A stretch of 64,000 bases of DNA from an uncultured Latescibacterota bacterium (GTDB taxonomy: Bacteria; Latescibacterota; UBA2968): the NCBI GenBank assembly GCA_958295785.1, contig OY282377.1, positions 1,874,394 through 1,938,393 on the forward strand. Direction: 5' to 3'. The position numbers and the translations under genes were made by a program. The notes below the pieces were generated by a model. The model was not told the DNA's origin. It searched no databases and worked only from the letters and a program-made list of their open reading frames with translations. This document shows positions 1 to 64,000 of the stretch, piece by piece. How positions within the stretch are numbered: position 1 is the stretch's first letter; each line of letters begins with the position of its first letter.

Positions 1-1
1 C

Positions 2-400
2 TCTGTCTCGGCTATCGTGCAAAATATCGACCCGCACCCGCAAATCGACATCGAAGACGAAGTCTCACTCATCGCCACAACAGAAAGCCATGCCATCCTC
101 AACTGCGCCCTTTCCTTTCACCACCCTGGCGGCACGGATTGGCTGGTGATGGGCGACAAGGGCATCCTCCATCTCAACGGCACACAAGGTCCGCTCTTGC
201 TCAACGGCAAAGAACAAGCCATTCCCCAAATCGTTTCCTTGGATGGCGAACCCAATATTCACGCCGAATTTCTCGCGGCCATTCGCAACAACCGCCCCCT
301 CGCGCAAGCCTCTGCCCAAGATGTTCGCAAAACCATGGCCCTCATCTTTGCGGCGATGGAGTCGGGGAGAACCGGAAAGACTACGCTGGTGCCTGGGTGA
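2..400 (+). CDS. Gfo/Idh/MocA-type oxidoreductase, C-terminal part (cut by window edge)
   Basis: The frame is open to the left edge of the window, so the gene starts upstream and only about 132 C-terminal residues are seen. The segment TDWLVMGDKGILHLNG, followed by a run ending NIHAEFLAAIRNNRP and a final AAMESGRTG, is the usual end of the substrate-side domain of Gfo/Idh/MocA NAD(P)-dependent dehydrogenases acting on sugars or polyols. The Rossmann domain and the EKP catalytic motif are outside the window, so the substrate cannot be inferred. A GTG at 17 could be misread as a start, but homology runs through it. A dispersed repeat begins just after the stop. Confidence 0.75.
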   Translation, partial: SVSAIVQNIDPHPQIDIEDEVSLIATTESHAILNCALSFHHPGGTDWLVMGDKGILHLNGTQGPLLLNGKEQAIPQIVSLDGEPNIHAEFLAAIRNNRPLAQASAQDVRKTMALIFAAMESGRTGKTTLVPG

Positions 401-416
401 GGTCGGTGGCCTAGGG

Positions 417-830
417 AGGAATGAGGAACAAGCGTTCCGTAGAGAGCATGCGTTGCTCGTCTCAAGCGTTTGGTTCTGCCTCCATGTGGGTTGCCTTTAA
501 TGCGTTGGCTACGCCTGTGCCTACGGCGTGCGGCGACCGACTTTTTTTCAACAGCAAAAAAAGGAAGCAAAAAATGCCGCTCTCAAACGCCGAGGGGTGC
601 TCTGCACAGCGCAAATCGCTTCGTTGCACACACGACATGCGCCGGCCTGCGAAGAGAGTTGCAAGATGGCTGTGGGTTGCGAGACGGCCTTGCGCGCTGT
701 GCGTGATGGCATGATCTGATGGTCTTTTGGGATGGCATTTTTGCAATGGTTTCTCTGAATGACGGCGTAAGGTCAAGGGAATCATTTGCGGGTCGCATAT
801 CGCATCACATCAGGCCGACAGAAAATCAAT
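417..830 (+). repeat. Dispersed repeat family R1, copy A
   Basis: This stretch of about 410 bp recurs in part at 6291-6545, 12250-12480, 14347-14696 and 62012-62370. It holds a run around GCGTTGGCTACGCCTGTGCC, then a T-rich/A-rich inverted repeat (CTTTTTTTC...AAAAAAAGGAAG), then two more conserved blocks (TGCACAGCGCAAA and GAGACGGCCTTGCGCGCTGT). Short frames exist on both strands but none is kept between copies, so I read it as non-coding. The copy stops at the target site of the IS5-type element at 834. Confidence 0.8.
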
Positions 831-833
831 TTA

Positions 834-1749
834 GAAGCCCTAACAAAAAGCGTTGCCATGGATTTGTGAGAGGCCGATTTTCTTCTCAGCCCAACCCTTA
901 CAACGTCCATGCCCGGCATCTGCAACCGGGCGAGGAGGGACAAATGACCAAACCCCTCGTGAGCGATGCACTCTGGGAAAAGGTCCACCCCCTTTTGCCG
1001 GTTCCCAAGCCGAGACGATTCCGCTTTCCCGGACGTAAGCGCATTGATGACCGCAAGGCGTTGACCGGCATTCTATTCGTCCTGAAGAGCGGCATCCCAT
1101 GGGATCAGTTGCCCCAAGAGATGGGGTGTGGTTCAGGGATGACCTGCTGGCGTCGTCTGAAGGCATGGCATGACGCCGGCGTGTGGGAGCGGCTTCATCA
1201 TCTGCTGTTGTCCAAACTGCGAGCGGCCGATGGCCTGGCCGGGTCTCGTGCCTGCGTGGACAGCGCCTGCCTGCGTGCGGTAGGCGCTGGGGGAAAACCC
1301 GGCCCCAATCCCACAGACCGCCGCAAGCCCGGGCGTAAGCATCATGGGATCACCGATGCCAACGGGGTGCCTTTGGCCGCGATTGTGCCCGGGGCGCACC
1401 GGCCAGATGTGACGCAATGGTTGCCATGGGTGGACGCCGTGCCTGCGGTCAGAGGCAAACGCGGTCGTCCGCGTCGCAGACCCCAACGGCTGTATGCGGC
1501 GCGTGCCTATGACTCGGAGGCGTGCCGGAAGGCCCTGCGTGCATGCCACATCTGGCCGGTGATCGCCCGGCGGGGTACAGAGCATGGCAGCGGGTTGGGC
1601 GTGTACCGGTGGGTCGTTGAGCGGACGCTGGCCTGGCTCCGGCAGTTTGGCAGCCTGCGGGTGCGCGACGAACGCAGAGCGGACCTCCATGAGGCGTTCC
1701 TCTCCATCGGCTGTTCACTCCTCTGTTTCAGATGCTTGATTTCTTTCTT
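834..1749 (+). mobile_element. IS5-family insertion sequence (IS1031/IS427-like), right end lost
   Basis: The left end GAAGCCCTAACA follows TTA at 831-833. Intact relatives in this window end in GTTAGGGCTTC, but here the right end stops at CTTTCT near 1749 and runs straight into the terminal repeat of a second insertion sequence. Ends beginning GA(A/G) and a 3-bp TNA-type target are known for the IS1031 and IS427 groups of IS5. The 112-bp MITEs elsewhere in the window share its outer sequences. Without its right terminal repeat the copy is probably immobile. Confidence 0.8.
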
Positions 1750-1789
1750 AGGACTTACGCAATCCCCATTGGAATATGAGGTGCTTTGA
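944..1789 (+). CDS. IS5-family transposase
   Basis: DDE transposase of 281 residues. The ATG at 944 is preceded by a good ribosome site (GAGGAGG) and opens a DUF4096-type N-terminal domain (ALWEKVHPLLP). The catalytic core follows: the first Asp in ACVDSACLR, the second in AYDSEACRKAL, and the Glu in WVVERTLAWL. A longer frame reaches back to 719 but runs through the repeat and the IS end, so it is not used. The last residues after CLISFLGL are read from the neighbouring IS701-like element, because the normal 3' end of this IS has been lost. The C terminus is therefore chimeric. Confidence 0.85.
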   Translation: MTKPLVSDALWEKVHPLLPVPKPRRFRFPGRKRIDDRKALTGILFVLKSGIPWDQLPQEMGCGSGMTCWRRLKAWHDAGVWERLHHLLLSKLRAADGLAGSRACVDSACLRAVGAGGKPGPNPTDRRKPGRKHHGITDANGVPLAAIVPGAHRPDVTQWLPWVDAVPAVRGKRGRPRRRPQRLYAARAYDSEACRKALRACHIWPVIARRGTEHGSGLGVYRWVVERTLAWLRQFGSLRVRDERRADLHEAFLSIGCSLLCFRCLISFLGLTQSPLEYEVL

Positions 1790-2839
1790 GTTGTTGTCTC
1801 AAGAAGTCAGCCACCCCCCGGTATTTGACTTGATAAATGGTTTGTCCTGTTTGATAGGCCACCTGCGCGAGTCGAATCCAAACGAACATCGCACACCCAA
1901 TATGATTTCGTACCATGCGTGCCAACCGACATGGACACTTTTCAAGCCCGGTCACCTGTTTGACTTCGCGGTGAAATGGCTCAATTTTCCATCTTTGGTG
2001 ACACACCTGTTGTACCACTGAAGAATCGTTTTGAGCATGGTCGTTAGTTACGACATACGCCGTGCGTCTGGCAGCAGACGCCACCCGGAATCATTTCACT
2101 TCGTGGTCTTTGGGGAACCCTCTGATTTTAATTGGCTTGCCTTGTTTGCGCTCCGCTTGAGTCCAAGTTAAGCTATCTACGCGCTGGTAGGGGGTTGTGC
2201 CTGCCGAATCGTCCACGCGCCGGTTCGTCTTGAGGGGACAATAATAGGTTTTTTGCATCTGCTCTATGTGTCGCATGACTGTTTTGGTCGCATACCCACT
2301 GTCCATCAAGACCCCGGTAAAAGGGAGGCCCTTCTGATAGACCCACGCAGAGCGCATGTCCTTGAGAGGATCCAATTTGGTTTTGCCATCGCCTTGCGGG
2401 TCATAAATCCGATAGTCAATCAGCCAGAACCGATCCTCTTGCGGATTGACATAGACACATGTGACCACCCCAATGCCATTGATGACGCCTTGGGCGTTGC
2501 CGCTCTATTGACGACGCACTCACGCGATCTTGCGCGCGTGTCGCTTGTCTAAAACCGGGTCATCAAAGATCACATCGCCTTCAGGCGTCAGCGCGATGTG
2601 GTCTTTGACGTGTTCCCACACCAAGCGGGGGGGGATACGCTCACCGGCGAGATAGCGGTTGATCCTATCATGACTGAACCCTTCGCTATGGTCGGCGAAA
2701 GGGGGCAGGGTATCGTTGAGGGGACGGCTAAGCAGATACTGACAGTAATCCAAACGCGTCGGTTGGCGCATTGACACCTCCTCAAAGTGATAAATTTTAC
2801 GGAATTGCACCCTTTTTTAACTCAGCATGCGTAAGTCCT
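1750..2839 (-). mobile_element. IS701-like insertion sequence, abutting the IS5 copy
   Basis: The element is bounded by an 11-bp perfect inverted repeat, AGGACTTACGC at 1750-1760 and its complement at 2829-2839, about 1.09 kb in all. It carries one transposase frame on the minus strand, now broken. I see no target duplication. It joins the IS5 copy exactly where that element's right end is missing, so insertion here came with a small deletion, or a recombination later removed the end. Confidence 0.75.
1755..2771 (-). pseudogene. IS701-like transposase, frameshifted
   Basis: Three consecutive minus-strand frames make up one transposase. The N terminus starts at the ATG at 2771 with ribosome site GAGGAGG (DYCQYLLSRPLNDTLPPFAD), the middle carries VTCVYVNPQEDRFWLIDYR and YYCPLKTNRRVDDS, and the C terminus carries WKIEPFHREVKQVTGLEKC and IGCAMFVWIRLAQ. 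These are the conserved blocks of the IS701 DDE transposases that I know from cyanobacteria. The frame is lost between about 2470 and 2520 and again near 2088, so no full-length product can be made. Confidence 0.8.
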
Positions 2840-2917
2840 ATTATATATTCCCTCTCGTCAAGACCGCCATCTACTCGTAAGATGGCCCCCTGTATTCCCA
2901 ACGCAAAGGAGATAGTG

Positions 2918-5647
2918 ATGTGTAAGCGGATTGTGGCAATGGGCTTGTTGATGACCGCACTGACCGTGCTGGTCTTTGTGGGCTATCAGGCCGCTGCTGA
3001 ACCCAATGTCAATGCGGGCGCGACCACTGGGGAATCTTCCCCAAGTTCTGAACGGCGTGCGAAAATCGCCGAGGCGCGCGATGCGCGTTTGCACGCCCTG
3101 CTCGCCGAGGACGAGGAAAAAGCGCGGCAGATGCTTGAACGGATCGCCGAGGACGAGGCAGAAGCAGAGCGTTTGGATGACATGACACAGCGCGCCAAAG
3201 TTGCCGCAGGCGCCAATGCCAATGCGACGCTGTCGCTGGATTTGATTCCCAATGGCGGGTCGGGCAATCGGCGAAATGATGGCGTGACTTCGGGCACCGT
3301 GTCTGGACAGGGCACCAAAATTGCCATTGAAGTTTTCGCAACCGGCGTGACCACCTCTTTGGTCGGCATGCAAATCCGCTTTGACTTTGATGCGACTCTG
3401 CTGACCTATGACATAGCCGAGAACAGCGCATTTGCCTTGCCACTTCGAGCTTCAACGGGCACAGACTTCGCGGCGACTTCGCCGGTTACATTGCCATCAT
3501 CGGGTTTTCTAACACGGGCAGAGTTCACCACAGCGACCGATGTCACGGGCAGGGAATTTTCCATTGGCATTGCGTCGGTGACGCTTTCTGAAAGTTCGTC
3601 ATCGAGCGACATGCTCACCACGACAAACCGAATCGAGTTTAATGCGACGACTGCCCGGACGCCGGATTTTGATGGCGATGGCACAGTTGGCTTTTCCGAC
3701 TTTTTGGCGTTTGCAGGGCAGTATGGGTCAAGCCGCGGGGATAGCAGATACCAAGTTAGGTATGATTTGAATGGCGATGGCGCGATAGACTTTTCTGATT
3801 TTCTCAGTTTTGCCGGCAGTTATGGTGGCCCAGTATCGCCTCCTGGCGGTGGCAGTAGTCGTTCCGACCTGATCGTTGAATCGCCTTCTGTCAGCGACAA
3901 TACGCTGACGCCTGGGCAATCCTTCATCCTGCGTGCGACGGTTCGCAACTCGGGCACGGGTTCGGCTGCCGCGACGACCTTGCGCTATTATCGCTCGTCC
4001 AATTCGACGATCTCCGCGAGTGATACGGAAGTCGGCACGGATTCGGTCAGCGGGCTTTCGGCTTCTAACACGAGTGCTGAGTCGATCAGCCTGAGAGCAC
4101 CTTCGAGTGCGGGGACGTATTACTACGGCGCGTGTGTGGCGAGTGTCAGCGGGGAGAGCAATACCGATAACAACTGCTCGGATGGCGTGCGCGTCACGGT
4201 GAGCAGTGGCAGTGGGGGCGGTACGCCCAAGATGTACTGGACGGACAAGGGCACGGGTAAGATTCAGCGTACCAACCTCAATGGGTCTAATGTCGAAGAC
4301 CTCATCACCACAAAATTGTCGAAGCCAAAAGGCATCGCGCTGGATGTGGGGCGCGGAAAGATGTACTGGACGGACGAGCGCACGTCTAAGATTCAGCGTG
4401 CCAACCTCGATGGCTCCAATGTCGAAGACCTCATCACCACAGGATTGTGGCGGCCAGAAGGCATCGCGCTGGATGTGGGGCGCGGAAAGATGTACTGGAC
4501 GGACGAGCGCACGGATAAGATTCAGCGTGCCAACCTCAATGGCTCCAATGTCGAAGACCTCATCACCACAGGATTGTGGCGGCCAGAAGGCATCGCGCTG
4601 GATGTGGGGCGCGGAAAGATGTACTGGACAGAAGTGGGCAACGAGCAGCGCACGGCTAAGATTCGGCGTGCCAACCTCGATGGCAGCAATGTCGAAGACC
4701 TCATCACCACAGGATTGGTGTGGCCAGAAGGCATCGCGCTGGATGTGGGGCGCGGAAAGATGTACTGGACGGACTGGAATAAGATTCAGCGTGCCAACCT
4801 CAATGGCTCCAATGTCGAAGACCTCATCACCACAGGATTGGATGGGCCACTTGGCATCGCGCTGGATGTGGGGCGCGGAAAGATGTACTGGGCGAACAAC
4901 CGCAAGAGTAAGATTCAGCGTGCCAACCTCAATGGCTCCAATGTCGAAGACCTCATCACCGCAGAATTGTCGGAGCCAGAAGGCATCGCGCTGGATGTGG
5001 GGCGCGGAAAGATGTACTGGACGGACTGGGGCACGGATAAGATTCAGCGTGCCAACCTCAATGGCTCCAATGTCGAAGACCTCATCACCACAGGATTGTC
5101 GGTGCCAAGTGGCATCGCGCTGGATGTGGGGCGCGGAAAGATGTACTGGACGGACAGGCACACGAATAAGATTAAGCGTGCCAACCTCAATGGCTCCAAT
5201 GTCGAAGACCTCATCACCACAGGATTGGGGACGCCAAGTGGCATCGCGCTGGATGTGGGGCGCGGAAAGATGTACTGGACGGACAGGCACACGAATAAGA
5301 TTAAGCGTGCCAACCTCAATGGCTCCAATGTCGAAGACCTCATCACCACAGGATTGTTCTTCCCACTTGGTGGCATCGCGCTGGATGTGGGGCGCGGAAA
5401 GATGTACTGGACGGACTGGAATAAGATTCAGCGTGCCAACCTCGATGGGTCCAATGTCGAAGACCTCATCACCACAGGATTGTCTATCCCAGAAGGCATC
5501 GCGCTGGATGTGGGGCGCGGAAAGATGTACTGGACGGACTGGTGGACGGCTAAGATTCAGCGTGCCAACCTCAATGGGTCCAATGTTGAAGACCTCATCA
5601 CCACAGGATTGGATGGGCCAGTTGGCATCGCGCTGGATACGCGGTAG
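2918..5647 (+). CDS. Secreted multidomain protein: cohesin-like, dockerin-like, CARDB, 11 YWTD repeats
   Basis: 909 residues. The ATG at 2918 has a good ribosome site (AAAGGAG) and opens a signal peptide (MCKRIVAMGLLMTALTVLVF). In order: an acidic helix (about 45-100), a cohesin-type beta domain (about 125-245, with VGMQIRFDFDATLLTYD), two dockerin-like calcium loops (DFDGDGTVGFSDF and DLNGDGAIDFSDF, about 249-300), a CARDB domain (about 318-430), and eleven LDL-receptor-type YWTD repeats (about 437-909) of the form KMYWTD...KIQRANLNGSNVEDLI...GIALDVGRG. Eleven blades do not fill two six-bladed propellers. The stop follows a last, shortened repeat (GIALDTR), and CARDB-like remnants lie downstream, so the protein may be C-terminally truncated. 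The product is probably extracellular and adhesive; its ligand is unknown. Confidence 0.8.
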   Translation: MCKRIVAMGLLMTALTVLVFVGYQAAAEPNVNAGATTGESSPSSERRAKIAEARDARLHALLAEDEEKARQMLERIAEDEAEAERLDDMTQRAKVAAGANANATLSLDLIPNGGSGNRRNDGVTSGTVSGQGTKIAIEVFATGVTTSLVGMQIRFDFDATLLTYDIAENSAFALPLRASTGTDFAATSPVTLPSSGFLTRAEFTTATDVTGREFSIGIASVTLSESSSSSDMLTTTNRIEFNATTARTPDFDGDGTVGFSDFLAFAGQYGSSRGDSRYQVRYDLNGDGAIDFSDFLSFAGSYGGPVSPPGGGSSRSDLIVESPSVSDNTLTPGQSFILRATVRNSGTGSAAATTLRYYRSSNSTISASDTEVGTDSVSGLSASNTSAESISLRAPSSAGTYYYGACVASVSGESNTDNNCSDGVRVTVSSGSGGGTPKMYWTDKGTGKIQRTNLNGSNVEDLITTKLSKPKGIALDVGRGKMYWTDERTSKIQRANLDGSNVEDLITTGLWRPEGIALDVGRGKMYWTDERTDKIQRANLNGSNVEDLITTGLWRPEGIALDVGRGKMYWTEVGNEQRTAKIRRANLDGSNVEDLITTGLVWPEGIALDVGRGKMYWTDWNKIQRANLNGSNVEDLITTGLDGPLGIALDVGRGKMYWANNRKSKIQRANLNGSNVEDLITAELSEPEGIALDVGRGKMYWTDWGTDKIQRANLNGSNVEDLITTGLSVPSGIALDVGRGKMYWTDRHTNKIKRANLNGSNVEDLITTGLGTPSGIALDVGRGKMYWTDRHTNKIKRANLNGSNVEDLITTGLFFPLGGIALDVGRGKMYWTDWNKIQRANLDGSNVEDLITTGLSIPEGIALDVGRGKMYWTDWWTAKIQRANLNGSNVEDLITTGLDGPVGIALDTR
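4229..5637 (+). repeat. Eleven tandem ~129-bp YWTD-coding repeats
   Basis: The units are nearly identical at the DNA level, most strongly across the ANLNGSNVEDLI and GIALDVGRG codons. Variation is confined to the residues after YWT (for example DKGTG, DERTS, DWWTA, DRHTN, DWN) and to those between GL and G (SKPK, WRPE, DGPL, SVPS, FFPLG). Unit length varies by a few codons at the first of these sites. This pattern points to recent amplification or gene conversion with changes tolerated or favoured only at loop positions. Confidence 0.9.
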
Positions 5648-5790
5648 TGGCAGTAGTCGTCTCGACCTGATCGTTGATCGCCTTCTGTCAGCGACAACAC
5701 GCTGACGACCGGGCAATCTTTCACCCTGCGTGTAGCGATACGCAAGTGGGCACGGATTCGGTCATCGGATTGACGCGGTTCCCTAACCGG
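5641..5790 (+). pseudogene. Degraded CARDB-coding remnant downstream of the YWTD gene
   Basis: The sequence from GGTAGTGGCAGTAGTCGT onward matches the CARDB-coding part of the same gene at about 3850-3960, including CCTTCTGTCAGCGACAA and GGGCAATC. A base is missing at GTTGATCGCC (GTTGAATCGCC in the intact copy). An internal deletion then joins CTGCGTG to a later block matching 4019-4060 (GCGATACG...GGCACGGATTCGGTCA). The ancestral gene therefore probably continued with a second CARDB domain, or this is a duplicated tail. Confidence 0.7.
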
Positions 5791-5820
5791 CTGGTCATGA
5801 GAAAGCGTCACTAACGACAC

Positions 5821-5880
5821 AAGCCCTCGCATACGGACCCTGAAGGGATTTAATCAGGAGCCAGTTTGCGAGGGCTTTTT
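5821..5880 (+). terminator. Probable intrinsic terminator after the YWTD gene
   Basis: AAGCCCTCGC at 5821-5830 pairs with GCGAGGGCTT beginning at 5868, followed by a T run to 5880. The loop is long (37 nt), so the hairpin is less compact than usual, but its place after the gene and before a convergent gene fits a terminator. Confidence 0.6.
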
Positions 5881-5909
5881 GGGGTCGGTCAGGCGCGAAT
5901 CGTCAAACG

Positions 5910-6167
5910 CTACTTCGCCGCCAGATGCGCGAAGACCTGTTCCGCAGTCAGGCCAGCGATGCACAGCCGCTTGTTTCGCGCCTTGTGCCCCCGCACTATC
6001 CGCACCCTGCCTTTGCCGATCTCGAGTCGCTTCGCCAATAATGCCACCACTGCGTCATTGGCCTTGCCGCCCTCGGGCGCAGCCGCAACGCGCACTGTGA
6101 CGCGCGCGCCGTGAACCTCAATGCCGTTGCGCCGCGCTTTGGGATATACTTTGATGTCCAACGTCAT
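5910..6167 (-). CDS. yggU: YggU/DUF167 family protein
   Basis: 85 residues from the ATG at 6167, which has GAGGG upstream. The family signature is present: LDIKVYPKARRNGIE near the N terminus, then VRVAAAPEGGKANDAVVALLA and GKGRVRIVRGHKARNKR. DUF167 proteins are small, conserved and of unknown biochemical role, often encoded beside proC, yggS or divIVA. Here the next gene upstream is cut short, so the usual operon context has been lost. A longer frame to 6230 runs into the preceding coding fragment and is not used. Confidence 0.9.
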   Translation of the reverse strand: MTLDIKVYPKARRNGIEVHGARVTVRVAAAPEGGKANDAVVALLAKRLEIGKGRVRIVRGHKARNKRLCIAGLTAEQVFAHLAAK

Positions 6168-6177
6168 ACCGCGTCCC

Positions 6178-6290
6178 TCATTCCTGCGCGACAAAACGGA
6201 TATTGTTATTGACCGGAGGAGATGGAACATCGGGGCCCATCTGCCGCATGATCTGATCGGCGAGATCGCCGGTCAGGGTCGGGCTGAAGT
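6178..6290 (-). pseudogene. C-terminal fragment of an unidentified gene upstream of yggU
   Basis: On the minus strand a frame reads FSPTLTGDLADQIMRQMGP, then a proline-rich linker and NNNIRFVAQE, and ends at TGA 6178-6180, only 10 bases before the yggU start. The spacing and codon pattern suggest the last ~37 residues of a gene once co-transcribed with yggU. At about 6290 the dispersed repeat R1 begins and the rest of the gene is gone. I do not recognise the family. Confidence 0.5.
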
Positions 6291-6692
6291 AAGGAAGCAA
6301 AAAATGCCGCTCTCAAACGCCGAGGGGTGCTCTGCACAGCGCAAATCGCTTTTGTAGTAGTACGCCATGCGTTGGCCTGCGAAGGGAATTGCAAGATGGC
6401 TGTGGGTTGCGAGACGGCCTTGCGCGCTGTGCGCGATGGCTTTATCGGAGGGTTTTTTGGGATGGCCTGGTTGCCATGGCTTCTTTGAATGATTGGGTAA
6501 GGTCAAGGGAGATCGCTTGCTGGCAACATATCGCATCACATGAGGCCAAGTGAAAATTAAGATGCGCGTATAGAACCGTAGGGCGATGCCCCTGTGCTCG
6601 CCCGAAGGTGAGAGGATGACGAGATGAATCGGGCGTTGGTGCCTGATGGGGGCGAACACTTTGCCGTGTATTTGGAAGCAAAAAACAAAGCA

Positions 6693-6727
6693 AAAACGGG
6701 CTGCGAGATTTTTTCACAGCCCGTTTT
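6693..6727. terminator. Strong hairpin, probable bidirectional terminator (R2 copy 1)
   Basis: AAAACGGGCTG at 6693-6703 pairs perfectly with CAGCCCGTTTT at 6717-6727, and T-rich sequence follows on both strands. An identical hairpin is at 12646-12680 in the second copy of the repeat. Confidence 0.7.
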
Positions 6728-6735
6728 ATTTTGCC

Positions 6736-7260
6736 CACTGGCGCCAGGTGTTTGAAGACAATAGAAAATACAATTACGACCTCTAAAGCCCGTCTTATAT
6801 GGCTTGACGCTTATCCCCCCTTTGGTTATTCTATCTGTAACGCTATCAAAGCATGAGCGGCCGTTGTGGCAGTTGGGTGAAGAAGAAGTGAAAAATTGGA
6901 AAAAATCGGGTGATGAACCCCCCCTTTGGTGTGTGGAGCGGTTTGTGAGTGGGTTGTGGGCGTGAGTTGGGAGTAGAAGGGGTCGCTTTGTTGTGGAAGA
7001 AGAGAAATAAGAGCGTGCATGGGCATGGCCTGCGCGCATTGCAGATACGCCTGAGAATAGAGCGCGGGCTGTTCTTAGAGTCCCTAACAGAAAGCGTTGC
7101 CATGATGGATTTGTGAGAGGCCGCCTTTGAGGCGTACCTGCGGGTGTTCACTCCTCTGTTTCAGACGCTTGATTTCTTTCTGTTAGGGCTTCTAAGAGGA
7201 GGACGCCATGCCCCATTGCTCGTATTCCATGCGCTAGGACAAAAGACGATAGACTATCGC
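6736..7260 (+). pseudogene. Decayed coding sequence in R2 copy 1, split by a MITE
   Basis: Pieces of a frame matching 12684-13230 can be followed: RLIWLDAYPPFGYSICNAIKA, then a stop, then a frame related to WQWGEEEVKSWKKSGYEHPL, then a segment ending DTPENRARAVL. A MITE follows. If the MITE and one target copy are removed the frame goes on as RGGRHAPLLVFHALGQKTID. I do not recognise the protein. This copy carries more stops and shifts than copy 2. Confidence 0.5.
7078..7192 (+). mobile_element. MITE (IS5-derived), copy 1
   Basis: 115 bp, starting GAGTCCCTAACAGAAAGCG and ending TGTTAGGGCTTC. It has three extra bases (ATG duplicated in GCCATGATGGATTT) compared with the 112-bp copies. It is flanked by TTA on the left and TAA on the right, so one side has probably mutated since insertion. 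It has no coding capacity. Its outer sequences match those of the IS5-family element at 834. Confidence 0.85.
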
Positions 7261-7420
7261 TTTCAACAAAATTTTTGGAGCAGACAGAGCGATTGTCGGG
7301 ATGGCTTCCTTCTACCCTATAGGAAAAAAACGACCGAAAAATCGAAAATATACAGACTTTACTGCTTTTTTTTTTCTGACAGGCCCCTCCCGATCCTGCC
7401 CGTCAGAAAATCCAAAACTC

Positions 7421-7925
7421 GTGGACAGCGCCTGCCTGCGTGCGGTAGGTGCTGGGGGGAAAAACCGGCCCCAATCCCACAGACCGCCGCAAGCCCGGGC
7501 GTAAGCATCATGGGATCACCGATGCCAACGGGCTGCCTCTGGCCGTGATTGTGCCCGGGGCGAACCGGCCAGATGTGACGCAATGGTTGCCCTTGGTGGA
7601 CGCTGTGCCTGCGGTCAGGGGCAAACGCGGTCGTCCGCGTCGCAGACCCCAACGGCTGTATGCGGCGCGTGCCTATGACTCGGAGGCGTGCCGGAAGGCC
7701 CTGCGTGCGCGCCACATCTCGCCGGTGATCGCCCGGCGGGGTACAGCGCATGGCAGCGGGTTGGGGGTGTACCGGTGGGTCGTTGAGCGGACGCTGGCCT
7801 GGCTCCTGCAGTTTGGCAGCCTGCGGGTGCGCGACGAACGCAGAGCGGACATCCATGAGGCGTTCCTCTCCATCGGCTGTTCACTCCTCTGTTTCAGATG
7901 CTTGATTTCTTTATGTTAGGGCTTC
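7421..7925 (+). pseudogene. IS5-family transposase, 5'-truncated and frameshifted
   Basis: This is the second copy of the element at 834. It starts inside the transposase at GTGGACAGCGCCTGCCTGCG (first catalytic Asp) and keeps the true right end GTTAGGGCTTC, followed by TAA at 7926. A single extra base in the GGGGGGAAAAACC run shifts the frame after VDSACLRAVGAGG. The remaining frame (from 7449) still reads RKPGRKHHGITDANG to the final FRCLISLC. It shows what the C terminus of the 944 transposase should look like. Confidence 0.85.
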
Positions 7926-8281
7926 TAAGTCTTTTCGCTGGCTTATTGGCCTCATGTTTATCGCATGGGTTTCAACGATTACCACGATCTTGCTGAATGT
8001 CGATTGACCACCCGCCAAAAAGCCATCCACAGATGGGAACCGGGGCCGAATTTGACCCCGGTCTTCTTTGTGTTAAAAAGGCGGATCGCGGATGAAACAG
8101 ATTGCGCGGATTGCGCGGATGAAAGGCGAAAAGCAAAAGCAACCCCAGAAGAACGCAGATGGACACGGATTGGAGTTTGCAGGTAGAGCGGCGGATGCAG
8201 CAGGTGGGAAGGCCGTAGCGAGGTAATCCGCGTCATCCTTTAATCCGCGACAATCCGCGATTCAGACAAATGAGGACAACC
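7926..8281. other. Intergenic stretch with ATCCGCG-type repeats and a gene remnant
   Basis: Just after the IS end a short frame reads FRWLIGLMFIAWVSTITTI and stops at about 8003. It looks like the C-terminal transmembrane end of a gene whose front was removed by the IS. A hairpin follows (ACCGGGG at 8039-8045 with CCCCGGT at 8056-8062). From 8085 to 8270 there is a mosaic of GCGGATTGCGCGGATGAAAGG and CGCAGATGGACACGG repeats, a type found beside several genes in this window. No promoter stands out. Confidence 0.5.
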
Positions 8282-11200
8282 ATGAACCGTTTCTCTATCC
8301 CAACCAAACTGACCGCCTGCGTTTTCGCGTTGCTCTGCCTGGCGTCTATCGCACAGGCTTCTTCGCCACCCGCAGAGGACAATGTGCATTTTTGCCAAGT
8401 TCTCGATTACGAAGACATGCGCGCACGCGATAGCCTCTACGCCGCACGCAAGCAGGCACTTAACCTGAACGTTGGCGAACCTCGCACGGTGCGGATGATC
8501 TACTTTTTGCCCAATGACCGGCCGTTTCGCCAAGAAGTGGTCGATTCGATGAAAACGACGATCCGTCAGATTCAGACTTTTTTCCGCGAGCAGATGCGCG
8601 CAAATGGATACGGGGATATGACCTTCCGCTTTGAAACCGACGCAGGGGGCAACCCGATGGTTCATCGCGTAGATGGTCAATACTCCGATAGCCACTATCT
8701 TGACCACACATCTAACACTGTACTTGACGAGGTTGGACAGGCGTTTGATCGCTCGCTGAACGTTTATCTTATCGTCGTTGACAATAGTATAGATTTAATT
8801 GGTCTTGGTGGTGTCAGGCAGGTGGGAGGAGTGGGCTATGGCGGTAGAAATGGTGGCTATGGGATGGTTCCAGGCGGATTTGGCTGGCAAACAGCCGCGC
8901 ATGAACTTGGACATGCCTTTGGCTTGTGGCACGATTTCCGCAGTGATGCGTACATTATGTCGTATGGTTCGAGACGGTATCTGTTATCGGCATGTCATGC
9001 CGAATTTTTGTCCGTGCATCCCTACTTCAACCTCTCTATACCAGATGGAGATACACCGCCGCCAACCGTCGAACTCATTTCATCGCCTCTATATCCGGCA
9101 GGCTCAAAAAACGTTTCTGTCCGATTCAGAGCGAGCGACCCAGATGGGCTTCACCAAGTGCTCCTATTCGTTAGAACAAAAGAACCACACGGTGCCGCCG
9201 GAAGTTTTGAAGTGAAGGCGTGTCGGGGATTGAATGGCGAAAGAGATGCTGTGGTTCAATTCGATTATGATGGCGTTATTCCGTCTGATGGCAAGACGAG
9301 TCTTTTGAATTTCGACGAGTACTGGATTACTCTCGAGGCAGTTGACATTTTTGGCAATGTGGGGAGGACTACAGTAGAGGTAACTTGCGGGAACTGTCCT
9401 ATAACGCTGGCAAAAATCTCTGGCGATAACCAGCAAGGCGCATCAGGGGAAGCACTGACGAACCCGTTTGTCGTTGAAGTGAGGGATAAAAACGGTGTTG
9501 GGCTCGCTGGTTTTCCGGTTAGATTTACCGTCACCGCAGGCGATGGAAGACTCAGCGGGCGGTTCAGTGGTGAGAACGCAACAACCGATGCCAATGGCAG
9601 GGCGCAAAGCACATTGACGCTTGGAGACTATTCGGGCACAAACACTGTTGAGGTATCTGTCGCTGGCCGTAAGGTGGCCTTCAACGCCGTGGGGGTTGGA
9701 ACGCCTGCGCCGCCGATTGGGAGCGATTATCAGACATGGCATTTACCCGCAGGGGCAATCGCTCGCTTGGGAAAAGGAAGCATTGAGGAAGTCGCGTTTT
9801 CGCCGGATGGTTCACTCCTCGCTGTGGCAAGTGGCATTGGCATTTGGTTTTATGACGCGGCGACCTCTCGTGAACTCGCGCTACTCACTGGGCATTCGGG
9901 TTCGGTCGAATCAGTATCGTTTTCGCCCGATGGCAGCACCCTCGCATCAGGGGCAAATGATGGCACGGTCAAGTTGTGGGATGTGGCAACGAGACGGAAC
10001 ATCGCCACGCTCAGGGGGCATAGGAATAATGTCTATTCAGTTTCGTTTTCGCTCGATGGTTCAACGCTTGCATCTGGGTCATGGGATAAAACGGTCAAGT
10101 TGTGGGATGTGGCAACGAGACGGAACATCGCCACGCTTGAAGGGCATACGCATTGGGTCTTTTCAGTATCGTTTTCGCCCGATGGCAACACCCTCGCATC
10201 AGGGTCATCGGATTACACGGTCAAGTTGTGGGATGTGGCAACGAGACGGAACATCGCCACGCTTGAGGGGCATACGAGTGTGGTCTATTCAGTTTCGTTT
10301 TCGCCCGATGGTTCAACGCTTGCATCTGGGTCTCATGATAACACGGTCAAGTTGTGGGATGTGGCAACGAGACAAAACATCGCCACGCTTGAGGGACATT
10401 CGAAATCGGTCGAATCAGTATCGTTTTCGCCCGATGGTTCAACGCTTGCATCTGGGTCACGGGATTACGCGGTCAAGTTGTGGGATGTGGCAACGAGACA
10501 GAACATCGCCACGCTTGAGGGGCATACGAGAGATGTCTATTCAGTATCGTTTTCGCCCGATGGTTCAACGCTTGCATCTGGGTCATCGGATAACACGGTC
10601 AAACTGTGGGATGTGGCAACGAAGAGCTGGAACTTCTTTACACATACAAGGGTCGCCGGAAAAGTTTCGTTTTCGCCCGATGGTTCAACGCTTGCATCTG
10701 GGTCATGGGATGGCACGGTCAAGTTGTGGGATGTGGCAACGAGACAAAACATCGCCACGCTCGAGGCGCATACGAGTAATGGCTATTCAGTTTCGTTTTC
10801 GCCCGATGGTTCAACGCTCGCTTCAGGAGGTGGCACGATCACGCTGTGGGATGTGGCAACGAGACGGAATATCGCCACGCTTGAGGGGCATACGTATGGG
10901 GTCGGTTCAGTTTCGTTTTCGCCCGATGGTTCAACGCTCGCTTCAGGGTCAAGTGATCGCACGGTCAAGTTGTGGGATGTGGCAACGAGACGGAACATCG
11001 CCACGCTTGAGGGACATTCGAATGCGGTCGAATCAGTTTCGTTTTCGCCCGATGGTTCAACGCTTGCATCTGGGTCATGGGATAAAACGGTCAAGTTGTG
11101 GGATGTGGCAACGAGACGGAACATCGCCACGCTTGAGGGACATTCGGATCAGGTCGAATCAGTTTCGTTTTCGCCCGATGGTTCAACGCTTGCATCTGGG

Positions 11201-12133
11201 TCTCATGATAACACGGTCAAGTTGTGGGATGTGGCAACGAGACGGAACATCGCCACGCTTACAGGGCATAGGTATTATGTCACTTCAGTTTCGTTTTCGC
11301 CCGATGGTTCAACGCTTGCATCTGGGTCATGGGATAAAACGGTCAAGCTGTGGGATGTGGCAACGAGACGGAACATCGCCACGCTTACAGGGCATACGAG
11401 TGGGGTCGAATCAGTTTCGTTTTCGCCCGATGGCAGCACCCTCGCATCAAGGTCACGGAATTACACGGTTCTGCTGTGGGATATGTCGCCGTATATCACG
11501 CCGCTCACCTCCTTTTCACTTTCTCTGGATGGAGATGGCGCAGCGGGCGATCAAGCGGTGACAACGCTCAAGGTTTCGCCCGGGCCGGTTGCGACCATTC
11601 AGGTCTTTGGCAAAGGGATTCGGCAGGCCACCGGCATTTCTGCGCGTTTTGAATACGATTCAGCGCAGGTGGCTTACGAGGGCTTTGACGCGGGCGGTCT
11701 TTTGCCCAATGCACAGGTGCTTGTCGTGTCTTCAACAAATCCAACGGCTGTGGAGATCGATCTCGTCTCTTTTGGCGGACAAGCCACAGCCGATAGTGGC
11801 CTAGTGGGCAATATTCGCTTTCGCAGAATGAGCGCGTTTTCCGGCACGACGCTTCGGTTGGTGCGCGCCGAACTCGGCCGAGGAACGCAACGCGAGCGCG
11901 TGACGTTTGCCGATACCCACATCACCTTACAACCCGCGGCCGCGGCACTGACGCCCGACTTCAATGGCGATGGCAGAGTTGATTCTGCCGACTTTGTATT
12001 GTTCACCGCGCAATACGGATTGCGTCAAGGCGACCCGGGATACGATGCGTGGTACGATCTGGATGGCGATGGCACCATTGGCTTCGGCGATTTCCTGATA
12101 TTCGGCAGTGCCTTTGGTCGGGAAGGGTCATAA
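8282..12133 (+). CDS. Secreted metzincin protease with Ig-like, 14 WD40, cohesin-like and dockerin-like domains
   Basis: 1283 residues from the ATG at 8282 (GAGGA six bases upstream; an ATG at 8270 is less well placed). A signal peptide (ending IAQASS) is followed by a zinc-metalloprotease domain with the metzincin motif HELGHAFGLWHD (about 206-217) and a Met-turn (YIMSYGS). Next come a bacterial Ig-like domain of the Big_1 type (about 380-475), fourteen WD40 repeats (about 499-1070) that would form two seven-bladed propellers, a cohesin-like beta domain (about 1085-1215), and two calcium loops of dockerin type (DFNGDGRVDSADF and DLDGDGTIGFGDF) at the end. Such proteins are probably cell-surface or extracellular, and the propellers are likely binding platforms for the protease. 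The target is unknown. Two ~1.1 kb direct repeats flank the gene. Confidence 0.85.
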   Translation: MNRFSIPTKLTACVFALLCLASIAQASSPPAEDNVHFCQVLDYEDMRARDSLYAARKQALNLNVGEPRTVRMIYFLPNDRPFRQEVVDSMKTTIRQIQTFFREQMRANGYGDMTFRFETDAGGNPMVHRVDGQYSDSHYLDHTSNTVLDEVGQAFDRSLNVYLIVVDNSIDLIGLGGVRQVGGVGYGGRNGGYGMVPGGFGWQTAAHELGHAFGLWHDFRSDAYIMSYGSRRYLLSACHAEFLSVHPYFNLSIPDGDTPPPTVELISSPLYPAGSKNVSVRFRASDPDGLHQVLLFVRTKEPHGAAGSFEVKACRGLNGERDAVVQFDYDGVIPSDGKTSLLNFDEYWITLEAVDIFGNVGRTTVEVTCGNCPITLAKISGDNQQGASGEALTNPFVVEVRDKNGVGLAGFPVRFTVTAGDGRLSGRFSGENATTDANGRAQSTLTLGDYSGTNTVEVSVAGRKVAFNAVGVGTPAPPIGSDYQTWHLPAGAIARLGKGSIEEVAFSPDGSLLAVASGIGIWFYDAATSRELALLTGHSGSVESVSFSPDGSTLASGANDGTVKLWDVATRRNIATLRGHRNNVYSVSFSLDGSTLASGSWDKTVKLWDVATRRNIATLEGHTHWVFSVSFSPDGNTLASGSSDYTVKLWDVATRRNIATLEGHTSVVYSVSFSPDGSTLASGSHDNTVKLWDVATRQNIATLEGHSKSVESVSFSPDGSTLASGSRDYAVKLWDVATRQNIATLEGHTRDVYSVSFSPDGSTLASGSSDNTVKLWDVATKSWNFFTHTRVAGKVSFSPDGSTLASGSWDGTVKLWDVATRQNIATLEAHTSNGYSVSFSPDGSTLASGGGTITLWDVATRRNIATLEGHTYGVGSVSFSPDGSTLASGSSDRTVKLWDVATRRNIATLEGHSNAVESVSFSPDGSTLASGSWDKTVKLWDVATRRNIATLEGHSDQVESVSFSPDGSTLASGSHDNTVKLWDVATRRNIATLTGHRYYVTSVSFSPDGSTLASGSWDKTVKLWDVATRRNIATLTGHTSGVESVSFSPDGSTLASRSRNYTVLLWDMSPYITPLTSFSLSLDGDGAAGDQAVTTLKVSPGPVATIQVFGKGIRQATGISARFEYDSAQVAYEGFDAGGLLPNAQVLVVSSTNPTAVEIDLVSFGGQATADSGLVGNIRFRRMSAFSGTTLRLVRAELGRGTQRERVTFADTHITLQPAAAALTPDFNGDGRVDSADFVLFTAQYGLRQGDPGYDAWYDLDGDGTIGFGDFLIFGSAFGREGS
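9780..11490 (+). repeat. Fourteen tandem WD40-coding repeats (~126 bp each)
   Basis: The units share long identical stretches coding for SVSFSPDGSTLASGS and TVKLWDVATRRNIATLEGH. They differ mainly at two to four residues after GH (HW, SV, KS, RD, NA, DQ, YY) and at the two residues flanking Asp in S-x-D-x (W/K, S/Y, H/N, R/Y). Repeat 1 is the most diverged, repeat 7 has a different d-strand (KSWNFFTHTR), and repeat 9 is short (GGGTITLWD). Homogenised DNA also leaves long open shadow frames, which are not genes. Confidence 0.95.
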
Positions 12134-12645
12134 CCGCGCCACCGGACACGCGATAGCCTCTACGCCGCACGCGATAAAAAGCGGTTTGTTGACGCTCTTT
12201 TGGCGTTGAATATATTGTTTTGAAGCACTCTGCGCTGGTGGTCAAAAAAGCTGGCACAGCGCAAATCGCTTTTGTAGTAGTACGCCATGCGTTGGCCTGC
12301 AAGGTGGGTTGCAAGATGGCTGTGGGTTGCGAGACGGCCTTGCGCGCTGTGCGTGATGGCATGATCTGATGGTCTTTTGGGATGGCATTTTTGCAATGGC
12401 TTCTCTGAATGACTGCGGAACGTCAAGGGAGATCGCTTGCTGGCAACATATCGCATCACATGAGGCCAAGTGAAAATTAAGATGCGAGTATAGAACCGTA
12501 GGGCGATGCCCCTGTGCTCGCCCGTGTGGGTAGAGGCGATGCCCCTGTGCTCGCCCGAAGGTGAGAGGATGACGAGATGAATCGGGCGTTGGTGCCTGAT
12601 GGGGGCGAACACTTTGCCGTGTATTTGGAAGCAAAAAACAAAGCA

Positions 12646-12680
12646 AAAACGGGCTGCGAGATTTTTTCACAGCCCGTTTT
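12646..12680. terminator. Strong hairpin, probable bidirectional terminator (R2 copy 2)
   Basis: This is the same 11-bp stem as at 6693-6727: AAAACGGGCTG at 12646-12656 and CAGCCCGTTTT at 12670-12680, with T-rich flanks on both strands. It probably ends transcription from the WD40 gene about 500 bp downstream of the stop. Confidence 0.65.
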
Positions 12681-12683
12681 ATT

Positions 12684-13230
12684 TTGCCCACTGGCGTCAG
12701 GTGTTTGAAGACAATAGAAAATACAATTACGACCTCTAAAGCCCGTCTTATATGGCTTGACGCTTATACCCCATTGGGTTATTATCTCTGTAACGCTATC
12801 AAAGCATTAGCGCCGTTGTGGCAGTGGGGTGAAGAAGAAGTGAAAAGTTGGAAAAAATCGGGTTATGAACACCCCCTTTGGTGTGTGGATCGGTTTGTGC
12901 GTGGGTTGTGGGCGTGAGTTGGGAGTAGAAGGGGTCGCTTTGTTGTGGAAGAAGAGAAACAAGCGCGTGCATGGGCATGGCCTGCGCGCATTGCAGATAC
13001 GCCTGAGAATAGAGCTAGGGCTGTTCTAAGAGTCCCTAACAGAAAGCGTTGCCATGGCTTTGTGAGAGGCCGCCTTTGCGGCGTTCCTGCGGGTGTTCAC
13101 TCCTCTGTTTCAGACGCTTGATTTCTTAATGTTAGGGCTTCTAAGAGGAGGACGCCATGCCCCATTGCTCGTATTCCATGCGCTAGGACAAAAGACGATA
13201 GACTATCGCTTTTTCACAAAATTTTCAAAT
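12684..13230 (+). pseudogene. Decayed unidentified gene in R2 copy 2, split by a MITE
   Basis: A frame of 77 residues (12684-12917) reads KARLIWLDAYTPLGYYLCN, then WQWGEEEVKSWKKSGYEHPL and WCVDRFVRGLWA, then a stop. In a neighbouring frame it goes on as EEEKQARAWAWPARIADTPE and NRARAVL, where a MITE is inserted. Taking out the MITE and one TAA restores RGGRHAPLLVFHALGQKTID. The pieces therefore belong to one former gene, inactivated by at least one frameshift and the insertion. I do not recognise the family. Confidence 0.55.
13030..13141 (+). mobile_element. MITE (IS5-derived), copy 2, with TAA duplication
   Basis: 112 bp from GAGTCCCTAACAGAAAGCG to GTTAGGGCTTC, flanked by TAA at 13027-13029 and 13142-13144. 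It lies inside a former reading frame (NRARAVL / RGGRHAPL). It shares its terminal inverted repeats with the IS5-family copies, has no coding capacity and probably moved in trans. Confidence 0.9.
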
Positions 13231-13339
13231 TTTTATCACCAGCACATCTCCACCCCGGGTCGCTTCCTTCTATATACTAGTGAAAAAACGACCGAAAAAT
13301 CGAAATTATACAGACTTTACTGCTTATTTTTTTCTGACA

Positions 13340-13565
13340 GGCACCTCCCGATCATGCCCATCAGAAAATCCCGATCATGCCCGTCAAAAAATCCCGATCA
13401 TGCCCGTCAAAAAATCCAAATTTCAATGAATCTGACACCTACCATGATACCCAGAATAACAAATATATCGCCGTTCACTTTCAACAACAGACAGATAACA
13501 TTTTTGCTTTTTGCATCTCTCGATGAGACAGGGCCTATCTTTGAGACAGGGCCTATCTTTGACGG
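13340..13565. repeat. Short tandem repeats
   Basis: Three near-copies of a ~22-bp unit (ATCCCGATCATGCCCGTCAA) lie at about 13346-13420, and two copies of an 18-bp unit (TGAGACAGGGCCTATCTT) at about 13524-13560. The frames here shift between copies and no start is well supported, so I see no gene. From 13565 to 13790 I see nothing I can identify. Confidence 0.6.
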
Positions 13566-13789
13566 GTTTGACCGGCGTCAATGGCCGAGGAAATGCACAA
13601 GAAAACAAGCTCGACATCATCACTAAAACGCCCAACCAACCCCATCTCGAACACAATCCTTTACCCCAACAACAATTCTTTACCTTCAAGACGATTATTC
13701 CCCACAAAACTTGACGCTCCTTGATCGACACGCTTTAACGGAGATTTCCCATACCGAGTATAACAGGCCACACAAAAATCGTTCCCAAG

Positions 13790-14157
13790 GGATGCGACTG
13801 CAACACGTCCGTCAGCGCACGGCGCGCCATGCCCTGAACGAGCCCCTGCATCTGGCCGGCGGGCGGGCGCGATCATCGCGCAATGTCGATCGCAGTGCCC
13901 ACTGGGTATAGGAACTCGCGACGGAGGTCTTTTTCGCTCCCCTGTGAATCGCTTTCTTTGAGTGCGCCAAAAATGGCGATCACTTTATGCCCGGCGTCTA
14001 TTGCCGTTTGTGCGGCTTTTACTGCACGCTCGTCTTCCAACAACAAGGGCGCGGTCATTAAGGGGTAGATTACCCCTTCAGAGGTTACCCGCGTGGGCAA
14101 TTCAGGGGGCATGCGATCCGTTTCGATTGCGTTCACGCTCGGTAGGGGATTTGCCAT
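13790..14157 (-). pseudogene. Lon-protease N-terminal (substrate-binding) domain fragment, frameshifted
   Basis: The ATG at 14157 is preceded by GAGGAG. The frame reads LPTRVTSEGVIYPLMTAPLL and GHKVIAIFGAL, the start of a Lon substrate-binding domain. The frame stops at 13873, but the neighbouring frame carries on with GQMQGLVQGMARRALTDVLQ, which is the next conserved block (compare LVQGL in Lon). A single shift near 13900 therefore breaks it, and homology fades by about 13790. The ATPase and protease domains are absent. It was either a LON-domain-only protein or the front of a Lon protease. Confidence 0.65.
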
Positions 14158-14318
14158 GACATAGACTCCTCTCCGAATGCGAGCCGATCTCGCGCGCTGG
14201 CGTGAGTCAGAATGGCAGTTGGGGCGCGCTTTGTATGATATGATTTCACGCTGGAAACGCATGGGGCGTTTCGCTATATGGATGGGGTCTTATACCCATT
14301 TGATTTTTCTTTGTCCGT

Positions 14319-14346
14319 CTCCTGCCTCCCATCAGGGAGGCAGGAG
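14319..14346. other. Perfect 12-bp palindrome with 4-nt loop
   Basis: CTCCTGCCTCCC at 14319-14330 and GGGAGGCAGGAG at 14335-14346 form a perfect stem around ATCA. No T run follows on either strand in the right place for a terminator. It lies immediately upstream of R1 copy D and may be the edge of that element. Confidence 0.5.
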
Positions 14347-14696
14347 GAATGGGGAACAGACGCTCCGTAGGGATCATGCGGTGCTTGTCTCAAGCGTTGG
14401 GTTCTGCCCCCTCGTGGGTTGCCTTCGATGCGTTGGCTACGCCTGTGCCTACGGCGTGCGGCGACCTCCTTTTTTTCAAAAGCAAAAAAAAGGAAGCAAA
14501 AAATGCCGCTCTCATGCGCCGAGGGGGGCTCTGCACAGCGCAAAGCGCTTTGCGGGTCGCACACCATGCGCTGGCCTGCGAGGTGGGTTGCGAGACGGCC
14601 TTGCGCGCTGTGCGCGATGGTTTTATCGGAGGGTCTTTTGGGATGGCATTTTTGCCCTGGCTTTTCTGAATGCCTAGGTAACGTCAAGGGAATCAT
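14347..14696 (+). repeat. Dispersed repeat family R1, copy D
   Basis: It matches 417-830 over nearly the full length, beginning at the GGAATGGGGAACAGACGCTCC block and ending at GGTAACGTCAAGGGAATCAT. One conserved block is shortened by about 20 bases at GCGAGGTGGGTTGCGAGACG. It ends three bases before a MITE, just as copy A ends at the IS5-family element. Confidence 0.8.
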
Positions 14697-14699
14697 TAA

Positions 14700-14816
14700 G
14701 AAGCCCTCACATAAAGAAAGCAAGCGTCTGAAACAGAGGAGTGAACACCCGAGGGAGAGGAACGCCTCAAAGTTGGCCTCTCACAAATCCATGGCAACGC
14801 TTTTTGTTAGGGACTC
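14700..14816 (-). mobile_element. MITE (IS5-derived), copy 3, inverted
   Basis: 117 bp in the opposite orientation, from GAAGCCCTCACATAAAG to TGTTAGGGACTC, flanked by TAA at 14697-14699 and TTA at 14817-14819. Small insertions inside make it longer than the 112-bp copies. It sits between repeat R1 and the stop of the SelA-like gene. Confidence 0.85.
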
Positions 14817-14833
14817 TTAGGTTTCATCTGCGT

Positions 14834-16330
14834 TTATCCGCGTTCATCCGCGTTTATATGTGGTTGCATCTCCCTCCTTTTTCCCATCCATCTCGCCGTG
14901 CCATACTCGCGTTGGTTCAATGGACCGGGCGCGGATTGTCCCGAACTGCCCAGTTCGACTTCGCCGCGCAGTTCGTTGCCCGACAGCACACCCTCAAACC
15001 GATACGACAGATGGCAACCCTCGAACCGATGCTGGCTCGCAAATACAACCTCATTGCCCGTTATGGAGCCGGTCAGGGGATTTTTGAGCCAGCGCGTCTG
15101 GTGCGTGCCGGTTAAGGCGTCTGCCCGTTGCACGATCTCTACGCGGTGCCGCGCTGTTTTTCGCACATGTGCGATTGTGATATCCCACGTCCCCGACACA
15201 TTGCCGGGGTCTCGCTCTGCTCGCGCTTGCGGCAAAGGCGCGTTGCCCAATGCGTTGCGGACGCGCTGCCCAACGATCTCTGCCTCGCCGGGCTGGAGTG
15301 AAAACGGGAGTATGAAGATGGACGTATCCGTCGCGCCCCGATCATCTAGCATAATGCGCGGCTCTTCGCGCAAAAGCTGGTCGCGCAAGCCGAGCCCGGT
15401 CAGGCCAATGCGATCCCCGTCCCAACGGATTGCCAATTTGGGAATATCGGATCGATCAGGCGCGAGAATCGCGGCATCCACGCCCGGCACTCGCGTGACA
15501 TGGCGGGCTATCGCTTCGAGATCGGCAAACCAACCCGCGTATTCGCGCACGAGATCGCGCTTTGTCAGCAGATATTCCACCGCAGACAGGACGCCCATCA
15601 CCTCCTCTTTGCCGATTTTCATGGCGCGGCCCAAGGTGTGATGCGGCGCGGCATGCACCCAGGCGGCTTCGACGAGATCGCGGTCCCCGAGCAACAATCC
15701 CGTGGGCTGTGGCCCGCGGAGGTATTTGCCCCCGCTATACGCGACCAGATTCGCGCCGCGATGCGTATGGGGTTCGGGAGATCGCAAGTGCTCTGACGCC
15801 GCATCGACCAGCACGGGCACGCCCCTCGGCCGCGCCATGTCAACCACCGCTTCCAGCGTCTCATCCGCCTCCCATGTGCCCAACAGGGCGACTGTCGCCA
15901 CTTGTTCCCCGTTGAGCGCGTCGGCCATTGCCGTCAGGGAATCGACCTCCACGATGGTCGCGCCCACAGAGCGAATGGCGTGATCATACGTAAATCGGCT
16001 ATCTTTGGGCATGACGACCTCGGCTTTCATCCCGCGCGTATCGGGCAGGCGAAACATCAACTCGGGGTCGCCCCCCGTGATGCAAGCCGCTGTTGCATGG
16101 CACAAACACGCTGCCGCGCCAGATGCGACCATGCCCCATTCCGCGCCCGTGAGTTCGGCCAACCGCTTGCCCACCCCGGCCATGAGTTCGTCCATGTTGA
16201 CAAAAAAATGAGACGCATCCCGCATGGCGTCGCGCACCTGCGGCAGCATCAGCGTGCCCCCGTGAATGGTCCGCGTGCCGCAACAATTGATAAACGCACG
16301 CACGCCGAGTTGGGTATAGGGATTAGACAT
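14834..16330 (-). CDS. SelA-like PLP enzyme (aminotransferase-fold lyase) with C-terminal beta domain
   Basis: 498 residues from the ATG at 16330 (AGGAG eight bases upstream); a longer frame to 16615 only crosses repeats. The fold-type-I core resembles selenocysteine synthase SelA and D-glucosaminate-6-phosphate ammonia lyase: INCCGTRTIHGGTLMLP near the N terminus, VLVDAASE (Asp176, PLP nitrogen) and SGGKYLRGPQPTG with the Schiff-base lysine Lys202. A Trp-rich beta domain of about 100 residues (GTWDITIAHVR...LTGTHQTRW...LTGSITGNE) follows, a C-terminal extension not found in SelA. The last residues (PHINADERG) are coded by an ATCCGCG-type repeat. A role in amino-sugar or sugar-acid breakdown is likely; selenocysteine synthesis is not. 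Confidence 0.8.
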   Translation of the reverse strand: MSNPYTQLGVRAFINCCGTRTIHGGTLMLPQVRDAMRDASHFFVNMDELMAGVGKRLAELTGAEWGMVASGAAACLCHATAACITGGDPELMFRLPDTRGMKAEVVMPKDSRFTYDHAIRSVGATIVEVDSLTAMADALNGEQVATVALLGTWEADETLEAVVDMARPRGVPVLVDAASEHLRSPEPHTHRGANLVAYSGGKYLRGPQPTGLLLGDRDLVEAAWVHAAPHHTLGRAMKIGKEEVMGVLSAVEYLLTKRDLVREYAGWFADLEAIARHVTRVPGVDAAILAPDRSDIPKLAIRWDGDRIGLTGLGLRDQLLREEPRIMLDDRGATDTSIFILPFSLQPGEAEIVGQRVRNALGNAPLPQARAERDPGNVSGTWDITIAHVRKTARHRVEIVQRADALTGTHQTRWLKNPLTGSITGNEVVFASQHRFEGCHLSYRFEGVLSGNELRGEVELGSSGQSAPGPLNQREYGTARWMGKRREMQPHINADERG

Positions 16331-16696
16331 GGGTTGATCTCCTTTAGAAGCTGTTTTAATATGATCGGGGCCTACGAGGAAGGGGAGAGCAAGCTCTCCC
16401 GACAAGAAAGATGGATCGCGGATTAAACGGATTGCGCGGATTGCACGGATGAAAGGCGAAAACCAACCCCACAAAAACGTAGGGGCGATGCCCCCGTGCC
16501 CACCCGAAAAGGCAAGATGCAAGATGGAAGGCGTGCAGTGTGTGTAGGGGCGATGCCCCCGTGCTCGCCCGAAAATACAAGAGACAAGAAAAGGCGGCGC
16601 CGGGGGATGGGTCATATTTTCGTTGCAACATTCGCCAATCGCGCTAATTTAATGGCATCGCAAAAGTCCTTCCCAACACCGCGAAAGGAAACAAAC
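16331..16696. other. Divergent intergenic region with GC-rich and ATCCGCG-type repeats
   Basis: It separates the SelA-like gene (minus) from the bicupin gene (plus). It holds two copies of the short repeat GTAGGGGCGATGCCCCCGTG (about 16480 and 16547), each followed by a CCCGAAAA...AAGA tail, and a block GCGGATTGCGCGGATTGCAC. Both promoters must be here, but I cannot point to clear -35/-10 boxes. Confidence 0.5.
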
Positions 16697-17425
16697 ATGG
16701 CACACATTAGAAACTGGCGAGACCAGCAGCCCGAGGTGGCGCACTTGAGCGCGATACGCTGGCCGGGGTTGAAAAACAGAAACGCCACCCCCAAACGCAC
16801 AGACGAAGACGCGCACCAGTTGCACAATCTTCAAGGCATTGTCAAGCACGCGCTGCAAGGGCGCAAGACCTCTGACCACCACAAACACGCGCAAATCGAA
16901 CAAGCCTATTACATCCTCAGCGGCAGCGGCGAAGTCTTGGTCGGAGAAGACCGGTTTCCCGTCCGTTCGGGGGATGCGGTCTATTTGCCCGCCGACATTC
17001 ACCATCAGATGTTCAACGACATGAATGACGATTGGCTCGAACACCTCGTTCTGGGCAAAAACATCGACGCGGCGCCAGGCGGCGCGTGCGCGATTCGCAA
17101 CTGGGAAGACGTGTTGCCGGTCAGCGACGGCGCGGGTGCGATTCGCTGGCATCAACTCGGGCCTGTGGGCACAAAAGACGGGTGCTTGAAATCCATTGCA
17201 TTCATCGACCGCGAGGCCATCCAACCCGGGCATCAGAGCATCGAGCGGTGTTATGACGAGGTGGAACTCGGGTTCTGGATCGTGGAAAACAAGGGCGTCC
17301 TCGTCACCCCGGATGGCGAACAACCCCTCACCGAGGGCGACGCGGTCCACCTGCCCCCCGGCACGCCCTACCACATCCAAAACCCCCACGCCGAATGGCT
17401 GACCTACATGATCATCGCGGGATGA
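16697..17425 (+). CDS. Two-domain cupin protein
   Basis: 242 residues from the ATG at 16697 with AGGAAA upstream. The first cupin (about 45-120) carries SDHHKHAQIEQAYYILSGSG and GDAVYLPADIHHQMFN, giving a His-x-His...Glu...His metal site. The second (about 165-242) has CYDEVELGFWIVENKG and EGDAVHLPPGTPYHIQNP, with a less complete set of metal ligands. Bicupins include dioxygenases, isomerases and sensors, and the specificity cannot be told from sequence alone. Divergence from a sugar-catabolic PLP enzyme suggests a related substrate. The stop overlaps the next gene by 4 bases (ATGA), so the two are probably translated together. Confidence 0.8.
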   Translation: MAHIRNWRDQQPEVAHLSAIRWPGLKNRNATPKRTDEDAHQLHNLQGIVKHALQGRKTSDHHKHAQIEQAYYILSGSGEVLVGEDRFPVRSGDAVYLPADIHHQMFNDMNDDWLEHLVLGKNIDAAPGGACAIRNWEDVLPVSDGAGAIRWHQLGPVGTKDGCLKSIAFIDREAIQPGHQSIERCYDEVELGFWIVENKGVLVTPDGEQPLTEGDAVHLPPGTPYHIQNPHAEWLTYMIIAG

Positions 17426-17721
17426 AACACGAGGAGAAACTTCATAAAAAAAATGAAAAGTGCTATATTATCTCTTGCGACATAGCGACGAGAGGCGATT
17501 ACGATGCGCTCCGCGATGCCATCAAGAAATATCGCACTTGGGCGCACATTACCAAATCTACATGGGCGGTGGTGACCGCTAAGAGCGCGACAGAGATTAC
17601 TGATGACTTGTGGAGGCATATAGAGGGAAGTCGGCTTTTTGTCGTCAAGTCGAATGTTCAAGCGGAAGCGGCTGGGTGGAATGTGTTCTGTAGCCACGAA
17701 TGGCTGGAAAGGAATCTTTGA
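17422..17721 (+). CDS. SinR/Cas2-like small protein
   Basis: 99 residues starting inside the stop of the cupin gene. The core CYIISCDIATRGDYDALRDA, followed by KKYRTWAHITKSTWAVVT and LFVVKSNVQAEAAGW, matches the family often annotated as SinR or Cas2-like, small ferredoxin-fold proteins related to Cas2 and VapD. No CRISPR array or other cas gene is in the window, so a CRISPR role is not supported. One base separates its stop from the ATG of the broken membrane-protein gene that follows, so the two probably formed a unit. The activity is unknown; Cas2/VapD relatives are nucleases or toxins, but I see no proof of that here. Confidence 0.75.
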   Translation: MKHEEKLHKKNEKCYIISCDIATRGDYDALRDAIKKYRTWAHITKSTWAVVTAKSATEITDDLWRHIEGSRLFVVKSNVQAEAAGWNVFCSHEWLERNL

Positions 17722-17722
17722 G

Positions 17723-18113
17723 ATGTCTCATATATCTCCAGCGCGAAACTTCGGCGAAAAATCCATCAAGATTCTGAGGGGCAAAGTCTATGAGATGAGA
17801 TTGTACGAAGTTGAGGAACACGAGTTGGATACGCTTGAAAAGGGAATGCCGCGAGTCTTTTCCTAAACTTTGGCATCGCGCTATTGTCCATTGGTTGTTC
17901 ATTTCTCATCTCTCTGCTCACAACACACATCGCTTCTGATCGCATTTTTATTGTGTTACCGTGATTGTTACTATCGGTTTTATTGTCGGTCTTGTATTGA
18001 TGTGTTTGTGGTATCGCAATCGGCAGTCAACCGCCGCATTGGTTCAAAAAATTAGGAGCCGAATCCCCGACGAAGAAACGGGGTCAATCGGGCAAGATGG
18101 GGAGGGAGAATAG
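17723..18113 (+). pseudogene. Two-TM membrane protein, broken by two frameshifts
   Basis: The ATG at 17723 begins MSHISPARNFGEKSIKILRG and runs to a stop at 17866. A +1/-1 change near 17860 carries the sense into another frame, SFLNFGIALLSIGCSFLISL (TM1), which ends at about 17960. A second change leads to VIVTIGFIVGLVLMCLWYRN (TM2), then KIRSRIPDEETGSIGQ, ending at TAG 18111. Joined, the pieces give a plausible protein of about 130 residues with a cytoplasmic front, two TM helices and a charged tail. Sequencing errors could explain the shifts. The close link to the SinR-like gene suggests a functional pair. Confidence 0.65.
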
Positions 18114-18246
18114 AGTTTATGATCCGACGCAACGCGCCTTTGGATTATCGAATATTGCCCAAAAGTTTTGGTGGATAAATCCAAAATAAATCCTTAAATT
18201 CGTCCAATGTATCTGCCGTTGGCCCCACCGCGCAAGTGGAGATGAT

Positions 18247-19497
18247 ATGCCCAAACTCGCCGTATACATTGCGTCGATCAAAAACCATCCCACCATCAAA
18301 AACCACCCCATCTTTCAGGTGGCCTTCTATCTCATCGCCCTGTTTTTGGGCCTCTATATCTGCACACAAGCAGCCATCTATCTCGACGCGACCATCACCG
18401 GCTTGCAAGGCGGGCAAGTCCTGCAAGGCGGCACCTTTTGGAAAGCGCTGAGCGTCACCTTTCGGCATCCCGACAACCCCGAACAACCCCTCCCGGTCAC
18501 AGACATCCGCTTCAAAAACGTGGACCGCTTCTTGCCCATCGCGGTCATCGTCCACACGCAAGGGCGGGATTCGACCTATTACGCGGGCACGCAACGCGAG
18601 TGGATCGCAATTCCGGACCTGCCCGTCGACAGCTTGGTCATTCGCACGCGCAACGCCAGCCACAGCGCGGTGATCGACGAGTTGCGCTTTCGGCGCGACA
18701 ACCGCGTCTATACCCTCGACTTTGACAACGCATTGGACGGCCCCATCGCGCCCAATACGCAGATGCTCAACTACTCGTTTGACGACATCCAACTTGCGTT
18801 TGGCGCGGACAATGCCGTGCCCACGGTTGTGCGCGGCGGGGATTTGGCCGAGTCTATCGGGCGCTACATCTCCAACATCAGCGGCCCGCTCTCCACGGTG
18901 TTGATCCTGTTTCTAATCGCCTTGCCCTTCTACATGGTCGTGCGCTATGCCCAGGTCTTGTCCCACGACCTGTCACCTGACCGGTTCTTCACAAATTCAG
19001 ACGCGCAAATCGTTCAAACGCACGGCATTGACTTGCTTTGGGGCGGGCAATACAACGCGGATTACGCCCTGGCTAAAAACACCGAACTCTACGCCATTCT
19101 CACGTCTGTCGAATCTGAAATTGCCTCTGATCAAGCCCGATTGGTCGAGCGATGCGCGGACAAAATCTATCTCCTCTTCGACGAAATTGAAGATCGTCTC
19201 TCCGAAGGCTTTGGCATGTTGGGCCTGCTGGCCCTCTCGCTGGGCCTATTGGGCACGGTTGTCGGCATGATCGACGCGTTCAAAATTTTGGAAGACACCA
19301 TGAAAGTGGGCGAAGGCCCGGCGCAGACCCAACTCAAAATGGCGCACTACATCAACTTTGCACTCGTCACCACGGCCATCGGATTTCTCGGGCGCATTTT
19401 GTCCATGATCCTCATCCGCAAAACCAAGGCCCGCAGCCTGCAACACCGAGCGCGCATGCTCAATGTGGTTCAGCATTTTTATCGAATAGACGAATAG
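18247..19497 (+). CDS. MotA/TolQ/ExbB-family proton channel with large periplasmic insert
   Basis: 416 residues from the ATG at 18247 (GGAG six bases upstream). TM1 lies at about 24-44 (FQVAFYLIALFLGLYICTQA), then a periplasmic beta-rich domain of about 175 residues, TM2 at about 222-243, a cytoplasmic helical stretch, and the ExbB core at the C terminus (GMLGLLALSLGLLGTVVGMI and INFALVTTAIGFLGRILSMI). ExbB/TolQ proteins form the pentameric stator that uses the proton gradient to drive TonB or TolA. The long periplasmic insert is unusual, as plain ExbB is about 230 residues. An ExbD partner follows 43 bases downstream. Confidence 0.85.
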   Translation: MPKLAVYIASIKNHPTIKNHPIFQVAFYLIALFLGLYICTQAAIYLDATITGLQGGQVLQGGTFWKALSVTFRHPDNPEQPLPVTDIRFKNVDRFLPIAVIVHTQGRDSTYYAGTQREWIAIPDLPVDSLVIRTRNASHSAVIDELRFRRDNRVYTLDFDNALDGPIAPNTQMLNYSFDDIQLAFGADNAVPTVVRGGDLAESIGRYISNISGPLSTVLILFLIALPFYMVVRYAQVLSHDLSPDRFFTNSDAQIVQTHGIDLLWGGQYNADYALAKNTELYAILTSVESEIASDQARLVERCADKIYLLFDEIEDRLSEGFGMLGLLALSLGLLGTVVGMIDAFKILEDTMKVGEGPAQTQLKMAHYINFALVTTAIGFLGRILSMILIRKTKARSLQHRARMLNVVQHFYRIDE

Positions 19498-19540
19498 ACG
19501 AATCGCAGGGGCGTGGCCCCCGTGCCTTGGAGATTTATCT

Positions 19541-20071
19541 ATGAGACACCGCAACAGGCGGCCCGTGGCAACGCTGTTGGACACGGGCGAGGGTTTTATC
19601 GACGTGTTGTTTTTGTTGCTGACATTTTTTATCATCCAAAACGTGTGGCAAACGCACCTCGCCAATTTGCACAACCGCTTTGTCCACGCGCAAAAACTCA
19701 ACTTTATCAAAGCCCCTGACGAAAAACACGCGGCGCCCAACCCCACGGATGAGCGGTTTTTGCAGATCATCATCGGCAAATCCCACATTCAATTTGACAA
19801 AGGAGGCGTTGCCACCGAAGAGCACATCGTCTTTCAACATCGGGCAGACAACGCCCAGGTCGGCATTGAACGCGCTGTGTTTTTGGCGACCCAAAAAGCC
19901 TTGCACGCACTCCAAGCGCAGCGGGGTTTTGACCCCAGTGATATTTTGACGCGCCTCTATTTTGAACGCGATGCAACCGTGACGTACACTGTTGGCGTGT
20001 ATGACGCCCTCAACGCCAATGGGTTTAAGACCGTGCAATGGGGGCTTGAGAGTCAAAAGAGGAAGTTTTAA
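19541..20071 (+). CDS. ExbD/TolR-like protein
   Basis: 176 residues from the ATG at 19541 (GGAG upstream). A short cytoplasmic N terminus leads to one TM helix with the essential proton-carrying aspartate (GFIDVLFLLLTFFII, Asp21). A periplasmic domain follows, with IIIGKSHIQFDKGGVATEEH and a C-terminal VGVYDALNANGFKTVQWG, as in ExbD/TolR. It should pair with the ExbB-like protein encoded just upstream. The gap before it holds one copy of the GC-rich short repeat inside the operon. Confidence 0.85.
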   Translation: MRHRNRRPVATLLDTGEGFIDVLFLLLTFFIIQNVWQTHLANLHNRFVHAQKLNFIKAPDEKHAAPNPTDERFLQIIIGKSHIQFDKGGVATEEHIVFQHRADNAQVGIERAVFLATQKALHALQAQRGFDPSDILTRLYFERDATVTYTVGVYDALNANGFKTVQWGLESQKRKF

Positions 20072-20132
20072 TTCGCCCCCTCCTCGCAATGGGGAGAGGA
20101 GTTCCAAAAATTCAAAACAAGCTGAAAAACAA

Positions 20133-21494
20133 ATGATGTCCCCCCAACGACAAAATGCGATCCGCTGCACCTTCGGCAACATGGAACGGGATCAGCCCAA
20201 CCTCTTCGGCGCGTTGTGGGCCATCCTGCACGCACGCAACCTCTTTGAGGCGTGCAGGGCGTGTGGGCATACCTCGGTCAAAAATTTTACCCGCGACTAT
20301 CACCGCGCTATCGAACACCTCGTGCAAGGGTTGCGCGAGCAAGGGTATGATCCGCCCTCTAAAACCGACCCCTTTGGCGACCGCATCGGGCAGGCAAGCG
20401 CGAGTTCGCGCGGGCGGGTCAAATTGCCCTCGCCCGAAGTCGTCAACCGCTGGTACAAAGGCCACATCTTGCACGAAGCATGCGCGATGGTCGCCAACCA
20501 AAACCGCGAGGGGCTCGCCAAACTCTGGGATCGCTTTCCCAGTCAGCGACATGAAATCGAAATCGCCATCGCCATCGCGCCGACCCGTGCGACAGATGCC
20601 CGCCCCCGCGCCATTGGTTTGCCGTTGCCTCCGGTGCAACGCACACGCCAACGCTTTTTGCCCACGCTGGCCGGCGCGTTTGCCCTAGGCATCGTCTTGC
20701 TCTTGGCTCTGTTTCCGCCCACGAGCGGCCGCGCGCGCAACGCCATTGTCACAAATTTCGAGGACATGCGCGTCAGCGCGCAGGGCGTTTTCGACATGGG
20801 GCAAAACGCACCCCCTGAAACCCAAGCCATCGCGCCCAAGCCAGAACCCAAAGTGAGCGAGACGCCAAAAACAGTGCCGCGGCCCAAGATCGCATTGCCG
20901 GACAAACCCGAGCGCGTGCGCGCTTCAGTGCCCGATATTTCGCGCCAACGCGACCTGCCGCGCGCGGCGTTCAACACGCGGCCCCGCGTCTCTGCGCCCC
21001 GCGTAGAAAGAAATGCAAATCCATCGTCCTTTTTCGGTTCGCGTCTAAAAGTCACGGTCGCGCCCCCCACCCCGAGCATGCCCGCGCGCACGCCTGCAAT
21101 ATTGCCGTCGCCACAGCGCGTGGACAACGAGGCGCCCCAGGCGGAATCGAGCGACCTCAAAGGCTATCGCCCGGCCGGGCGCATTGGCTTTTCCAGCTTT
21201 CGCGCATCGGCCGGGCTTTCGGCAGAACTCGCGCGCTTGACCCGCATCCAACGCGCCCTCGCACGCCTCAAAACGCCGCAAAACAGAACCTTTGAAAACG
21301 CCCAACTCGCCTTGGCGCCAGACCGCGCCAGAATCCACTTTGCCGACGGCGTTGCATTTGCCCTCACCTTCCGCCGGGGCCGCTTGGACAATATTCAGAT
21401 TTTCGCACGCTCGGGCCTACGCAAATCCCTCCACCTTGAAACCCAAGCGCGCCGGGGCATCCGCTTCCTCAACCGCGCCCTGAGCCAGTCGTGA
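20133..21494 (+). CDS. TonB-like single-TM protein with N-terminal cytoplasmic domain
   Basis: 453 residues from the ATG at 20133 (a second ATG follows at once). Residues 1-170 form a charged, probably helical cytoplasmic domain (HTSVKNFTRDYHRAIEHLVQ; EVVNRWYKGHILHEACAMVA) that I do not recognise. A single TM helix at about 175-195 (FLPTLAGAFALGIVLLLALF) is followed by a proline-rich stretch (PKPEPKVSETPKTVPRPKIA) and a small C-terminal alpha/beta segment (about 395-450). This is the layout of TonB or TolA, except for the large cytoplasmic domain. Its place right after ExbB and ExbD supports a role as their energy transducer. No TonB-dependent receptor is in the window. Confidence 0.65.
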   Translation: MMSPQRQNAIRCTFGNMERDQPNLFGALWAILHARNLFEACRACGHTSVKNFTRDYHRAIEHLVQGLREQGYDPPSKTDPFGDRIGQASASSRGRVKLPSPEVVNRWYKGHILHEACAMVANQNREGLAKLWDRFPSQRHEIEIAIAIAPTRATDARPRAIGLPLPPVQRTRQRFLPTLAGAFALGIVLLLALFPPTSGRARNAIVTNFEDMRVSAQGVFDMGQNAPPETQAIAPKPEPKVSETPKTVPRPKIALPDKPERVRASVPDISRQRDLPRAAFNTRPRVSAPRVERNANPSSFFGSRLKVTVAPPTPSMPARTPAILPSPQRVDNEAPQAESSDLKGYRPAGRIGFSSFRASAGLSAELARLTRIQRALARLKTPQNRTFENAQLALAPDRARIHFADGVAFALTFRRGRLDNIQIFARSGLRKSLHLETQARRGIRFLNRALSQS

Positions 21495-21502
21495 GATCGA
21501 GA

Positions 21503-22873
21503 ATGAAAAAAATAGCCATCTTCCTCTTGTTCGCCATCCATCTTTCCCCGTCGCTCGCCCGCGAAAAGGACGACGACCTCGCCTATCGGGCCTTTGAAGA
21601 GGGCCGCGCCGCGTACTCGGTTGCGGATTATACCCAAGCTGTCGCGCATTTTGAACGCGCGTGCGATCAGGCCCTCATCTTTACCAGCGCGTATTATATC
21701 TGGTTGGGCACGGCTTGCGAACGCGCTTATGACGCAGATCCCAACGCGCCGATAGACCTGCTCAGAAAAGGCGCGGACGCGTACCGCATTGCGCGCGACC
21801 GAGAGCAAGACCCGGATGTGATCTACGAACAGGGCCGTCTCAGCGTCAAATACGCGATGGCGCGTGCCAACTTTGCGCTCGACCGCGAACACACGCGCCA
21901 ACCTTCTCCCCTGCGTTCACCCCCGCTAGCATTGCGAGACACCACGCAGATAGACACGCGCTTTCACCCGGCGATGATCGACACCTTGCACCGCATCTGG
22001 GGCGTTGCAGAAGGCGGGTTGCGCGAAATTTGGACCGCCGTTCTCGTCCGAGAGCAAAAAGAACTCGTCTATACATCGCCCCAACGCGCGGGCATGAGCG
22101 ACACGCTGCAAGCCTATTTGAGCGTTTATATCGAAAACAGCTTGAACCTGATCGAAACCGCCGCACAGGTCAATTTTGAGGGCATTGAACCGGATTTTTA
22201 CATCCCCAAAATTGCCGCGGCGTCTGCCCGAGGCGCGCTTGGCGACAATCCCGATTGGTTCGAGCAAGTGCTCGCGGCGGCGCGTTTTGACGGCGGGTAT
22301 AACATGCGCTGTGCCATCCTCCGCCTCAAAGGCTTGCGCCACAGCGAGGAAGAAGAAACCGATCCGGCGATTCGCGCCATGCAACGCGCCCTCATCTACG
22401 CGCGGTCAGACACATCGCGCGCCGCCCTCTATTTGGACATGGCCTTTACCGCGTATCGAGACGATTTGGCCCAAGCCGTGGCCTTTGCCCAACAAGCCTA
22501 TCGGCACAACCGATACGAACCGCGCGTGTGCGACACGTACGGCGGGCTTTCCCTCAGTTTGGCGAGCGTCAAGCTCAAAGAAGGCGCGTACCGAGAAGTG
22601 ATCTCGGCCATTTATCCGGTCACCACCTTTGGGTGGCAAGACCGCGGCGAAGCCCTGATCACCCTCGCGCATGCCTACCTCAACTCGGATTTGCAAGATG
22701 TTGGGATGCGTGCGTACCTCGCCGCAGAACATGCCTATCGCATCGCGCCGGATCAGTATTGGCGGGAATTTCACCGCATTGCCAAAAGCCAAGGCCATTA
22801 CGCCCAAGCGCGTCAACTCGAGGAAAAACACAATCCCAATTTGGTCAGCGAACAAGGGGACCCATCGCCATGA
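21503..22873 (+). CDS. Secreted tetratricopeptide-repeat protein
   Basis: 456 residues from the ATG at 21503. An alternative GTG at 21491 overlaps the previous stop but adds only MRSR. A signal peptide (MKKIAIFLLFAIHLSPSLA) is followed by helical pairs with TPR-like spacing (YRAFEEGRAAYSVADYTQAV at the front; LAQAVAFAQQAYRHN and DVGMRAYLAAEHAYRIAPD near the end). It is probably periplasmic and a scaffold for other envelope proteins. Its stop overlaps the start of the PEGA gene by 4 bases, so they belong to one operon with the ExbB/ExbD set. Confidence 0.75.
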   Translation: MKKIAIFLLFAIHLSPSLAREKDDDLAYRAFEEGRAAYSVADYTQAVAHFERACDQALIFTSAYYIWLGTACERAYDADPNAPIDLLRKGADAYRIARDREQDPDVIYEQGRLSVKYAMARANFALDREHTRQPSPLRSPPLALRDTTQIDTRFHPAMIDTLHRIWGVAEGGLREIWTAVLVREQKELVYTSPQRAGMSDTLQAYLSVYIENSLNLIETAAQVNFEGIEPDFYIPKIAAASARGALGDNPDWFEQVLAAARFDGGYNMRCAILRLKGLRHSEEEETDPAIRAMQRALIYARSDTSRAALYLDMAFTAYRDDLAQAVAFAQQAYRHNRYEPRVCDTYGGLSLSLASVKLKEGAYREVISAIYPVTTFGWQDRGEALITLAHAYLNSDLQDVGMRAYLAAEHAYRIAPDQYWREFHRIAKSQGHYAQARQLEEKHNPNLVSEQGDPSP

Positions 22874-24564
22874 ACACGCTGCGACTCGTCTTCTTCTGCC
22901 TGATCGTTCCGCTCCATCTTTTCGCACGAGAACCAGAGCCTGTGCCCGAGATGCGCCCAAAGCCGCGGTTCCACATCCGCTCGACGCCCACCGGCGCGCA
23001 GGTCTTCATCAACGGGCAGGAAGCGGGGTACACGCCCTTTTTCACGCAACAACACCTGGTCATCGGCGACAAAATTCAGGCTTTGGCGCACGGCTACCAA
23101 TTCTGGACGCGCACCATCACAGCGCCGGTTTTGGCAGATACGCTACACATCTCGCTCACGCGCCAGAAAGCGCGCCTGCAAATCCAGTCGGATCAACTCG
23201 ACGCCTTGGGCGCGCAAATCCGCCTTCGGTTTGTGGATCAAGACACGACCATCACCGGATTTATCAACATCGGGCGCGGCAATGTGGCATATCAGGCGGA
23301 CCTCTTCGTGGGCAAATACCACCTTGAAATCGGCAAGGCCGGCTTTGATCCCATCGAACGAGAACTCTTTCTTCCGCCACGCGGCAAACACATAGAAATC
23401 GACCTCGCCCCCGCCGCGCTGCCGCTCGAGGACTTATCCCTGCCCGGCCTCGCCGCCATTGCGGACCGCTATCGCGCCGAAAGCGCGCAACTCCTCGCTG
23501 GGGCCCTGGCCATTGGCGAAACCGCGCCCGCGGTTGAAACCCATGCGTCCATCCGCCTCCGCGATCCGCGCCTAACCCCTTTTATCGCAGAATTGGACCG
23601 CTATGGCGCGCGCATCCGCGAAATAGAACGCACGTTGCGCCGAATGGAACACCGAGACCTCGGCGTGCTTCGCGCCTTGGCCCAAGTCGAAGTGTATCGC
23701 GGCATCGCGCTCGGCAAATACCGCCGCTTCTCAGAGGCCCACGCGCTCTTTCGCAGCGCGAGCATGCGGTCGCCCTTTCCCATTGACCGTGAACCCCATC
23801 CCCTAAGCGAAGCATCCCCGCGCCGCTTGGGCGATCTCATGGGCTTTGTCGATCACTGGCATGCCCGCCTCGGGCGGTTGGATGTCAACGCGAGCGCGGC
23901 ATGGCTCGGCCTTCGCAACGCATCTTTCAACACCCTCCAGTTTGAGCAGGTGCTCTTCACGCGACAAGCCCCCGCGCTTCCGCTGACCTCGCCGCGCGAC
24001 AAGGCCATGCGCGACAGCCTCGTCGCACTTGCCCAACACCTGTTGCGCGAGAACATCGCCCATCGCAGGCGAGAATTTTCCCTCGCCCTTCCCAAAGGCC
24101 ATTACATCCTCAAAGACGCGCACGACATGGCCGTGCCCATTTCGTTCCGCGTTGGCGCGACCCCCGCTTTCCTACGCATCTCGCCGCACGTCAACCTGTG
24201 GTTGCCCAAGGTCAAAACCGCCTCCGATACCGTTCGAGTCCAACCCGTATTCGGCGAGGAACTCGGCCCGATTGTTCGGCCCGACCAGATGACTTTTGGG
24301 CAGGAATACGCGCTCTTGATCAAAACGGGCGATTACAAAGACTACCGCGAACATATCGTCCTCTACCCCACGGGCGGGATCAAGCCCGTCTGGCCAGGCG
24401 TCACCGCCATCGCCGCAACCCCAGGCGCCGAATGTCTGTATTACAAAACGGGCGACCACAAGCTCCCAACCTCGATCCTCGGCAACATCCAGAACAAACG
24501 CAGAGGGCTTCTCAAATACCTGCTGATTCCCATAGTCGGCATCGGCGTTGTAATCGCATTGTGA
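22870..24564 (+). CDS. PEGA-domain envelope protein with C-terminal TM helix
   Basis: 564 residues from the ATG at 22870, overlapping the TPR gene stop. A signal peptide (TLRLVFFCLIVPLHLFA) is followed by a PEGA domain at about 35-95 (FHIRSTPTGAQVFINGQEAG...TPFF) and probably a second, weaker one (about 100-180). The middle is helical, a beta-rich part follows, and there is a C-terminal TM helix (LLKYLLIPIVGIGVVIAL). PEGA domains are common in bacterial surface and envelope proteins. With TPR, TonB-like and ExbB/ExbD proteins in one operon, it probably forms the periplasmic or outer part of a PMF-driven assembly. A hairpin terminator lies 140 bases downstream. Confidence 0.75.
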   Translation: MNTLRLVFFCLIVPLHLFAREPEPVPEMRPKPRFHIRSTPTGAQVFINGQEAGYTPFFTQQHLVIGDKIQALAHGYQFWTRTITAPVLADTLHISLTRQKARLQIQSDQLDALGAQIRLRFVDQDTTITGFINIGRGNVAYQADLFVGKYHLEIGKAGFDPIERELFLPPRGKHIEIDLAPAALPLEDLSLPGLAAIADRYRAESAQLLAGALAIGETAPAVETHASIRLRDPRLTPFIAELDRYGARIREIERTLRRMEHRDLGVLRALAQVEVYRGIALGKYRRFSEAHALFRSASMRSPFPIDREPHPLSEASPRRLGDLMGFVDHWHARLGRLDVNASAAWLGLRNASFNTLQFEQVLFTRQAPALPLTSPRDKAMRDSLVALAQHLLRENIAHRRREFSLALPKGHYILKDAHDMAVPISFRVGATPAFLRISPHVNLWLPKVKTASDTVRVQPVFGEELGPIVRPDQMTFGQEYALLIKTGDYKDYREHIVLYPTGGIKPVWPGVTAIAATPGAECLYYKTGDHKLPTSILGNIQNKRRGLLKYLLIPIVGIGVVIAL

Positions 24565-24706
24565 AACCGCAGATGAACGCGGATGAAAGACGCAAGAGGC
24601 GAGAGGTGAGGATAGAAACGCAGGGGCGCGGCCCCCGTGCCCGCCCGAAGATATTCGAGATACAGGTTTGAATTGCACTCACTTTTGCAGAATTTTACAA
24701 AACGAC

Positions 24707-24741
24707 GCCCCATCCGAAGCGATTTCAGATGGGGCTTTTTT
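24707..24741 (+). terminator. Intrinsic terminator of the ExbB-PEGA operon
   Basis: GCCCCATC at 24707-24714 pairs with GATGGGGC at 24728-24735, followed by six T (24736-24741). It lies between the convergent PEGA and WG-repeat genes. The minus-strand flank (GTCGTTTTG) is also T-rich, so it may serve both. Confidence 0.8.
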
Positions 24742-24763
24742 GTTCGAGCACGGTTGACAAAAA

Positions 24764-26194
24764 TCATTTTCGAAAATCTCCCGCATTGTCGAATTGCATG
24801 GGGATAACGAGTTCCCCTTGTCGGTTGATATACCCATACTTGTCGTCTATTTTGACGCGCGCCAAGCCATGGGAAAACGACCAGGCAAAGTCAAATTGCG
24901 GGTTGATCACCACCCGGCCATCCGTGTTGATATACCCCCATCTGCCGAAAATTTTTTGCGCGGATTCTTCAAAAAAGGAAAACGTAAAATCGAATTGCGG
25001 TTGGATGACCACCTGCCCCTCGGTGTTGATATAGCCCCACTTGCCGTCGATCTGCACGGGGGCCAAACCGTCCATAAACGAGAACGCCAATTCAAATTGC
25101 GGATCGATGACGAGGTCGCCCTTCTTGTCGATGTACCCCCACTTGCCATTGATTTCCACGCGCGCCAAGCCCTCGGAAAAGGACCGCGCGTCGTCAAACC
25201 GCGGCGGGATCACCTCCTCGCCCTTCTCGTTGATATAGCCCCACTTGCCACTTTCTTTGATGCGCGCCAAGCCCTCGGAAAAGGACTCGGGATCGTCGGT
25301 TTGCTCGGGCACGATCACCTCTCCTTTTTCGTTGATATAGCCCCACTTGCTGCCGAGTTTCACGCGCGCTAGGCCCTCGGAAAAGGACCGGGTAATGTCA
25401 AATTGCGGGGGGATTGACACTATGCCCTGCGTGTTGACATAGCCCCACCTGTCATTGATTTCCACGCGCGCCAGCCCGTCTGAAAAATCCCAAGCCGCGT
25501 CAAATTGCGGGGGAATGACCTTTTCGCCCGCCGCGTTGATATAGCCCCACCTGCTGTCGATTTCCACGCGCGCCAGACTGTCTGAAAAATCCCAAGCCGT
25601 GTCAAACTGCGGTGGGATCACGCGCTCGCCCTTCGCGTTGATATAGCCCCACTTGCCGCCGATTTCCACCGCGGCCAAGCCCTGAAAAAAAGACCGCGCA
25701 TCGCCAAATTGCGGGGAGATCACGGCCTCGCCCGTCGCGTTGATATAGCCCCATTGGTCGCCGATCTTCACGAGTGCCAACCCGTCTGCGAATGACCACG
25801 CATCTTCCCCGTCAAATTTTGGCGGAATCACCATCTCGCCCGTTGCGTTGACATAGCCCCATTGGTCGCCGATTTGCACGCGCGCCAACCCGTCTGCAAA
25901 TGACCACGCATTGTCAAATTTCGGGGGGATCGCCATCTCGCCCGTCTGGTTGATATAGCCCCATTGGTCGCCGATCTTCACGCGCGCGCGCCCGTCTGCG
26001 AATGACCACGCATTGTCAAATTTCGGGGGGATCACCATCTCGCCCGCCACATTGATATAGCCCCACTGCTCGCCGATTTGCACGCGCGCCAAAGCCTCTA
26101 TTTTGGGGCTTGCCGACTCGTCTGGCACCTCTCCCGAATCGGAGCAGGAAATGAGCAGGGAAAAAAAAATCAGAATGTATAACTTTTTGTCCAT
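24764..26194 (-). CDS. WG-repeat lipoprotein
   Basis: 476 residues from the ATG at 26194 with GGAGGGA upstream. A lipoprotein signal ends in LLISC, with the lipidated Cys17. Thirteen WG repeats follow, of the type LARVQIGDQWGYINATGE and MVIPPKFDNAWSFADG; the last has YGYIN. WG (KWG) repeats form beta structures and occur in exported or lipid-anchored proteins of unknown role. Repeats 2-4 are the most alike, which suggests recent duplication. It is the last gene of a minus-strand run after DUF5916, with 15 bases between them. Confidence 0.85.
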   Translation of the reverse strand: MDKKLYILIFFSLLISCSDSGEVPDESASPKIEALARVQIGEQWGYINVAGEMVIPPKFDNAWSFADGRARVKIGDQWGYINQTGEMAIPPKFDNAWSFADGLARVQIGDQWGYVNATGEMVIPPKFDGEDAWSFADGLALVKIGDQWGYINATGEAVISPQFGDARSFFQGLAAVEIGGKWGYINAKGERVIPPQFDTAWDFSDSLARVEIDSRWGYINAAGEKVIPPQFDAAWDFSDGLARVEINDRWGYVNTQGIVSIPPQFDITRSFSEGLARVKLGSKWGYINEKGEVIVPEQTDDPESFSEGLARIKESGKWGYINEKGEEVIPPRFDDARSFSEGLARVEINGKWGYIDKKGDLVIDPQFELAFSFMDGLAPVQIDGKWGYINTEGQVVIQPQFDFTFSFFEESAQKIFGRWGYINTDGRVVINPQFDFAWSFSHGLARVKIDDKYGYINRQGELVIPMQFDNAGDFRK

Positions 26195-26209
26195 ATCCCT
26201 CCCTCCTTC

Positions 26210-28639
26210 TCACAATCCGATCAGATACGATACCTTGAGCAGCACCGCGCGGTTGGTCTGCTGAAAATTGTCCGCCGTTCCAAACCCGTGATCGTACACA
26301 AAGAAAATATCGCTACCGGGGCGAAAGCGGTAATTGAGCAACACATTTGCCCCCACCGATTCGCTGTCGTTATTCCACTGGGCGAAAATTTTAACAAAGA
26401 AATCGGTCGTGAACGAGTAAATGATCCGCGCGCTCAATGCCTGAATATCGAGATTGGCCTGTGGCAAGTGTATCCAACTGCCATCGTAAATCAGCTCAAG
26501 GCCCAACCTGCCATTGGGCCGATAGACATTTTTCGAGGTAATCCGATACAACCGCCCGGTGTAATACGTCCCCACTTGAAAATCGAGATCCAAATTCCAT
26601 TTGCGATAATTTGCCGTGTCCGGCCCCAGCCTGAATGACGTGAACGCATATTCGCCCGGCAAAATGGCGACCTCGGGTCGCTTGTCCGAAGGGCGAAAGG
26701 CCCGGGTGACCACATCGCGGATCCTTTCCACGCGCGCCAAAATGCGGTCGGACGACTGAAAGGCGATCACCCCGTCCACGCGCGCCCGCCAATACGGAAT
26801 CGCGCCCTTCTTATCGGAAATCACTTGCACATTGGGCGTAAATCTCAAATTGCGAATAGAGGCCGCTTTGGGGCGCGGCAAATAGGACATGTTGGCCTCG
26901 TAGCGCCGAAACCCCCGAAGCCCGCGCCTGCGATTGACATACCCGACTTCGGGTTCAAAATTGTCTTCCACATCCAAAACACTCGCGACCCCCGCGTATT
27001 TGGCCCCGTTGTACGACACGCGAAAATACCGCGCATCGTCTGTATCGGGCCGCGCCGAATCCCATGTGCGCGCGTAAAACCCCTGCACATTGACCGCGGT
27101 TGTGGGCGAAAAACTGAAATCCACTCCCCCCGCGCGATTCGCGCTGCCGGTTTGTTTGTCCACAAAAATCATGCCCACATTCGACCTCGCCAGCACATCG
27201 CGTTTGACGCGCAACACGGAAAAATTGCTGCGCTCGACCCGCGTGCTATCCGGCGGCAGTATCGCGGCATCGGTCAGCACATTCAACGCGCCGATGCTCG
27301 TGCGCCCGGCCTTGCCGGACAACTTGCCCCCGAAAAGAATTGGCACCGGGCGGCTGTTTTCCAACCCGATCCTGCGGCTGTAAAACAAAAGCGTTGGCGG
27401 GCGCACATCGCCCCCGCGAATGGTCGCGGCTTCGCCAAAATCGAACAACTGCGCGCCTTCGAGGAAAAATTCGCGCTTTTCCGGAAAGAACTGCGAAAAT
27501 TGCGTCAAGTTCACCTGCTCTTGATCCGCTTCAACCTGGGCAAAATCCGTATTGTAAGACACGTCCAGCGCGAGATTGGGCGTTAGGCCATAGCGCACAT
27601 CCGCGCCCGCTTCAAACGCGCGCTTCTCGCCCGCATCGGGCGTATCGGCCTCAAAATTGTTGGTTATTCCCGGCAAGAGATAGGGCTTGACTTGAAACAG
27701 GCGCTTTCGCTTGACGGCCTTTAAGCCGCGCAACACGCCCAAATCGGTCATCTCATACCTGCGGCGCGGCGACGGGGTGTGCCGCCCGATAATCAGCGCG
27801 ACTTCCTCGTTTTTGTGCCCGATATACCGCCCGATGTTGATGCCCCATGTCATCTCGTCAGCCGCATTGAAGCGCAGTTGATCAAATGGAATTGCGACCT
27901 CGGCTGTCCAGCCCTCGTCGTGGCGCCTGCACCGCGCTTCCCAGATGCAATCCCAATCTTCATTGGTGGTGCGGCCTTCATTTGACAACAGCATATCCGA
28001 GCGCGCGCCGAGCGCGTTGACCAAAAAGAAAACCCCATTTTGGTTGTCATTAAACGGATCGATCAACAATTGGATGTTGTCATCGCTGGAAAGCTGCCCA
28101 TCTCGGCGCATGTTATTGGCTACAATGCGGTCGGGATTTTTGTCGTAACACGCAAACCCAAAGTAAATTTTGTCCTTGTCGTAAATGATTTTCACAACGG
28201 TTCGTTCCGTCACGGGCATCCAGTATTTGGGATCGCGCTGAACAAAGCCTTCTACGGGCATTGCCCGTTGCCATACCTCGTCGTCCAATCGCCCGTCAAT
28301 GCGCGGTGCATCGACAACCCGCGTCGCGTGCACCAACCTGCGCGGCTCCCCTTTCAAAATGCCATTTTCCACCGCAATGCGGTCGCCGGATTTTACGGGC
28401 CATTCGGTTTTCTCAACCACGCGGGCAACCACGACATCGGGCAACACCTTGATCACCTGCAAAATTGCGCCCCGATCACCTGCAACCCGCAATTTGCCAT
28501 CTATCGCAACCGCGGCCCCAAGCCCGCTCACATAGACGAGATCCCCGGCCACTCGATCCACGCTGCCATTGCCCTGCGCCTGTGCGAAATGCGGAATTGC
28601 TATTGCCACCAGCGCGAAAAAGACCAAATAAGAACGCAT
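26210..28639 (-). CDS. DUF5916 outer-membrane protein with CBM9-like domain
   Basis: 809 residues from the ATG at 28639 (GAGAGG upstream). A signal peptide (ending HFAQAQ) is followed by an SH3-like stretch, a CBM9-like carbohydrate-binding domain at about 100-300 (VDAPRIDGRLDDEVWQRA; DNIQLLIDPFNDNQNG; WTAEVAIPFDQLRF) and a C-terminal DUF5916 beta-barrel-like part (FSQFFPEKREFFLEGAQLFD; FYSRRIG). The protein ends in VSYLIGL, typical of an outer-membrane barrel with a C-terminal hydrophobic residue. The frame stays open far upstream of the start, across the acylase gene, but that part is not coding. A role in outer-membrane binding or uptake of glycans is plausible, though not proved. Confidence 0.85.
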   Translation of the reverse strand: MRSYLVFFALVAIAIPHFAQAQGNGSVDRVAGDLVYVSGLGAAVAIDGKLRVAGDRGAILQVIKVLPDVVVARVVEKTEWPVKSGDRIAVENGILKGEPRRLVHATRVVDAPRIDGRLDDEVWQRAMPVEGFVQRDPKYWMPVTERTVVKIIYDKDKIYFGFACYDKNPDRIVANNMRRDGQLSSDDNIQLLIDPFNDNQNGVFFLVNALGARSDMLLSNEGRTTNEDWDCIWEARCRRHDEGWTAEVAIPFDQLRFNAADEMTWGINIGRYIGHKNEEVALIIGRHTPSPRRRYEMTDLGVLRGLKAVKRKRLFQVKPYLLPGITNNFEADTPDAGEKRAFEAGADVRYGLTPNLALDVSYNTDFAQVEADQEQVNLTQFSQFFPEKREFFLEGAQLFDFGEAATIRGGDVRPPTLLFYSRRIGLENSRPVPILFGGKLSGKAGRTSIGALNVLTDAAILPPDSTRVERSNFSVLRVKRDVLARSNVGMIFVDKQTGSANRAGGVDFSFSPTTAVNVQGFYARTWDSARPDTDDARYFRVSYNGAKYAGVASVLDVEDNFEPEVGYVNRRRGLRGFRRYEANMSYLPRPKAASIRNLRFTPNVQVISDKKGAIPYWRARVDGVIAFQSSDRILARVERIRDVVTRAFRPSDKRPEVAILPGEYAFTSFRLGPDTANYRKWNLDLDFQVGTYYTGRLYRITSKNVYRPNGRLGLELIYDGSWIHLPQANLDIQALSARIIYSFTTDFFVKIFAQWNNDSESVGANVLLNYRFRPGSDIFFVYDHGFGTADNFQQTNRAVLLKVSYLIGL

Positions 28640-28761
28640 AACCACCTCTCGATGCAGTTTTTCGTTCTGCCGAAATACCAGATCGATATTTGATCCGAGT
28701 ATTCCCTCTCTATTTCCCACAGTTAAATCTATACTTACGCAGCGGTTTGTTTGTCGCCAAC

Positions 28762-31017
28762 TCATTGAGAGACATCTGGCACATCCGCAGAATCGGGCAT
28801 TGTCGCCTCGGCGCGAGACTGGCGCAACGCCTTCAGAGATCGCCGCTCGGCTTCTTCGGGATCGTGGGGCACTGTGGCGATCGCGGTCAGCGCGGATCGC
28901 AGATCGCCGGGCGTGAAAACCGTTCGCTTCAATGTGCCGCGGCGTTGCAAATCGACCTGATCTGCGTAATGGGGGGATGCGGGATTTTCGCTGGTGCCAT
29001 GTGCCAACGCGCTCCACGACTGCACGGGTTGCACGAGTGAAACCACCATTGCAAAGGCCGACCCGCCTTGGATCGACCATGTCCCGTCGTCTTTTGTGCG
29101 CGTCCACGTCTGGTGCAGTGCCTCTGCCACAGCGGGCGCGCCGCTCATTGAAAAGGTGTGATCGCCCCGCTTCAGGCGATGCACCTGCCCCCACGGCACA
29201 TCGAGCCGCCCATAAGTCGCGGTCATGTACGCGACCGCTTGTTGCAACGCCTCCAATGCGATCTTTTCTTGCACCAAACTATCGCGCTGTTGCGGAACGT
29301 GTGCGAGCAAGGGATCGCATCGCGCCTTCCAAACAAAAAACAAAAGCGCGCCAACGCTGTCCAAACCGGCCCGATTATCCCATGATCTGAGCAGGTGAAT
29401 CGCCGTGGCAACCTGTCCTTTGGGGTCGTATAGCGCGGGCCAGGCGCGGTTGTATGCGCGAAAAATCAGCCCTTTGTGCGCGTCTGCATCCGCGATATAA
29501 TTGTCTCGAAGCAAAACGCGCATGTCATCCACCGCGATAGTTTGATGCGACAGCAGCCAACTCGCGACCCGCTGTGCGCGATAGGTGGCGCCACCCCAGC
29601 CCAAAAACGGCGGAAAGTCGTCCGGTTCAAGACCGCTGTCTGTCGTCACCAAATTCGGCGCGACATTGCAGTTTTGCAAAAAGCCCGACGCGGGATTGCC
29701 CACTTGCGGCAACTGGGAAAATGCCAGCGCGCCTTGCCATTCGGTTTCGGGCGTCCAGCCCGGCACGGGCGCGCGCCAATCGAACGCCTTGGATCGCACG
29801 GGACAGCGGCCATTAAACACGTAAAAAATCTCGCCCGTCACATCGCCGTACAGCACGTTAAAAACCGGCAATTCCAAGCGCGAAAGCGCGTCTTGAAACG
29901 CGGTCAGGGTCTCGGCGCGGTTCATCGCCAGCAATTGCCCGATGCCATCCACGCGGTCTGCCGTGCTCACGCGCGCCGAGTATGCCCAATGCTCGGTCAT
30001 TTTGTAAATCGGGCCGTGGTGCGTATGGCGCAACTCGCGTTCGACCTCCCGCATGCCCTCATCGCCCTGCACGCCAATTTTCACATGCCGCGACACCACG
30101 CGCCTTTTCTCATCGCCGTACAAATAGCGCCTGCGATTGGCAACATCGAGACGCTCTTCGTACAAATCAAATCCATCAATTTCATTGGTGGTGACAGACC
30201 AGGCGATGCGGTGGTTGTGACCTACCAAAATCACCGGCAGCCCCAAAAAGGTCGCCCCCATCGCATTCAACCCCTCATCGCTGACGAGATGGGCTTCGCA
30301 AAGCCGAAAGGGCGCAGAGTATGGCAATTGCACATCCATTGCCAGGACAGGCGCGCCCGTTTGGGATCGAGACGGCCCTATGACCCACTGATTCGACCCC
30401 GGCAATTTGGGCACTGCGGTCGTCATTCCTTTGAGGGATAATTCCGGTTCTCCAGTTTGCTCGGCAAACAACAACAAGAGCCACCGCGATAGGGCAACCA
30501 CATCGACTGCGCGCACGTCTTCGACCCAGTGCGGCAAGACCGCCCGATGAATTGCAATATAGTGGTTGACCCCCGCGGCAAAGGCTTCGATATGGCGCCG
30601 CGTCTTCTCGGAGAGATCGCCATACCGCTCGCCGGCCACATTGTGAACGCGCCACAACAGCGCGATTTCATCGCTTTTTAGGGCAGACGCGCCTTTGACC
30701 TCGGCCAACCGGCCCTTGGCTTGGCGAAAATTCATCGCCATTTGCAGGAGGTGATCTTCGGCTTGTGCATAGCCAAACCCAAACGCGACATCCGCATCTG
30801 TGTTCGCATACACATGGGGCACGCCATAAGCGTCGCGCAAAATCCGCGCTTTGTCCACGGGCGGAGAAAACAGGGAATCGCCCAGTTGTGCGAGCAGGGT
30901 ATCGAGGGGCACCTCGACCGCCACAACCGCCGTGGTATCCGGGGCTATCGCATCCTCTTGCGCGCCGGGTTGACCGGCAAAAACAACCACACACACCGCG
31001 AAAATGAACACCCGCAT
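28762..31017 (-). CDS. Penicillin acylase family Ntn-hydrolase
   Basis: 751 residues from the ATG at 31017 (GGGAG upstream, inside the end of the preceding gene). A signal peptide is followed by the alpha part (ILRDAYGVPHVYANTDADVA; FGYAQAEDHLLQMAM) and the self-cleavage site KLPGSNQWVIGPSRS. There Ser208 would become the N-terminal nucleophile of the beta chain, with VLVGHNHRIAWSVTTN further on. The family cleaves acyl groups from penicillins, acyl-homoserine lactones or other amides in the periplasm. The substrate is unknown. Three bases separate it from the oxidoreductase gene upstream, so they share a transcript. Confidence 0.9.
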   Translation of the reverse strand: MRVFIFAVCVVVFAGQPGAQEDAIAPDTTAVVAVEVPLDTLLAQLGDSLFSPPVDKARILRDAYGVPHVYANTDADVAFGFGYAQAEDHLLQMAMNFRQAKGRLAEVKGASALKSDEIALLWRVHNVAGERYGDLSEKTRRHIEAFAAGVNHYIAIHRAVLPHWVEDVRAVDVVALSRWLLLLFAEQTGEPELSLKGMTTAVPKLPGSNQWVIGPSRSQTGAPVLAMDVQLPYSAPFRLCEAHLVSDEGLNAMGATFLGLPVILVGHNHRIAWSVTTNEIDGFDLYEERLDVANRRRYLYGDEKRRVVSRHVKIGVQGDEGMREVERELRHTHHGPIYKMTEHWAYSARVSTADRVDGIGQLLAMNRAETLTAFQDALSRLELPVFNVLYGDVTGEIFYVFNGRCPVRSKAFDWRAPVPGWTPETEWQGALAFSQLPQVGNPASGFLQNCNVAPNLVTTDSGLEPDDFPPFLGWGGATYRAQRVASWLLSHQTIAVDDMRVLLRDNYIADADAHKGLIFRAYNRAWPALYDPKGQVATAIHLLRSWDNRAGLDSVGALLFFVWKARCDPLLAHVPQQRDSLVQEKIALEALQQAVAYMTATYGRLDVPWGQVHRLKRGDHTFSMSGAPAVAEALHQTWTRTKDDGTWSIQGGSAFAMVVSLVQPVQSWSALAHGTSENPASPHYADQVDLQRRGTLKRTVFTPGDLRSALTAIATVPHDPEEAERRSLKALRQSRAEATMPDSADVPDVSQ

Positions 31018-31020
31018 CCG

Positions 31021-32061
31021 CTACTCCCGAAACAGATGGTCTTCAATGGGCAGTGACACGGCAATGCCATTGGTGGCGGAAATTAGGCCCGCCTCCACAA
31101 TTTCCTGCGCGTGGCGCGACAAATCCGCACACGTTACAAAACCGGGCGCAGCACCCGATAGAATGCACTGGACAAAATGCTCGGCGGCATCGCCTTCCCC
31201 TGTGGGCAATGCGTCCAGCGCAATGGTTTCGCCGTCTTTGTTATCGCGTGTGTACAACGCCACCGCGTTCCCCGCGACAATCGTCCCTTCTGTGCCGTGC
31301 AAGATCACCTCGTGCGCGGGCTTGTGCGGCACGGCTTCTGTCCACGTCATTTCCAAGCGGCACAGCGCGTGGGGATAGCGCAACAGCATCATCCCGTTGT
31401 CATCCACGGGCAAATGCGTTTTCAAAAGCCGACCGGCCATGCCCACAACGCGGTTTGGCCGCCCCAAAAACAGCGCGCACAGGCTCGCGCCATACCCGCC
31501 GTAATCGCCAAAAGCCCCCGCGCCATTGAGGTGCTTGTCAAACAAAAAATCGCAAAACTGTTCGGAACACCCCAACTCGTCCGGGCCGCAATGCCCGCCG
31601 CGCCACAGCAATTGCCACACCTGCCCAATCGCGCCTTCTCGCACCATGCGATAGGCCGTGCGAATCCCGCGATTCCAAGCCGTGGGCCAATTGACCATCA
31701 GCACTGTGCCCGCCTTGCGCGCAGCCATCACCATGCGATCTGCCTGCTCTAAGGTCGCGGCCATGGGCTTTTCGACCATGACGTGAATCCCGCGCGGCGC
31801 GCACAGTTCCACCACATCGACGTGATGCGCCGTGGGGGTAAATGCAAATACTGCGTCCGGGTTTTCACTGTCTAACAAATCGCCAAAATCACCATAGACC
31901 CTTTCACAATCCGTGCGCTCGACAAACCGATCGCGCAGTGCCGCATCGCCATCGGCAGCGCCGACCAACTCGGCATTGTCCAACGCCTTGAGCGCGTGCA
32001 AATTTGACCACACATGATCGTGCGCCAAACCCAGCACGCCGATTTTTACCGTTTTTGACAT
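31021..32061 (-). CDS. Gfo/Idh/MocA-family oxidoreductase
   Basis: 346 residues from the ATG at 32061 (AGGAGGA upstream). The Rossmann nucleotide site is at the N terminus (KIGVLGLAHDHVWSN, a variant of GxGxxG). The family motif GIHVMVEKPMAATLEQADRM holds the catalytic EKP, and a C-terminal alpha/beta domain follows (FDKHLNGAGAFGDYGGYGAS; HEVILHGTEGTIV). These enzymes oxidise or reduce sugars, inositols and similar compounds with NAD(P). It has no signal peptide and leads the minus-strand operon with the acylase. Confidence 0.9.
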   Translation of the reverse strand: MSKTVKIGVLGLAHDHVWSNLHALKALDNAELVGAADGDAALRDRFVERTDCERVYGDFGDLLDSENPDAVFAFTPTAHHVDVVELCAPRGIHVMVEKPMAATLEQADRMVMAARKAGTVLMVNWPTAWNRGIRTAYRMVREGAIGQVWQLLWRGGHCGPDELGCSEQFCDFLFDKHLNGAGAFGDYGGYGASLCALFLGRPNRVVGMAGRLLKTHLPVDDNGMMLLRYPHALCRLEMTWTEAVPHKPAHEVILHGTEGTIVAGNAVALYTRDNKDGETIALDALPTGEGDAAEHFVQCILSGAAPGFVTCADLSRHAQEIVEAGLISATNGIAVSLPIEDHLFRE

Positions 32062-32247
32062 AAATCCTCCTCGATCAGCGGAACGGGGTACAACATAGCC
32101 GTTTCTCAGGCCAGTTCATCTACGAAAAAATATGGTGAAGAAAATAAAAAGCAACCGCTTTGTCGTCCGACATTTCTCGGTTGCTCAAAACAATGGCGAG
32201 TGGCGTTGCGATGGGCTATATTAGACGCCCATTCAAAGGAGGGAAAA

Positions 32248-33192
32248 ATGAAATATCGCACCTTGGGGCGCACGGGGTTGAAGGTTTCGATCATGGGCAT
32301 TGGCGGGGGTGGGCCCACGCAACTGGGGCAAAAGACGGGCGTGGATCAAGCGGGGGTGAACCGGTTGGTGCGTCGGGCATTGGATCTCGGCATCAACTTT
32401 TTCGATACGGCTGCGGCTTATGGCGAGAGCGAAACCATTCTCGGCAACGCGCTTATGGGCATACCGCGCGATGACTGTGTTTTGGCGACCAAATTTCACG
32501 CCCATCGGGGCAAGGGCGAACTCGTCAATCCGAGCGATGTCGCCGATTCCGTCGAGCGCAGTCTGAGGCGGTTGCAGGTCGATAGTGTCGATATCATGCA
32601 GTGGCACGGCGTTCGCCCGCACCAGTATAGCGAAGCCATTGCGCGGCTGTGGCCCACTGTGGAAAAACTGCGAGATCAGGGGAAGTTCCGCTTTATCGGG
32701 ATAAGCGAGACTTATGCGGAAGACCACAAACACGAGATGTTCTCGCAGGCCCTGGCAGATGATTTGTTCGACGCGGCGATGGTGGGATACAATTTGCTCA
32801 GTCCAACGCCCGAACACGAGATTTTGCCCAAGTGTGGGGAATTGGATGTGGGCGTGATTTGCATGGTTGCGGTCCGGCGGGCACTCGCGCGGCCCGAGGT
32901 GCTCAAAGAACGCATCGCGTACGCCAAGGCCAAAGGGCTGATCGCCCCTGACGCGCTCGACGATGAAGACCCATTGGGATGGCTGGTCAAAGGCGATGTC
33001 GCGTCACTGCCCGCGGCTGGCTACAAATACGTGAACGCGCATCCGGCCATGGGCGTGGTGCTGTCGGGAACCGCGAATATCGATCATCTCGAAGAAAACG
33101 TGAAGGCGATCTTGGGCCCGCCCCTGCCCGATGAAGCCATGGCGCGGCTGCGATCTCTTTTTGGCAATGTGTGGGAGCCGTTGGGGAATTAA
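32248..33192 (+). CDS. Aldo/keto reductase
   Basis: 314 residues from the ATG at 32248 (AGGAGGG upstream). TIM-barrel aldo/keto reductase with the catalytic set visible: Asp and Tyr in INFFDTAAAYGESETILG, Lys in LATKFHAHRG, His in DIMQWHGV. The closing segment MGVVLSGTANIDHLEENVKA is the usual NADPH-binding end. The substrate is unknown. It is divergent from the oxidoreductase gene, with 186 bases between them. Confidence 0.9.
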   Translation: MKYRTLGRTGLKVSIMGIGGGGPTQLGQKTGVDQAGVNRLVRRALDLGINFFDTAAAYGESETILGNALMGIPRDDCVLATKFHAHRGKGELVNPSDVADSVERSLRRLQVDSVDIMQWHGVRPHQYSEAIARLWPTVEKLRDQGKFRFIGISETYAEDHKHEMFSQALADDLFDAAMVGYNLLSPTPEHEILPKCGELDVGVICMVAVRRALARPEVLKERIAYAKAKGLIAPDALDDEDPLGWLVKGDVASLPAAGYKYVNAHPAMGVVLSGTANIDHLEENVKAILGPPLPDEAMARLRSLFGNVWEPLGN

Positions 33193-33226
33193 AAACGCGA
33201 TCCGCAGAGGAACGCAGATGACAGGC

Positions 33227-33391
33227 TTATTGGTCCAGTTCACAAATTATTTTTTTGGCGAGAAGTTCGAAGAAGTTGCGGCGTGTGGACAAGGCCATGG
33301 CTCGGTCGCGGACCGTTCCCGGCAAGAACAGCAGGTCGCATCGCAGGCAGCGTTTGTATTTGAGCCGACAGAAAATCCGTCAGCGTATTCG
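33227..33391 (-). pseudogene. C-terminal remnant of an unidentified Cys-containing protein
   Basis: In the 294-base gap between the aldo/keto reductase and topoisomerase genes, a minus-strand frame reads RIFCRLKYKRCLRCDLLF, then LPGTVRDRAMALSTRRNFFE and LLAKKIICELDQ before TAA at 33227-33229. The CxxC pair and coding-like composition suggest the tail of a zinc-ribbon type protein. The frame has an in-frame TGA upstream and no start, so it is probably a relic. The rest of the gap holds an ATCCGCAGAGGAACGCAG repeat next to the reductase stop. Confidence 0.3.
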
Positions 33392-33486
33392 GAAGATCAG
33401 TACGCGGGGTTTGAAAACTCACTTTCGTTCAGGGGCTTTGACGAGTAATAAGTTGATCCCTTGTATATTTTAGATGAGGAACGACA

Positions 33487-35388
33487 ATGGCCTATATCGA
33501 CACCCTATTCGACCGGTATTTTTTGGAGCACGCCTCTTATGTTGTCAAAGACCGCGCGATTCCCGACATTGACGACGGGCTCAAACCCGTGCAGCGGCGC
33601 ATTTTGCACGCGCTCAAAGAGCAGGACGACGGCAAATTTCACAAAGTTGCCAATGTCGTGGGGCAAACCATGAAATACCACCCACACGGCGACCAATCCA
33701 TTTGCGGCGCGTTGGTTCATCTGGCGAACAAGAACCTCTTCATCGAGAAACAGGGCAATTTTGGCAACATCTTTACCGGCGACGAAGCCTCGGCCGCGCG
33801 CTATATCGAATGCCGCCTCACCCCGCTCGCCAAAGATGTGCTCTTCAATCCGGAAATCACCGAAACCGTTGAATCCTACGACGGGCGCAACAGAGAACCG
33901 GTCGCGTTTCCGGCCAAAATCCCGGTGTTGCTCGCGCAGGGCACAGAGGGCATTGCGCCGGGCATGACCACGCGGGTGTTGCCCCACAACCTGATCGAAT
34001 TGTTGCGCGCCCAAATCGCGTACCTCAAGGGCGATGCCTTGCGGGTTTTTCCGGATTTCCCCACTGGCGGGTTGGTCGATGTCACCGATTACGCGGATGG
34101 CAATGGCAAAGTGCTCGTGCGCGCCAAACTCGACACGCAAAATCCCAAGCGCATCGTCGTGCGCGAATTGCCCTTTGGCGCGACGTCTGAATCCCTCATC
34201 GCGTCCATTGAAAACGCCGCGCGCAAAAACAAACTCAAAATCGCGGGGATCAGCGATTACACGGGCGAGCAGGTCGAGATTGAAATTCGCCTGGCCCGAG
34301 GCGTCCACGCCAAGGATACGGTGGACGCGCTCTACGCTTTCACGGATTGTGAGCAGGCCATCAGCACCCATGCCTTGGTCATCAAAGAGAACCGCCCGCA
34401 CATCGCCACGGTCAGCGACATTCTCAAACACAACGCGGACCGCACGGTCGAGATTCTCGCCGCGGAACTCAAAATTGAGCAGCAACAGGTGCGCGACAAA
34501 TTGCACGCGAAAACCCTCGAACAGGTCTTCATCGAAAACCGCGTTTACCAAGAGATTGAGGCCATTGCCAACTCGGGCGACCTTCGCCGGGCCGTGCGCG
34601 ACGGGCTTTTGCCCTTTCAATCGAAGATCGAGCGCGGAGTGAAAGATGAAGACCTCGACGCGCTCTTGCACATGCCCATTCGCCGGCTTTCGCGCTACGA
34701 CCTCGCCAAAGCCAAACGCGAGATGCGCGCCATGCGCGCCCGGCTCGGGGAAATCAAAACCGACCTCGACAACATCGTCGGCTTTGCCATCGGCTTTCTC
34801 GAAGATTTGATCGACCCATACAAAGCCCAGTACCCCCGCCGCACCGAAGTCGCGTGCTTTGATCAGGTGGATGTGCGCGAGGTGGCACAACGCAACCTCA
34901 AGCTGCGCTACGACAAAAAGACGGGTTACCTCGGCTACAACGTCAATGGCAATGTGCTGATGGACGTGTCGCAATACGACCGCGTGCTCGTCATTCGCAA
35001 AACCGGGACGTATTCCCTGTATGAAGCCCCGGACCGCCTCTTTGTCGATAAGGGCATGCTCTTTTGCGATTTTGTCGATTCCAAGCGCGTGTTCACGGTT
35101 ATCTACCGGGACAAGAACACCCATTACCCCTGCATCAAACGCTGTGTGCTCGACAAATTCATCCTGAACAGAGGCTACGAACTCGTCCCCCCGGACTGCC
35201 GCGTGCTCAAGTTGACGACAGATCGCAATGTCGCGGTTCATGTGTCCTACAAACCCAAACCCCGCACGCGCATCCAGGAAAAAATATTCGACATCGAAGA
35301 CTATGCGATCCGCGGCAAGACATCCAAGGGCCTGCGCCTCGCGCCGCGCGAGGTCAAAAGCGTCAAGTTCATCAAATCCAAAACCTGA
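33487..35388 (+). CDS. DNA topoisomerase IV/gyrase A-type subunit (short)
   Basis: 633 residues from the ATG at 33487 (GAGGAA upstream). It is a type IIA breakage-rejoining subunit: VKDRAIPDIDDGLKPVQRRI, the HPHGD motif (MKYHPHGDQSICGALVH) and the active-site tyrosine Tyr106 in ASAARYIECR, followed by the GyrA tower and coiled-coil parts. The C-terminal DNA-wrapping domain is short (about 150 residues) and has no GyrA box, so it fits ParC better than GyrA. No B subunit lies in the window. The role would be unlinking daughter chromosomes. A second full gyrase would be expected elsewhere in the genome. Confidence 0.85.
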   Translation: MAYIDTLFDRYFLEHASYVVKDRAIPDIDDGLKPVQRRILHALKEQDDGKFHKVANVVGQTMKYHPHGDQSICGALVHLANKNLFIEKQGNFGNIFTGDEASAARYIECRLTPLAKDVLFNPEITETVESYDGRNREPVAFPAKIPVLLAQGTEGIAPGMTTRVLPHNLIELLRAQIAYLKGDALRVFPDFPTGGLVDVTDYADGNGKVLVRAKLDTQNPKRIVVRELPFGATSESLIASIENAARKNKLKIAGISDYTGEQVEIEIRLARGVHAKDTVDALYAFTDCEQAISTHALVIKENRPHIATVSDILKHNADRTVEILAAELKIEQQQVRDKLHAKTLEQVFIENRVYQEIEAIANSGDLRRAVRDGLLPFQSKIERGVKDEDLDALLHMPIRRLSRYDLAKAKREMRAMRARLGEIKTDLDNIVGFAIGFLEDLIDPYKAQYPRRTEVACFDQVDVREVAQRNLKLRYDKKTGYLGYNVNGNVLMDVSQYDRVLVIRKTGTYSLYEAPDRLFVDKGMLFCDFVDSKRVFTVIYRDKNTHYPCIKRCVLDKFILNRGYELVPPDCRVLKLTTDRNVAVHVSYKPKPRTRIQEKIFDIEDYAIRGKTSKGLRLAPREVKSVKFIKSKT

Positions 35389-35395
35389 AGCAAAA

Positions 35396-35465
35396 ATTGC
35401 GAAAATGCGTGTATATCTGGGAGAAGTGATCTAAAGATCGACCAACCCATTTACCCGTGTTTCAA
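35396..35465. repeat. Relic of a methylase/endonuclease 3' junction (direct repeat of 37605-37675)
   Basis: About 70 bases match 37605-37675, where the plus-strand methylase ends (LRKCVYIWEK) and the minus-strand endonuclease ends. Here the plus frame reads LRKCVYIWEK up to a change (GAGAAG for GAAAAA). The minus frame reads RVNGLVDL followed by TAG, the likely original stop of the endonuclease. The two copies bracket the DUF4160/DUF2442 pair and the methylase. Confidence 0.65.
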
Positions 35466-35491
35466 TAATTCGCGACAACAAGGAAGCACAG

Positions 35492-35761
35492 ATGCCTGAA
35501 ATTGCTCGATTTTTCGGGATTGTCATCCGCATGTTTACAGAACCGAGAACGCAGCATCACAGACCCCATTTTCACGCTTATTATCAAGGAGAGGTCGCTG
35601 TATATGCGATTGATGAGATTGAATGGATCGCGGGCGTATTTCCAAGACGCCAACAACGGCAGGTAGAGGCATGGGCAGAACAACATCGAGAAGAATTGCT
35701 GGCTATCTGGAACAGGCTCCAAGTGGGGCAATCGCCATTTAGAATCGATCCGCTTCATTAG
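35492..35761 (+). CDS. DUF4160 protein
   Basis: 89 residues from the ATG at 35492 (AAGGAAG upstream). The family core is clear: GIVIRMFTEPRTQHHRPHFH, then AYYQGEVAVYAIDE and AWAEQHREELLAIWNRL. DUF4160 genes almost always come with a DUF2442 partner, as here (10 bases downstream), in an arrangement like a type II toxin-antitoxin pair. The activity of neither is established. Low GC compared with nearby genes suggests recent transfer. Confidence 0.9.
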   Translation: MPEIARFFGIVIRMFTEPRTQHHRPHFHAYYQGEVAVYAIDEIEWIAGVFPRRQQRQVEAWAEQHREELLAIWNRLQVGQSPFRIDPLH

Positions 35762-35771
35762 GGAGGCATTT

Positions 35772-36077
35772 ATGAGTCATCCAATTTATCGTATCCTGTC
35801 ATTCGAAATTTTAGAACCATATACCTTAAAAGTAGATTTCGATGATGGAACTTCACAATGTATAGATTTTCGGCCCGTTCTCGAAGGTGAGTTATTTGGC
35901 CCTTTATCAGATGAATCACTTTTCAATCAAGTTCGCATTGATCTAGAAGTTCACACTCTGGTTTGGCCAAATGGTGCGGATTTCGATCCTGCCACGCTAC
36001 ACGATTGGCCCGATCACAAAATTGAGTTTGAATTGATGGCTAAGCGATGGTCAGAAAAAGAATCCGCGGCGTTCTAA
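35772..36077 (+). CDS. DUF2442 protein
   Basis: 101 residues from the ATG at 35772 (GGGAGG upstream). The core includes YTLKVDFDDGTSQCIDFRPV, FGPLSDESLFNQVRID and TLVWPNGADFDPATLHDWP, all typical of DUF2442. It forms a small operon with the DUF4160 gene and is the probable antitoxin-side member if the pair is a toxin-antitoxin module. It is 17 bases ahead of the start of the decayed methylase. Confidence 0.9.
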   Translation: MSHPIYRILSFEILEPYTLKVDFDDGTSQCIDFRPVLEGELFGPLSDESLFNQVRIDLEVHTLVWPNGADFDPATLHDWPDHKIEFELMAKRWSEKESAAF

Positions 36078-36093
36078 AGGATGGAGAAATGGC

Positions 36094-37637
36094 ATGGCAA
36101 ATTCTATATTCAAAGTTGAATCTTAAAACAAAGCACACACCGCACACAGAGACCTGCTCGAAAAGAAATACGCGCACCTGATTACCCACAATCCCCAACT
36201 CAAAAGAACCCTCGTCAGCTTTCAGGCAAACAAAAACACACCGTATTATCGGTGGTTAAGTACAAAGAAGGCTTCTCCGCGCAGATGGTTCACTATCTCT
36301 TGAACACATTGACGGCAAAACGCGGCGCGTTATTAGATCCGTTCTCGGGAACGGGGACAGCACTATTTGCATCGCGGGAATTGGGATGGGAAGCAACCGG
36401 CATTGAACTCCTGCCCGTGGGCTGTGCGATCACCAAAGCGCGACAGGTTGCCGAGCAGATGGAACTGAAAGCTCTGCAACAAGAAATGAAAACCATCCGC
36501 GACATCGATTTTTCCGCGATCAAACCCGATAGCCCCATCCGGCACATCGCGATTACCGAAGGGGCATTTTCTCAAGAGACGGAAGATCAACTGAATGGCT
36601 ATCTAACCTATTGCGAAAATCGGGTTGAAGATCCTCATCTCAAGACGTTTTTCCGTTTCGCCGCTTTTTGCATTTTGGAGCGCGTCAGCTATACCAGAAA
36701 GGACGGGCAGTACCTCCGCTGGGATTATCGTGCGGGACGATCCCTTGTCAAATCCAAATTTGACAAGGGAAAAGTCTATCCATTCAAAGAAGCACTGCAA
36801 TTGCAACTCGATTTGATGGTTGAGGATCTGCTTTGCGACGATATGGACCTTTTCAAAAGGAAAAAGCCCAAAAAAGAACCGCGCATCCGGCTTATTCAAG
36901 GCTCTTGTCTCGAAGAATTGTGCAAACTCGACGATGAGTATTTTGACTTTATTTTAACCTCTCCTCCTTAGAGTCCCTAACAAAAAGCGTTGACATGGAT
37001 TTGTGAAAGGCCGACTTTGAGGCATTCCTGCGGGTGTTCACTCATCTGTTTCAGACGCTTGATTTCTTTATGTTAGGGCTTCTTATTGTAACCGCTATGA
37101 CTACACGCGCCCTACGCGCTCGAACTGATATTTTTGAACAGGAGTGGGGCCGAAGTCAAGCACTTGCGGCAACAAATGCTGTCCTGCACCGTCGAAAACA
37201 GAGAGAAGGTCGAAGCCCTGAAAACCCAATACGCAAATCGCAACGCCTTTTTTCAACGGGTCATTTCCGCGTTCAAAAACCACGAAGCACTTCGGGAAGT
37301 CCTCTATTGGCTGAACACATACAAGCGAGAAGGCCAGTTGAACAACGCAAATATCCCGCGCATGATCGCCAATTACTTCCTCGAGATGGCTTTGGTTATC
37401 TTTGAAATGGGCAGGGTGCTCAAGCCCGGCGGAAAGGTCGCTCTGGTGAACGACAATGTCCGGTACGCAGGAGAGGAGATCCCCGTCGATCTGATCCTCT
37501 CTGACTTTGCAGAAGCCGCGGGCCTATCCACCAAGAACATCTGGGTTCTGGGAACGGGCAAAGGCAATAGCAGCCAACAAATGGGCAAGTACGGACGCGC
37601 AGAATTGCGAAAATGCGTGTATATTTGGGAAAAATGA
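36094..37637 (+). pseudogene. DNA methyltransferase of an AvaI/BsoBI-like R-M system, multiply broken
   Basis: The ATG at 36094 starts MANSIFKVES, then TAA at 36124. The same frame goes on as RDLLEKKYAHLITHNPQLKR, LVSFQANKNTPYYRW, then a one-base loss (TGGTTAAG for TGGTTTAAG) near 36256. The next frame gives the SAM site LLDPFSGTGTALFASRELGW and ends FDFILTSPP, where a 112-bp MITE is inserted. Beyond it, with one TTA removed, the frame gives SPPYCNRYDYTR, an amino-methylase motif IV. An extra C then shifts to YALELIFLNRSGAEVKHLRQ, ending WEK. At least four lesions mean no active enzyme. SPPY suggests N4-cytosine or N6-adenine methylation. Confidence 0.85.
36971..37082 (+). mobile_element. MITE (IS5-derived), copy 4, inside the methylase motif IV
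   Basis: 112 bp from GAGTCCCTAACAAAAAGCG to TGTTAGGGCTTC with a perfect TTA duplication (36968-36970 and 37083-37085). Removing the element and one TTA exactly rebuilds the SPPYCNRYDY codons, which fixes the element's ends and target size. Confidence 0.95.
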
Positions 37638-37654
37638 TCTCAAGATCGACCAAC

Positions 37655-37925
37655 CAATTCACCAGTGTTTCGATCTGCTTTGGTTTGCATAAATTTGCTA
37701 CGCCGGCCAGTTTGCCTTCTTTTAGGCGTGCGATGATTTCTCGAGCCCTTGCTACCTCTATAGCAGCACCGATAAAAATCAATCTGGGTGCATGTGTTGA
37801 AAAACTTCCCGCAATCCGATCAAGCGCGGCCCTTGCTGTCTTCCAGTGTTCATCAGCCCCCGCTGGATCGATACCCCCTTTTAATTCTCCGCACAGGATG
37901 TAATTTTCCCTCTCCCTCAACAATA
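37655..37925 (-). pseudogene. AvaI/BsoBI-like restriction endonuclease, C-terminal fragment
   Basis: The minus strand reads RERENYILCGELKGGIDPAG, ADEHWKTARAALDRIAGSF, then LIFIGAAIEVARAREI and NLCKPKQIETLVNWLVDL. The GELKGG block carries the Glu-x-Lys pair of the PD-(D/E)XK active site as in BsoBI. The N-terminal two thirds are missing; the break at about 37925 is just before the next gene. At the 3' end the stop seen in the relic at 35396 (CTTTAG) has become CTTGAG, so the frame now runs on antisense to the methylase. With the broken convergent methylase this is a dead R-M system. Confidence 0.7.
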
Positions 37926-37932
37926 CCCTAAA

Positions 37933-38949
37933 ATGAGACTTTATTCCCGCATCGCGTTGGTGATCCTCGCAGCAGGGATAGCGATGGGTGCATCGGACGA
38001 TAGAAAGACGAAATACCATCCCGGTCATTACGTGGCGATTCAAGCCTCGGAAAAGGTGGAAGATATTCGGCATCTCGAGGAGCGTGCCGTGCGCGGCGTG
38101 ATCAAAAGATATACGTGGAAGCGGCTGGAACCCGAGCAGGGCAAGTATAACTTCGCGGTGCTTGCGCGGGACCTCGCGTTTCTCGCGGCGCGCGACAAGC
38201 AACTCATCGCGTTTATCATCGACAAATCCTTCGGCGCGTATCCGGTCTTGCCAGCGTATCTATCGCGTTACAAATTGCGAGGCGAAGGCGGCGGCGTTTG
38301 CGCCATGCGATGGGACCCGTTTGTGATCGACCGCTTGACCGCATTGGGCCATGCACTCGGCGAGGCGTTTGACGCGCATCCCAATTTTGAAGGCGTTGCG
38401 GTTCAAGAATCCGCGTTCGATATTTCGATAGATGTCGCCACCCAAAACGGCTATACGCCCGAAAAATACAAAACCGCGCTGATCGATATTTTGATCGGCC
38501 TGAAGGGGAATATGACGCGCAGTCAGGTGTTCTGGTACATGAACTTTTTGCCCGAAAAACAGGAGGGGCTCCGCGAGATCGCCCAAGCCATTGTCCCGCA
38601 CCAAATCGCCATGGGCGGCCCGGACATTTTGCCCCATCGCAAATACATGGCGCGGGTCTCCTATCCCCTGTACAAAGCGTTTAAGGACAAACTCCCCCTG
38701 TTTTGCTCGGCGCAAAATGACTCGTACAAGCACCACAAAAACGACGCGAATAACCAGACCAAAAACCGAGTTGAAGTCCACGCAGAGGGGTATCTTTCAA
38801 TGGAAGACATTTTCATTTTTGCCCGCGACAACCTGCATGTGGATTATGTATTTTGGCAACACAAATACGAAAAAACCGACCCAGCAGAGCGCGATTTCGA
38901 CGATGCCATCGAAGTGATCCGCAAATATCCGACATTTGGCGAGAAGTGA
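37933..38949 (+). CDS. Secreted TIM-barrel glycoside-hydrolase-like protein
   Basis: 338 residues from the ATG at 37933; the ribosome site is weak. The N terminus MRLYSRIALVILAAGIAMGA is a signal peptide. The segment VRGVIKRYTWKRLEPEQGKY is the pattern of the first strands of GH5/GH42-like barrels (entry of the W-x-x-L-E-P motif). Candidate acids are the Glu in VAVQESAFD and later carboxylates near VEVHAEGYLS. I cannot assign a family or substrate with confidence. Nearby sulfatases and carbohydrate enzymes fit polysaccharide breakdown. Confidence 0.6.
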   Translation: MRLYSRIALVILAAGIAMGASDDRKTKYHPGHYVAIQASEKVEDIRHLEERAVRGVIKRYTWKRLEPEQGKYNFAVLARDLAFLAARDKQLIAFIIDKSFGAYPVLPAYLSRYKLRGEGGGVCAMRWDPFVIDRLTALGHALGEAFDAHPNFEGVAVQESAFDISIDVATQNGYTPEKYKTALIDILIGLKGNMTRSQVFWYMNFLPEKQEGLREIAQAIVPHQIAMGGPDILPHRKYMARVSYPLYKAFKDKLPLFCSAQNDSYKHHKNDANNQTKNRVEVHAEGYLSMEDIFIFARDNLHVDYVFWQHKYEKTDPAERDFDDAIEVIRKYPTFGEK

Positions 38950-39149
38950 GAAAGACGCGAGGATACGTAGGGGCGGCCCCGCCCGAAAATGCAAGATACA
39001 AGGCGGGAAACGCATCGTAGGGGCGTAGCCTACAATGTGCGGAGCGAGTAATCGACGAATATGCGAACGCCCCTCCGTCCCTCAACCGCCGATACATTGA
39101 TGAACTGCTGATGCAATGGCACCCCGTTTCGCGACAAAGGAGAACCCCA
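38950..39149. other. Intergenic region with GC-rich short repeats
   Basis: Two partial copies of the GTAGGGGCG...GCCCG repeat lie at about 38967-38990 and 39017-39035. A short open stretch that reads RVIDEYANAPPSLNRRYID follows; it looks like a coding relic but has no gene context. The aminotransferase ribosome site is at the right edge. Confidence 0.4.
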
Positions 39150-40481
39150 ATGAGCCGTGGCATTTCCGTCAATTTGAGCGATGTGCGAAAACAGGATTTG
39201 AAACACGTCTGGCATCCGCTGATGCAACACGCGGGCAGGCGCGAAGACGATCTGCTGGTGATTGTGTCCGCAGATGGGTGCGAGGTCACGGATGCGGAGG
39301 GCAAGACCTATCTCGATGCGTATGGCGGGATATGGAATGTCAATGTGGGCTATGGGCGCGCTGAGATCGTCGAAGCGGTTTACGAGCAAATGAAAACCCT
39401 CGCGTTTTATCCCATCGTGCAGATCAATGCACCCGCGGCCCAACTCGCCGCGCGCTTGGCCGAACTTTTGCCGGGGGACCTCGACCATTTCTTTTTTGTC
39501 AACAGCGGTTCAGAGGCGAATGAAACCGCGATTAAGGTGGCCCGGCAATACGGCAGGGCCATGTATCCGGGGGAAAACCGCTTTAAGATCATCAGCCGCT
39601 ATCTGGGCTATCACGGCTTCACGATGGGCGCGATGTCCGCAACCGGGCAGGTGAGACGGCGCGCGCCTTTTGAACCCTTGGCGCCGGGGTTTATCCACGT
39701 TGAATTGCCCACGCGCACGGCTCATGGCGCGGATGCTATCGCCCGCGTGATCGAACGCGAAGGCCCGGACACGGTCGCCGCTGTTCTGGCTGAACCCGTT
39801 GTCGGCGGGGGCGGCGTACACGTCCCGCCCGATGACTATTTTCCCGGCCTGCGCGACGTGTGCGACCGGTATGGCTGTTTGCTGATCTTCGACGAGGTGA
39901 TCACCGGATTTGGGCGCACCGGCAAATTGTTTGCCGCCGAACACTGGGATGTCGTGCCCGACGTGATGACCCTTGCCAAAGGCGTGTCGAGCGGGTATTT
40001 GCCGCTGGGCGCGTGTGCTGTCACCGAAAAGGTCTGGTCGGCATTTCTCGGCGGGCCGGATGAGGGCAAGGAATTTTCGCAGGTGTCCACGTACGGCGGG
40101 CATCCGGCATGTTGCGCGGCCGCGCTGGCCAATCTCGAAATTTTGACCCGCGAACGCCTGTGGAAAAATGCAGAGGCCGTGGGCGCGCACTTATTGAGTC
40201 GGCTCAAAGACCTGTCCTCGCCACTCGTCAAAGACGTGCGGGGCATCGGGCTGATGCTCGCGGTGGAACTCCAAAACGAAGATGGGTCGGAACTCGATGG
40301 CGAAAGAACCCAAGAATTTGGCAGCGCGCTTAGAGCCGCTGGCGTGATCACGGGCAAAATGAGCCATGTCACGGCCGGGTCTGAGCCGGTATTCACCATG
40401 GCCCCTCCGCTGATTCTCACGCACGAGCAGGCCGACCGAATTGCCAGTGCGTTTGTTACCGCGTTGCGTGCCATAAGCTAA
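39150..40481 (+). CDS. Class-III aminotransferase
   Basis: 443 residues from the ATG at 39150 (AAGGAGA upstream). Fold-type-I PLP enzyme: FFFVNSGSEANETAIKVARQ, the PLP-binding Asp in LLIFDEVITGFGRTGKLFA, and the Schiff-base lysine in MTLAKGVSSGYLPLGA. Class III acts on omega-amino groups (beta-alanine, taurine, putrescine, adenosylmethionine), and many marine relatives use pyruvate as acceptor. The substrate here is not known. The Nudix gene follows 11 bases downstream, so co-transcription is likely. Confidence 0.9.
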   Translation: MSRGISVNLSDVRKQDLKHVWHPLMQHAGRREDDLLVIVSADGCEVTDAEGKTYLDAYGGIWNVNVGYGRAEIVEAVYEQMKTLAFYPIVQINAPAAQLAARLAELLPGDLDHFFFVNSGSEANETAIKVARQYGRAMYPGENRFKIISRYLGYHGFTMGAMSATGQVRRRAPFEPLAPGFIHVELPTRTAHGADAIARVIEREGPDTVAAVLAEPVVGGGGVHVPPDDYFPGLRDVCDRYGCLLIFDEVITGFGRTGKLFAAEHWDVVPDVMTLAKGVSSGYLPLGACAVTEKVWSAFLGGPDEGKEFSQVSTYGGHPACCAAALANLEILTRERLWKNAEAVGAHLLSRLKDLSSPLVKDVRGIGLMLAVELQNEDGSELDGERTQEFGSALRAAGVITGKMSHVTAGSEPVFTMAPPLILTHEQADRIASAFVTALRAIS

Positions 40482-40492
40482 AGGAATCCGCG

Positions 40493-40957
40493 ATGATCAA
40501 CGCCACCCTTTGCTACGTCAGAAACGGCGACAAAACCCTGATGTTGCACCGCGTGAAAAAGGAAAACGACATCCACGAAGGCAAATGGAATGGCTTGGGC
40601 GGCAAAATGGAACCGGGGGAAACGCCCGAGGAATGCGTGATTCGGGAAGTACGCGAAGAAAGCGGGTTGCACATTCAAGACCCCGCGTTGCGCGGCGTGC
40701 TGATGTTCCCGGAATTTGATGGCAACAACGACTGGCTGGCCTTTGTCTTTACCGCACACACGTTCACGGGCGAACTCATCAACTCGACCGAAGGCATCCT
40801 GCAATGGATCGACAATGCGGACCTCTTGGACCTCAACCTTTGGGAAGGCGACAAAATTTTTCTCAAATGGCTGGAGCGCGATGCGTTTTTTTCGGGCAAA
40901 TTCACGTATAAAAACAAACGCCTGATCGACCACCAAGTCGTGTTTCACACATTTTAG
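40493..40957 (+). CDS. Nudix hydrolase (MutT-like)
   Basis: 154 residues from the ATG at 40493. The Nudix box is complete (GGKMEPGETPEECVIREVRE followed by ESGL), preceded by HEGKWNGLGG. These enzymes hydrolyse nucleoside diphosphates linked to a moiety x. The length and the WNGLGGKME signature resemble 8-oxo-dGTP diphosphatases that clean the nucleotide pool. The DCC gene follows 13 bases downstream. Confidence 0.9.
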   Translation: MINATLCYVRNGDKTLMLHRVKKENDIHEGKWNGLGGKMEPGETPEECVIREVREESGLHIQDPALRGVLMFPEFDGNNDWLAFVFTAHTFTGELINSTEGILQWIDNADLLDLNLWEGDKIFLKWLERDAFFSGKFTYKNKRLIDHQVVFHTF

Positions 40958-40970
40958 GGCAGGGCGCGAA

Positions 40971-41390
40971 ATGAAAAAACCCATTGTTGTTTACGATGGC
41001 GAATGTCGGTTTTGCATCTGGAGTGTTCGCCGCATGCAAAAAAAAGACAAACGCGATCAGTTTGATTATTTGCCCCGGCAGACGCAGGGGATTGAAGGCC
41101 ATTTTCCCAAGCTGGCCGAGTCGGATTTCAACACGGGCATGCGCTTGGTGATGAGCCAAGAGAATATTTATGTGGGTGCCGATGCCGTGTATCAGATTTA
41201 TCGCAGGCTGCCCCCGTTTCATCTGCTCGCCTGGTTGTATCGCGTGCCGGGGTTGCATCTCGTGTTCCGCGCTGGATACGCGCTGATTGCGCGCTATCGC
41301 CACCTTTCTGGCCGCGTGGCGTGCGATACAGGGACGTGCGACTTGTCTTATGGCGACCGCGGAATAAAAAACGAAAACCAAACGGCTTGA
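40971..41390 (+). CDS. DCC-family (DUF393) thiol-disulfide oxidoreductase-like protein
   Basis: 139 residues from the ATG at 40971. The family hallmark DxxCxxC is present at the N terminus (VVYDGECRFCIWSVRRMQ), and a later segment reads GMRLVMSQENIYVGADAVYQ. DUF393 proteins have a thioredoxin-like fold, but their reaction is unproved. It is the last gene of the aminotransferase-Nudix-DCC operon. No clear terminator is seen before the coiled-coil paralogues that start 94 bases later. Confidence 0.85.
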   Translation: MKKPIVVYDGECRFCIWSVRRMQKKDKRDQFDYLPRQTQGIEGHFPKLAESDFNTGMRLVMSQENIYVGADAVYQIYRRLPPFHLLAWLYRVPGLHLVFRAGYALIARYRHLSGRVACDTGTCDLSYGDRGIKNENQTA

Positions 41391-41484
41391 CTTGGGGTAT
41401 TGGATTGGGTATGTTTTTTTTATACATCGGTAGCGGTGACGGGAAGCGATTGGGGCACTCATAACCACTCTAAAGGCAGGTGAG

Positions 41485-41943
41485 ATGATGGCGACAACGG
41501 TTGAGGAATTACAAGCCCAACAAAACGCATTTCAGACGCGACAAGCGGATTTTGAGAAGGGGCAAGGCGAACTCAAGAAAGGACAAGAAGCCAATGAGAA
41601 AGCAATTGCCGAAGTCAAGTCAGACGTAAACGCGATCAAAGCAGAACAAATTGAACTGCGAGAGCGTCAAGCGGTTGTCGAAGAACAAAATCAGCAGATT
41701 TTAGCGATGCTGTCCGATATTAAACGCGAGATCGCCGAATCGAGAGCCGAGACAAAACGCGAGATCGCTGAGACAAAACGCGAGATCGCCGAATCGAGAG
41801 CCGAGACAAAACGCGAGATTGCCGAATTGAGAGCCGAAGTAAAACGCGAGATCGCCGCGTTGAAAAGCGATATGAAGTGGTTTTTCGGGGCAGTTGTCGT
41901 GCTCGCTGGCCTCGTGCTTGCCGCGCTCAAACTTTTTCAATAA
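41485..41943 (+). CDS. Coiled-coil tail-anchored protein, paralogue 1 (five KREIA units)
   Basis: 152 residues. MATTVEELQAQQNAFQTRQA starts a long amphipathic helix; QQILAMLSDI leads into five KREIA units (11-, 7-, 11- and 11-residue spacings), then LKSDMKWFFGAVVVLAGLVL, a single C-terminal TM helix. The layout resembles DUF1640-type proteins and XhlA/BhlA holin-like proteins, but I cannot assign a function. The hendecad spacing predicts a right-handed or mixed coiled coil. The ribosome site is AGGCAGGTGAG, the same in all four copies. It may be an oligomeric membrane-anchored rod. Confidence 0.8.
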   Translation: MMATTVEELQAQQNAFQTRQADFEKGQGELKKGQEANEKAIAEVKSDVNAIKAEQIELRERQAVVEEQNQQILAMLSDIKREIAESRAETKREIAETKREIAESRAETKREIAELRAEVKREIAALKSDMKWFFGAVVVLAGLVLAALKLFQ

Positions 41944-41972
41944 TGTGAATCCATTCTCTAAAGGCAGGTGAG

Positions 41973-42410
41973 ATGATGGCGACAGCAGTTGAGGAATTAC
42001 AAGCCCAACAAAACGCATTTCAGACGCGACAAGCGGATTTTGAGAAGGGGCAAGGCGAACTCAAGAAAGGACAAGAAGCCAATGAGAAAGCAATTGCCGA
42101 AGTCAAGTCAGACGTAAACGCGATCAAAGCAGAACAAATTGAATTGCGAGAGCGTCAAGCGGTTGTCGAAGAGCAAAATCAGCAGATTTTAGCGATGCTG
42201 TCCGATATTAAACGCGAGATCGCCGAATCGAGAGCCGAGACAAAACGCGAGATTGCCGAATCGAGAGCCGAAGTAAAACGCGAGATCGCCGAATCGAGAG
42301 CCGAGACAAAACGCGAGATCGCCGCGTTGAAAAGCGATATGAAGTGGTTTTTCGGGGCAGTTGTCGTGCTCGCTGGCCTCGTGCTTGCCGCGCTCAAACT
42401 TTTTCAATAA
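41973..42410 (+). CDS. Coiled-coil tail-anchored protein, paralogue 2 (four KREIA units)
   Basis: 145 residues, nearly identical to paralogue 1 in the first ~80 residues and in the C-terminal TM part. It has four KREIA units, with three 11-residue spacings. The 29 bases before its start repeat those before copies 3 and 4 (AATCCA, then CTAAAGGCAGGTGAG). No terminator separates it from its neighbours. Confidence 0.8.
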   Translation: MMATAVEELQAQQNAFQTRQADFEKGQGELKKGQEANEKAIAEVKSDVNAIKAEQIELRERQAVVEEQNQQILAMLSDIKREIAESRAETKREIAESRAEVKREIAESRAETKREIAALKSDMKWFFGAVVVLAGLVLAALKLFQ

Positions 42411-42437
42411 TGTGAATCCACTCTAAAGGCAGGTGAG

Positions 42438-42830
42438 ATGATGGCGACAGCAGTTGAGGAATTGCAAGCCCAACAAAACGCATTTCAGACGCGACAAGCG
42501 GATTTTGAGAAGGGGCAAGGCGAACTCAAGAAAGGACAAGAAGCCAATGAGAAAGCAATTGCCGAAGTCAAGTCAGACGTAAACGCGATCAAAGCAGAAC
42601 AAATTGAACTGCGAGAGCGTCAAGCGGTTGTCGAAGAGCAAAATCAGCAGATTTTAGCGATTCTGTCCGATATTAAACGCGAGATCGCTGAGACAAAACG
42701 CGAGATCGCCGAATTGAGAGCCGAGACAAAACGCGAGATCGCCGCGTTGAAAAGCGATATGAAGTGGTTTTTCGGAGCTGTTGTCGTGCTCGCTGGCCTC
42801 GTGCTTGCCGCGCTCAAACTCTTTCAATAA
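42438..42830 (+). CDS. Coiled-coil tail-anchored protein, paralogue 3 (three KREIA units)
   Basis: 130 residues. The same N-terminal helix and TM tail as its neighbours, with three KREIA units (7- then 11-residue spacing) and LAILSDI in place of LAMLSDI. The length change comes only from whole units of the repeat, not from random indels. Confidence 0.8.
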   Translation: MMATAVEELQAQQNAFQTRQADFEKGQGELKKGQEANEKAIAEVKSDVNAIKAEQIELRERQAVVEEQNQQILAILSDIKREIAETKREIAELRAETKREIAALKSDMKWFFGAVVVLAGLVLAALKLFQ

Positions 42831-42857
42831 TGCGAATCCACTCTAAAGGCAGGTGAG

Positions 42858-43229
42858 ATGATGGCGACGCCGGTTGAGGAATTGCAAGCCCAACAAAACG
42901 CATTTCAGACGCGGCAAGCGGATTTTGAGAAGGGGCAAGGCGCGCTCAAGAAAGGACAAGAGACGAATGAAAAGACGATTGCCGAAGTCAAGTCAGACGT
43001 AAACGCGATCAAAGCAGAACAAATTGAACTGCGAAAGCGTCAAGCGGTTGTCGAAGCGCAAAATCAGCAGATTTTAGCGATTCTGTCCGATATTAAACGC
43101 GAGATCGCCGAATCGAGAGCCGAGACAAAACGCGAGATCGCCGCGTTGAAAAGCGATATGAAGTGGTTTTTCGGGGCAGTTGTCGTGCTCGCTGGCCTCG
43201 TGCTTGCCGCGCTCAAACTCTTTCAGTAA
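42858..43229 (+). CDS. Coiled-coil tail-anchored protein, paralogue 4 (two KREIA units)
   Basis: 123 residues, the shortest copy, with two KREIA units. It is also the most diverged in the N-terminal helix (KKGQETNEKTIAEV, ELRKRQAVVEAQ). Its stop is 20 bases before the start of the first Trp-rich leader peptide, so transcription from the array probably runs into the trpS control region unless the attenuator stops it. Confidence 0.8.
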   Translation: MMATPVEELQAQQNAFQTRQADFEKGQGALKKGQETNEKTIAEVKSDVNAIKAEQIELRKRQAVVEAQNQQILAILSDIKREIAESRAETKREIAALKSDMKWFFGAVVVLAGLVLAALKLFQ

Positions 43230-43249
43230 TCGGAATTGAGGAATTTGTC

Positions 43250-43348
43250 ATGACAATGTATGGTCACATCTCGATTGACGCGATACCCGTTCCCCGTGTG
43301 TCTGGCGCGATGCGCGATTGGTGGCATGCCCCTGTGTGGATTTGCTGA
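43250..43348 (+). CDS. Trp-rich leader peptide 1 of trpS
   Basis: A 32-residue reading frame with GAGGA seven bases upstream. It starts MTMYGHISIDAIPVP and ends MRDWWHAPVWIC, so three of the last nine residues are Trp (codons at 43319, 43322 and 43337). The stop codon lies inside the segment that can form the antiterminator. A short, well-initiated peptide rich in the amino acid handled by the next enzyme is the hallmark of ribosome-mediated attenuation. Confidence 0.75.
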   Translation: MTMYGHISIDAIPVPRVSGAMRDWWHAPVWIC

Positions 43349-43416
43349 CGGGTTTTGTCGTTTGTTTTTGAATCTTCTGAGTGTACCGCCGTCAGCTTAT
43401 TGATGGCGGTTTTTTT
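43344..43416 (+). promoter_or_regulatory. Transcription attenuator 1 (terminator plus antiterminator) upstream of trpS
   Basis: Terminator: ACCGCCGTCA at 43385-43394 pairs with TGATGGCGGT at 43401-43410 (ten pairs with one G-U), then T7. Antiterminator: GCTGACGG at 43344-43351, which includes the leader stop, pairs perfectly with CCGTCAGC at 43389-43396 and so would use up the 5' arm of the terminator. A ribosome stalled on the Trp codons leaves GCTGACGG free and transcription goes on. One that reaches the stop covers it and the terminator forms. This is inference from sequence; no promoter was placed. Confidence 0.75.
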
Positions 43417-43463
43417 GTGCGCGATTGGACGAATGTATGGATTCGTTGACCGAGGATCGGACG

Positions 43464-43631
43464 ATGTTTTTGAATGCCCTGACAGGACTGATGAACGCGA
43501 ATAGACGCTGGTGGTGGTCGAGCGCGAGGAGAGATGTCTGTCCACCACCGGATAGTTGGCGATCTGTGTTTGCACCGCGCGCTACCGGAAGGTGGCGCGC
43601 TTTTTTTTGGACTGACAACTTGGGGCTGTGA
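43464..43631 (+). CDS. Trp-rich leader peptide 2 of trpS (less certain)
   Basis: The ATG at 43464 with GAGGA upstream reads MFLNALTGLMNANRRWWWSS, with three Trp codons in a row at 43509-43517. An ATG at 43491 is another start. The frame does not stop soon after the Trp codons but runs to 43631, past the second terminator, which is odd for a leader peptide. Either translation usually drops out earlier, or the real control differs from the classical model. Three adjacent UGG codons in front of trpS are unlikely by chance. Confidence 0.5.
   Translation: MFLNALTGLMNANRRWWWSSARRDVCPPPDSWRSVFAPRATGRWRAFFWTDNLGL
43510..43608 (+). promoter_or_regulatory. Transcription attenuator 2 upstream of trpS
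   Basis: The Trp codons themselves (GGTGGTGG at 43510-43517) pair with CCACCACC at 43542-43549. A strong terminator follows: GCGCGCTACC at 43577-43586, a GGAA loop, GGTGGCGCGC at 43591-43600, then T8. CCACC of the second segment can also pair with GGTGG in the 3' arm of the terminator, giving the usual 1:2 / 2:3 / 3:4 choice. A ribosome stalled on the Trp codons would block the 1:2 stem and favour read-through. Confidence 0.65.
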
Positions 43632-43666
43632 CTGGGAGGCTTAACAACTGACAACAGGAGTTTGAA

Positions 43667-44665
43667 ATGAACCGCACAATTGTTTTGACAGGTGATCGCC
43701 CAACAGGCAAAATGCACTTGGGGCATTATGTTGGGTCGTTGAAGAATCGGTTTGAAATGCAGGACGAGTTTCAGTGCTTTTTTATGATTGCCGATTATCA
43801 GGCCCTGACGACGCATCAGAACCGCGCAGGGGATTTGGCAGCGCATGTCCAAGAAATGGTGCTGGATTATCTGGCAGCGGGTTTTGATCCCCAAAAAAGC
43901 GCGTGTTTTTTGCAATCGCAGGTGCCGCAACTGGCAGAATTGACCGTGATTTTTTCCAATCTGGTGACCTTGCCGCGTTTGCTCCGCAATCCGACCGTCA
44001 AGGAAGAGATGGAAAAGATGGGATTGGAAAAGCGCACGACTTATGGTTTTGTGGGATATCCCGTGTCTCAAGCGGCGGATATTTTGCTGTTCCGCCCGCA
44101 ATACGTGCCGGTGGGGCCGGATCAAAGGCCCCATATTGAACTGGCGCGAGAAGTGGCCGCGCGATTTAATCGCACTTATGGCGACGTCTTTCCCATTCCC
44201 CATGGCGTTTACGGCGCGTTGCTAAAGGGCACGGATGGGCAGAGCAAGATGGGAAAAAGTTATGGCAATGCCATTGACTTGTCGGATAGCGAAGCGTCTG
44301 TGCGCGCAAAGGTGATGAATATGGTGACAGATCCGAGGCGCGTGCGGGCAACTGATCCGGGCAATCCCGATGTGTGTTCGGCATTTCACTATCGCACGGT
44401 GTTTGATGAAGCGCGTGCCGATCAGGTGGCGAGGACATGTCGCAAGGGCGCGGTCGGTTGCACGACGTGCAAGGCCGCGTTGGCAGATGTGCTCAACGAT
44501 TTTATGACGCCATTTCGGAATCGCCGCAAGGCATTTGAAAAACAGCCCGATCTGGTGCGCGATATTTTGAACCTGGGCAGCGCGAAAGCGCGCATTGAAG
44601 GCCAACGCACGCTGGAAAAAGTTAAGGAGGCAATGGGGATGGGATACAAATTTTTGATGGGATGA
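43667..44665 (+). CDS. trpS: Tryptophanyl-tRNA synthetase
   Basis: 332 residues from the ATG at 43667 (AGGAG six bases upstream). Class-I synthetase signature: the HIGH-type motif is TGDRPTGKMHLGHYVGSL and the KMSKS-type loop is GQSKMGKSYGNAIDLSD. In between, FVGYPVSQAADILLFRPQY and VPVGPDQRPHIELAREVA are typical of TrpRS rather than TyrRS. It joins tryptophan to tRNA-Trp in the cytoplasm. Expression is probably set by the two attenuators upstream, which respond to charged tRNA-Trp, that is, to its own product. Confidence 0.95.
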   Translation: MNRTIVLTGDRPTGKMHLGHYVGSLKNRFEMQDEFQCFFMIADYQALTTHQNRAGDLAAHVQEMVLDYLAAGFDPQKSACFLQSQVPQLAELTVIFSNLVTLPRLLRNPTVKEEMEKMGLEKRTTYGFVGYPVSQAADILLFRPQYVPVGPDQRPHIELAREVAARFNRTYGDVFPIPHGVYGALLKGTDGQSKMGKSYGNAIDLSDSEASVRAKVMNMVTDPRRVRATDPGNPDVCSAFHYRTVFDEARADQVARTCRKGAVGCTTCKAALADVLNDFMTPFRNRRKAFEKQPDLVRDILNLGSAKARIEGQRTLEKVKEAMGMGYKFLMG

Positions 44666-44714
44666 CACAAAAGGCGAGAAGCAACCGCAGATGAACGCAA
44701 AAGATGCCGCCGCT

Positions 44715-44891
44715 TGGCGAGCGCGATTTTCAGGGAAGGTTGTCCTTTTCATGGCCGAAGGCTGAAAACGCGCACTCGGGCGATCCCCCGGATCAACCGC
44801 TTTTCAGAGCGGGCTATGGCCTCAGTTGCCGCGATTGAGCCATCGCACATTACGCCCCCCAAATACCCGGTTCTCACCGGGTATTTTTTTT
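44715..44891 (+). ncRNA. Candidate structured RNA with terminator (unidentified)
   Basis: Between trpS and the beta-helix gene there are several stable stems in a row: GCGCGATTTTCAG (44721-44733) with CTGAAAACGCGC (44762-44773, one bulge); GATCC/GGATC (44782-44794); CCGCT/AGCGG (44797-44812); GGCCTCA/TTGAGCC (44818-44841, one bulge). A clear terminator then follows: AATACCCGG at 44862-44870, CCGGGTATT at 44877-44885, and a T run. No reading frame explains this. It could be a small RNA or the structured 3' end of trpS mRNA. It does not resemble tmRNA, 6S, SRP or RNase P RNA as I know them. Confidence 0.4.
44862..44891 (+). terminator. Intrinsic terminator downstream of trpS
   Basis: AATACCCGG and CCGGGTATT form a nine-pair stem with loop TTCTCA, followed by a run of T. 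It ends either the trpS transcript or the candidate RNA just upstream. Confidence 0.85.
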
Positions 44892-45022
44892 TCATCAACC
44901 GCAACACAAAGTAAAAAAGAGTTGTCAAAGTAACGCAAGGGGATTACAATTTGTGGCAATATCAGAAATGCCATTGCATGGCGCGGTAGGAGATAAATTT
45001 TATTCATTCAAGGAATATTGAC

Positions 45023-46276
45023 ATGTTGGATCGTTCTGACAATCGGCCTGTGACAACGCGGCGGGAGATGGTGTTGACGGTGGGGCAGGGCGAGGGGGAT
45101 TTGCAGGGGGGCGATGACAGGGTTTTGCAGGCCGGCGCGGACTATTTGCATCGGCTAGGCGGCGGTATTTTGCAGATTTTGCCGGGGATCTATACGATGC
45201 GTAACGCGCTTTACCTGCATCCCAATTTGACTGTGCGCGGGGCGGGCGATGAGACGGTGTTGAAGAAGGCCGAAGGGGTTTTGACCGCATTGGTGCGAGA
45301 CGCCGATTGGTATGAAGCGCGGGTTGAGGTGGAAGACGCACGGGGATTTCGCGCTGGGGACGGGGTGATGTTGCGGTCTTATGGCAATGCGGGGATGACG
45401 GTGGTGAAGGAGACGGCGATGGCGATTGAGGGACAGGTGATTTCGCTCGGCAAACGCATTTACAAAAATATGTGGCTGGATGAACGCGCGACATTGGCGA
45501 CGATTTTCCCCCTTTTGACCGCAGAAGAAGGGGTTTGCGATGTGACCATTGAGAATCTAATTTTGGATGGCAACAAGGCGCGAAATGAAGAGATCAATGG
45601 CAATTATTCGGGCGCGGTGTTTTTGCAGCGTTGCCACCGCTACGCATTTCGAAATGTGACGGCGCGCAACTACAATGGCGATGGGTTCAGTTTTCAAGTT
45701 TGCGACGATTTTGTTTTTGAAAATTGTGCGTCAAAAAACAATGCCAATCTGGGGTTTCATCCGGGCAGTGGGTCGCAACGTCCGCGGTTTCGCAACTGTC
45801 GCGCAACCGGCAACAGTCAGGGCATTTTCTTTTGCTGGGGCGTATCGGATGGCGTGGCGCGAAATTGCGTGTGTTCGGACAATCGGGATTTTGGCATTTC
45901 AATTGGGCACAGGGATACGGACAATCGCATCGTCAATTGCGAGATTGCACGCAATCACAAGGTCGGCATCTTGTTTCGCACCCCCCTATCTGAATTTCGA
46001 GGAGCGCACAGAAATGCGATTCATTCGTGCGCGATCCGCGACAATGGGTTTGCCGAGAACGGGTATGGGATTGAAATTCGCGGCGCGACTCACCATGTAG
46101 AGATTCGAGACAATCGGATTGAGGATTCGGGCGATGGCAGGCAAAAGGTGGGGATCATGATAGAAGCCGAAGCACGCGGAACGGTGATTGCGGGCAATAC
46201 CTTTGTCAATATGGAATCGGATGTAGAACGAGAATGCACGGCAGAGGCGGTCACTGGTTATACCAATCAGATGTAG
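45023..46276 (+). CDS. Right-handed parallel beta-helix protein
   Basis: 417 residues from the ATG at 45023. A pectate-lyase-3-like front (AGADYLHRLGGGILQILPG; ALYLHPNLTVRGAGDETVLK) is followed by beta-helix turns (DVTIENLILDGNKARNEE; NYNGDGFSFQVCDDFVFENC; NRIVNCEIARNHKVGILFRT). Such proteins are often polysaccharide lyases or epimerases. I see no signal peptide, so it may act in the cytoplasm or use another route. It lies 75 bases upstream of a sulfatase, which fits use of sulfated polysaccharides. Confidence 0.8.
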   Translation: MLDRSDNRPVTTRREMVLTVGQGEGDLQGGDDRVLQAGADYLHRLGGGILQILPGIYTMRNALYLHPNLTVRGAGDETVLKKAEGVLTALVRDADWYEARVEVEDARGFRAGDGVMLRSYGNAGMTVVKETAMAIEGQVISLGKRIYKNMWLDERATLATIFPLLTAEEGVCDVTIENLILDGNKARNEEINGNYSGAVFLQRCHRYAFRNVTARNYNGDGFSFQVCDDFVFENCASKNNANLGFHPGSGSQRPRFRNCRATGNSQGIFFCWGVSDGVARNCVCSDNRDFGISIGHRDTDNRIVNCEIARNHKVGILFRTPLSEFRGAHRNAIHSCAIRDNGFAENGYGIEIRGATHHVEIRDNRIEDSGDGRQKVGIMIEAEARGTVIAGNTFVNMESDVERECTAEAVTGYTNQM

Positions 46277-46360
46277 AAACCTTTTTCGGGGAGGGGCCGG
46301 GAGGCCCAAATGTATCTTAAAACAGCGTCTTAAGTTAAATTTCACAAAGGGATGGATGGC

Positions 46361-47815
46361 ATGGCACAACAAACCAATCTGCTTTTTATTTTGACGGACG
46401 ATCAGGGCTATTGGGCGATGGGGTGTGCGGGCAATTCGGAGATTCGCACGCCGAATTTGGATCGGCTGGCCGCAACCGGGTTGTACTTTATGAATTTCTT
46501 TTGCGCGTCGCCGGTGTGCTCGCCTGCGCGGGCGTCCATTTTGACGGGACGCATTCCGTCTCAGCACGGGGTACAGGATTTTTTGCGCACGGGCAATTCA
46601 AATATCTATGGCGCAGATGATCGAGCGATTGAATATTTGGCCGGGCAGACAGCCTATACGGATATCCTCGCGCAACAGGGGTATGCGTGTGATTTGAGTG
46701 GCAAATGGCATTTGGGCTCTTCGGAAAAGCCGCAGAAGTCCTTTGTGTTTTGGGATGTGCATGCAAGTGGCGCAGGGCCGTATTACAACGCGCCGATGAT
46801 CCGCAATGGCAGGGCGTATCACACCTCGGATTATGTGAGCGATTTGATTACGGATAATGCGTTGGCATTTTTGGAAGCGCGAAAGGGGATGGATCAACCG
46901 TTCTGTCTGAATGTTCACTACACGGCGCCGCACGCGCCCTGGGGACGCGAACACCATCCGCCCGAGTTGTTCGATGCGTATTATCGGGACTGCCCTTTTG
47001 AATCCACGCCCAATGAACCCATGCACCCGCAGCAGTTGTCAAAGCAAGGGTCCGCGGGGTCGCTTGGATTTACCGAAGAAACGCGCCGCGAAGCCCTCAG
47101 CGGCTATTTTGCGGCCACGACTGCGATGGACGCCAATGTGGGCAGGCTGTTGGATTGGCTGGAAGACAATGGGTTGCGGGAGCAGACCTTGGTGGTCTTT
47201 ACGAGCGACAATGGGATGAACATGGGGCACCACGGCATTTACGGCAAGGGCAATGGGACTTTTCCGCCCAATATGTTCGACACCTCGGTGAAAGTGCCCA
47301 TGATTGTGTCGCATCCCGGGCGCGTTCCCCAGGGCAAGATCACATTGTCCCTGCACAGCCATTACGACATCATGCCGACCTTGCTGGACTATCTCGACGT
47401 GGAAAATCCCAAAGCGGACGACTTGCCCGGGCGCAGCTTTGCCGCGCTTTTGGAAGGCCGTGCATCAAAGGGCGATGAGCAGGTGGTGGTGTTTGACGAA
47501 TACGGCCCCACGCGAATGATCCGCACGGCTGCGTGGAAGTACATACACCGCTATCCCTACGGCCCATGTGAATTGTACGATTTGGTCAATGATGTGGGGG
47601 AACGGAGAAATTTGCTCGACGAGAATAGAGCGCAATCCGTGCGCGAATGGTTGCAGGGCGATTTGGAGGCGTGGTTTGCGCGCTATGCCGATCCCGACCG
47701 CGATGGCACGCGCGAAGCCGTGATGGGCAGAGGCCAGTTGGACATTGTCGGCCCGGCTGCAAAGGGACGGAAGCGGTTCGGCGATGATGTGGTTTTTGAA
47801 AGGGAAAGGGCGTAG
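46361..47815 (+). CDS. Sulfatase
   Basis: 484 residues from the ATG at 46361; an in-frame ATG at 46352 is too close to its AAGGG site. N-terminal metal site LLFILTDDQGY, then the formylglycine motif PVCSPARASILTGR with Cys53 as the residue to be converted, GKWHLG, and a second metal site TLVVFTSDNGMNMGHH. It is a type-I sulfatase that needs a formylglycine-generating enzyme, which is not in the window. No signal peptide is seen. The substrate is unknown. The gene is probably co-transcribed with the beta-helix gene. Confidence 0.9.
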   Translation: MAQQTNLLFILTDDQGYWAMGCAGNSEIRTPNLDRLAATGLYFMNFFCASPVCSPARASILTGRIPSQHGVQDFLRTGNSNIYGADDRAIEYLAGQTAYTDILAQQGYACDLSGKWHLGSSEKPQKSFVFWDVHASGAGPYYNAPMIRNGRAYHTSDYVSDLITDNALAFLEARKGMDQPFCLNVHYTAPHAPWGREHHPPELFDAYYRDCPFESTPNEPMHPQQLSKQGSAGSLGFTEETRREALSGYFAATTAMDANVGRLLDWLEDNGLREQTLVVFTSDNGMNMGHHGIYGKGNGTFPPNMFDTSVKVPMIVSHPGRVPQGKITLSLHSHYDIMPTLLDYLDVENPKADDLPGRSFAALLEGRASKGDEQVVVFDEYGPTRMIRTAAWKYIHRYPYGPCELYDLVNDVGERRNLLDENRAQSVREWLQGDLEAWFARYADPDRDGTREAVMGRGQLDIVGPAAKGRKRFGDDVVFERERA

Positions 47816-47840
47816 ATGAACAGGCCCAATGTGATTTTCT
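47816..47840 (+). pseudogene. Start of a sulfatase gene, cut after eight codons
   Basis: The bases after the previous stop read MNRPNVIF, nearly the same as the start of the sulfatase at 48216 (MDRPNVIF). The homology ends abruptly at about 47840, where the antisense remains of a PIN-toxin gene begin. It marks a recombination point between a sulfatase gene and a toxin-antitoxin locus. Confidence 0.55.
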
Positions 47841-47844
47841 CAAA

Positions 47845-47906
47845 GTGGAGAACAGCAGGGCCGAGAGCAGTACATTGGTGTCGAGCACCAAGCGCGTGCC
47901 GGTCAT
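47845..47906 (-). pseudogene. PIN-domain toxin, N-terminal stub
   Basis: The ATG at 47906 overlaps the antitoxin stop (ATGA). The frame starts MTGTRLVLDTNVLLSALLFS, the usual first strand of a VapC-like PIN domain with its first catalytic Asp (LDTNV), and after about 20 residues runs into the sulfatase start fragment. The other acidic residues of the nuclease are missing, so the toxin must be inactive. Confidence 0.7.
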
Positions 47907-48127
47907 GGTGTCTGACGCGCCCATGTCACGGCTTCGGTGACGTCGGCCTCGCATATATCGCGTTCAGCCAACTTGGCACGCACGGCATCCGCGCAGGTCG
48001 GGCGCACGGGCGTTAGCACAATGCGGCTGTTTTCTGTGGTGACAGCGAAATACTCGGAATCTTGGAAGTCGGCGACGATGGCTTTTGGCAGGGTGAGTTG
48101 ATTCTCGGACGTCAGTTTGGCAAGCAT
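47903..48127 (-). CDS. AbrB/MazE-type antitoxin
   Basis: 74 residues from the ATG at 48127 (AAGGAGG upstream). The swapped-hairpin DNA-binding pattern is near the N terminus (LTSENQLTLPKAIVADF, EYFAVTTENSRIVLTPV), and a C-terminal helical tail follows that would bind the toxin. It is intact although its PIN partner is a stub, so it is now an orphan antitoxin and may still bind its own promoter. It is divergent from the sulfatase at 48216. Confidence 0.8.
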   Translation of the reverse strand: MLAKLTSENQLTLPKAIVADFQDSEYFAVTTENSRIVLTPVRPTCADAVRAKLAERDICEADVTEAVTWARQTP

Positions 48128-48215
48128 GAGGCACCTCCTTGGGTGAAAGAACGAGGAAAATGTATATTTTTTGACTGGTTATTGCAATGACAATCTCGTT
48201 AAATAAGAGGGAAGC

Positions 48216-49898
48216 ATGGACAGACCCAATGTGATTTTTGTGTTGACGGATGATCAGGGCTATGGCGATTTGGCGTGTCACGGCAATCCGATCATCAAAA
48301 CGCCGCATTTGGACGCGCTGCACGCCGAGAGCATCCGGTTTACCGATTTTCACGTCGCGCCGATGTGTACGCCAACGCGGGGCGAATTGTTGACCGGGCA
48401 AGACGCGCTTCGCAATGGCGCCACGTTTGTGTGCATGGGGCGGTCGCTGATGAATCCCGAATTGCCGACGATGGCGGATATTTTTGCCCGCAACGGGTAT
48501 TGCACGGGCCATTTTGGGAAATGGCACTTGGGCGATAATTATCCCTACCGGCCACAGGACAGGGGGTTTGAGGAGACGATTCACCATCCCGCCTGGGGCA
48601 TTACGTCTGCTGCGGATTATTTTGGCAATGATTATTTTGACGACCACTATCGGCACAATGGCGCGATTGAGGCGTTTGAAGGGTACTGCACGGATGTGTG
48701 GTTCGACGAGGCGATGAACTGGATCAAAGCGCAGGGAGACGCGCCGTTTTTCGCGTATATCGCCACCAACGCGCCCCATACCCCGCTGTGGGTGCCAGAC
48801 GAGTATCGCCAGCCCTATCTCGCGCATGTGCCGTACAATGTCGCCAGTTTTTACGGGATGATCGCGAATATCGACGAGAACATGGGCAAGTTGGATGCGT
48901 TTCTCGCCGAGACGGGGTTGCGCGACAATACCCTGTTGATTTTTATGACCGATAACGGAACCGCAAATGGCGAGACCGTGTACAATGCCGGCATGCGCGG
49001 CAAAAAGACCACGCTGTACGAGGGCGGGCACCGCGTGCCGTTTTTCGTGCGTTGGCCCAAAGGGCAGTTGGGCGAACCGCGCGACATTCCCGTTCCCACG
49101 CACGGCACGGACGTGTTGCCGACCCTGATTTCCCTGTGCGGCACGGACGCGCCCGAAGCTTTTGACGGGGTTTCCCTGTGCGGCCTTCTGCGCGGGGAAG
49201 AAGCGTTGGCAGACAGAATGTTCGTCGTGCAATACGGGCACATCGTGCCAACGGGCAACCGAACCACGCGCAAGGGCAATGCCGCGATGATTTGGAACCG
49301 ATGGCGGTTGGTGGATGATGTCGAACTGTATGACTTGGACGATGACCCCGGGCAAGAACGGAATGTCGCAAAGCAACACCCGGAGGTCGTGCAAAAGATG
49401 CGGATGCACTACGAGGCGTGGTGGGACGAGGTGGGCGAAAATCTCGGCAATTACTTTCCCATTGCCATTGGATCCCATGCGGAAAATCCCACGCGATTGT
49501 CCAGTTGCGATTGGATGGGGGTCTATTGCGACAATCCCACGGGCGTGCGCGGGGCCGTGATGGACAGCGGTATCTGGCAACTCGCGGTTGAACAGGCTGG
49601 CAAATACGAAATCGCGTTGCGCCGCTGGCCCGAGGAATCCGGCCTTGCCATTGCGGCGCCAGCACCTGTGATGGAAGGCGTTGACGGCACGTTGATGCCG
49701 GGCAGAGCCTTGCCCGTGGCGCGGGCGTGGATGCAAATTGGCGATGTGGCGCAGGAGATGGACGTGCGCCCGGATGATCTCTCCGTCGCGTTTACAGCGG
49801 ATTTGCCGCGCGGCCCTGCGACTTTGCAAACGTGGTGGCGCGACGCAGAGGGCAATCGCCTCGCCGGTGCGTATTACGTGACGGTTGCACGCCTGTAA
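48216..49898 (+). CDS. Arylsulfatase-type sulfatase
   Basis: 560 residues from the ATG at 48216 (AGGGAAGC upstream). VIFVLTDDQGYGDLACHGNP forms the first metal site, PMCTPTRGELLTG is the formylglycine motif with Cys51, GKWHLGDNYPYRPQDRGFEE follows, and LLIFMTDNGTANG is the second metal site. A C-terminal beta domain of about 120 residues is present (SGIWQLAVEQAGKYEIALRR). No signal peptide is seen. The target is probably a sulfated glycan. Confidence 0.9.
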   Translation: MDRPNVIFVLTDDQGYGDLACHGNPIIKTPHLDALHAESIRFTDFHVAPMCTPTRGELLTGQDALRNGATFVCMGRSLMNPELPTMADIFARNGYCTGHFGKWHLGDNYPYRPQDRGFEETIHHPAWGITSAADYFGNDYFDDHYRHNGAIEAFEGYCTDVWFDEAMNWIKAQGDAPFFAYIATNAPHTPLWVPDEYRQPYLAHVPYNVASFYGMIANIDENMGKLDAFLAETGLRDNTLLIFMTDNGTANGETVYNAGMRGKKTTLYEGGHRVPFFVRWPKGQLGEPRDIPVPTHGTDVLPTLISLCGTDAPEAFDGVSLCGLLRGEEALADRMFVVQYGHIVPTGNRTTRKGNAAMIWNRWRLVDDVELYDLDDDPGQERNVAKQHPEVVQKMRMHYEAWWDEVGENLGNYFPIAIGSHAENPTRLSSCDWMGVYCDNPTGVRGAVMDSGIWQLAVEQAGKYEIALRRWPEESGLAIAAPAPVMEGVDGTLMPGRALPVARAWMQIGDVAQEMDVRPDDLSVAFTADLPRGPATLQTWWRDAEGNRLAGAYYVTVARL

Positions 49899-49904
49899 AA
49901 ATAA

Positions 49905-51620
49905 ATGATGTCCCCACTCTCCACTGCAATCATGAACTACAAACCAGAAAATCCCCTCATCATCCAGAGCGATCTCACGGTGCTCGTGGAGGTCAATTCG
50001 CCCCACTACGAAGCGGCGCGGGACCGGCTCGTGCGCTTTGCCGAGTTGGAGAAAAGCCCCGAGCACATGCACACGTACCGGGTCAATCCCCTCTCGCTGT
50101 GGAATGCGGCCGCGGCAGGCGTCACCACCGAGGAAATCATCGCCACCCTCGAGACCTACGGCAAATACGAGATTCCGCAAAATGTGGGCGTCGAAATCCG
50201 CGAGGCCATGAGCCGGTATGGCAAAGTGCAACTCCACCGAGAAGACAGCGCGCTCATCCTGTCTTCTGAAGACCCGTTGATCATCGTCGAAATCTGCCGC
50301 CACAAGTTCGTTCAGCCCTATCTCGAAAAACAACTCGACGCGCACCGCATCCGGGTTTTGCCCCTGTACCGAGGGCATCTCAAACAGGCTCTCACGCGCA
50401 TTGGGTTCCCGGTCAAAGATCTCGCTGGCTATCTCAAGGGCAGAACGCTCAAATTTCAGCACCGCCCAATCACCCTATCGGGCCAGGCGTTCGCGCTGCG
50501 CGATTATCAGCGCGAGGCCGTGGATATTTTCCACGCGGGCGGGGGGCCTGATGGCGGGAGCGGCACGGTGGTCTTGCCGTGCGGCGCGGGCAAAACCATG
50601 GTGGGCATGGGCGCGATGAAAACCCTTCAGTGCGAGACCCTGATTTTGACCACCAACATCACGGCGTCGCGCCAGTGGAAGGCTGAACTCATCGACAAAA
50701 CCAGCCTGACCGCCGATCAGATCGGCGAATATTCCGGGGAGCGCAAAGAGATTCGGCCCGTCACCATTGCCACATACAATATTTTGACCTATCGCAAAAG
50801 CCGAGATGAAGCGTTTCCGCATTTCGGGCTGTTCAACGAGGGCAACTGGGGGCTGATTATTTACGATGAGGTTCATCTCTTGCCCGCGCCCGTGTTTCGC
50901 TTTACCGCGGAACTGCAATCCCGCCGCCGGCTGGGGCTGACCGCCACGCTCGTGCGCGAAGACGGTTTGGAAACCGATGTTTTTTCGCTCATCGGCCCCA
51001 AACGCTACGACATTCCTTGGCGCGAACTCGAATCGAGCGGTTGGATTGCGACCGCCGAGTGCTGCGAAATTCGCCTGCCCCTGCCAAAGGGCCGGCGGCT
51101 CGACTACGCGGTGGCAGATGGGCACGCCAAGTTTCGCATTGCGTCTGAAAATGCCGACAAAATCCCGTTGGTCAAACACCTGATCGCAAAGCACAAGGGC
51201 GAACAAACTCTGGTCATCGCGCAATACATCCGCCAAGTCGAACAAGTGGCCCGGGAACTCGGCGCGCAGGTGATTATGGGCAAGACCCCGACCGAAGACC
51301 GCGACCGCCTGTACGATGCGTTTCGACACGGCAAACTCAAATTGCTCGTCGTGTCCAAAGTCGCCAATTTTGCCGTTGACCTGCCCGATGCGAGTGTCGC
51401 CATTCAGATTTCTGGCACGTACGGTTCGCGCCAAGAAGAAGCGCAACGCCTCGGCCGCATTCTGCGCCCCAAATCCGATGGGGGCATGGCCCATTTTTAC
51501 ACGCTCGTCACCCGCGACACCCGCGAACAAGAATTTGCCCGCAACCGGCAGACCTTCCTCACGGAACAGGGCTATCGCTACGCGATTCGAGATGCAGAAG
51601 AGGTTTTTGGGGACGCATAG
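49905..51620 (+). CDS. XPB/ERCC3-type DNA helicase
   Basis: 571 residues. The start is uncertain: ATG at 49905 or, closer to the family pattern (PLIIQSDLTVLVEV), ATG at 49932; neither has a good ribosome site. It has an N-terminal damage-recognition-like domain (1-170), Walker A in VVLPCGAGKTMVGMGAM, a DEVH box (LIIYDEVHLLPAP), the XPB RED motif (LTATLVREDG) and a C-terminal helicase half ending with QEEAQRLGRILRPK. It is a 3'-5' superfamily-2 helicase thought to work in DNA repair. A PF13625-type protein, the usual partner in actinobacteria, is at 57507. Confidence 0.9.
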   Translation: MMSPLSTAIMNYKPENPLIIQSDLTVLVEVNSPHYEAARDRLVRFAELEKSPEHMHTYRVNPLSLWNAAAAGVTTEEIIATLETYGKYEIPQNVGVEIREAMSRYGKVQLHREDSALILSSEDPLIIVEICRHKFVQPYLEKQLDAHRIRVLPLYRGHLKQALTRIGFPVKDLAGYLKGRTLKFQHRPITLSGQAFALRDYQREAVDIFHAGGGPDGGSGTVVLPCGAGKTMVGMGAMKTLQCETLILTTNITASRQWKAELIDKTSLTADQIGEYSGERKEIRPVTIATYNILTYRKSRDEAFPHFGLFNEGNWGLIIYDEVHLLPAPVFRFTAELQSRRRLGLTATLVREDGLETDVFSLIGPKRYDIPWRELESSGWIATAECCEIRLPLPKGRRLDYAVADGHAKFRIASENADKIPLVKHLIAKHKGEQTLVIAQYIRQVEQVARELGAQVIMGKTPTEDRDRLYDAFRHGKLKLLVVSKVANFAVDLPDASVAIQISGTYGSRQEEAQRLGRILRPKSDGGMAHFYTLVTRDTREQEFARNRQTFLTEQGYRYAIRDAEEVFGDA

Positions 51621-51716
51621 ACAAAACGAGGTACAACTGCGACAGCAGTTCACAGACGAATCGCAGGAGCGCGCCTTCGGGCCCGCCCAAATGGACAAGG
51701 GAATTGGAGTGCAGCC

Positions 51717-52535
51717 GTGAATTATGCCGCGATTGAATTGTTGCGCCCCGTCAACTGCCTCATCGCGTTTGCCGCTGTGCTGGTCGGGGGGTGGTTGGGC
51801 ATCCGCGATGTTACGGAAGCCCTTTTGATGGCCGCGCTGTCTGCCGCGCTGATTGCGGGCGGAGGCAATGTACACAATGACCTGTGCGGCGTCGCGGAGG
51901 ATCGGATGAACAAACCGCATCGCCCGCTGCCTTCGGGCCGCTTGTCTCCCGCATTTGCGCGCGTGGAAATGGGCATTCTCCTGATCGCAGGGCTTTTGAT
52001 CGCCTGCGCTTTGCCGACATCCGCGCTCGCCATTGCCCTCGTTGCCATCGCGAGTTTGATTTTGTACAATACGCACCTCAAGCGCGTGCCCCTACTCGGC
52101 AATTTGGTGGTCAGCGCGCTCGGCGGGTTGGCATTTCTCTACGGGGGCGCGGCTGTCGATGCGCTGTTGGCGCCATGGCTGGTTGCGGGTTTTGCCTTCT
52201 TGTTTCACTTGGGCCGCGAATTGCTCAAAGACCTCGAAGACAGCGCGGGCGACCGCCGGTTGCCGGGCGGCACCGTGCCCATTGCTTGGGGCGAGAACAG
52301 CGCGCGCATTTTGATTACCAGTATTTTTGCCCTGCTCATCGTCGCGACCCCATTGCCCGCGCTCATGGGCGTTTATGGCCCGGTGTATCTCGGCGCGATC
52401 GTCGTCTTGGATGGTCTGCTCATCTTTGTTCTCATCCGCCTGTGGCAAAGCGATGTGGCACTCGGCTTTCTGAGCAAGTTGCTCAAGGCGGGAATGATCC
52501 TCGGCCTCGCCGCGTTTCTTTTTGCGCGGATGTGA
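51717..52535 (+). CDS. UbiA-family prenyltransferase
   Basis: 272 residues from a GTG at 51717 (GGAG seven bases upstream). The two aspartate-rich motifs are GGNVHNDLCGVAEDRMNKPH and KDLEDSAGDRRLPGG, spread over about eight TM helices. The family attaches isoprenoid chains to aromatic or other acceptors. The sequence is closest in style to geranylgeranylglyceryl-phosphate and chlorophyll/quinone-type members, and the product is not clear. The gene stands between an XPB helicase and DNA ligase with no functional link. Confidence 0.85.
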   Translation: MNYAAIELLRPVNCLIAFAAVLVGGWLGIRDVTEALLMAALSAALIAGGGNVHNDLCGVAEDRMNKPHRPLPSGRLSPAFARVEMGILLIAGLLIACALPTSALAIALVAIASLILYNTHLKRVPLLGNLVVSALGGLAFLYGGAAVDALLAPWLVAGFAFLFHLGRELLKDLEDSAGDRRLPGGTVPIAWGENSARILITSIFALLIVATPLPALMGVYGPVYLGAIVVLDGLLIFVLIRLWQSDVALGFLSKLLKAGMILGLAAFLFARM

Positions 52536-52637
52536 AAAACAGCTTTTAGCCTCCATCTCGTTTTGCAGTTGCTTTTGAATCCTGAAAATCCGCCAATCCT
52601 GGAAATCCTGATTCAGACAAGGGATTGGGCGGGGTAA

Positions 52638-54650
<2,013 letters not shown>

Positions 54651-54719
54651 TCCCGGTTCGGCTTTTTGCTTGACATGGGCCTCTCATTTTATTACTCTTG
54701 AATCGCACATCATTGCAGT

Positions 54720-54792
54720 GGGGCCGTAGCTCAACTGGGAGAGCGTTTGACTGGCAGTCAAAAGGTCGGCGGTTCGATCCCGCTCGGCTCCA
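54720..54792 (+). tRNA. tRNA-Ala (anticodon GGC)
   Basis: 73 nt with all arms: acceptor GGGGCCG/CGGCTCC (one G-U), D arm GCTC...GAGC, anticodon stem TTTGA/TCAAA with loop CTGGCAG, giving anticodon GGC (Ala codon GCC), and T arm GGCGG-TTCGATC-CCGCT. The CCA end is not encoded. T8 follows directly, then a separate hairpin. Confidence 0.95.
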
Positions 54793-54801
54793 CTTTTTTT
54801 T

Positions 54802-54834
54802 AGGCACTTACGGGTCGTAAGTGTCTTAATTTTT
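54802..54834 (+). terminator. Terminator after tRNA-Ala
   Basis: CACTTACG at 54805-54812 pairs with CGTAAGTG at 54816-54823, extended by GG/TC pairs. A TTAATTTTT stretch follows, and T8 lies just before the hairpin. Confidence 0.75.
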
Positions 54835-54874
54835 AGGTGTGTGCCTAACAAAATTACAGGAGTATTGACTCAGG

Positions 54875-55492
54875 ATTACTCAAGAGAGTGAACGGCTCTT
54901 TGTTGACGAGTTTCTATATCCTCTTCTAAAAGAAAATATTGAGCATATTATACCCCAACATCCTTTTTTGGACAGATCTGGAAAATCAAGGCGAATTGAT
55001 TTTGCCTATCACGGTGATACAGCGCGTTTGGCACTTGAGGTCAACGGCGAGACGTATCATGCAGAGGGGATTATCCCTGACGAAGCGTTTGACGATAACC
55101 TATTTAGGCAAAATGAAATTTTGAGATCCGGCTATCAACTCGCACGATTTTCGTATGGTCAACTTCAGTCCTCTCAGTGGCGACCAATAGTCCAAGAGAC
55201 CTTGAGAGATCTTATTAGCACTCACGCACCTGAACTTCTGACTGAATATGCTTTAGAACCGACTCCGCTTCAAAATGAAGCTTTGGGGGCACTTCATTTT
55301 TACAGGAATACCCGAGGTTGGAAGAAAGGTATCATTGTGCTTCCTACTGGAACAGGCAAAACGATTCTTTCAGCTCTCGACGCGCAACGCTGTGGCAAAC
55401 CCGTGCTTTTTCTCGTGCATCGTCTCGATATTCTAAAACAAAGCATAGACGCCTATAAGTTCGCGTGGCCCGCGCTCACCGGGCCGCGGTGA
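54875..55492 (+). pseudogene. Endonuclease-like/DEAD helicase fusion, N-terminal fragment
   Basis: The frame reads TQESERLFVDEFLYPLLKEN from an ATT at 54875, ten bases after AGGAG, so the original ATG may have mutated. A PD-(D/E)XK-like core follows (SRRIDFAYHGDTARLALEVN; then GETYHAEGII), with Asp and Glu at the right spacing, and then the front of a superfamily-2 helicase (Walker A in IIVLPTGTGKTILSALDA, and VLFLVHRLDILKQSI). After DAYK the sense is lost and the frame stops at 55492. The rest of the helicase is missing. It is probably the nuclease/helicase part of an R-M or defence locus. Confidence 0.6.
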
Positions 55493-55498
55493 TCTAAA

Positions 55499-57506
<2,008 letters not shown>

Positions 57507-59642
57507 ATGACGAAAAGCCCTATGACCCTTCGCGCTGCGCTTACACAATATCCGTTTGGCACTCTGTCGCAACTCGCCCGCGATGCCGGCGTTGCGTTGC
57601 ACCGGGGGAGCAACAAGACCTTCCTCGTGGATGTGCTTTGTCGCGTGTTGCCCGAACCCGAACGGGTGGCCGAGCGGCTTTGTGCGTTGTCGAAGGAGCA
57701 GCGTGCGATGGTGCGGGATCTCGCGGCTGAAGGGGGCGAGTTGTTGGAGGCAGAGGCCGTTGAAATTTACGCCAATGGTTTTTTGCCCCGGTTGCACGCC
57801 CAAGTCAGCGCGTTGACCGGGCTGGTGTTTCGGGACGCGCACACCTTGGGCGATGCCCATGTTTTAATCGGCATTCCCGAGTCCTTGCTCAAATCCATTC
57901 CCATTCCCGCCGCGGATCAGGGGCGGTTGCGCGCCCTTGTAAAACCCGTCTCGGTGGGATTGCTCCGCGCTTTTGCAGATCAAATAGACCTGCGCCTTTT
58001 GGACACGCGCAAATCCATTGTGGGCCACGCGATTGCCAATGCCCTGCTCGCGCCCAATACCCTGCGCGCCTTTCTCGGCGCACTCAGCGAAGAACGCCGC
58101 GCCATTCTGGATTTGTTCTTGGCCGACAACGCGATCACGCACGGCAAAGTGGCCGAAAAATTGGGGGAAGCAGCGGCGCGCGAGTTGGAGGACATGCGCT
58201 GGAAAATGCCGATCTTTTACGCGCCAGACCGGGATCTGACCGCGCCCGATGCCGCAATCTGCTTGGCGTCAGACCTGCACGCGGCCCTGTCCAAAATCGC
58301 CCAGTCTCGGGGCGGGCAACTCGAAAGCAACTTGGATGACCTCATCGAAACCCCCGATACCCCGCCTACGTCCATCCGCGAAAATACCGCCCATCTCATC
58401 CGCGATTTGACCACGTTGCTCGGCATTGTTGTGCGCCGTGCGCCGCGCAGGCTCAAGCACGGGGGCATGCCCAAAAGCGATTTGCGCGATGCAGACAAGT
58501 ACTGCCAGATCCAGAACGAGCCGGGCTATGTCGAATTTCTCGCGCTTTTTGCCGAAACATATAGGCTCGTGGAATTTTGCGACACGGCTTGGCATGTCGC
58601 TGCGGATGCGGGGGCGCGGCTGGAACAAATTATTGCCATCCGCAAGGCGTGTTTTGCGTTTTGGTTTCAAAGTGACCGCTGGAATGAGTGGTCTGCGGAC
58701 CGCACGCGGGCTGCCAGCACGCGCATGCAAGAACTCAAAAATCTCCGCCGCGAAATTGTGCGAAGCCTGCGGCATTGCCCCGCCGATACTTGGATGACAT
58801 ATTCTTCGTATTACCAATTTTTGACGCGCTTTTCAGACCCATTTCGCCATTTTGCCGAGAACCCCTCGCGCAGCGGCACCACCGCCGAAGAGTTGTTGCG
58901 CCGCATCATCAGCGGCGCGCTGATGTGGATGGGCGTTGTGCGCGTGGGCAATTTCCCCGCGTTCTCAGAACCTTTACAGCGGGGCAAACACGCGGTTTTT
59001 CAGATCACAAATGCGGGGTACGCGCTGTTGCACGACACGCGCGATGACGCCCTGACCGAACAGATATCGCCGCAAAATGCAGATGCGAACTGCGTTGTGC
59101 AACCCAATTTTGAAGTTTTGGTTCCGCCGGATTTTCCCTGCATGCACTATCTCGACCTGTGCATTTTGGGCGATCTCAAAACGCAGGATGTGATGGCGTG
59201 CTTTCATCTGTCGCGCGATTCGATTCGCCGCGCCCTCACACGCGGTTTGACCGGAGAAGAGATAGAAGCGTTTTTGACCCAACACAGCGCGACCCGTTTG
59301 CCGGACGGGGTCAAAGCCCTCATCGCGGAGTGCGCCGACAAATACGGCGAGATCGAGATCCTCCCAGACAGTGGGCTCGTCAAAACCGCGTCGCGCGAAT
59401 TGCTCGACGAACTCTATGCCCAACCCCGCATCGCACGCGCCTTGGGCGCGCGCGTTTCACCCACCACCGCGTCTTTCAATGCCGCGACAGAGTCTTTGAT
59501 ACACCTGCTCCAGCGACAAGGCTACCTGCCCCACTTGGCGCAAACAGCGGGAAGCCGTTCATCGGGAGGATCTCGAAAATGTGTTGCGTTGCACAGGCGC
59601 CAACCCGGCAACAAAAGCAGACGCAGTATCCTCAGAGCATGA
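57507..59642 (+). CDS. Helicase-associated protein (PF13625-like, XPB partner type)
   Basis: 711 residues from the ATG at 57507, directly after the methylase stop. An N-terminal winged-helix-like part (FGTLSQLARDAGVALHRGSN; LSKEQRAMVRDLAAEGGELL) is followed by a long middle and a C-terminal Helicase_C_3/Ssl2-like domain (NADANCVVQPNFEVLVPPDF; then LDLCILGDLKTQDVMACFHL and LTRGLTGEEIEAFL). In actinobacteria such proteins are encoded next to XPB helicase; an XPB gene is 6 kb upstream here. The last ~35 residues look out of frame: the next frame reads REAVHREDLENVLRCTGANP, so a shift near 59545 may have altered the end. Confidence 0.75.
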   Translation: MTKSPMTLRAALTQYPFGTLSQLARDAGVALHRGSNKTFLVDVLCRVLPEPERVAERLCALSKEQRAMVRDLAAEGGELLEAEAVEIYANGFLPRLHAQVSALTGLVFRDAHTLGDAHVLIGIPESLLKSIPIPAADQGRLRALVKPVSVGLLRAFADQIDLRLLDTRKSIVGHAIANALLAPNTLRAFLGALSEERRAILDLFLADNAITHGKVAEKLGEAAARELEDMRWKMPIFYAPDRDLTAPDAAICLASDLHAALSKIAQSRGGQLESNLDDLIETPDTPPTSIRENTAHLIRDLTTLLGIVVRRAPRRLKHGGMPKSDLRDADKYCQIQNEPGYVEFLALFAETYRLVEFCDTAWHVAADAGARLEQIIAIRKACFAFWFQSDRWNEWSADRTRAASTRMQELKNLRREIVRSLRHCPADTWMTYSSYYQFLTRFSDPFRHFAENPSRSGTTAEELLRRIISGALMWMGVVRVGNFPAFSEPLQRGKHAVFQITNAGYALLHDTRDDALTEQISPQNADANCVVQPNFEVLVPPDFPCMHYLDLCILGDLKTQDVMACFHLSRDSIRRALTRGLTGEEIEAFLTQHSATRLPDGVKALIAECADKYGEIEILPDSGLVKTASRELLDELYAQPRIARALGARVSPTTASFNAATESLIHLLQRQGYLPHLAQTAGSRSSGGSRKCVALHRRQPGNKSRRSILRA

Positions 59643-59659
59643 ATCCAAAATCCCAAACC

Positions 59660-61642
59660 CTAGTACCCGTGGATATAATGTCCACCTCCCGGAAACCAGA
59701 TCACATCAATCAGAAAAGAACAGCCCACAGCAAACACATAGCCCACGATCAACCCATAACAACACGGCTTAACCCTTCGGTAAAGTGAAATGCCCCCAAA
59801 ACTGAGAATCAGCAATTTGCCCAGCCACACCAAAAAAATATCCAGCACATAGAGCCGAACATAACCGCTCGACATCAGCATGATACCCAGCGGATGAAAC
59901 GGCCACCAAGAAAACCGGCTCTGCATCACCTGAATAACCCCTGCGGTCACGCCGCCCAGAACCCACACGCCAATTTTCCCCGGATCGGTTACGGTAGGGT
60001 CCGTGTCCGCAACCGCCTTGGCAATGCCCTCGTACATCCCCAGCGGCGCCCCCACCAAAGACCATGTCCGGAAGGTGCTTCCCCCCTCTTCGTAGCATAT
60101 AGAAACCGTGTAAAGAATGGCCGCCAGCATCCCCAGTACCAGGCTCCCAAACACCACCCACCCCACCCCCTTTGTCGGCCCTACCAGGCGTTCCACATGG
60201 GGCAGTGCCGCCGGCAACCGCCAGCCGGCCAGCAACCGCCAATTCACCAGCCGAAGCCCCACCAGCGTGGACTCGTGCATCTGGCTCGCGCCCACCGTCA
60301 TATCCAGAATCGACGTGCCGAAACTCGGAAACAGATACGCAAACCCGCTGGCCGCCAAAAACTTCATCACCACCAGAATGCTCGCCCAGAAAAGCAACAG
60401 CCAGGCCAATCCTATACCTGCGCTATAACCCGCCCTGTGCAGCCAGAAAACCATGTAAATACCCCCGGCCAAAATTCCAAACAGGGCTAATCGGGGGGAC
60501 AAAATCGCAGTTTCCGCGTCGCCGCTTCCGCGCGGTCGCACCACTTGCCGAAAAACCCTTCGCAGATGCCCGCGAGCAGCCCAAATTGTCCAGATCACCA
60601 GTCCCATGCTCACGCCATGGGTGAACAGCCCTAAAATGGCAGTTGGTTTCGCCTCTTGCCCGGCCAACCCCACTGAAAACCCGACCCTGGACATCCCGTA
60701 AAGCCCCGCCTGTCCCACCAGCCACGAGGACCAGATGCTGAACAGGATATTCAGATCACACAGGAACGTGAACCCCAGCACCGTGGGCAAAAGCCGATAA
60801 GAAAACGGTTGCAAATAACGCGACAATTCAGCACCTCTGGGCCCGCTCGGACCATAATAGGCGTCGAAAATCGCCAGTCTGGGAAAAGCGGGCGTCCAGT
60901 ATTCGATCAGATTCCACAGCAGAGGGAACGCAGATACGGCAAAACCCACCCAGAACAACCCGTTCCGTACAAACGGCGGCCATCCGCGCTTCGCGTCGAA
61001 TCCTTCGGTCAAATCGAGCGGTACCTGCGCTAGGGGATAGGTCAGCCGTTCGTGTTGAACCCACTGCTTCTGGAACACCGCCGTCAAACCCAGCCCAATG
61101 AATGTCATTGCCAACCCGGCGGACATCGCCCAAAAAATAGGCGCCAGCCATGCCCCCCACGGCACTGCCGCGCCTTTTTCTATCCCCAGAAAAAACCCCT
61201 CGGTCACCCCGGGAAAATCCGAAGGAAACATCCACCAGGGCAAATGGTCAAAAATCAGTTCCCGCCACCGGTTTTCGGGTGAGGCATAATATTTGGGCGC
61301 CGCCATGGCGCCTACCCACTGGGTAATCCAGTTATACCCCGCAAAAGACCCGCCCACCCAAAGCATGCTCAACGCCATCCGCAACTCTGCGGAAGTCAGA
61401 GACAGCCGGGGCGCAAACCGCTTTAAGATGGCATTCACCAGAAGCCACGCCACAAAGGGCAACAACACCGCCAAAGGCAGGTTTGCCATCGCCATGTGTG
61501 CAGACCGGGATCTGAACTCCAAAAACGTTGCGGCAACACAGGCAAAAACCACCGTGGCCGCGCAAAGCACCACAACGGGCCATCGCAAGTTATCCTCGGT
61601 CAACATGCCTGTTTCTGACGACTTGCTCGCGGACTCGCTCAT
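59660..61642 (-). CDS. Large polytopic membrane protein (DUF6785-like)
   Basis: 660 residues from the ATG at 61642; a longer frame to 61813 has no better start. About 14 hydrophobic helices are seen, with LRWPVVVLCAATVVFACVAA first, a conserved-looking GGSFAGYNWITQWVGAMAAP and HERLTYPLAQVPLDLTEG in the first half, and MLMSSGYVRLYVLDIFLVWL near the end. It resembles the DUF6784/DUF6785 membrane proteins common in Planctomycetes and FCB bacteria, which recall oligopeptide transporters. The transported compound is unknown. It is convergent with the XPB-partner-like gene. Confidence 0.65.
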   Translation of the reverse strand: MSESASKSSETGMLTEDNLRWPVVVLCAATVVFACVAATFLEFRSRSAHMAMANLPLAVLLPFVAWLLVNAILKRFAPRLSLTSAELRMALSMLWVGGSFAGYNWITQWVGAMAAPKYYASPENRWRELIFDHLPWWMFPSDFPGVTEGFFLGIEKGAAVPWGAWLAPIFWAMSAGLAMTFIGLGLTAVFQKQWVQHERLTYPLAQVPLDLTEGFDAKRGWPPFVRNGLFWVGFAVSAFPLLWNLIEYWTPAFPRLAIFDAYYGPSGPRGAELSRYLQPFSYRLLPTVLGFTFLCDLNILFSIWSSWLVGQAGLYGMSRVGFSVGLAGQEAKPTAILGLFTHGVSMGLVIWTIWAARGHLRRVFRQVVRPRGSGDAETAILSPRLALFGILAGGIYMVFWLHRAGYSAGIGLAWLLLFWASILVVMKFLAASGFAYLFPSFGTSILDMTVGASQMHESTLVGLRLVNWRLLAGWRLPAALPHVERLVGPTKGVGWVVFGSLVLGMLAAILYTVSICYEEGGSTFRTWSLVGAPLGMYEGIAKAVADTDPTVTDPGKIGVWVLGGVTAGVIQVMQSRFSWWPFHPLGIMLMSSGYVRLYVLDIFLVWLGKLLILSFGGISLYRRVKPCCYGLIVGYVFAVGCSFLIDVIWFPGGGHYIHGY

Positions 61643-62011
61643 TTTATGCCACCGCAACCCGTTGTGCTCGTCGTGACCTCTCGCACTGTATCCCGCGCCA
61701 TGATACCCTCCTGATTTAGCACCGAAATCGCTAACCACCTGCCCGTAATATGGCGTCACAGGACTTGTCTTGTCAACATTTGATCTGTCGTATGGCTTGA
61801 TTTTTATATTCAAGCCCTTATCTTTTTGAAGCTGTCTTAAAACGAAAGATGATCCCTCCCCCGGCCCCTCCCCGCAACGGGGAGGGGAGATGTTCTTCCA
61901 CCTTTGTATCTTTCTTGTAGGGAGATCTTGATTCCCCCCTTCCTCGTAGGAAGGGGGGTTAGGGGGGTAGGTCCCGATAATTTTAAGATGGCTTCTAAGT
62001 CCGTAATACCA
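61643..62011. other. Intergenic region with inverted GC-rich repeats
   Basis: It contains a hairpin of C- and G-runs (CCCCTCCCCG with CGGGGAGGGG, about 61866-61888) and a second (CCCCCCTTCCTCG with AGGAAGGGGGG, about 61933-61957) followed by TTAGGGGGGTAGG. No gene is seen; the frame from 61813 on the minus strand is only an extension of the membrane-protein gene. The promoter of that gene should lie here. Confidence 0.5.
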
Positions 62012-62370
62012 ACTTGTGGGTTGCCTTTGATGCGTTGGCTACGCCTGTGCCTACGGCGTGCGGCGACTTCCTTTTTTTCAACAGCAAAAAAAAGGAAGCG
62101 AGCGGGGTACAACTGCCCCAGCAGTTCAAAAATGCCGCTCTCAAACGCCGAGGGGTGCTCTGCACAGCGCAAAGCGCTTTTGTAACAGGACGACATGCGT
62201 TGGCCTGCGAAGGAAGTTGCAAGATGGCTGTGGGTTGCGAGACGGCCTTGCGCGCTGTGCGCGATGGCTTTATCTGATGGTCTTTTGGGATGGCATTTTT
62301 GCAATGGCTTCTCTGAATGACTGCGGAACGTCAAGGGGATCGCTTGATGGCAACATATCGCATCACATTA
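62012..62370 (+). repeat. Dispersed repeat family R1, copy E
   Basis: It matches 417-830 from the TTGTGGGTTGCCTTTGATG block to the CATATCGCATCACATTAGG block. It carries a 32-base insertion after AAAGGAAGC (GGGTACAACTGCCCCAGC inside) and no IS or MITE at its right edge. The 233 bases between it and the sulfatase start hold no feature I can support. Confidence 0.8.
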
Positions 62371-62603
62371 GGCCAACAGCTATTCAATTTGGTATTAGCC
62401 CTGCGAACTTTGTTGCAACTTTTTGTCGTTCCAGTGCGTGCGAATATTGAATCCAAAGCACTTTTTGGTCTTTGTTTCAACGCGCTTGGGGGCAAGGCTT
62501 TGGCTTTGGATTCAACCCTGAGCGCGTTTCTTTTTTTTGTCAGACATGGGATACAAGAATATGTCAATCAAAACGAAAACCCCAATGCCTGTGTGGAGGA
62601 ACT

Positions 62604-63986
62604 GTGAACAAAATGAACGTGCTATTCATCGCCGTAGATGATCTTCGCCCACAACTCGGTTGTTATGGTCGGGATTTCGTACAGTCGCCGAACATCGATC
62701 AATTGGCCGCAGAGGGCGTCCTCTTCGAGCGAGCCTACTGCCAGCAAGCCGTATGCGCGCCTTCTCGATCCAGCGTTCTGAGTGGTTGCCGTCCAGATAC
62801 GACAACAATTTACGACTTACAGACCCCCTTGCGGTCCGCGATGCCCGATATCCTCTCGTTGCCACAGCACTTCAAGCAACACGGATACGAGACGCGATCT
62901 ATCGGAAAAATCTATCACCATCGAAACGATGATCTGCAAGGATGGTCTGCCAAACCCCATGTCTCAATGGGTGATTGGAAGGGACGGGGCTACCTGACGG
63001 ACGAAGCGATGGAAGTGATTGAGCGAACAGATGCACAAATGGCTATCGAAGGATCCACGAGACGGGGTATGGGGCCAGCTTTCGAAGCCGCGGACGTTCC
63101 AGACAATGCCTATCACGACGGTAAGGATGCCGATCACGCGATCAAAACGCTCAACGAATTGCGCGATCAGCCCTTTTTCCTCGCTTTGGGCTTTCACAAA
63201 CCCCATCTGCCGTTCAACGCCCCAAAGCATCACTGGGACCTTTACGAACGAGAAGCACTGCCGCTCGCCCTAAATTCCAGCGCACCTGAAAACGTCACCG
63301 AGTATTCTCTGACCGAGTTCGGAGAGCTGCGCGGCTACTTCGGAATGCCGAAAGAAGGCCCGATACCCGAGGACTTAGCGCGCACCTTGGTCCACGGCTA
63401 CTGCGCGTGTGTCTCGTATATGGACGCGCAGGTCGGTCGTGTGCTCGACGAAGTCGAACGGCTTGGCCTTAAAGAGAGCACATTTGTCATCCTGTGGGGA
63501 GATCACGGCTGGAAACTCGGCGAACACGGCAGCTGGTGCAAGCACACGAACTTTGACATTGATACACGCGCCCCAATGATCGTCCGTTCGCCAGAACGCG
63601 GCAAGTCGGGCGCGAAAGCGTCCGGTCTTACGGAATTTGTCGATATGTATCCATCGCTGTGCGACCTGTGCGATCTACCGCTACCCAATCATCTCGAGGG
63701 CCAGAGTTTTGTCCCCTTGATGGAAGATCCTGATAGGACGTGGAAACAGGCGGCTTTCAGCCAGTATCCGCGAAAAGGCGCGATGGGCTACACCATCAAG
63801 ACAGACGATTTTCGCTACACAGAATGGCAATCGAGAGAGACCGCAGAGGTAAAGGCACGAGAGCTTTACGACCATCGAAAAGATGCGGCGGAAAACGTCA
63901 ATGTAGCGGGAGATGACCGGTATGCCGAAACAGTGAGCGAATTGGAGAAAGTGCTAAAAAAAGGTTGGGAAGCCGCGAAGGCGTAG
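62604..63986 (+). CDS. Sulfatase (iduronate-2-sulfatase type)
   Basis: 460 residues from a GTG at 62604, just after GGAGGA; an ATG at 62613 is the other choice but is 12 bases from the site. VLFIAVDDLRPQLGCYGRDF forms the first metal site, AVCAPSRSSVLSGCRPDTTT holds the formylglycine Cys51, and ILWGDHGWKLGEHGSWCKHT completes the metal site. DDLRPQLGCYG and GWKLGEHG are typical of the iduronate-2-sulfatase-like branch. No signal peptide is seen. The substrate is probably a sulfated uronic-acid polysaccharide or similar. Confidence 0.9.
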   Translation: MNKMNVLFIAVDDLRPQLGCYGRDFVQSPNIDQLAAEGVLFERAYCQQAVCAPSRSSVLSGCRPDTTTIYDLQTPLRSAMPDILSLPQHFKQHGYETRSIGKIYHHRNDDLQGWSAKPHVSMGDWKGRGYLTDEAMEVIERTDAQMAIEGSTRRGMGPAFEAADVPDNAYHDGKDADHAIKTLNELRDQPFFLALGFHKPHLPFNAPKHHWDLYEREALPLALNSSAPENVTEYSLTEFGELRGYFGMPKEGPIPEDLARTLVHGYCACVSYMDAQVGRVLDEVERLGLKESTFVILWGDHGWKLGEHGSWCKHTNFDIDTRAPMIVRSPERGKSGAKASGLTEFVDMYPSLCDLCDLPLPNHLEGQSFVPLMEDPDRTWKQAAFSQYPRKGAMGYTIKTDDFRYTEWQSRETAEVKARELYDHRKDAAENVNVAGDDRYAETVSELEKVLKKGWEAAKA

Positions 63987-64000
63987 TCGTCCAGAACTTG

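Follow-up and report, generated by a model that had tools for sequence, protein, structure and literature searches.

Aminoacyl-tRNA synthetase genes can be placed under the control of tRNA charge by T-box leaders, which sometimes occur in tandem, and the E. coli trpL type represents classical attenuation by a Trp leader peptide. In the leader peptide TnaC the residues Trp12 and Pro24 matter, and Asp16 is among the others that do. For trpS itself, Streptomyces has a single Trp leader, TrpL2 (MMTRTCTQLWRAA followed by the stop), with one Trp codon (PMC8079986), and an auxiliary TrpRS of Streptomyces gives resistance to indolmycin (PMC6804068). Tandem leader-peptide attenuators have been described for Salmonella mgtCBR, where they answer ATP and proline, and have been called a singular example (PMC3641672). 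In E. coli, polyproline encoded before an intrinsic terminator uncouples ribosome and polymerase and raises termination, 26-fold without EF-P and 1.3-fold with EF-P in one background (PMC5021804). We found nothing relevant in the literature on attenuation in Latescibacterota.

We analysed a stretch of 64,000 nucleotides (the window) from the closed 5.66 Mb genome (G000) of an uncultured member of the Latescibacterota, in which a trpS gene is preceded, in this order, by a first leader and its terminator (leader 1 and T1; element 1) and a second leader and its terminator (leader 2 and T2; element 2). We consider it probable that these are two ribosome-mediated Trp attenuators in series before an auxiliary trpS, although no expression data exist and attenuation in vivo is an inference. 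The features are as follows.

41387..41415, + strand: promoter candidate TTGACT-N17-TATGTT, equivalent by its flank CAAACGGCTTGACTTGGGG to the promoter found before leader 1 in congeners
41485..43229, + strand: four tandem coiled-coil genes, confined to the window genome, that separate the promoter candidate from leader 1
43250..43348, + strand: putative leader peptide 1, MTMYGHISIDAIPVPRVSGAMRDWWHAPVWIC, 32 residues, with stop TGA at 43346-43348
43319-43324 and 43337-43339, + strand: Trp codons of leader 1
43344..43351, + strand: putative antiterminator strand GCTGACGG, over the leader 1 stop, pairing with CCGTCAGC at 43389-43396
43385..43416, + strand: predicted intrinsic terminator T1, ten pairs (43385-43394 with 43401-43410) and then a T run
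43464..43550, + strand: constrained coding stretch of leader 2, from the ATG to the Pro run (MFLNALTGLMNANRRWWWSSARRDVCPPP), its frame open in 18 of 18 genomes
43508..43517, + strand: element 2 strand 1, CTGGTGGTGG, holding three Trp codons (43509-43517) and pairing with strand 2
43542..43551, + strand: element 2 strand 2, CCACCACCGG, encoding an in-frame Pro-Pro-Pro; its partner is strand 1 or, for part of it, the loop and 3' arm of T2
43577..43608, + strand: predicted intrinsic terminator T2, stem at 43577-43600 with ten pairs and a GGAA loop, then T8 at 43601-43608
43667..44665, + strand: auxiliary trpS, 332 aa, with HLGHY (HIGH-type) and KMGKS (KMSKS-type) present

The original prediction had described a 32-residue Trp leader with a ten-pair hairpin and T run, followed by three adjacent Trp codons with a pairing partner, a terminator with T8 and then trpS, and each of these lies where it was placed. 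The 8-base strand over the leader 1 stop is indeed perfectly complementary to its target, but not wholly within the 5' arm of the hairpin as had been claimed: six of the bases pair with the arm and two with the loop.

Folding of single sequences was uninformative (z −0.26 for element 1 and −1.99 for element 2). The case that the elements exceed chance comes from covariance models run against whole genomes, and the folding z-score alone would not have made it. Each model hit a genome strongly only once, ahead of the same trpS paralogue, with E values down to 1e-29 for element 1 and 1e-39 for element 2. The element 2 model, built from 13 sequences, has one strong match in each of 15 genomes of the family, and it also finds element 2 in three members of the order that were outside the model (G035, E 6e-12; G037, 4e-11; G033, 3e-8), where the element has the canonical trpS on one side and a second trpS-like gene on the other. 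Across the 21 order genomes checked, element 2 accompanies the second trpS in all 18 that have one (in G009 the gene was counted from its element 2, at which the contig ends), and no match to element 2 was found in G034, G036 and G038, the three without a second trpS. Element 1 is present in every one of the 11 genus genomes and also in G011 and G012, which represent two other genera; five genomes (G013, G014, G033, G035 and G037) have element 2 without it.

We infer that element 2, occurring in each of the two families of the order in which a second trpS exists, looks ancestral and tied to that gene, and that element 1 with its promoter, confined to genera g1-g3, looks like a later addition. 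The idea of two serial attenuators is thus supported in an amended form, with the second element seemingly the older. It would have been refuted had relatives discarded the Trp codons or the alternative pairings; they keep the Trp codons of both leaders and both terminators, and they keep the alternative pairing of element 1 with changed sequence. Comparison among genomes establishes, as properties of the sequence, both elements, their frames and terminators, the pairing in element 1, the serial order and the linkage to the auxiliary trpS.

The target gene qualifies as a TrpRS (TIGR00233 above cut-off), and its closest solved structure is Deinococcus TrpRS II. The window genome encodes another TrpRS at 5282006-5282986, 48% identical, which closely follows another gene; no Trp leader was found in the stretch read upstream of it. 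Because this other type is present in every order genome and the window type in 18 of the 21, the window trpS is the auxiliary copy. The claim that the leaders stand before trpS therefore stays, with the correction that the gene is a second, auxiliary trpS and not the housekeeping one.

Some relatives of this gene have lost catalytic motifs. In G003, G004 and G005 an in-frame loss with identical break points (G004 L009, G005 L010, G003 L011) includes KMSKS, and the changes among these copies are nearly all synonymous (dN/dS about 0.05 for the N-terminal part; 17 versus 5 and 17 versus 3 in two pairs). In the neighbouring family f2, HIGH of the second trpS is altered or lost in G035 and G033, and KMSKS is lost in G033, G035 and G037 (L063, L061, L062); FLQSQVPQL and RIEGQRTLE (RVQGQHTLE in G033) are kept. 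The second trpS of G014 (L045, L060) has decayed, with three in-frame TAG codons in the matched part, and its element 2 is still recognisable. Given these losses, a non-catalytic, TrpRS-derived role appears likely in some lineages, its function being inferred; we found nothing relevant in the literature on TrpRS pseudoenzymes.

Directly before leader 1, relatives have a sigma70-like TTGACA/T-N17-TATTTT (or TATTCT, TACTTT). The window candidate has 9 of 12 matches, and such sites in the region are no commoner than in shuffled sequences, so its support is the flank and the position shared with relatives. One amendment to the original prediction concerns this interval: in the window species alone, leader 1 is separated from the ancestral promoter candidate by coiled-coil genes, a small gene repeated four times in tandem (about 123-152 aa, with a C-terminal hydrophobic stretch) that had no match in the other 10 genomes of the genus. 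A promoter mapped downstream of both elements would have told against attenuation of trpS; we found no promoter-like site between T2 and trpS in the window.

Leader 1, with adjacent Trp codons and a stop, occurs in 13 genomes of three genera and has a Shine-Dalgarno-like sequence before its start. Its ending before the stop varies among genomes (WWHAPVWIC, WWWRAIVWVC, WWWCGAL, WWWHNVMLRGQS, WWSVPSRPGRL and others). When the span from the Trp codons to T1 was searched for duplexes and compared with shuffles, the best duplex fell at the same place in all three genera, 17-18 nt downstream of the Trp pair, where it overlaps the leader stop or lies next to it. The duplexes are formed by three unrelated sequences (GCUGACGG with CCGUC(A/G)GC, GGCCGAC with GUCGGCC, and CAAUCG with CGGUUG), with shuffle p values of 0.004 in the window, 0.005 in G012, 0.096 in G011 and 0.01-0.06 in congeners. 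Divergence within the genus was too small to show any column-by-column covariation in element 1, so the pairing is supported by its being kept across genera.

With T1 and a mutually exclusive pairing, placed to be under a ribosome at the stop and free during a Trp stall, element 1 belongs by its layout with the classical attenuators in all three genera. We are quite confident that it is a classical ribosome-mediated Trp attenuator, its translation and its action in vivo being inferred from sequence without expression data. When Trp-tRNA is plentiful, a ribosome at the leader 1 stop would cover GCTGACGG and T1 would form; a ribosome stalled on WW, about 18 nt upstream, would leave GCTGACGG free to pair with the 5' portion of T1, and transcription would continue. 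In G011 (L056) a Tautomerase_2-family gene lies between the two elements; because of this position, element 1 there would control the tautomerase gene together with trpS, and element 2 only trpS.

Element 2 is of a different kind. The leader 2 frame is open from the start to the Pro run in all 18 genomes, with 0 stops in 537 codons versus 42 and 22 in the other frames. The distance from start to Pro run takes five values (87, 90, 93, 99 and 105 nt), all multiples of 3, and the first Pro follows the first Trp by 33 or 30 nt, in frame in every genome. Starts are mostly ATG (G014 would use GTG) and are preceded by Shine-Dalgarno-like sequences in several genera. Pro-Pro-Pro is encoded in 17 of the 18 leaders, usually followed by Asp, and the run survives third-base change, as G035 and G037 use CCG CCA CCG; G033 has Pro-Thr-Pro. 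Past the Pro run the constraint on frame seems weaker, because length changes before T2 shift the frame in five genomes (by 4 nt in G001, G004, G007 and G008; also in G014).

That the second leader lacks an early stop was correctly noted at the outset: in the window the first stop is at 43629, the frame reaching 43631, and no in-frame stop precedes the end of the T2 stem in 17 of 18 genomes, that of G033 lying inside the stem. Since a classical attenuator has a stop before its terminator, element 2 is a variant and not a classical member. T2 itself is well kept, with 98.5% of cells paired over 13 genomes and two pairs changed on both sides. Strand 1 consists of the Trp codons (UGG runs) and strand 2 of their reverse complement (CCA runs; CCACCACC at 43542-43549 in the window), read in frame as Pro; as UGG and CCA are reverse complements, an in-frame Trp run that pairs downstream must meet a Pro run. 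The Pro run lies 7-8 codons on, close in position to the leader 1 stop of G011 and G012 (9 codons on).

What releases element 2 can only be inferred, and each of two candidate antiterminators falls short in part of the genomes. With the Trp codons masked and GGUGG just made, strand 2 paired with the T2 loop and first 3' arm is the minimum-energy fold in most of the genomes listed; with T2 complete, T2 is the most stable in most of them, the exceptions being G013 and G014. This 2:4 antiterminator (CCACC-CCGG paired to the loop and 3' arm of T2) is kept in sequence and, apart from those two genomes, favoured only before T2 is completed; within the genus there was too little divergence to show any covariation for it. 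In the other candidate, a segment downstream of the Trp codons takes up the 5' arm of T2. It appears in G035 and G037 when the Trp codons are masked, and in five congeners (L025, L026, L027, L028, L030) the third Trp of leader 2 is replaced by Ser, through which UCGGUAGGCGC pairs strongly to the 5' arm and loop of T2 (shuffle p 0.003-0.023). This segment directly follows WW and hence would lie under a stalled ribosome, and the pairing is absent in others, G011 among them. Other best duplexes of element 2 are near shuffle level in most genomes, and none is clearly above shuffles in all lineages. Because neither folds nor duplexes settle the mode of release, the claim for a second attenuator rests on conservation and codons, with the antiterminator unresolved.

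In the model that we propose, both elements would sense charged tRNA-Trp and act in series. Without a ribosome on element 2, the UGG-run strand would pair with the CCA-run strand and T2 would form. A ribosome stalled on the Trp codons would free the CCA-run strand and the segment that follows, which would interfere with the folding of T2. A ribosome that has passed the Trp codons would slow at Pro-Pro-Pro and cover the CCA-run strand, so that T2 forms; the Pro run would in this way stand in the place of the classical stop codon. Element 2 would then be an attenuator without a stop, a single hairpin coding for sensor and brake alike, with a polyproline pause replacing the stop codon. We offer this reading tentatively, as possible rather than probable: the pause is inferred, the Pro-Thr-Pro of G033 is a point against it, and the size of any effect of the Pro run stays open because the window genome has EF-P. 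The same reserve covers the combined picture, in which a classical attenuator upstream adds same-signal serial control of a synthetase paralogue that is turning non-catalytic in some lineages.

A possible objection is that only element 1 attenuates, and that element 2 is a hairpin and terminator fixing a low level of read-through, with leader 2 sensing nothing. The unresolved antiterminator and the missing stop before T2 are what such an arrangement would look like, and the need for RNA pairing might by itself explain why strands 1 and 2 are kept. Pairing does not, however, account for a frame that stays open in every genome while the leader changes length in whole codons only, nor for the Shine-Dalgarno-like sequences before its start; moreover, in the five genomes without element 1, element 2 would be the sole control. 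We regard this objection as unlikely to hold. Leader 2 might instead be read as a TnaC-like sensor of free Trp, with arrest at the Pro run covering strand 2 so that T2 forms. The logic fits (high Trp, arrest, termination), and in WW-PPP leaders a Trp stands 12 residues before a Pro, a spacing like that of TnaC; two or three Trp and three Pro codons give such a spacing easily, however, the residues between Trp and Pro vary between genera where an arrest peptide of this kind should conserve them, and there is no conserved counterpart of other TnaC residues such as Asp16. We give this idea little credence.

Least credible to us, and very improbable, is that T1 and T2 are ordinary terminators of upstream genes, with trpS transcribed from a promoter of its own. 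The coiled-coil genes do lie directly upstream in the window, and T1 could end their transcript; yet both leaders are conserved throughout the genus and outside it as well, and the relatives' promoter precedes leader 1, with none found between T2 and trpS. We return to the reading of two serial, ribosome-mediated Trp attenuators.

Control by leader peptide is at home in the window genome, because its trpE (found by a TIGR00564 search; a query with a TrpEG-type protein found nothing in the family) also has a leader rich in the relevant codons. This leader (L077; also L076 and L075) has Trp, Phe and Tyr codons (MNTFANHFWYFWRQFDGRYYYRRPSKCVVCP, then the stop) and is followed by a hairpin and T run, at about 1210-1450 in the trpE orientation; it may attenuate in response to the aromatic amino acids as a whole. 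A weak match to the element 2 model in G040 (L064, reverse strand) is a Trp leader of conventional form, closed by a stop (MDNSTYNRFWWRAWYDQSNGRGASTR) and located ahead of an anthranilate synthase gene; a trpE leader of that kind may be the source of element 2.

How, then, does the locus compare with what has been described? No T-box match from Rfam reached the gathering score in the region, and relaxing the limit to E 5 gave none either; with nothing relevant in Rfam, we excluded a T-box or other Rfam RNA. The sensor also differs, being here a translated Trp run. Streptomyces shares a Trp leader before trpS, and some actinomycetes also have a second TrpRS, but its leader is single and no tandem arrangement has been described. 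The only tandem leader-peptide attenuators that we found in the literature, mostly open-access, are those of Salmonella mgtCBR. These resemble the present locus in having two translated leaders in series within one 5' region, one of them with Pro codons; they differ in responding to two different signals and in lacking typical intrinsic terminators, whereas both leaders here have Trp codons and intrinsic terminators. Because both sensors are Trp codons, the benefit of serial attenuation by one signal (tightness, dynamic range, a sharper threshold) becomes testable; multiplicative control by the pair, like the steep or two-step induction of the original prediction, is so far inferred. In some lineages the TrpRS paralogue that would be controlled has lost catalytic motifs and still has its leader, with strong purifying selection in at least one.

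Element 2 poses the question of whether pausing at Pro codons can substitute for a stop codon. The polyproline study in E. coli (PMC5021804) used a constructed PPPPPP-pyrL reporter and not a natural leader in which Pro replaces the stop. Against the E. coli trpL type (PMC3641672), element 1 is alike in its short leader with adjacent Trp codons, its stop, its alternative strand and its intrinsic terminator. The locus departs from that type in having two such elements in series, before a synthetase paralogue, and in the design of element 2, whose terminator is not preceded by a stop and whose strand 2 is a Pro run in frame; such a leader, in which in-frame Pro codons form the complement of the Trp run itself, would be a new and compact arrangement.
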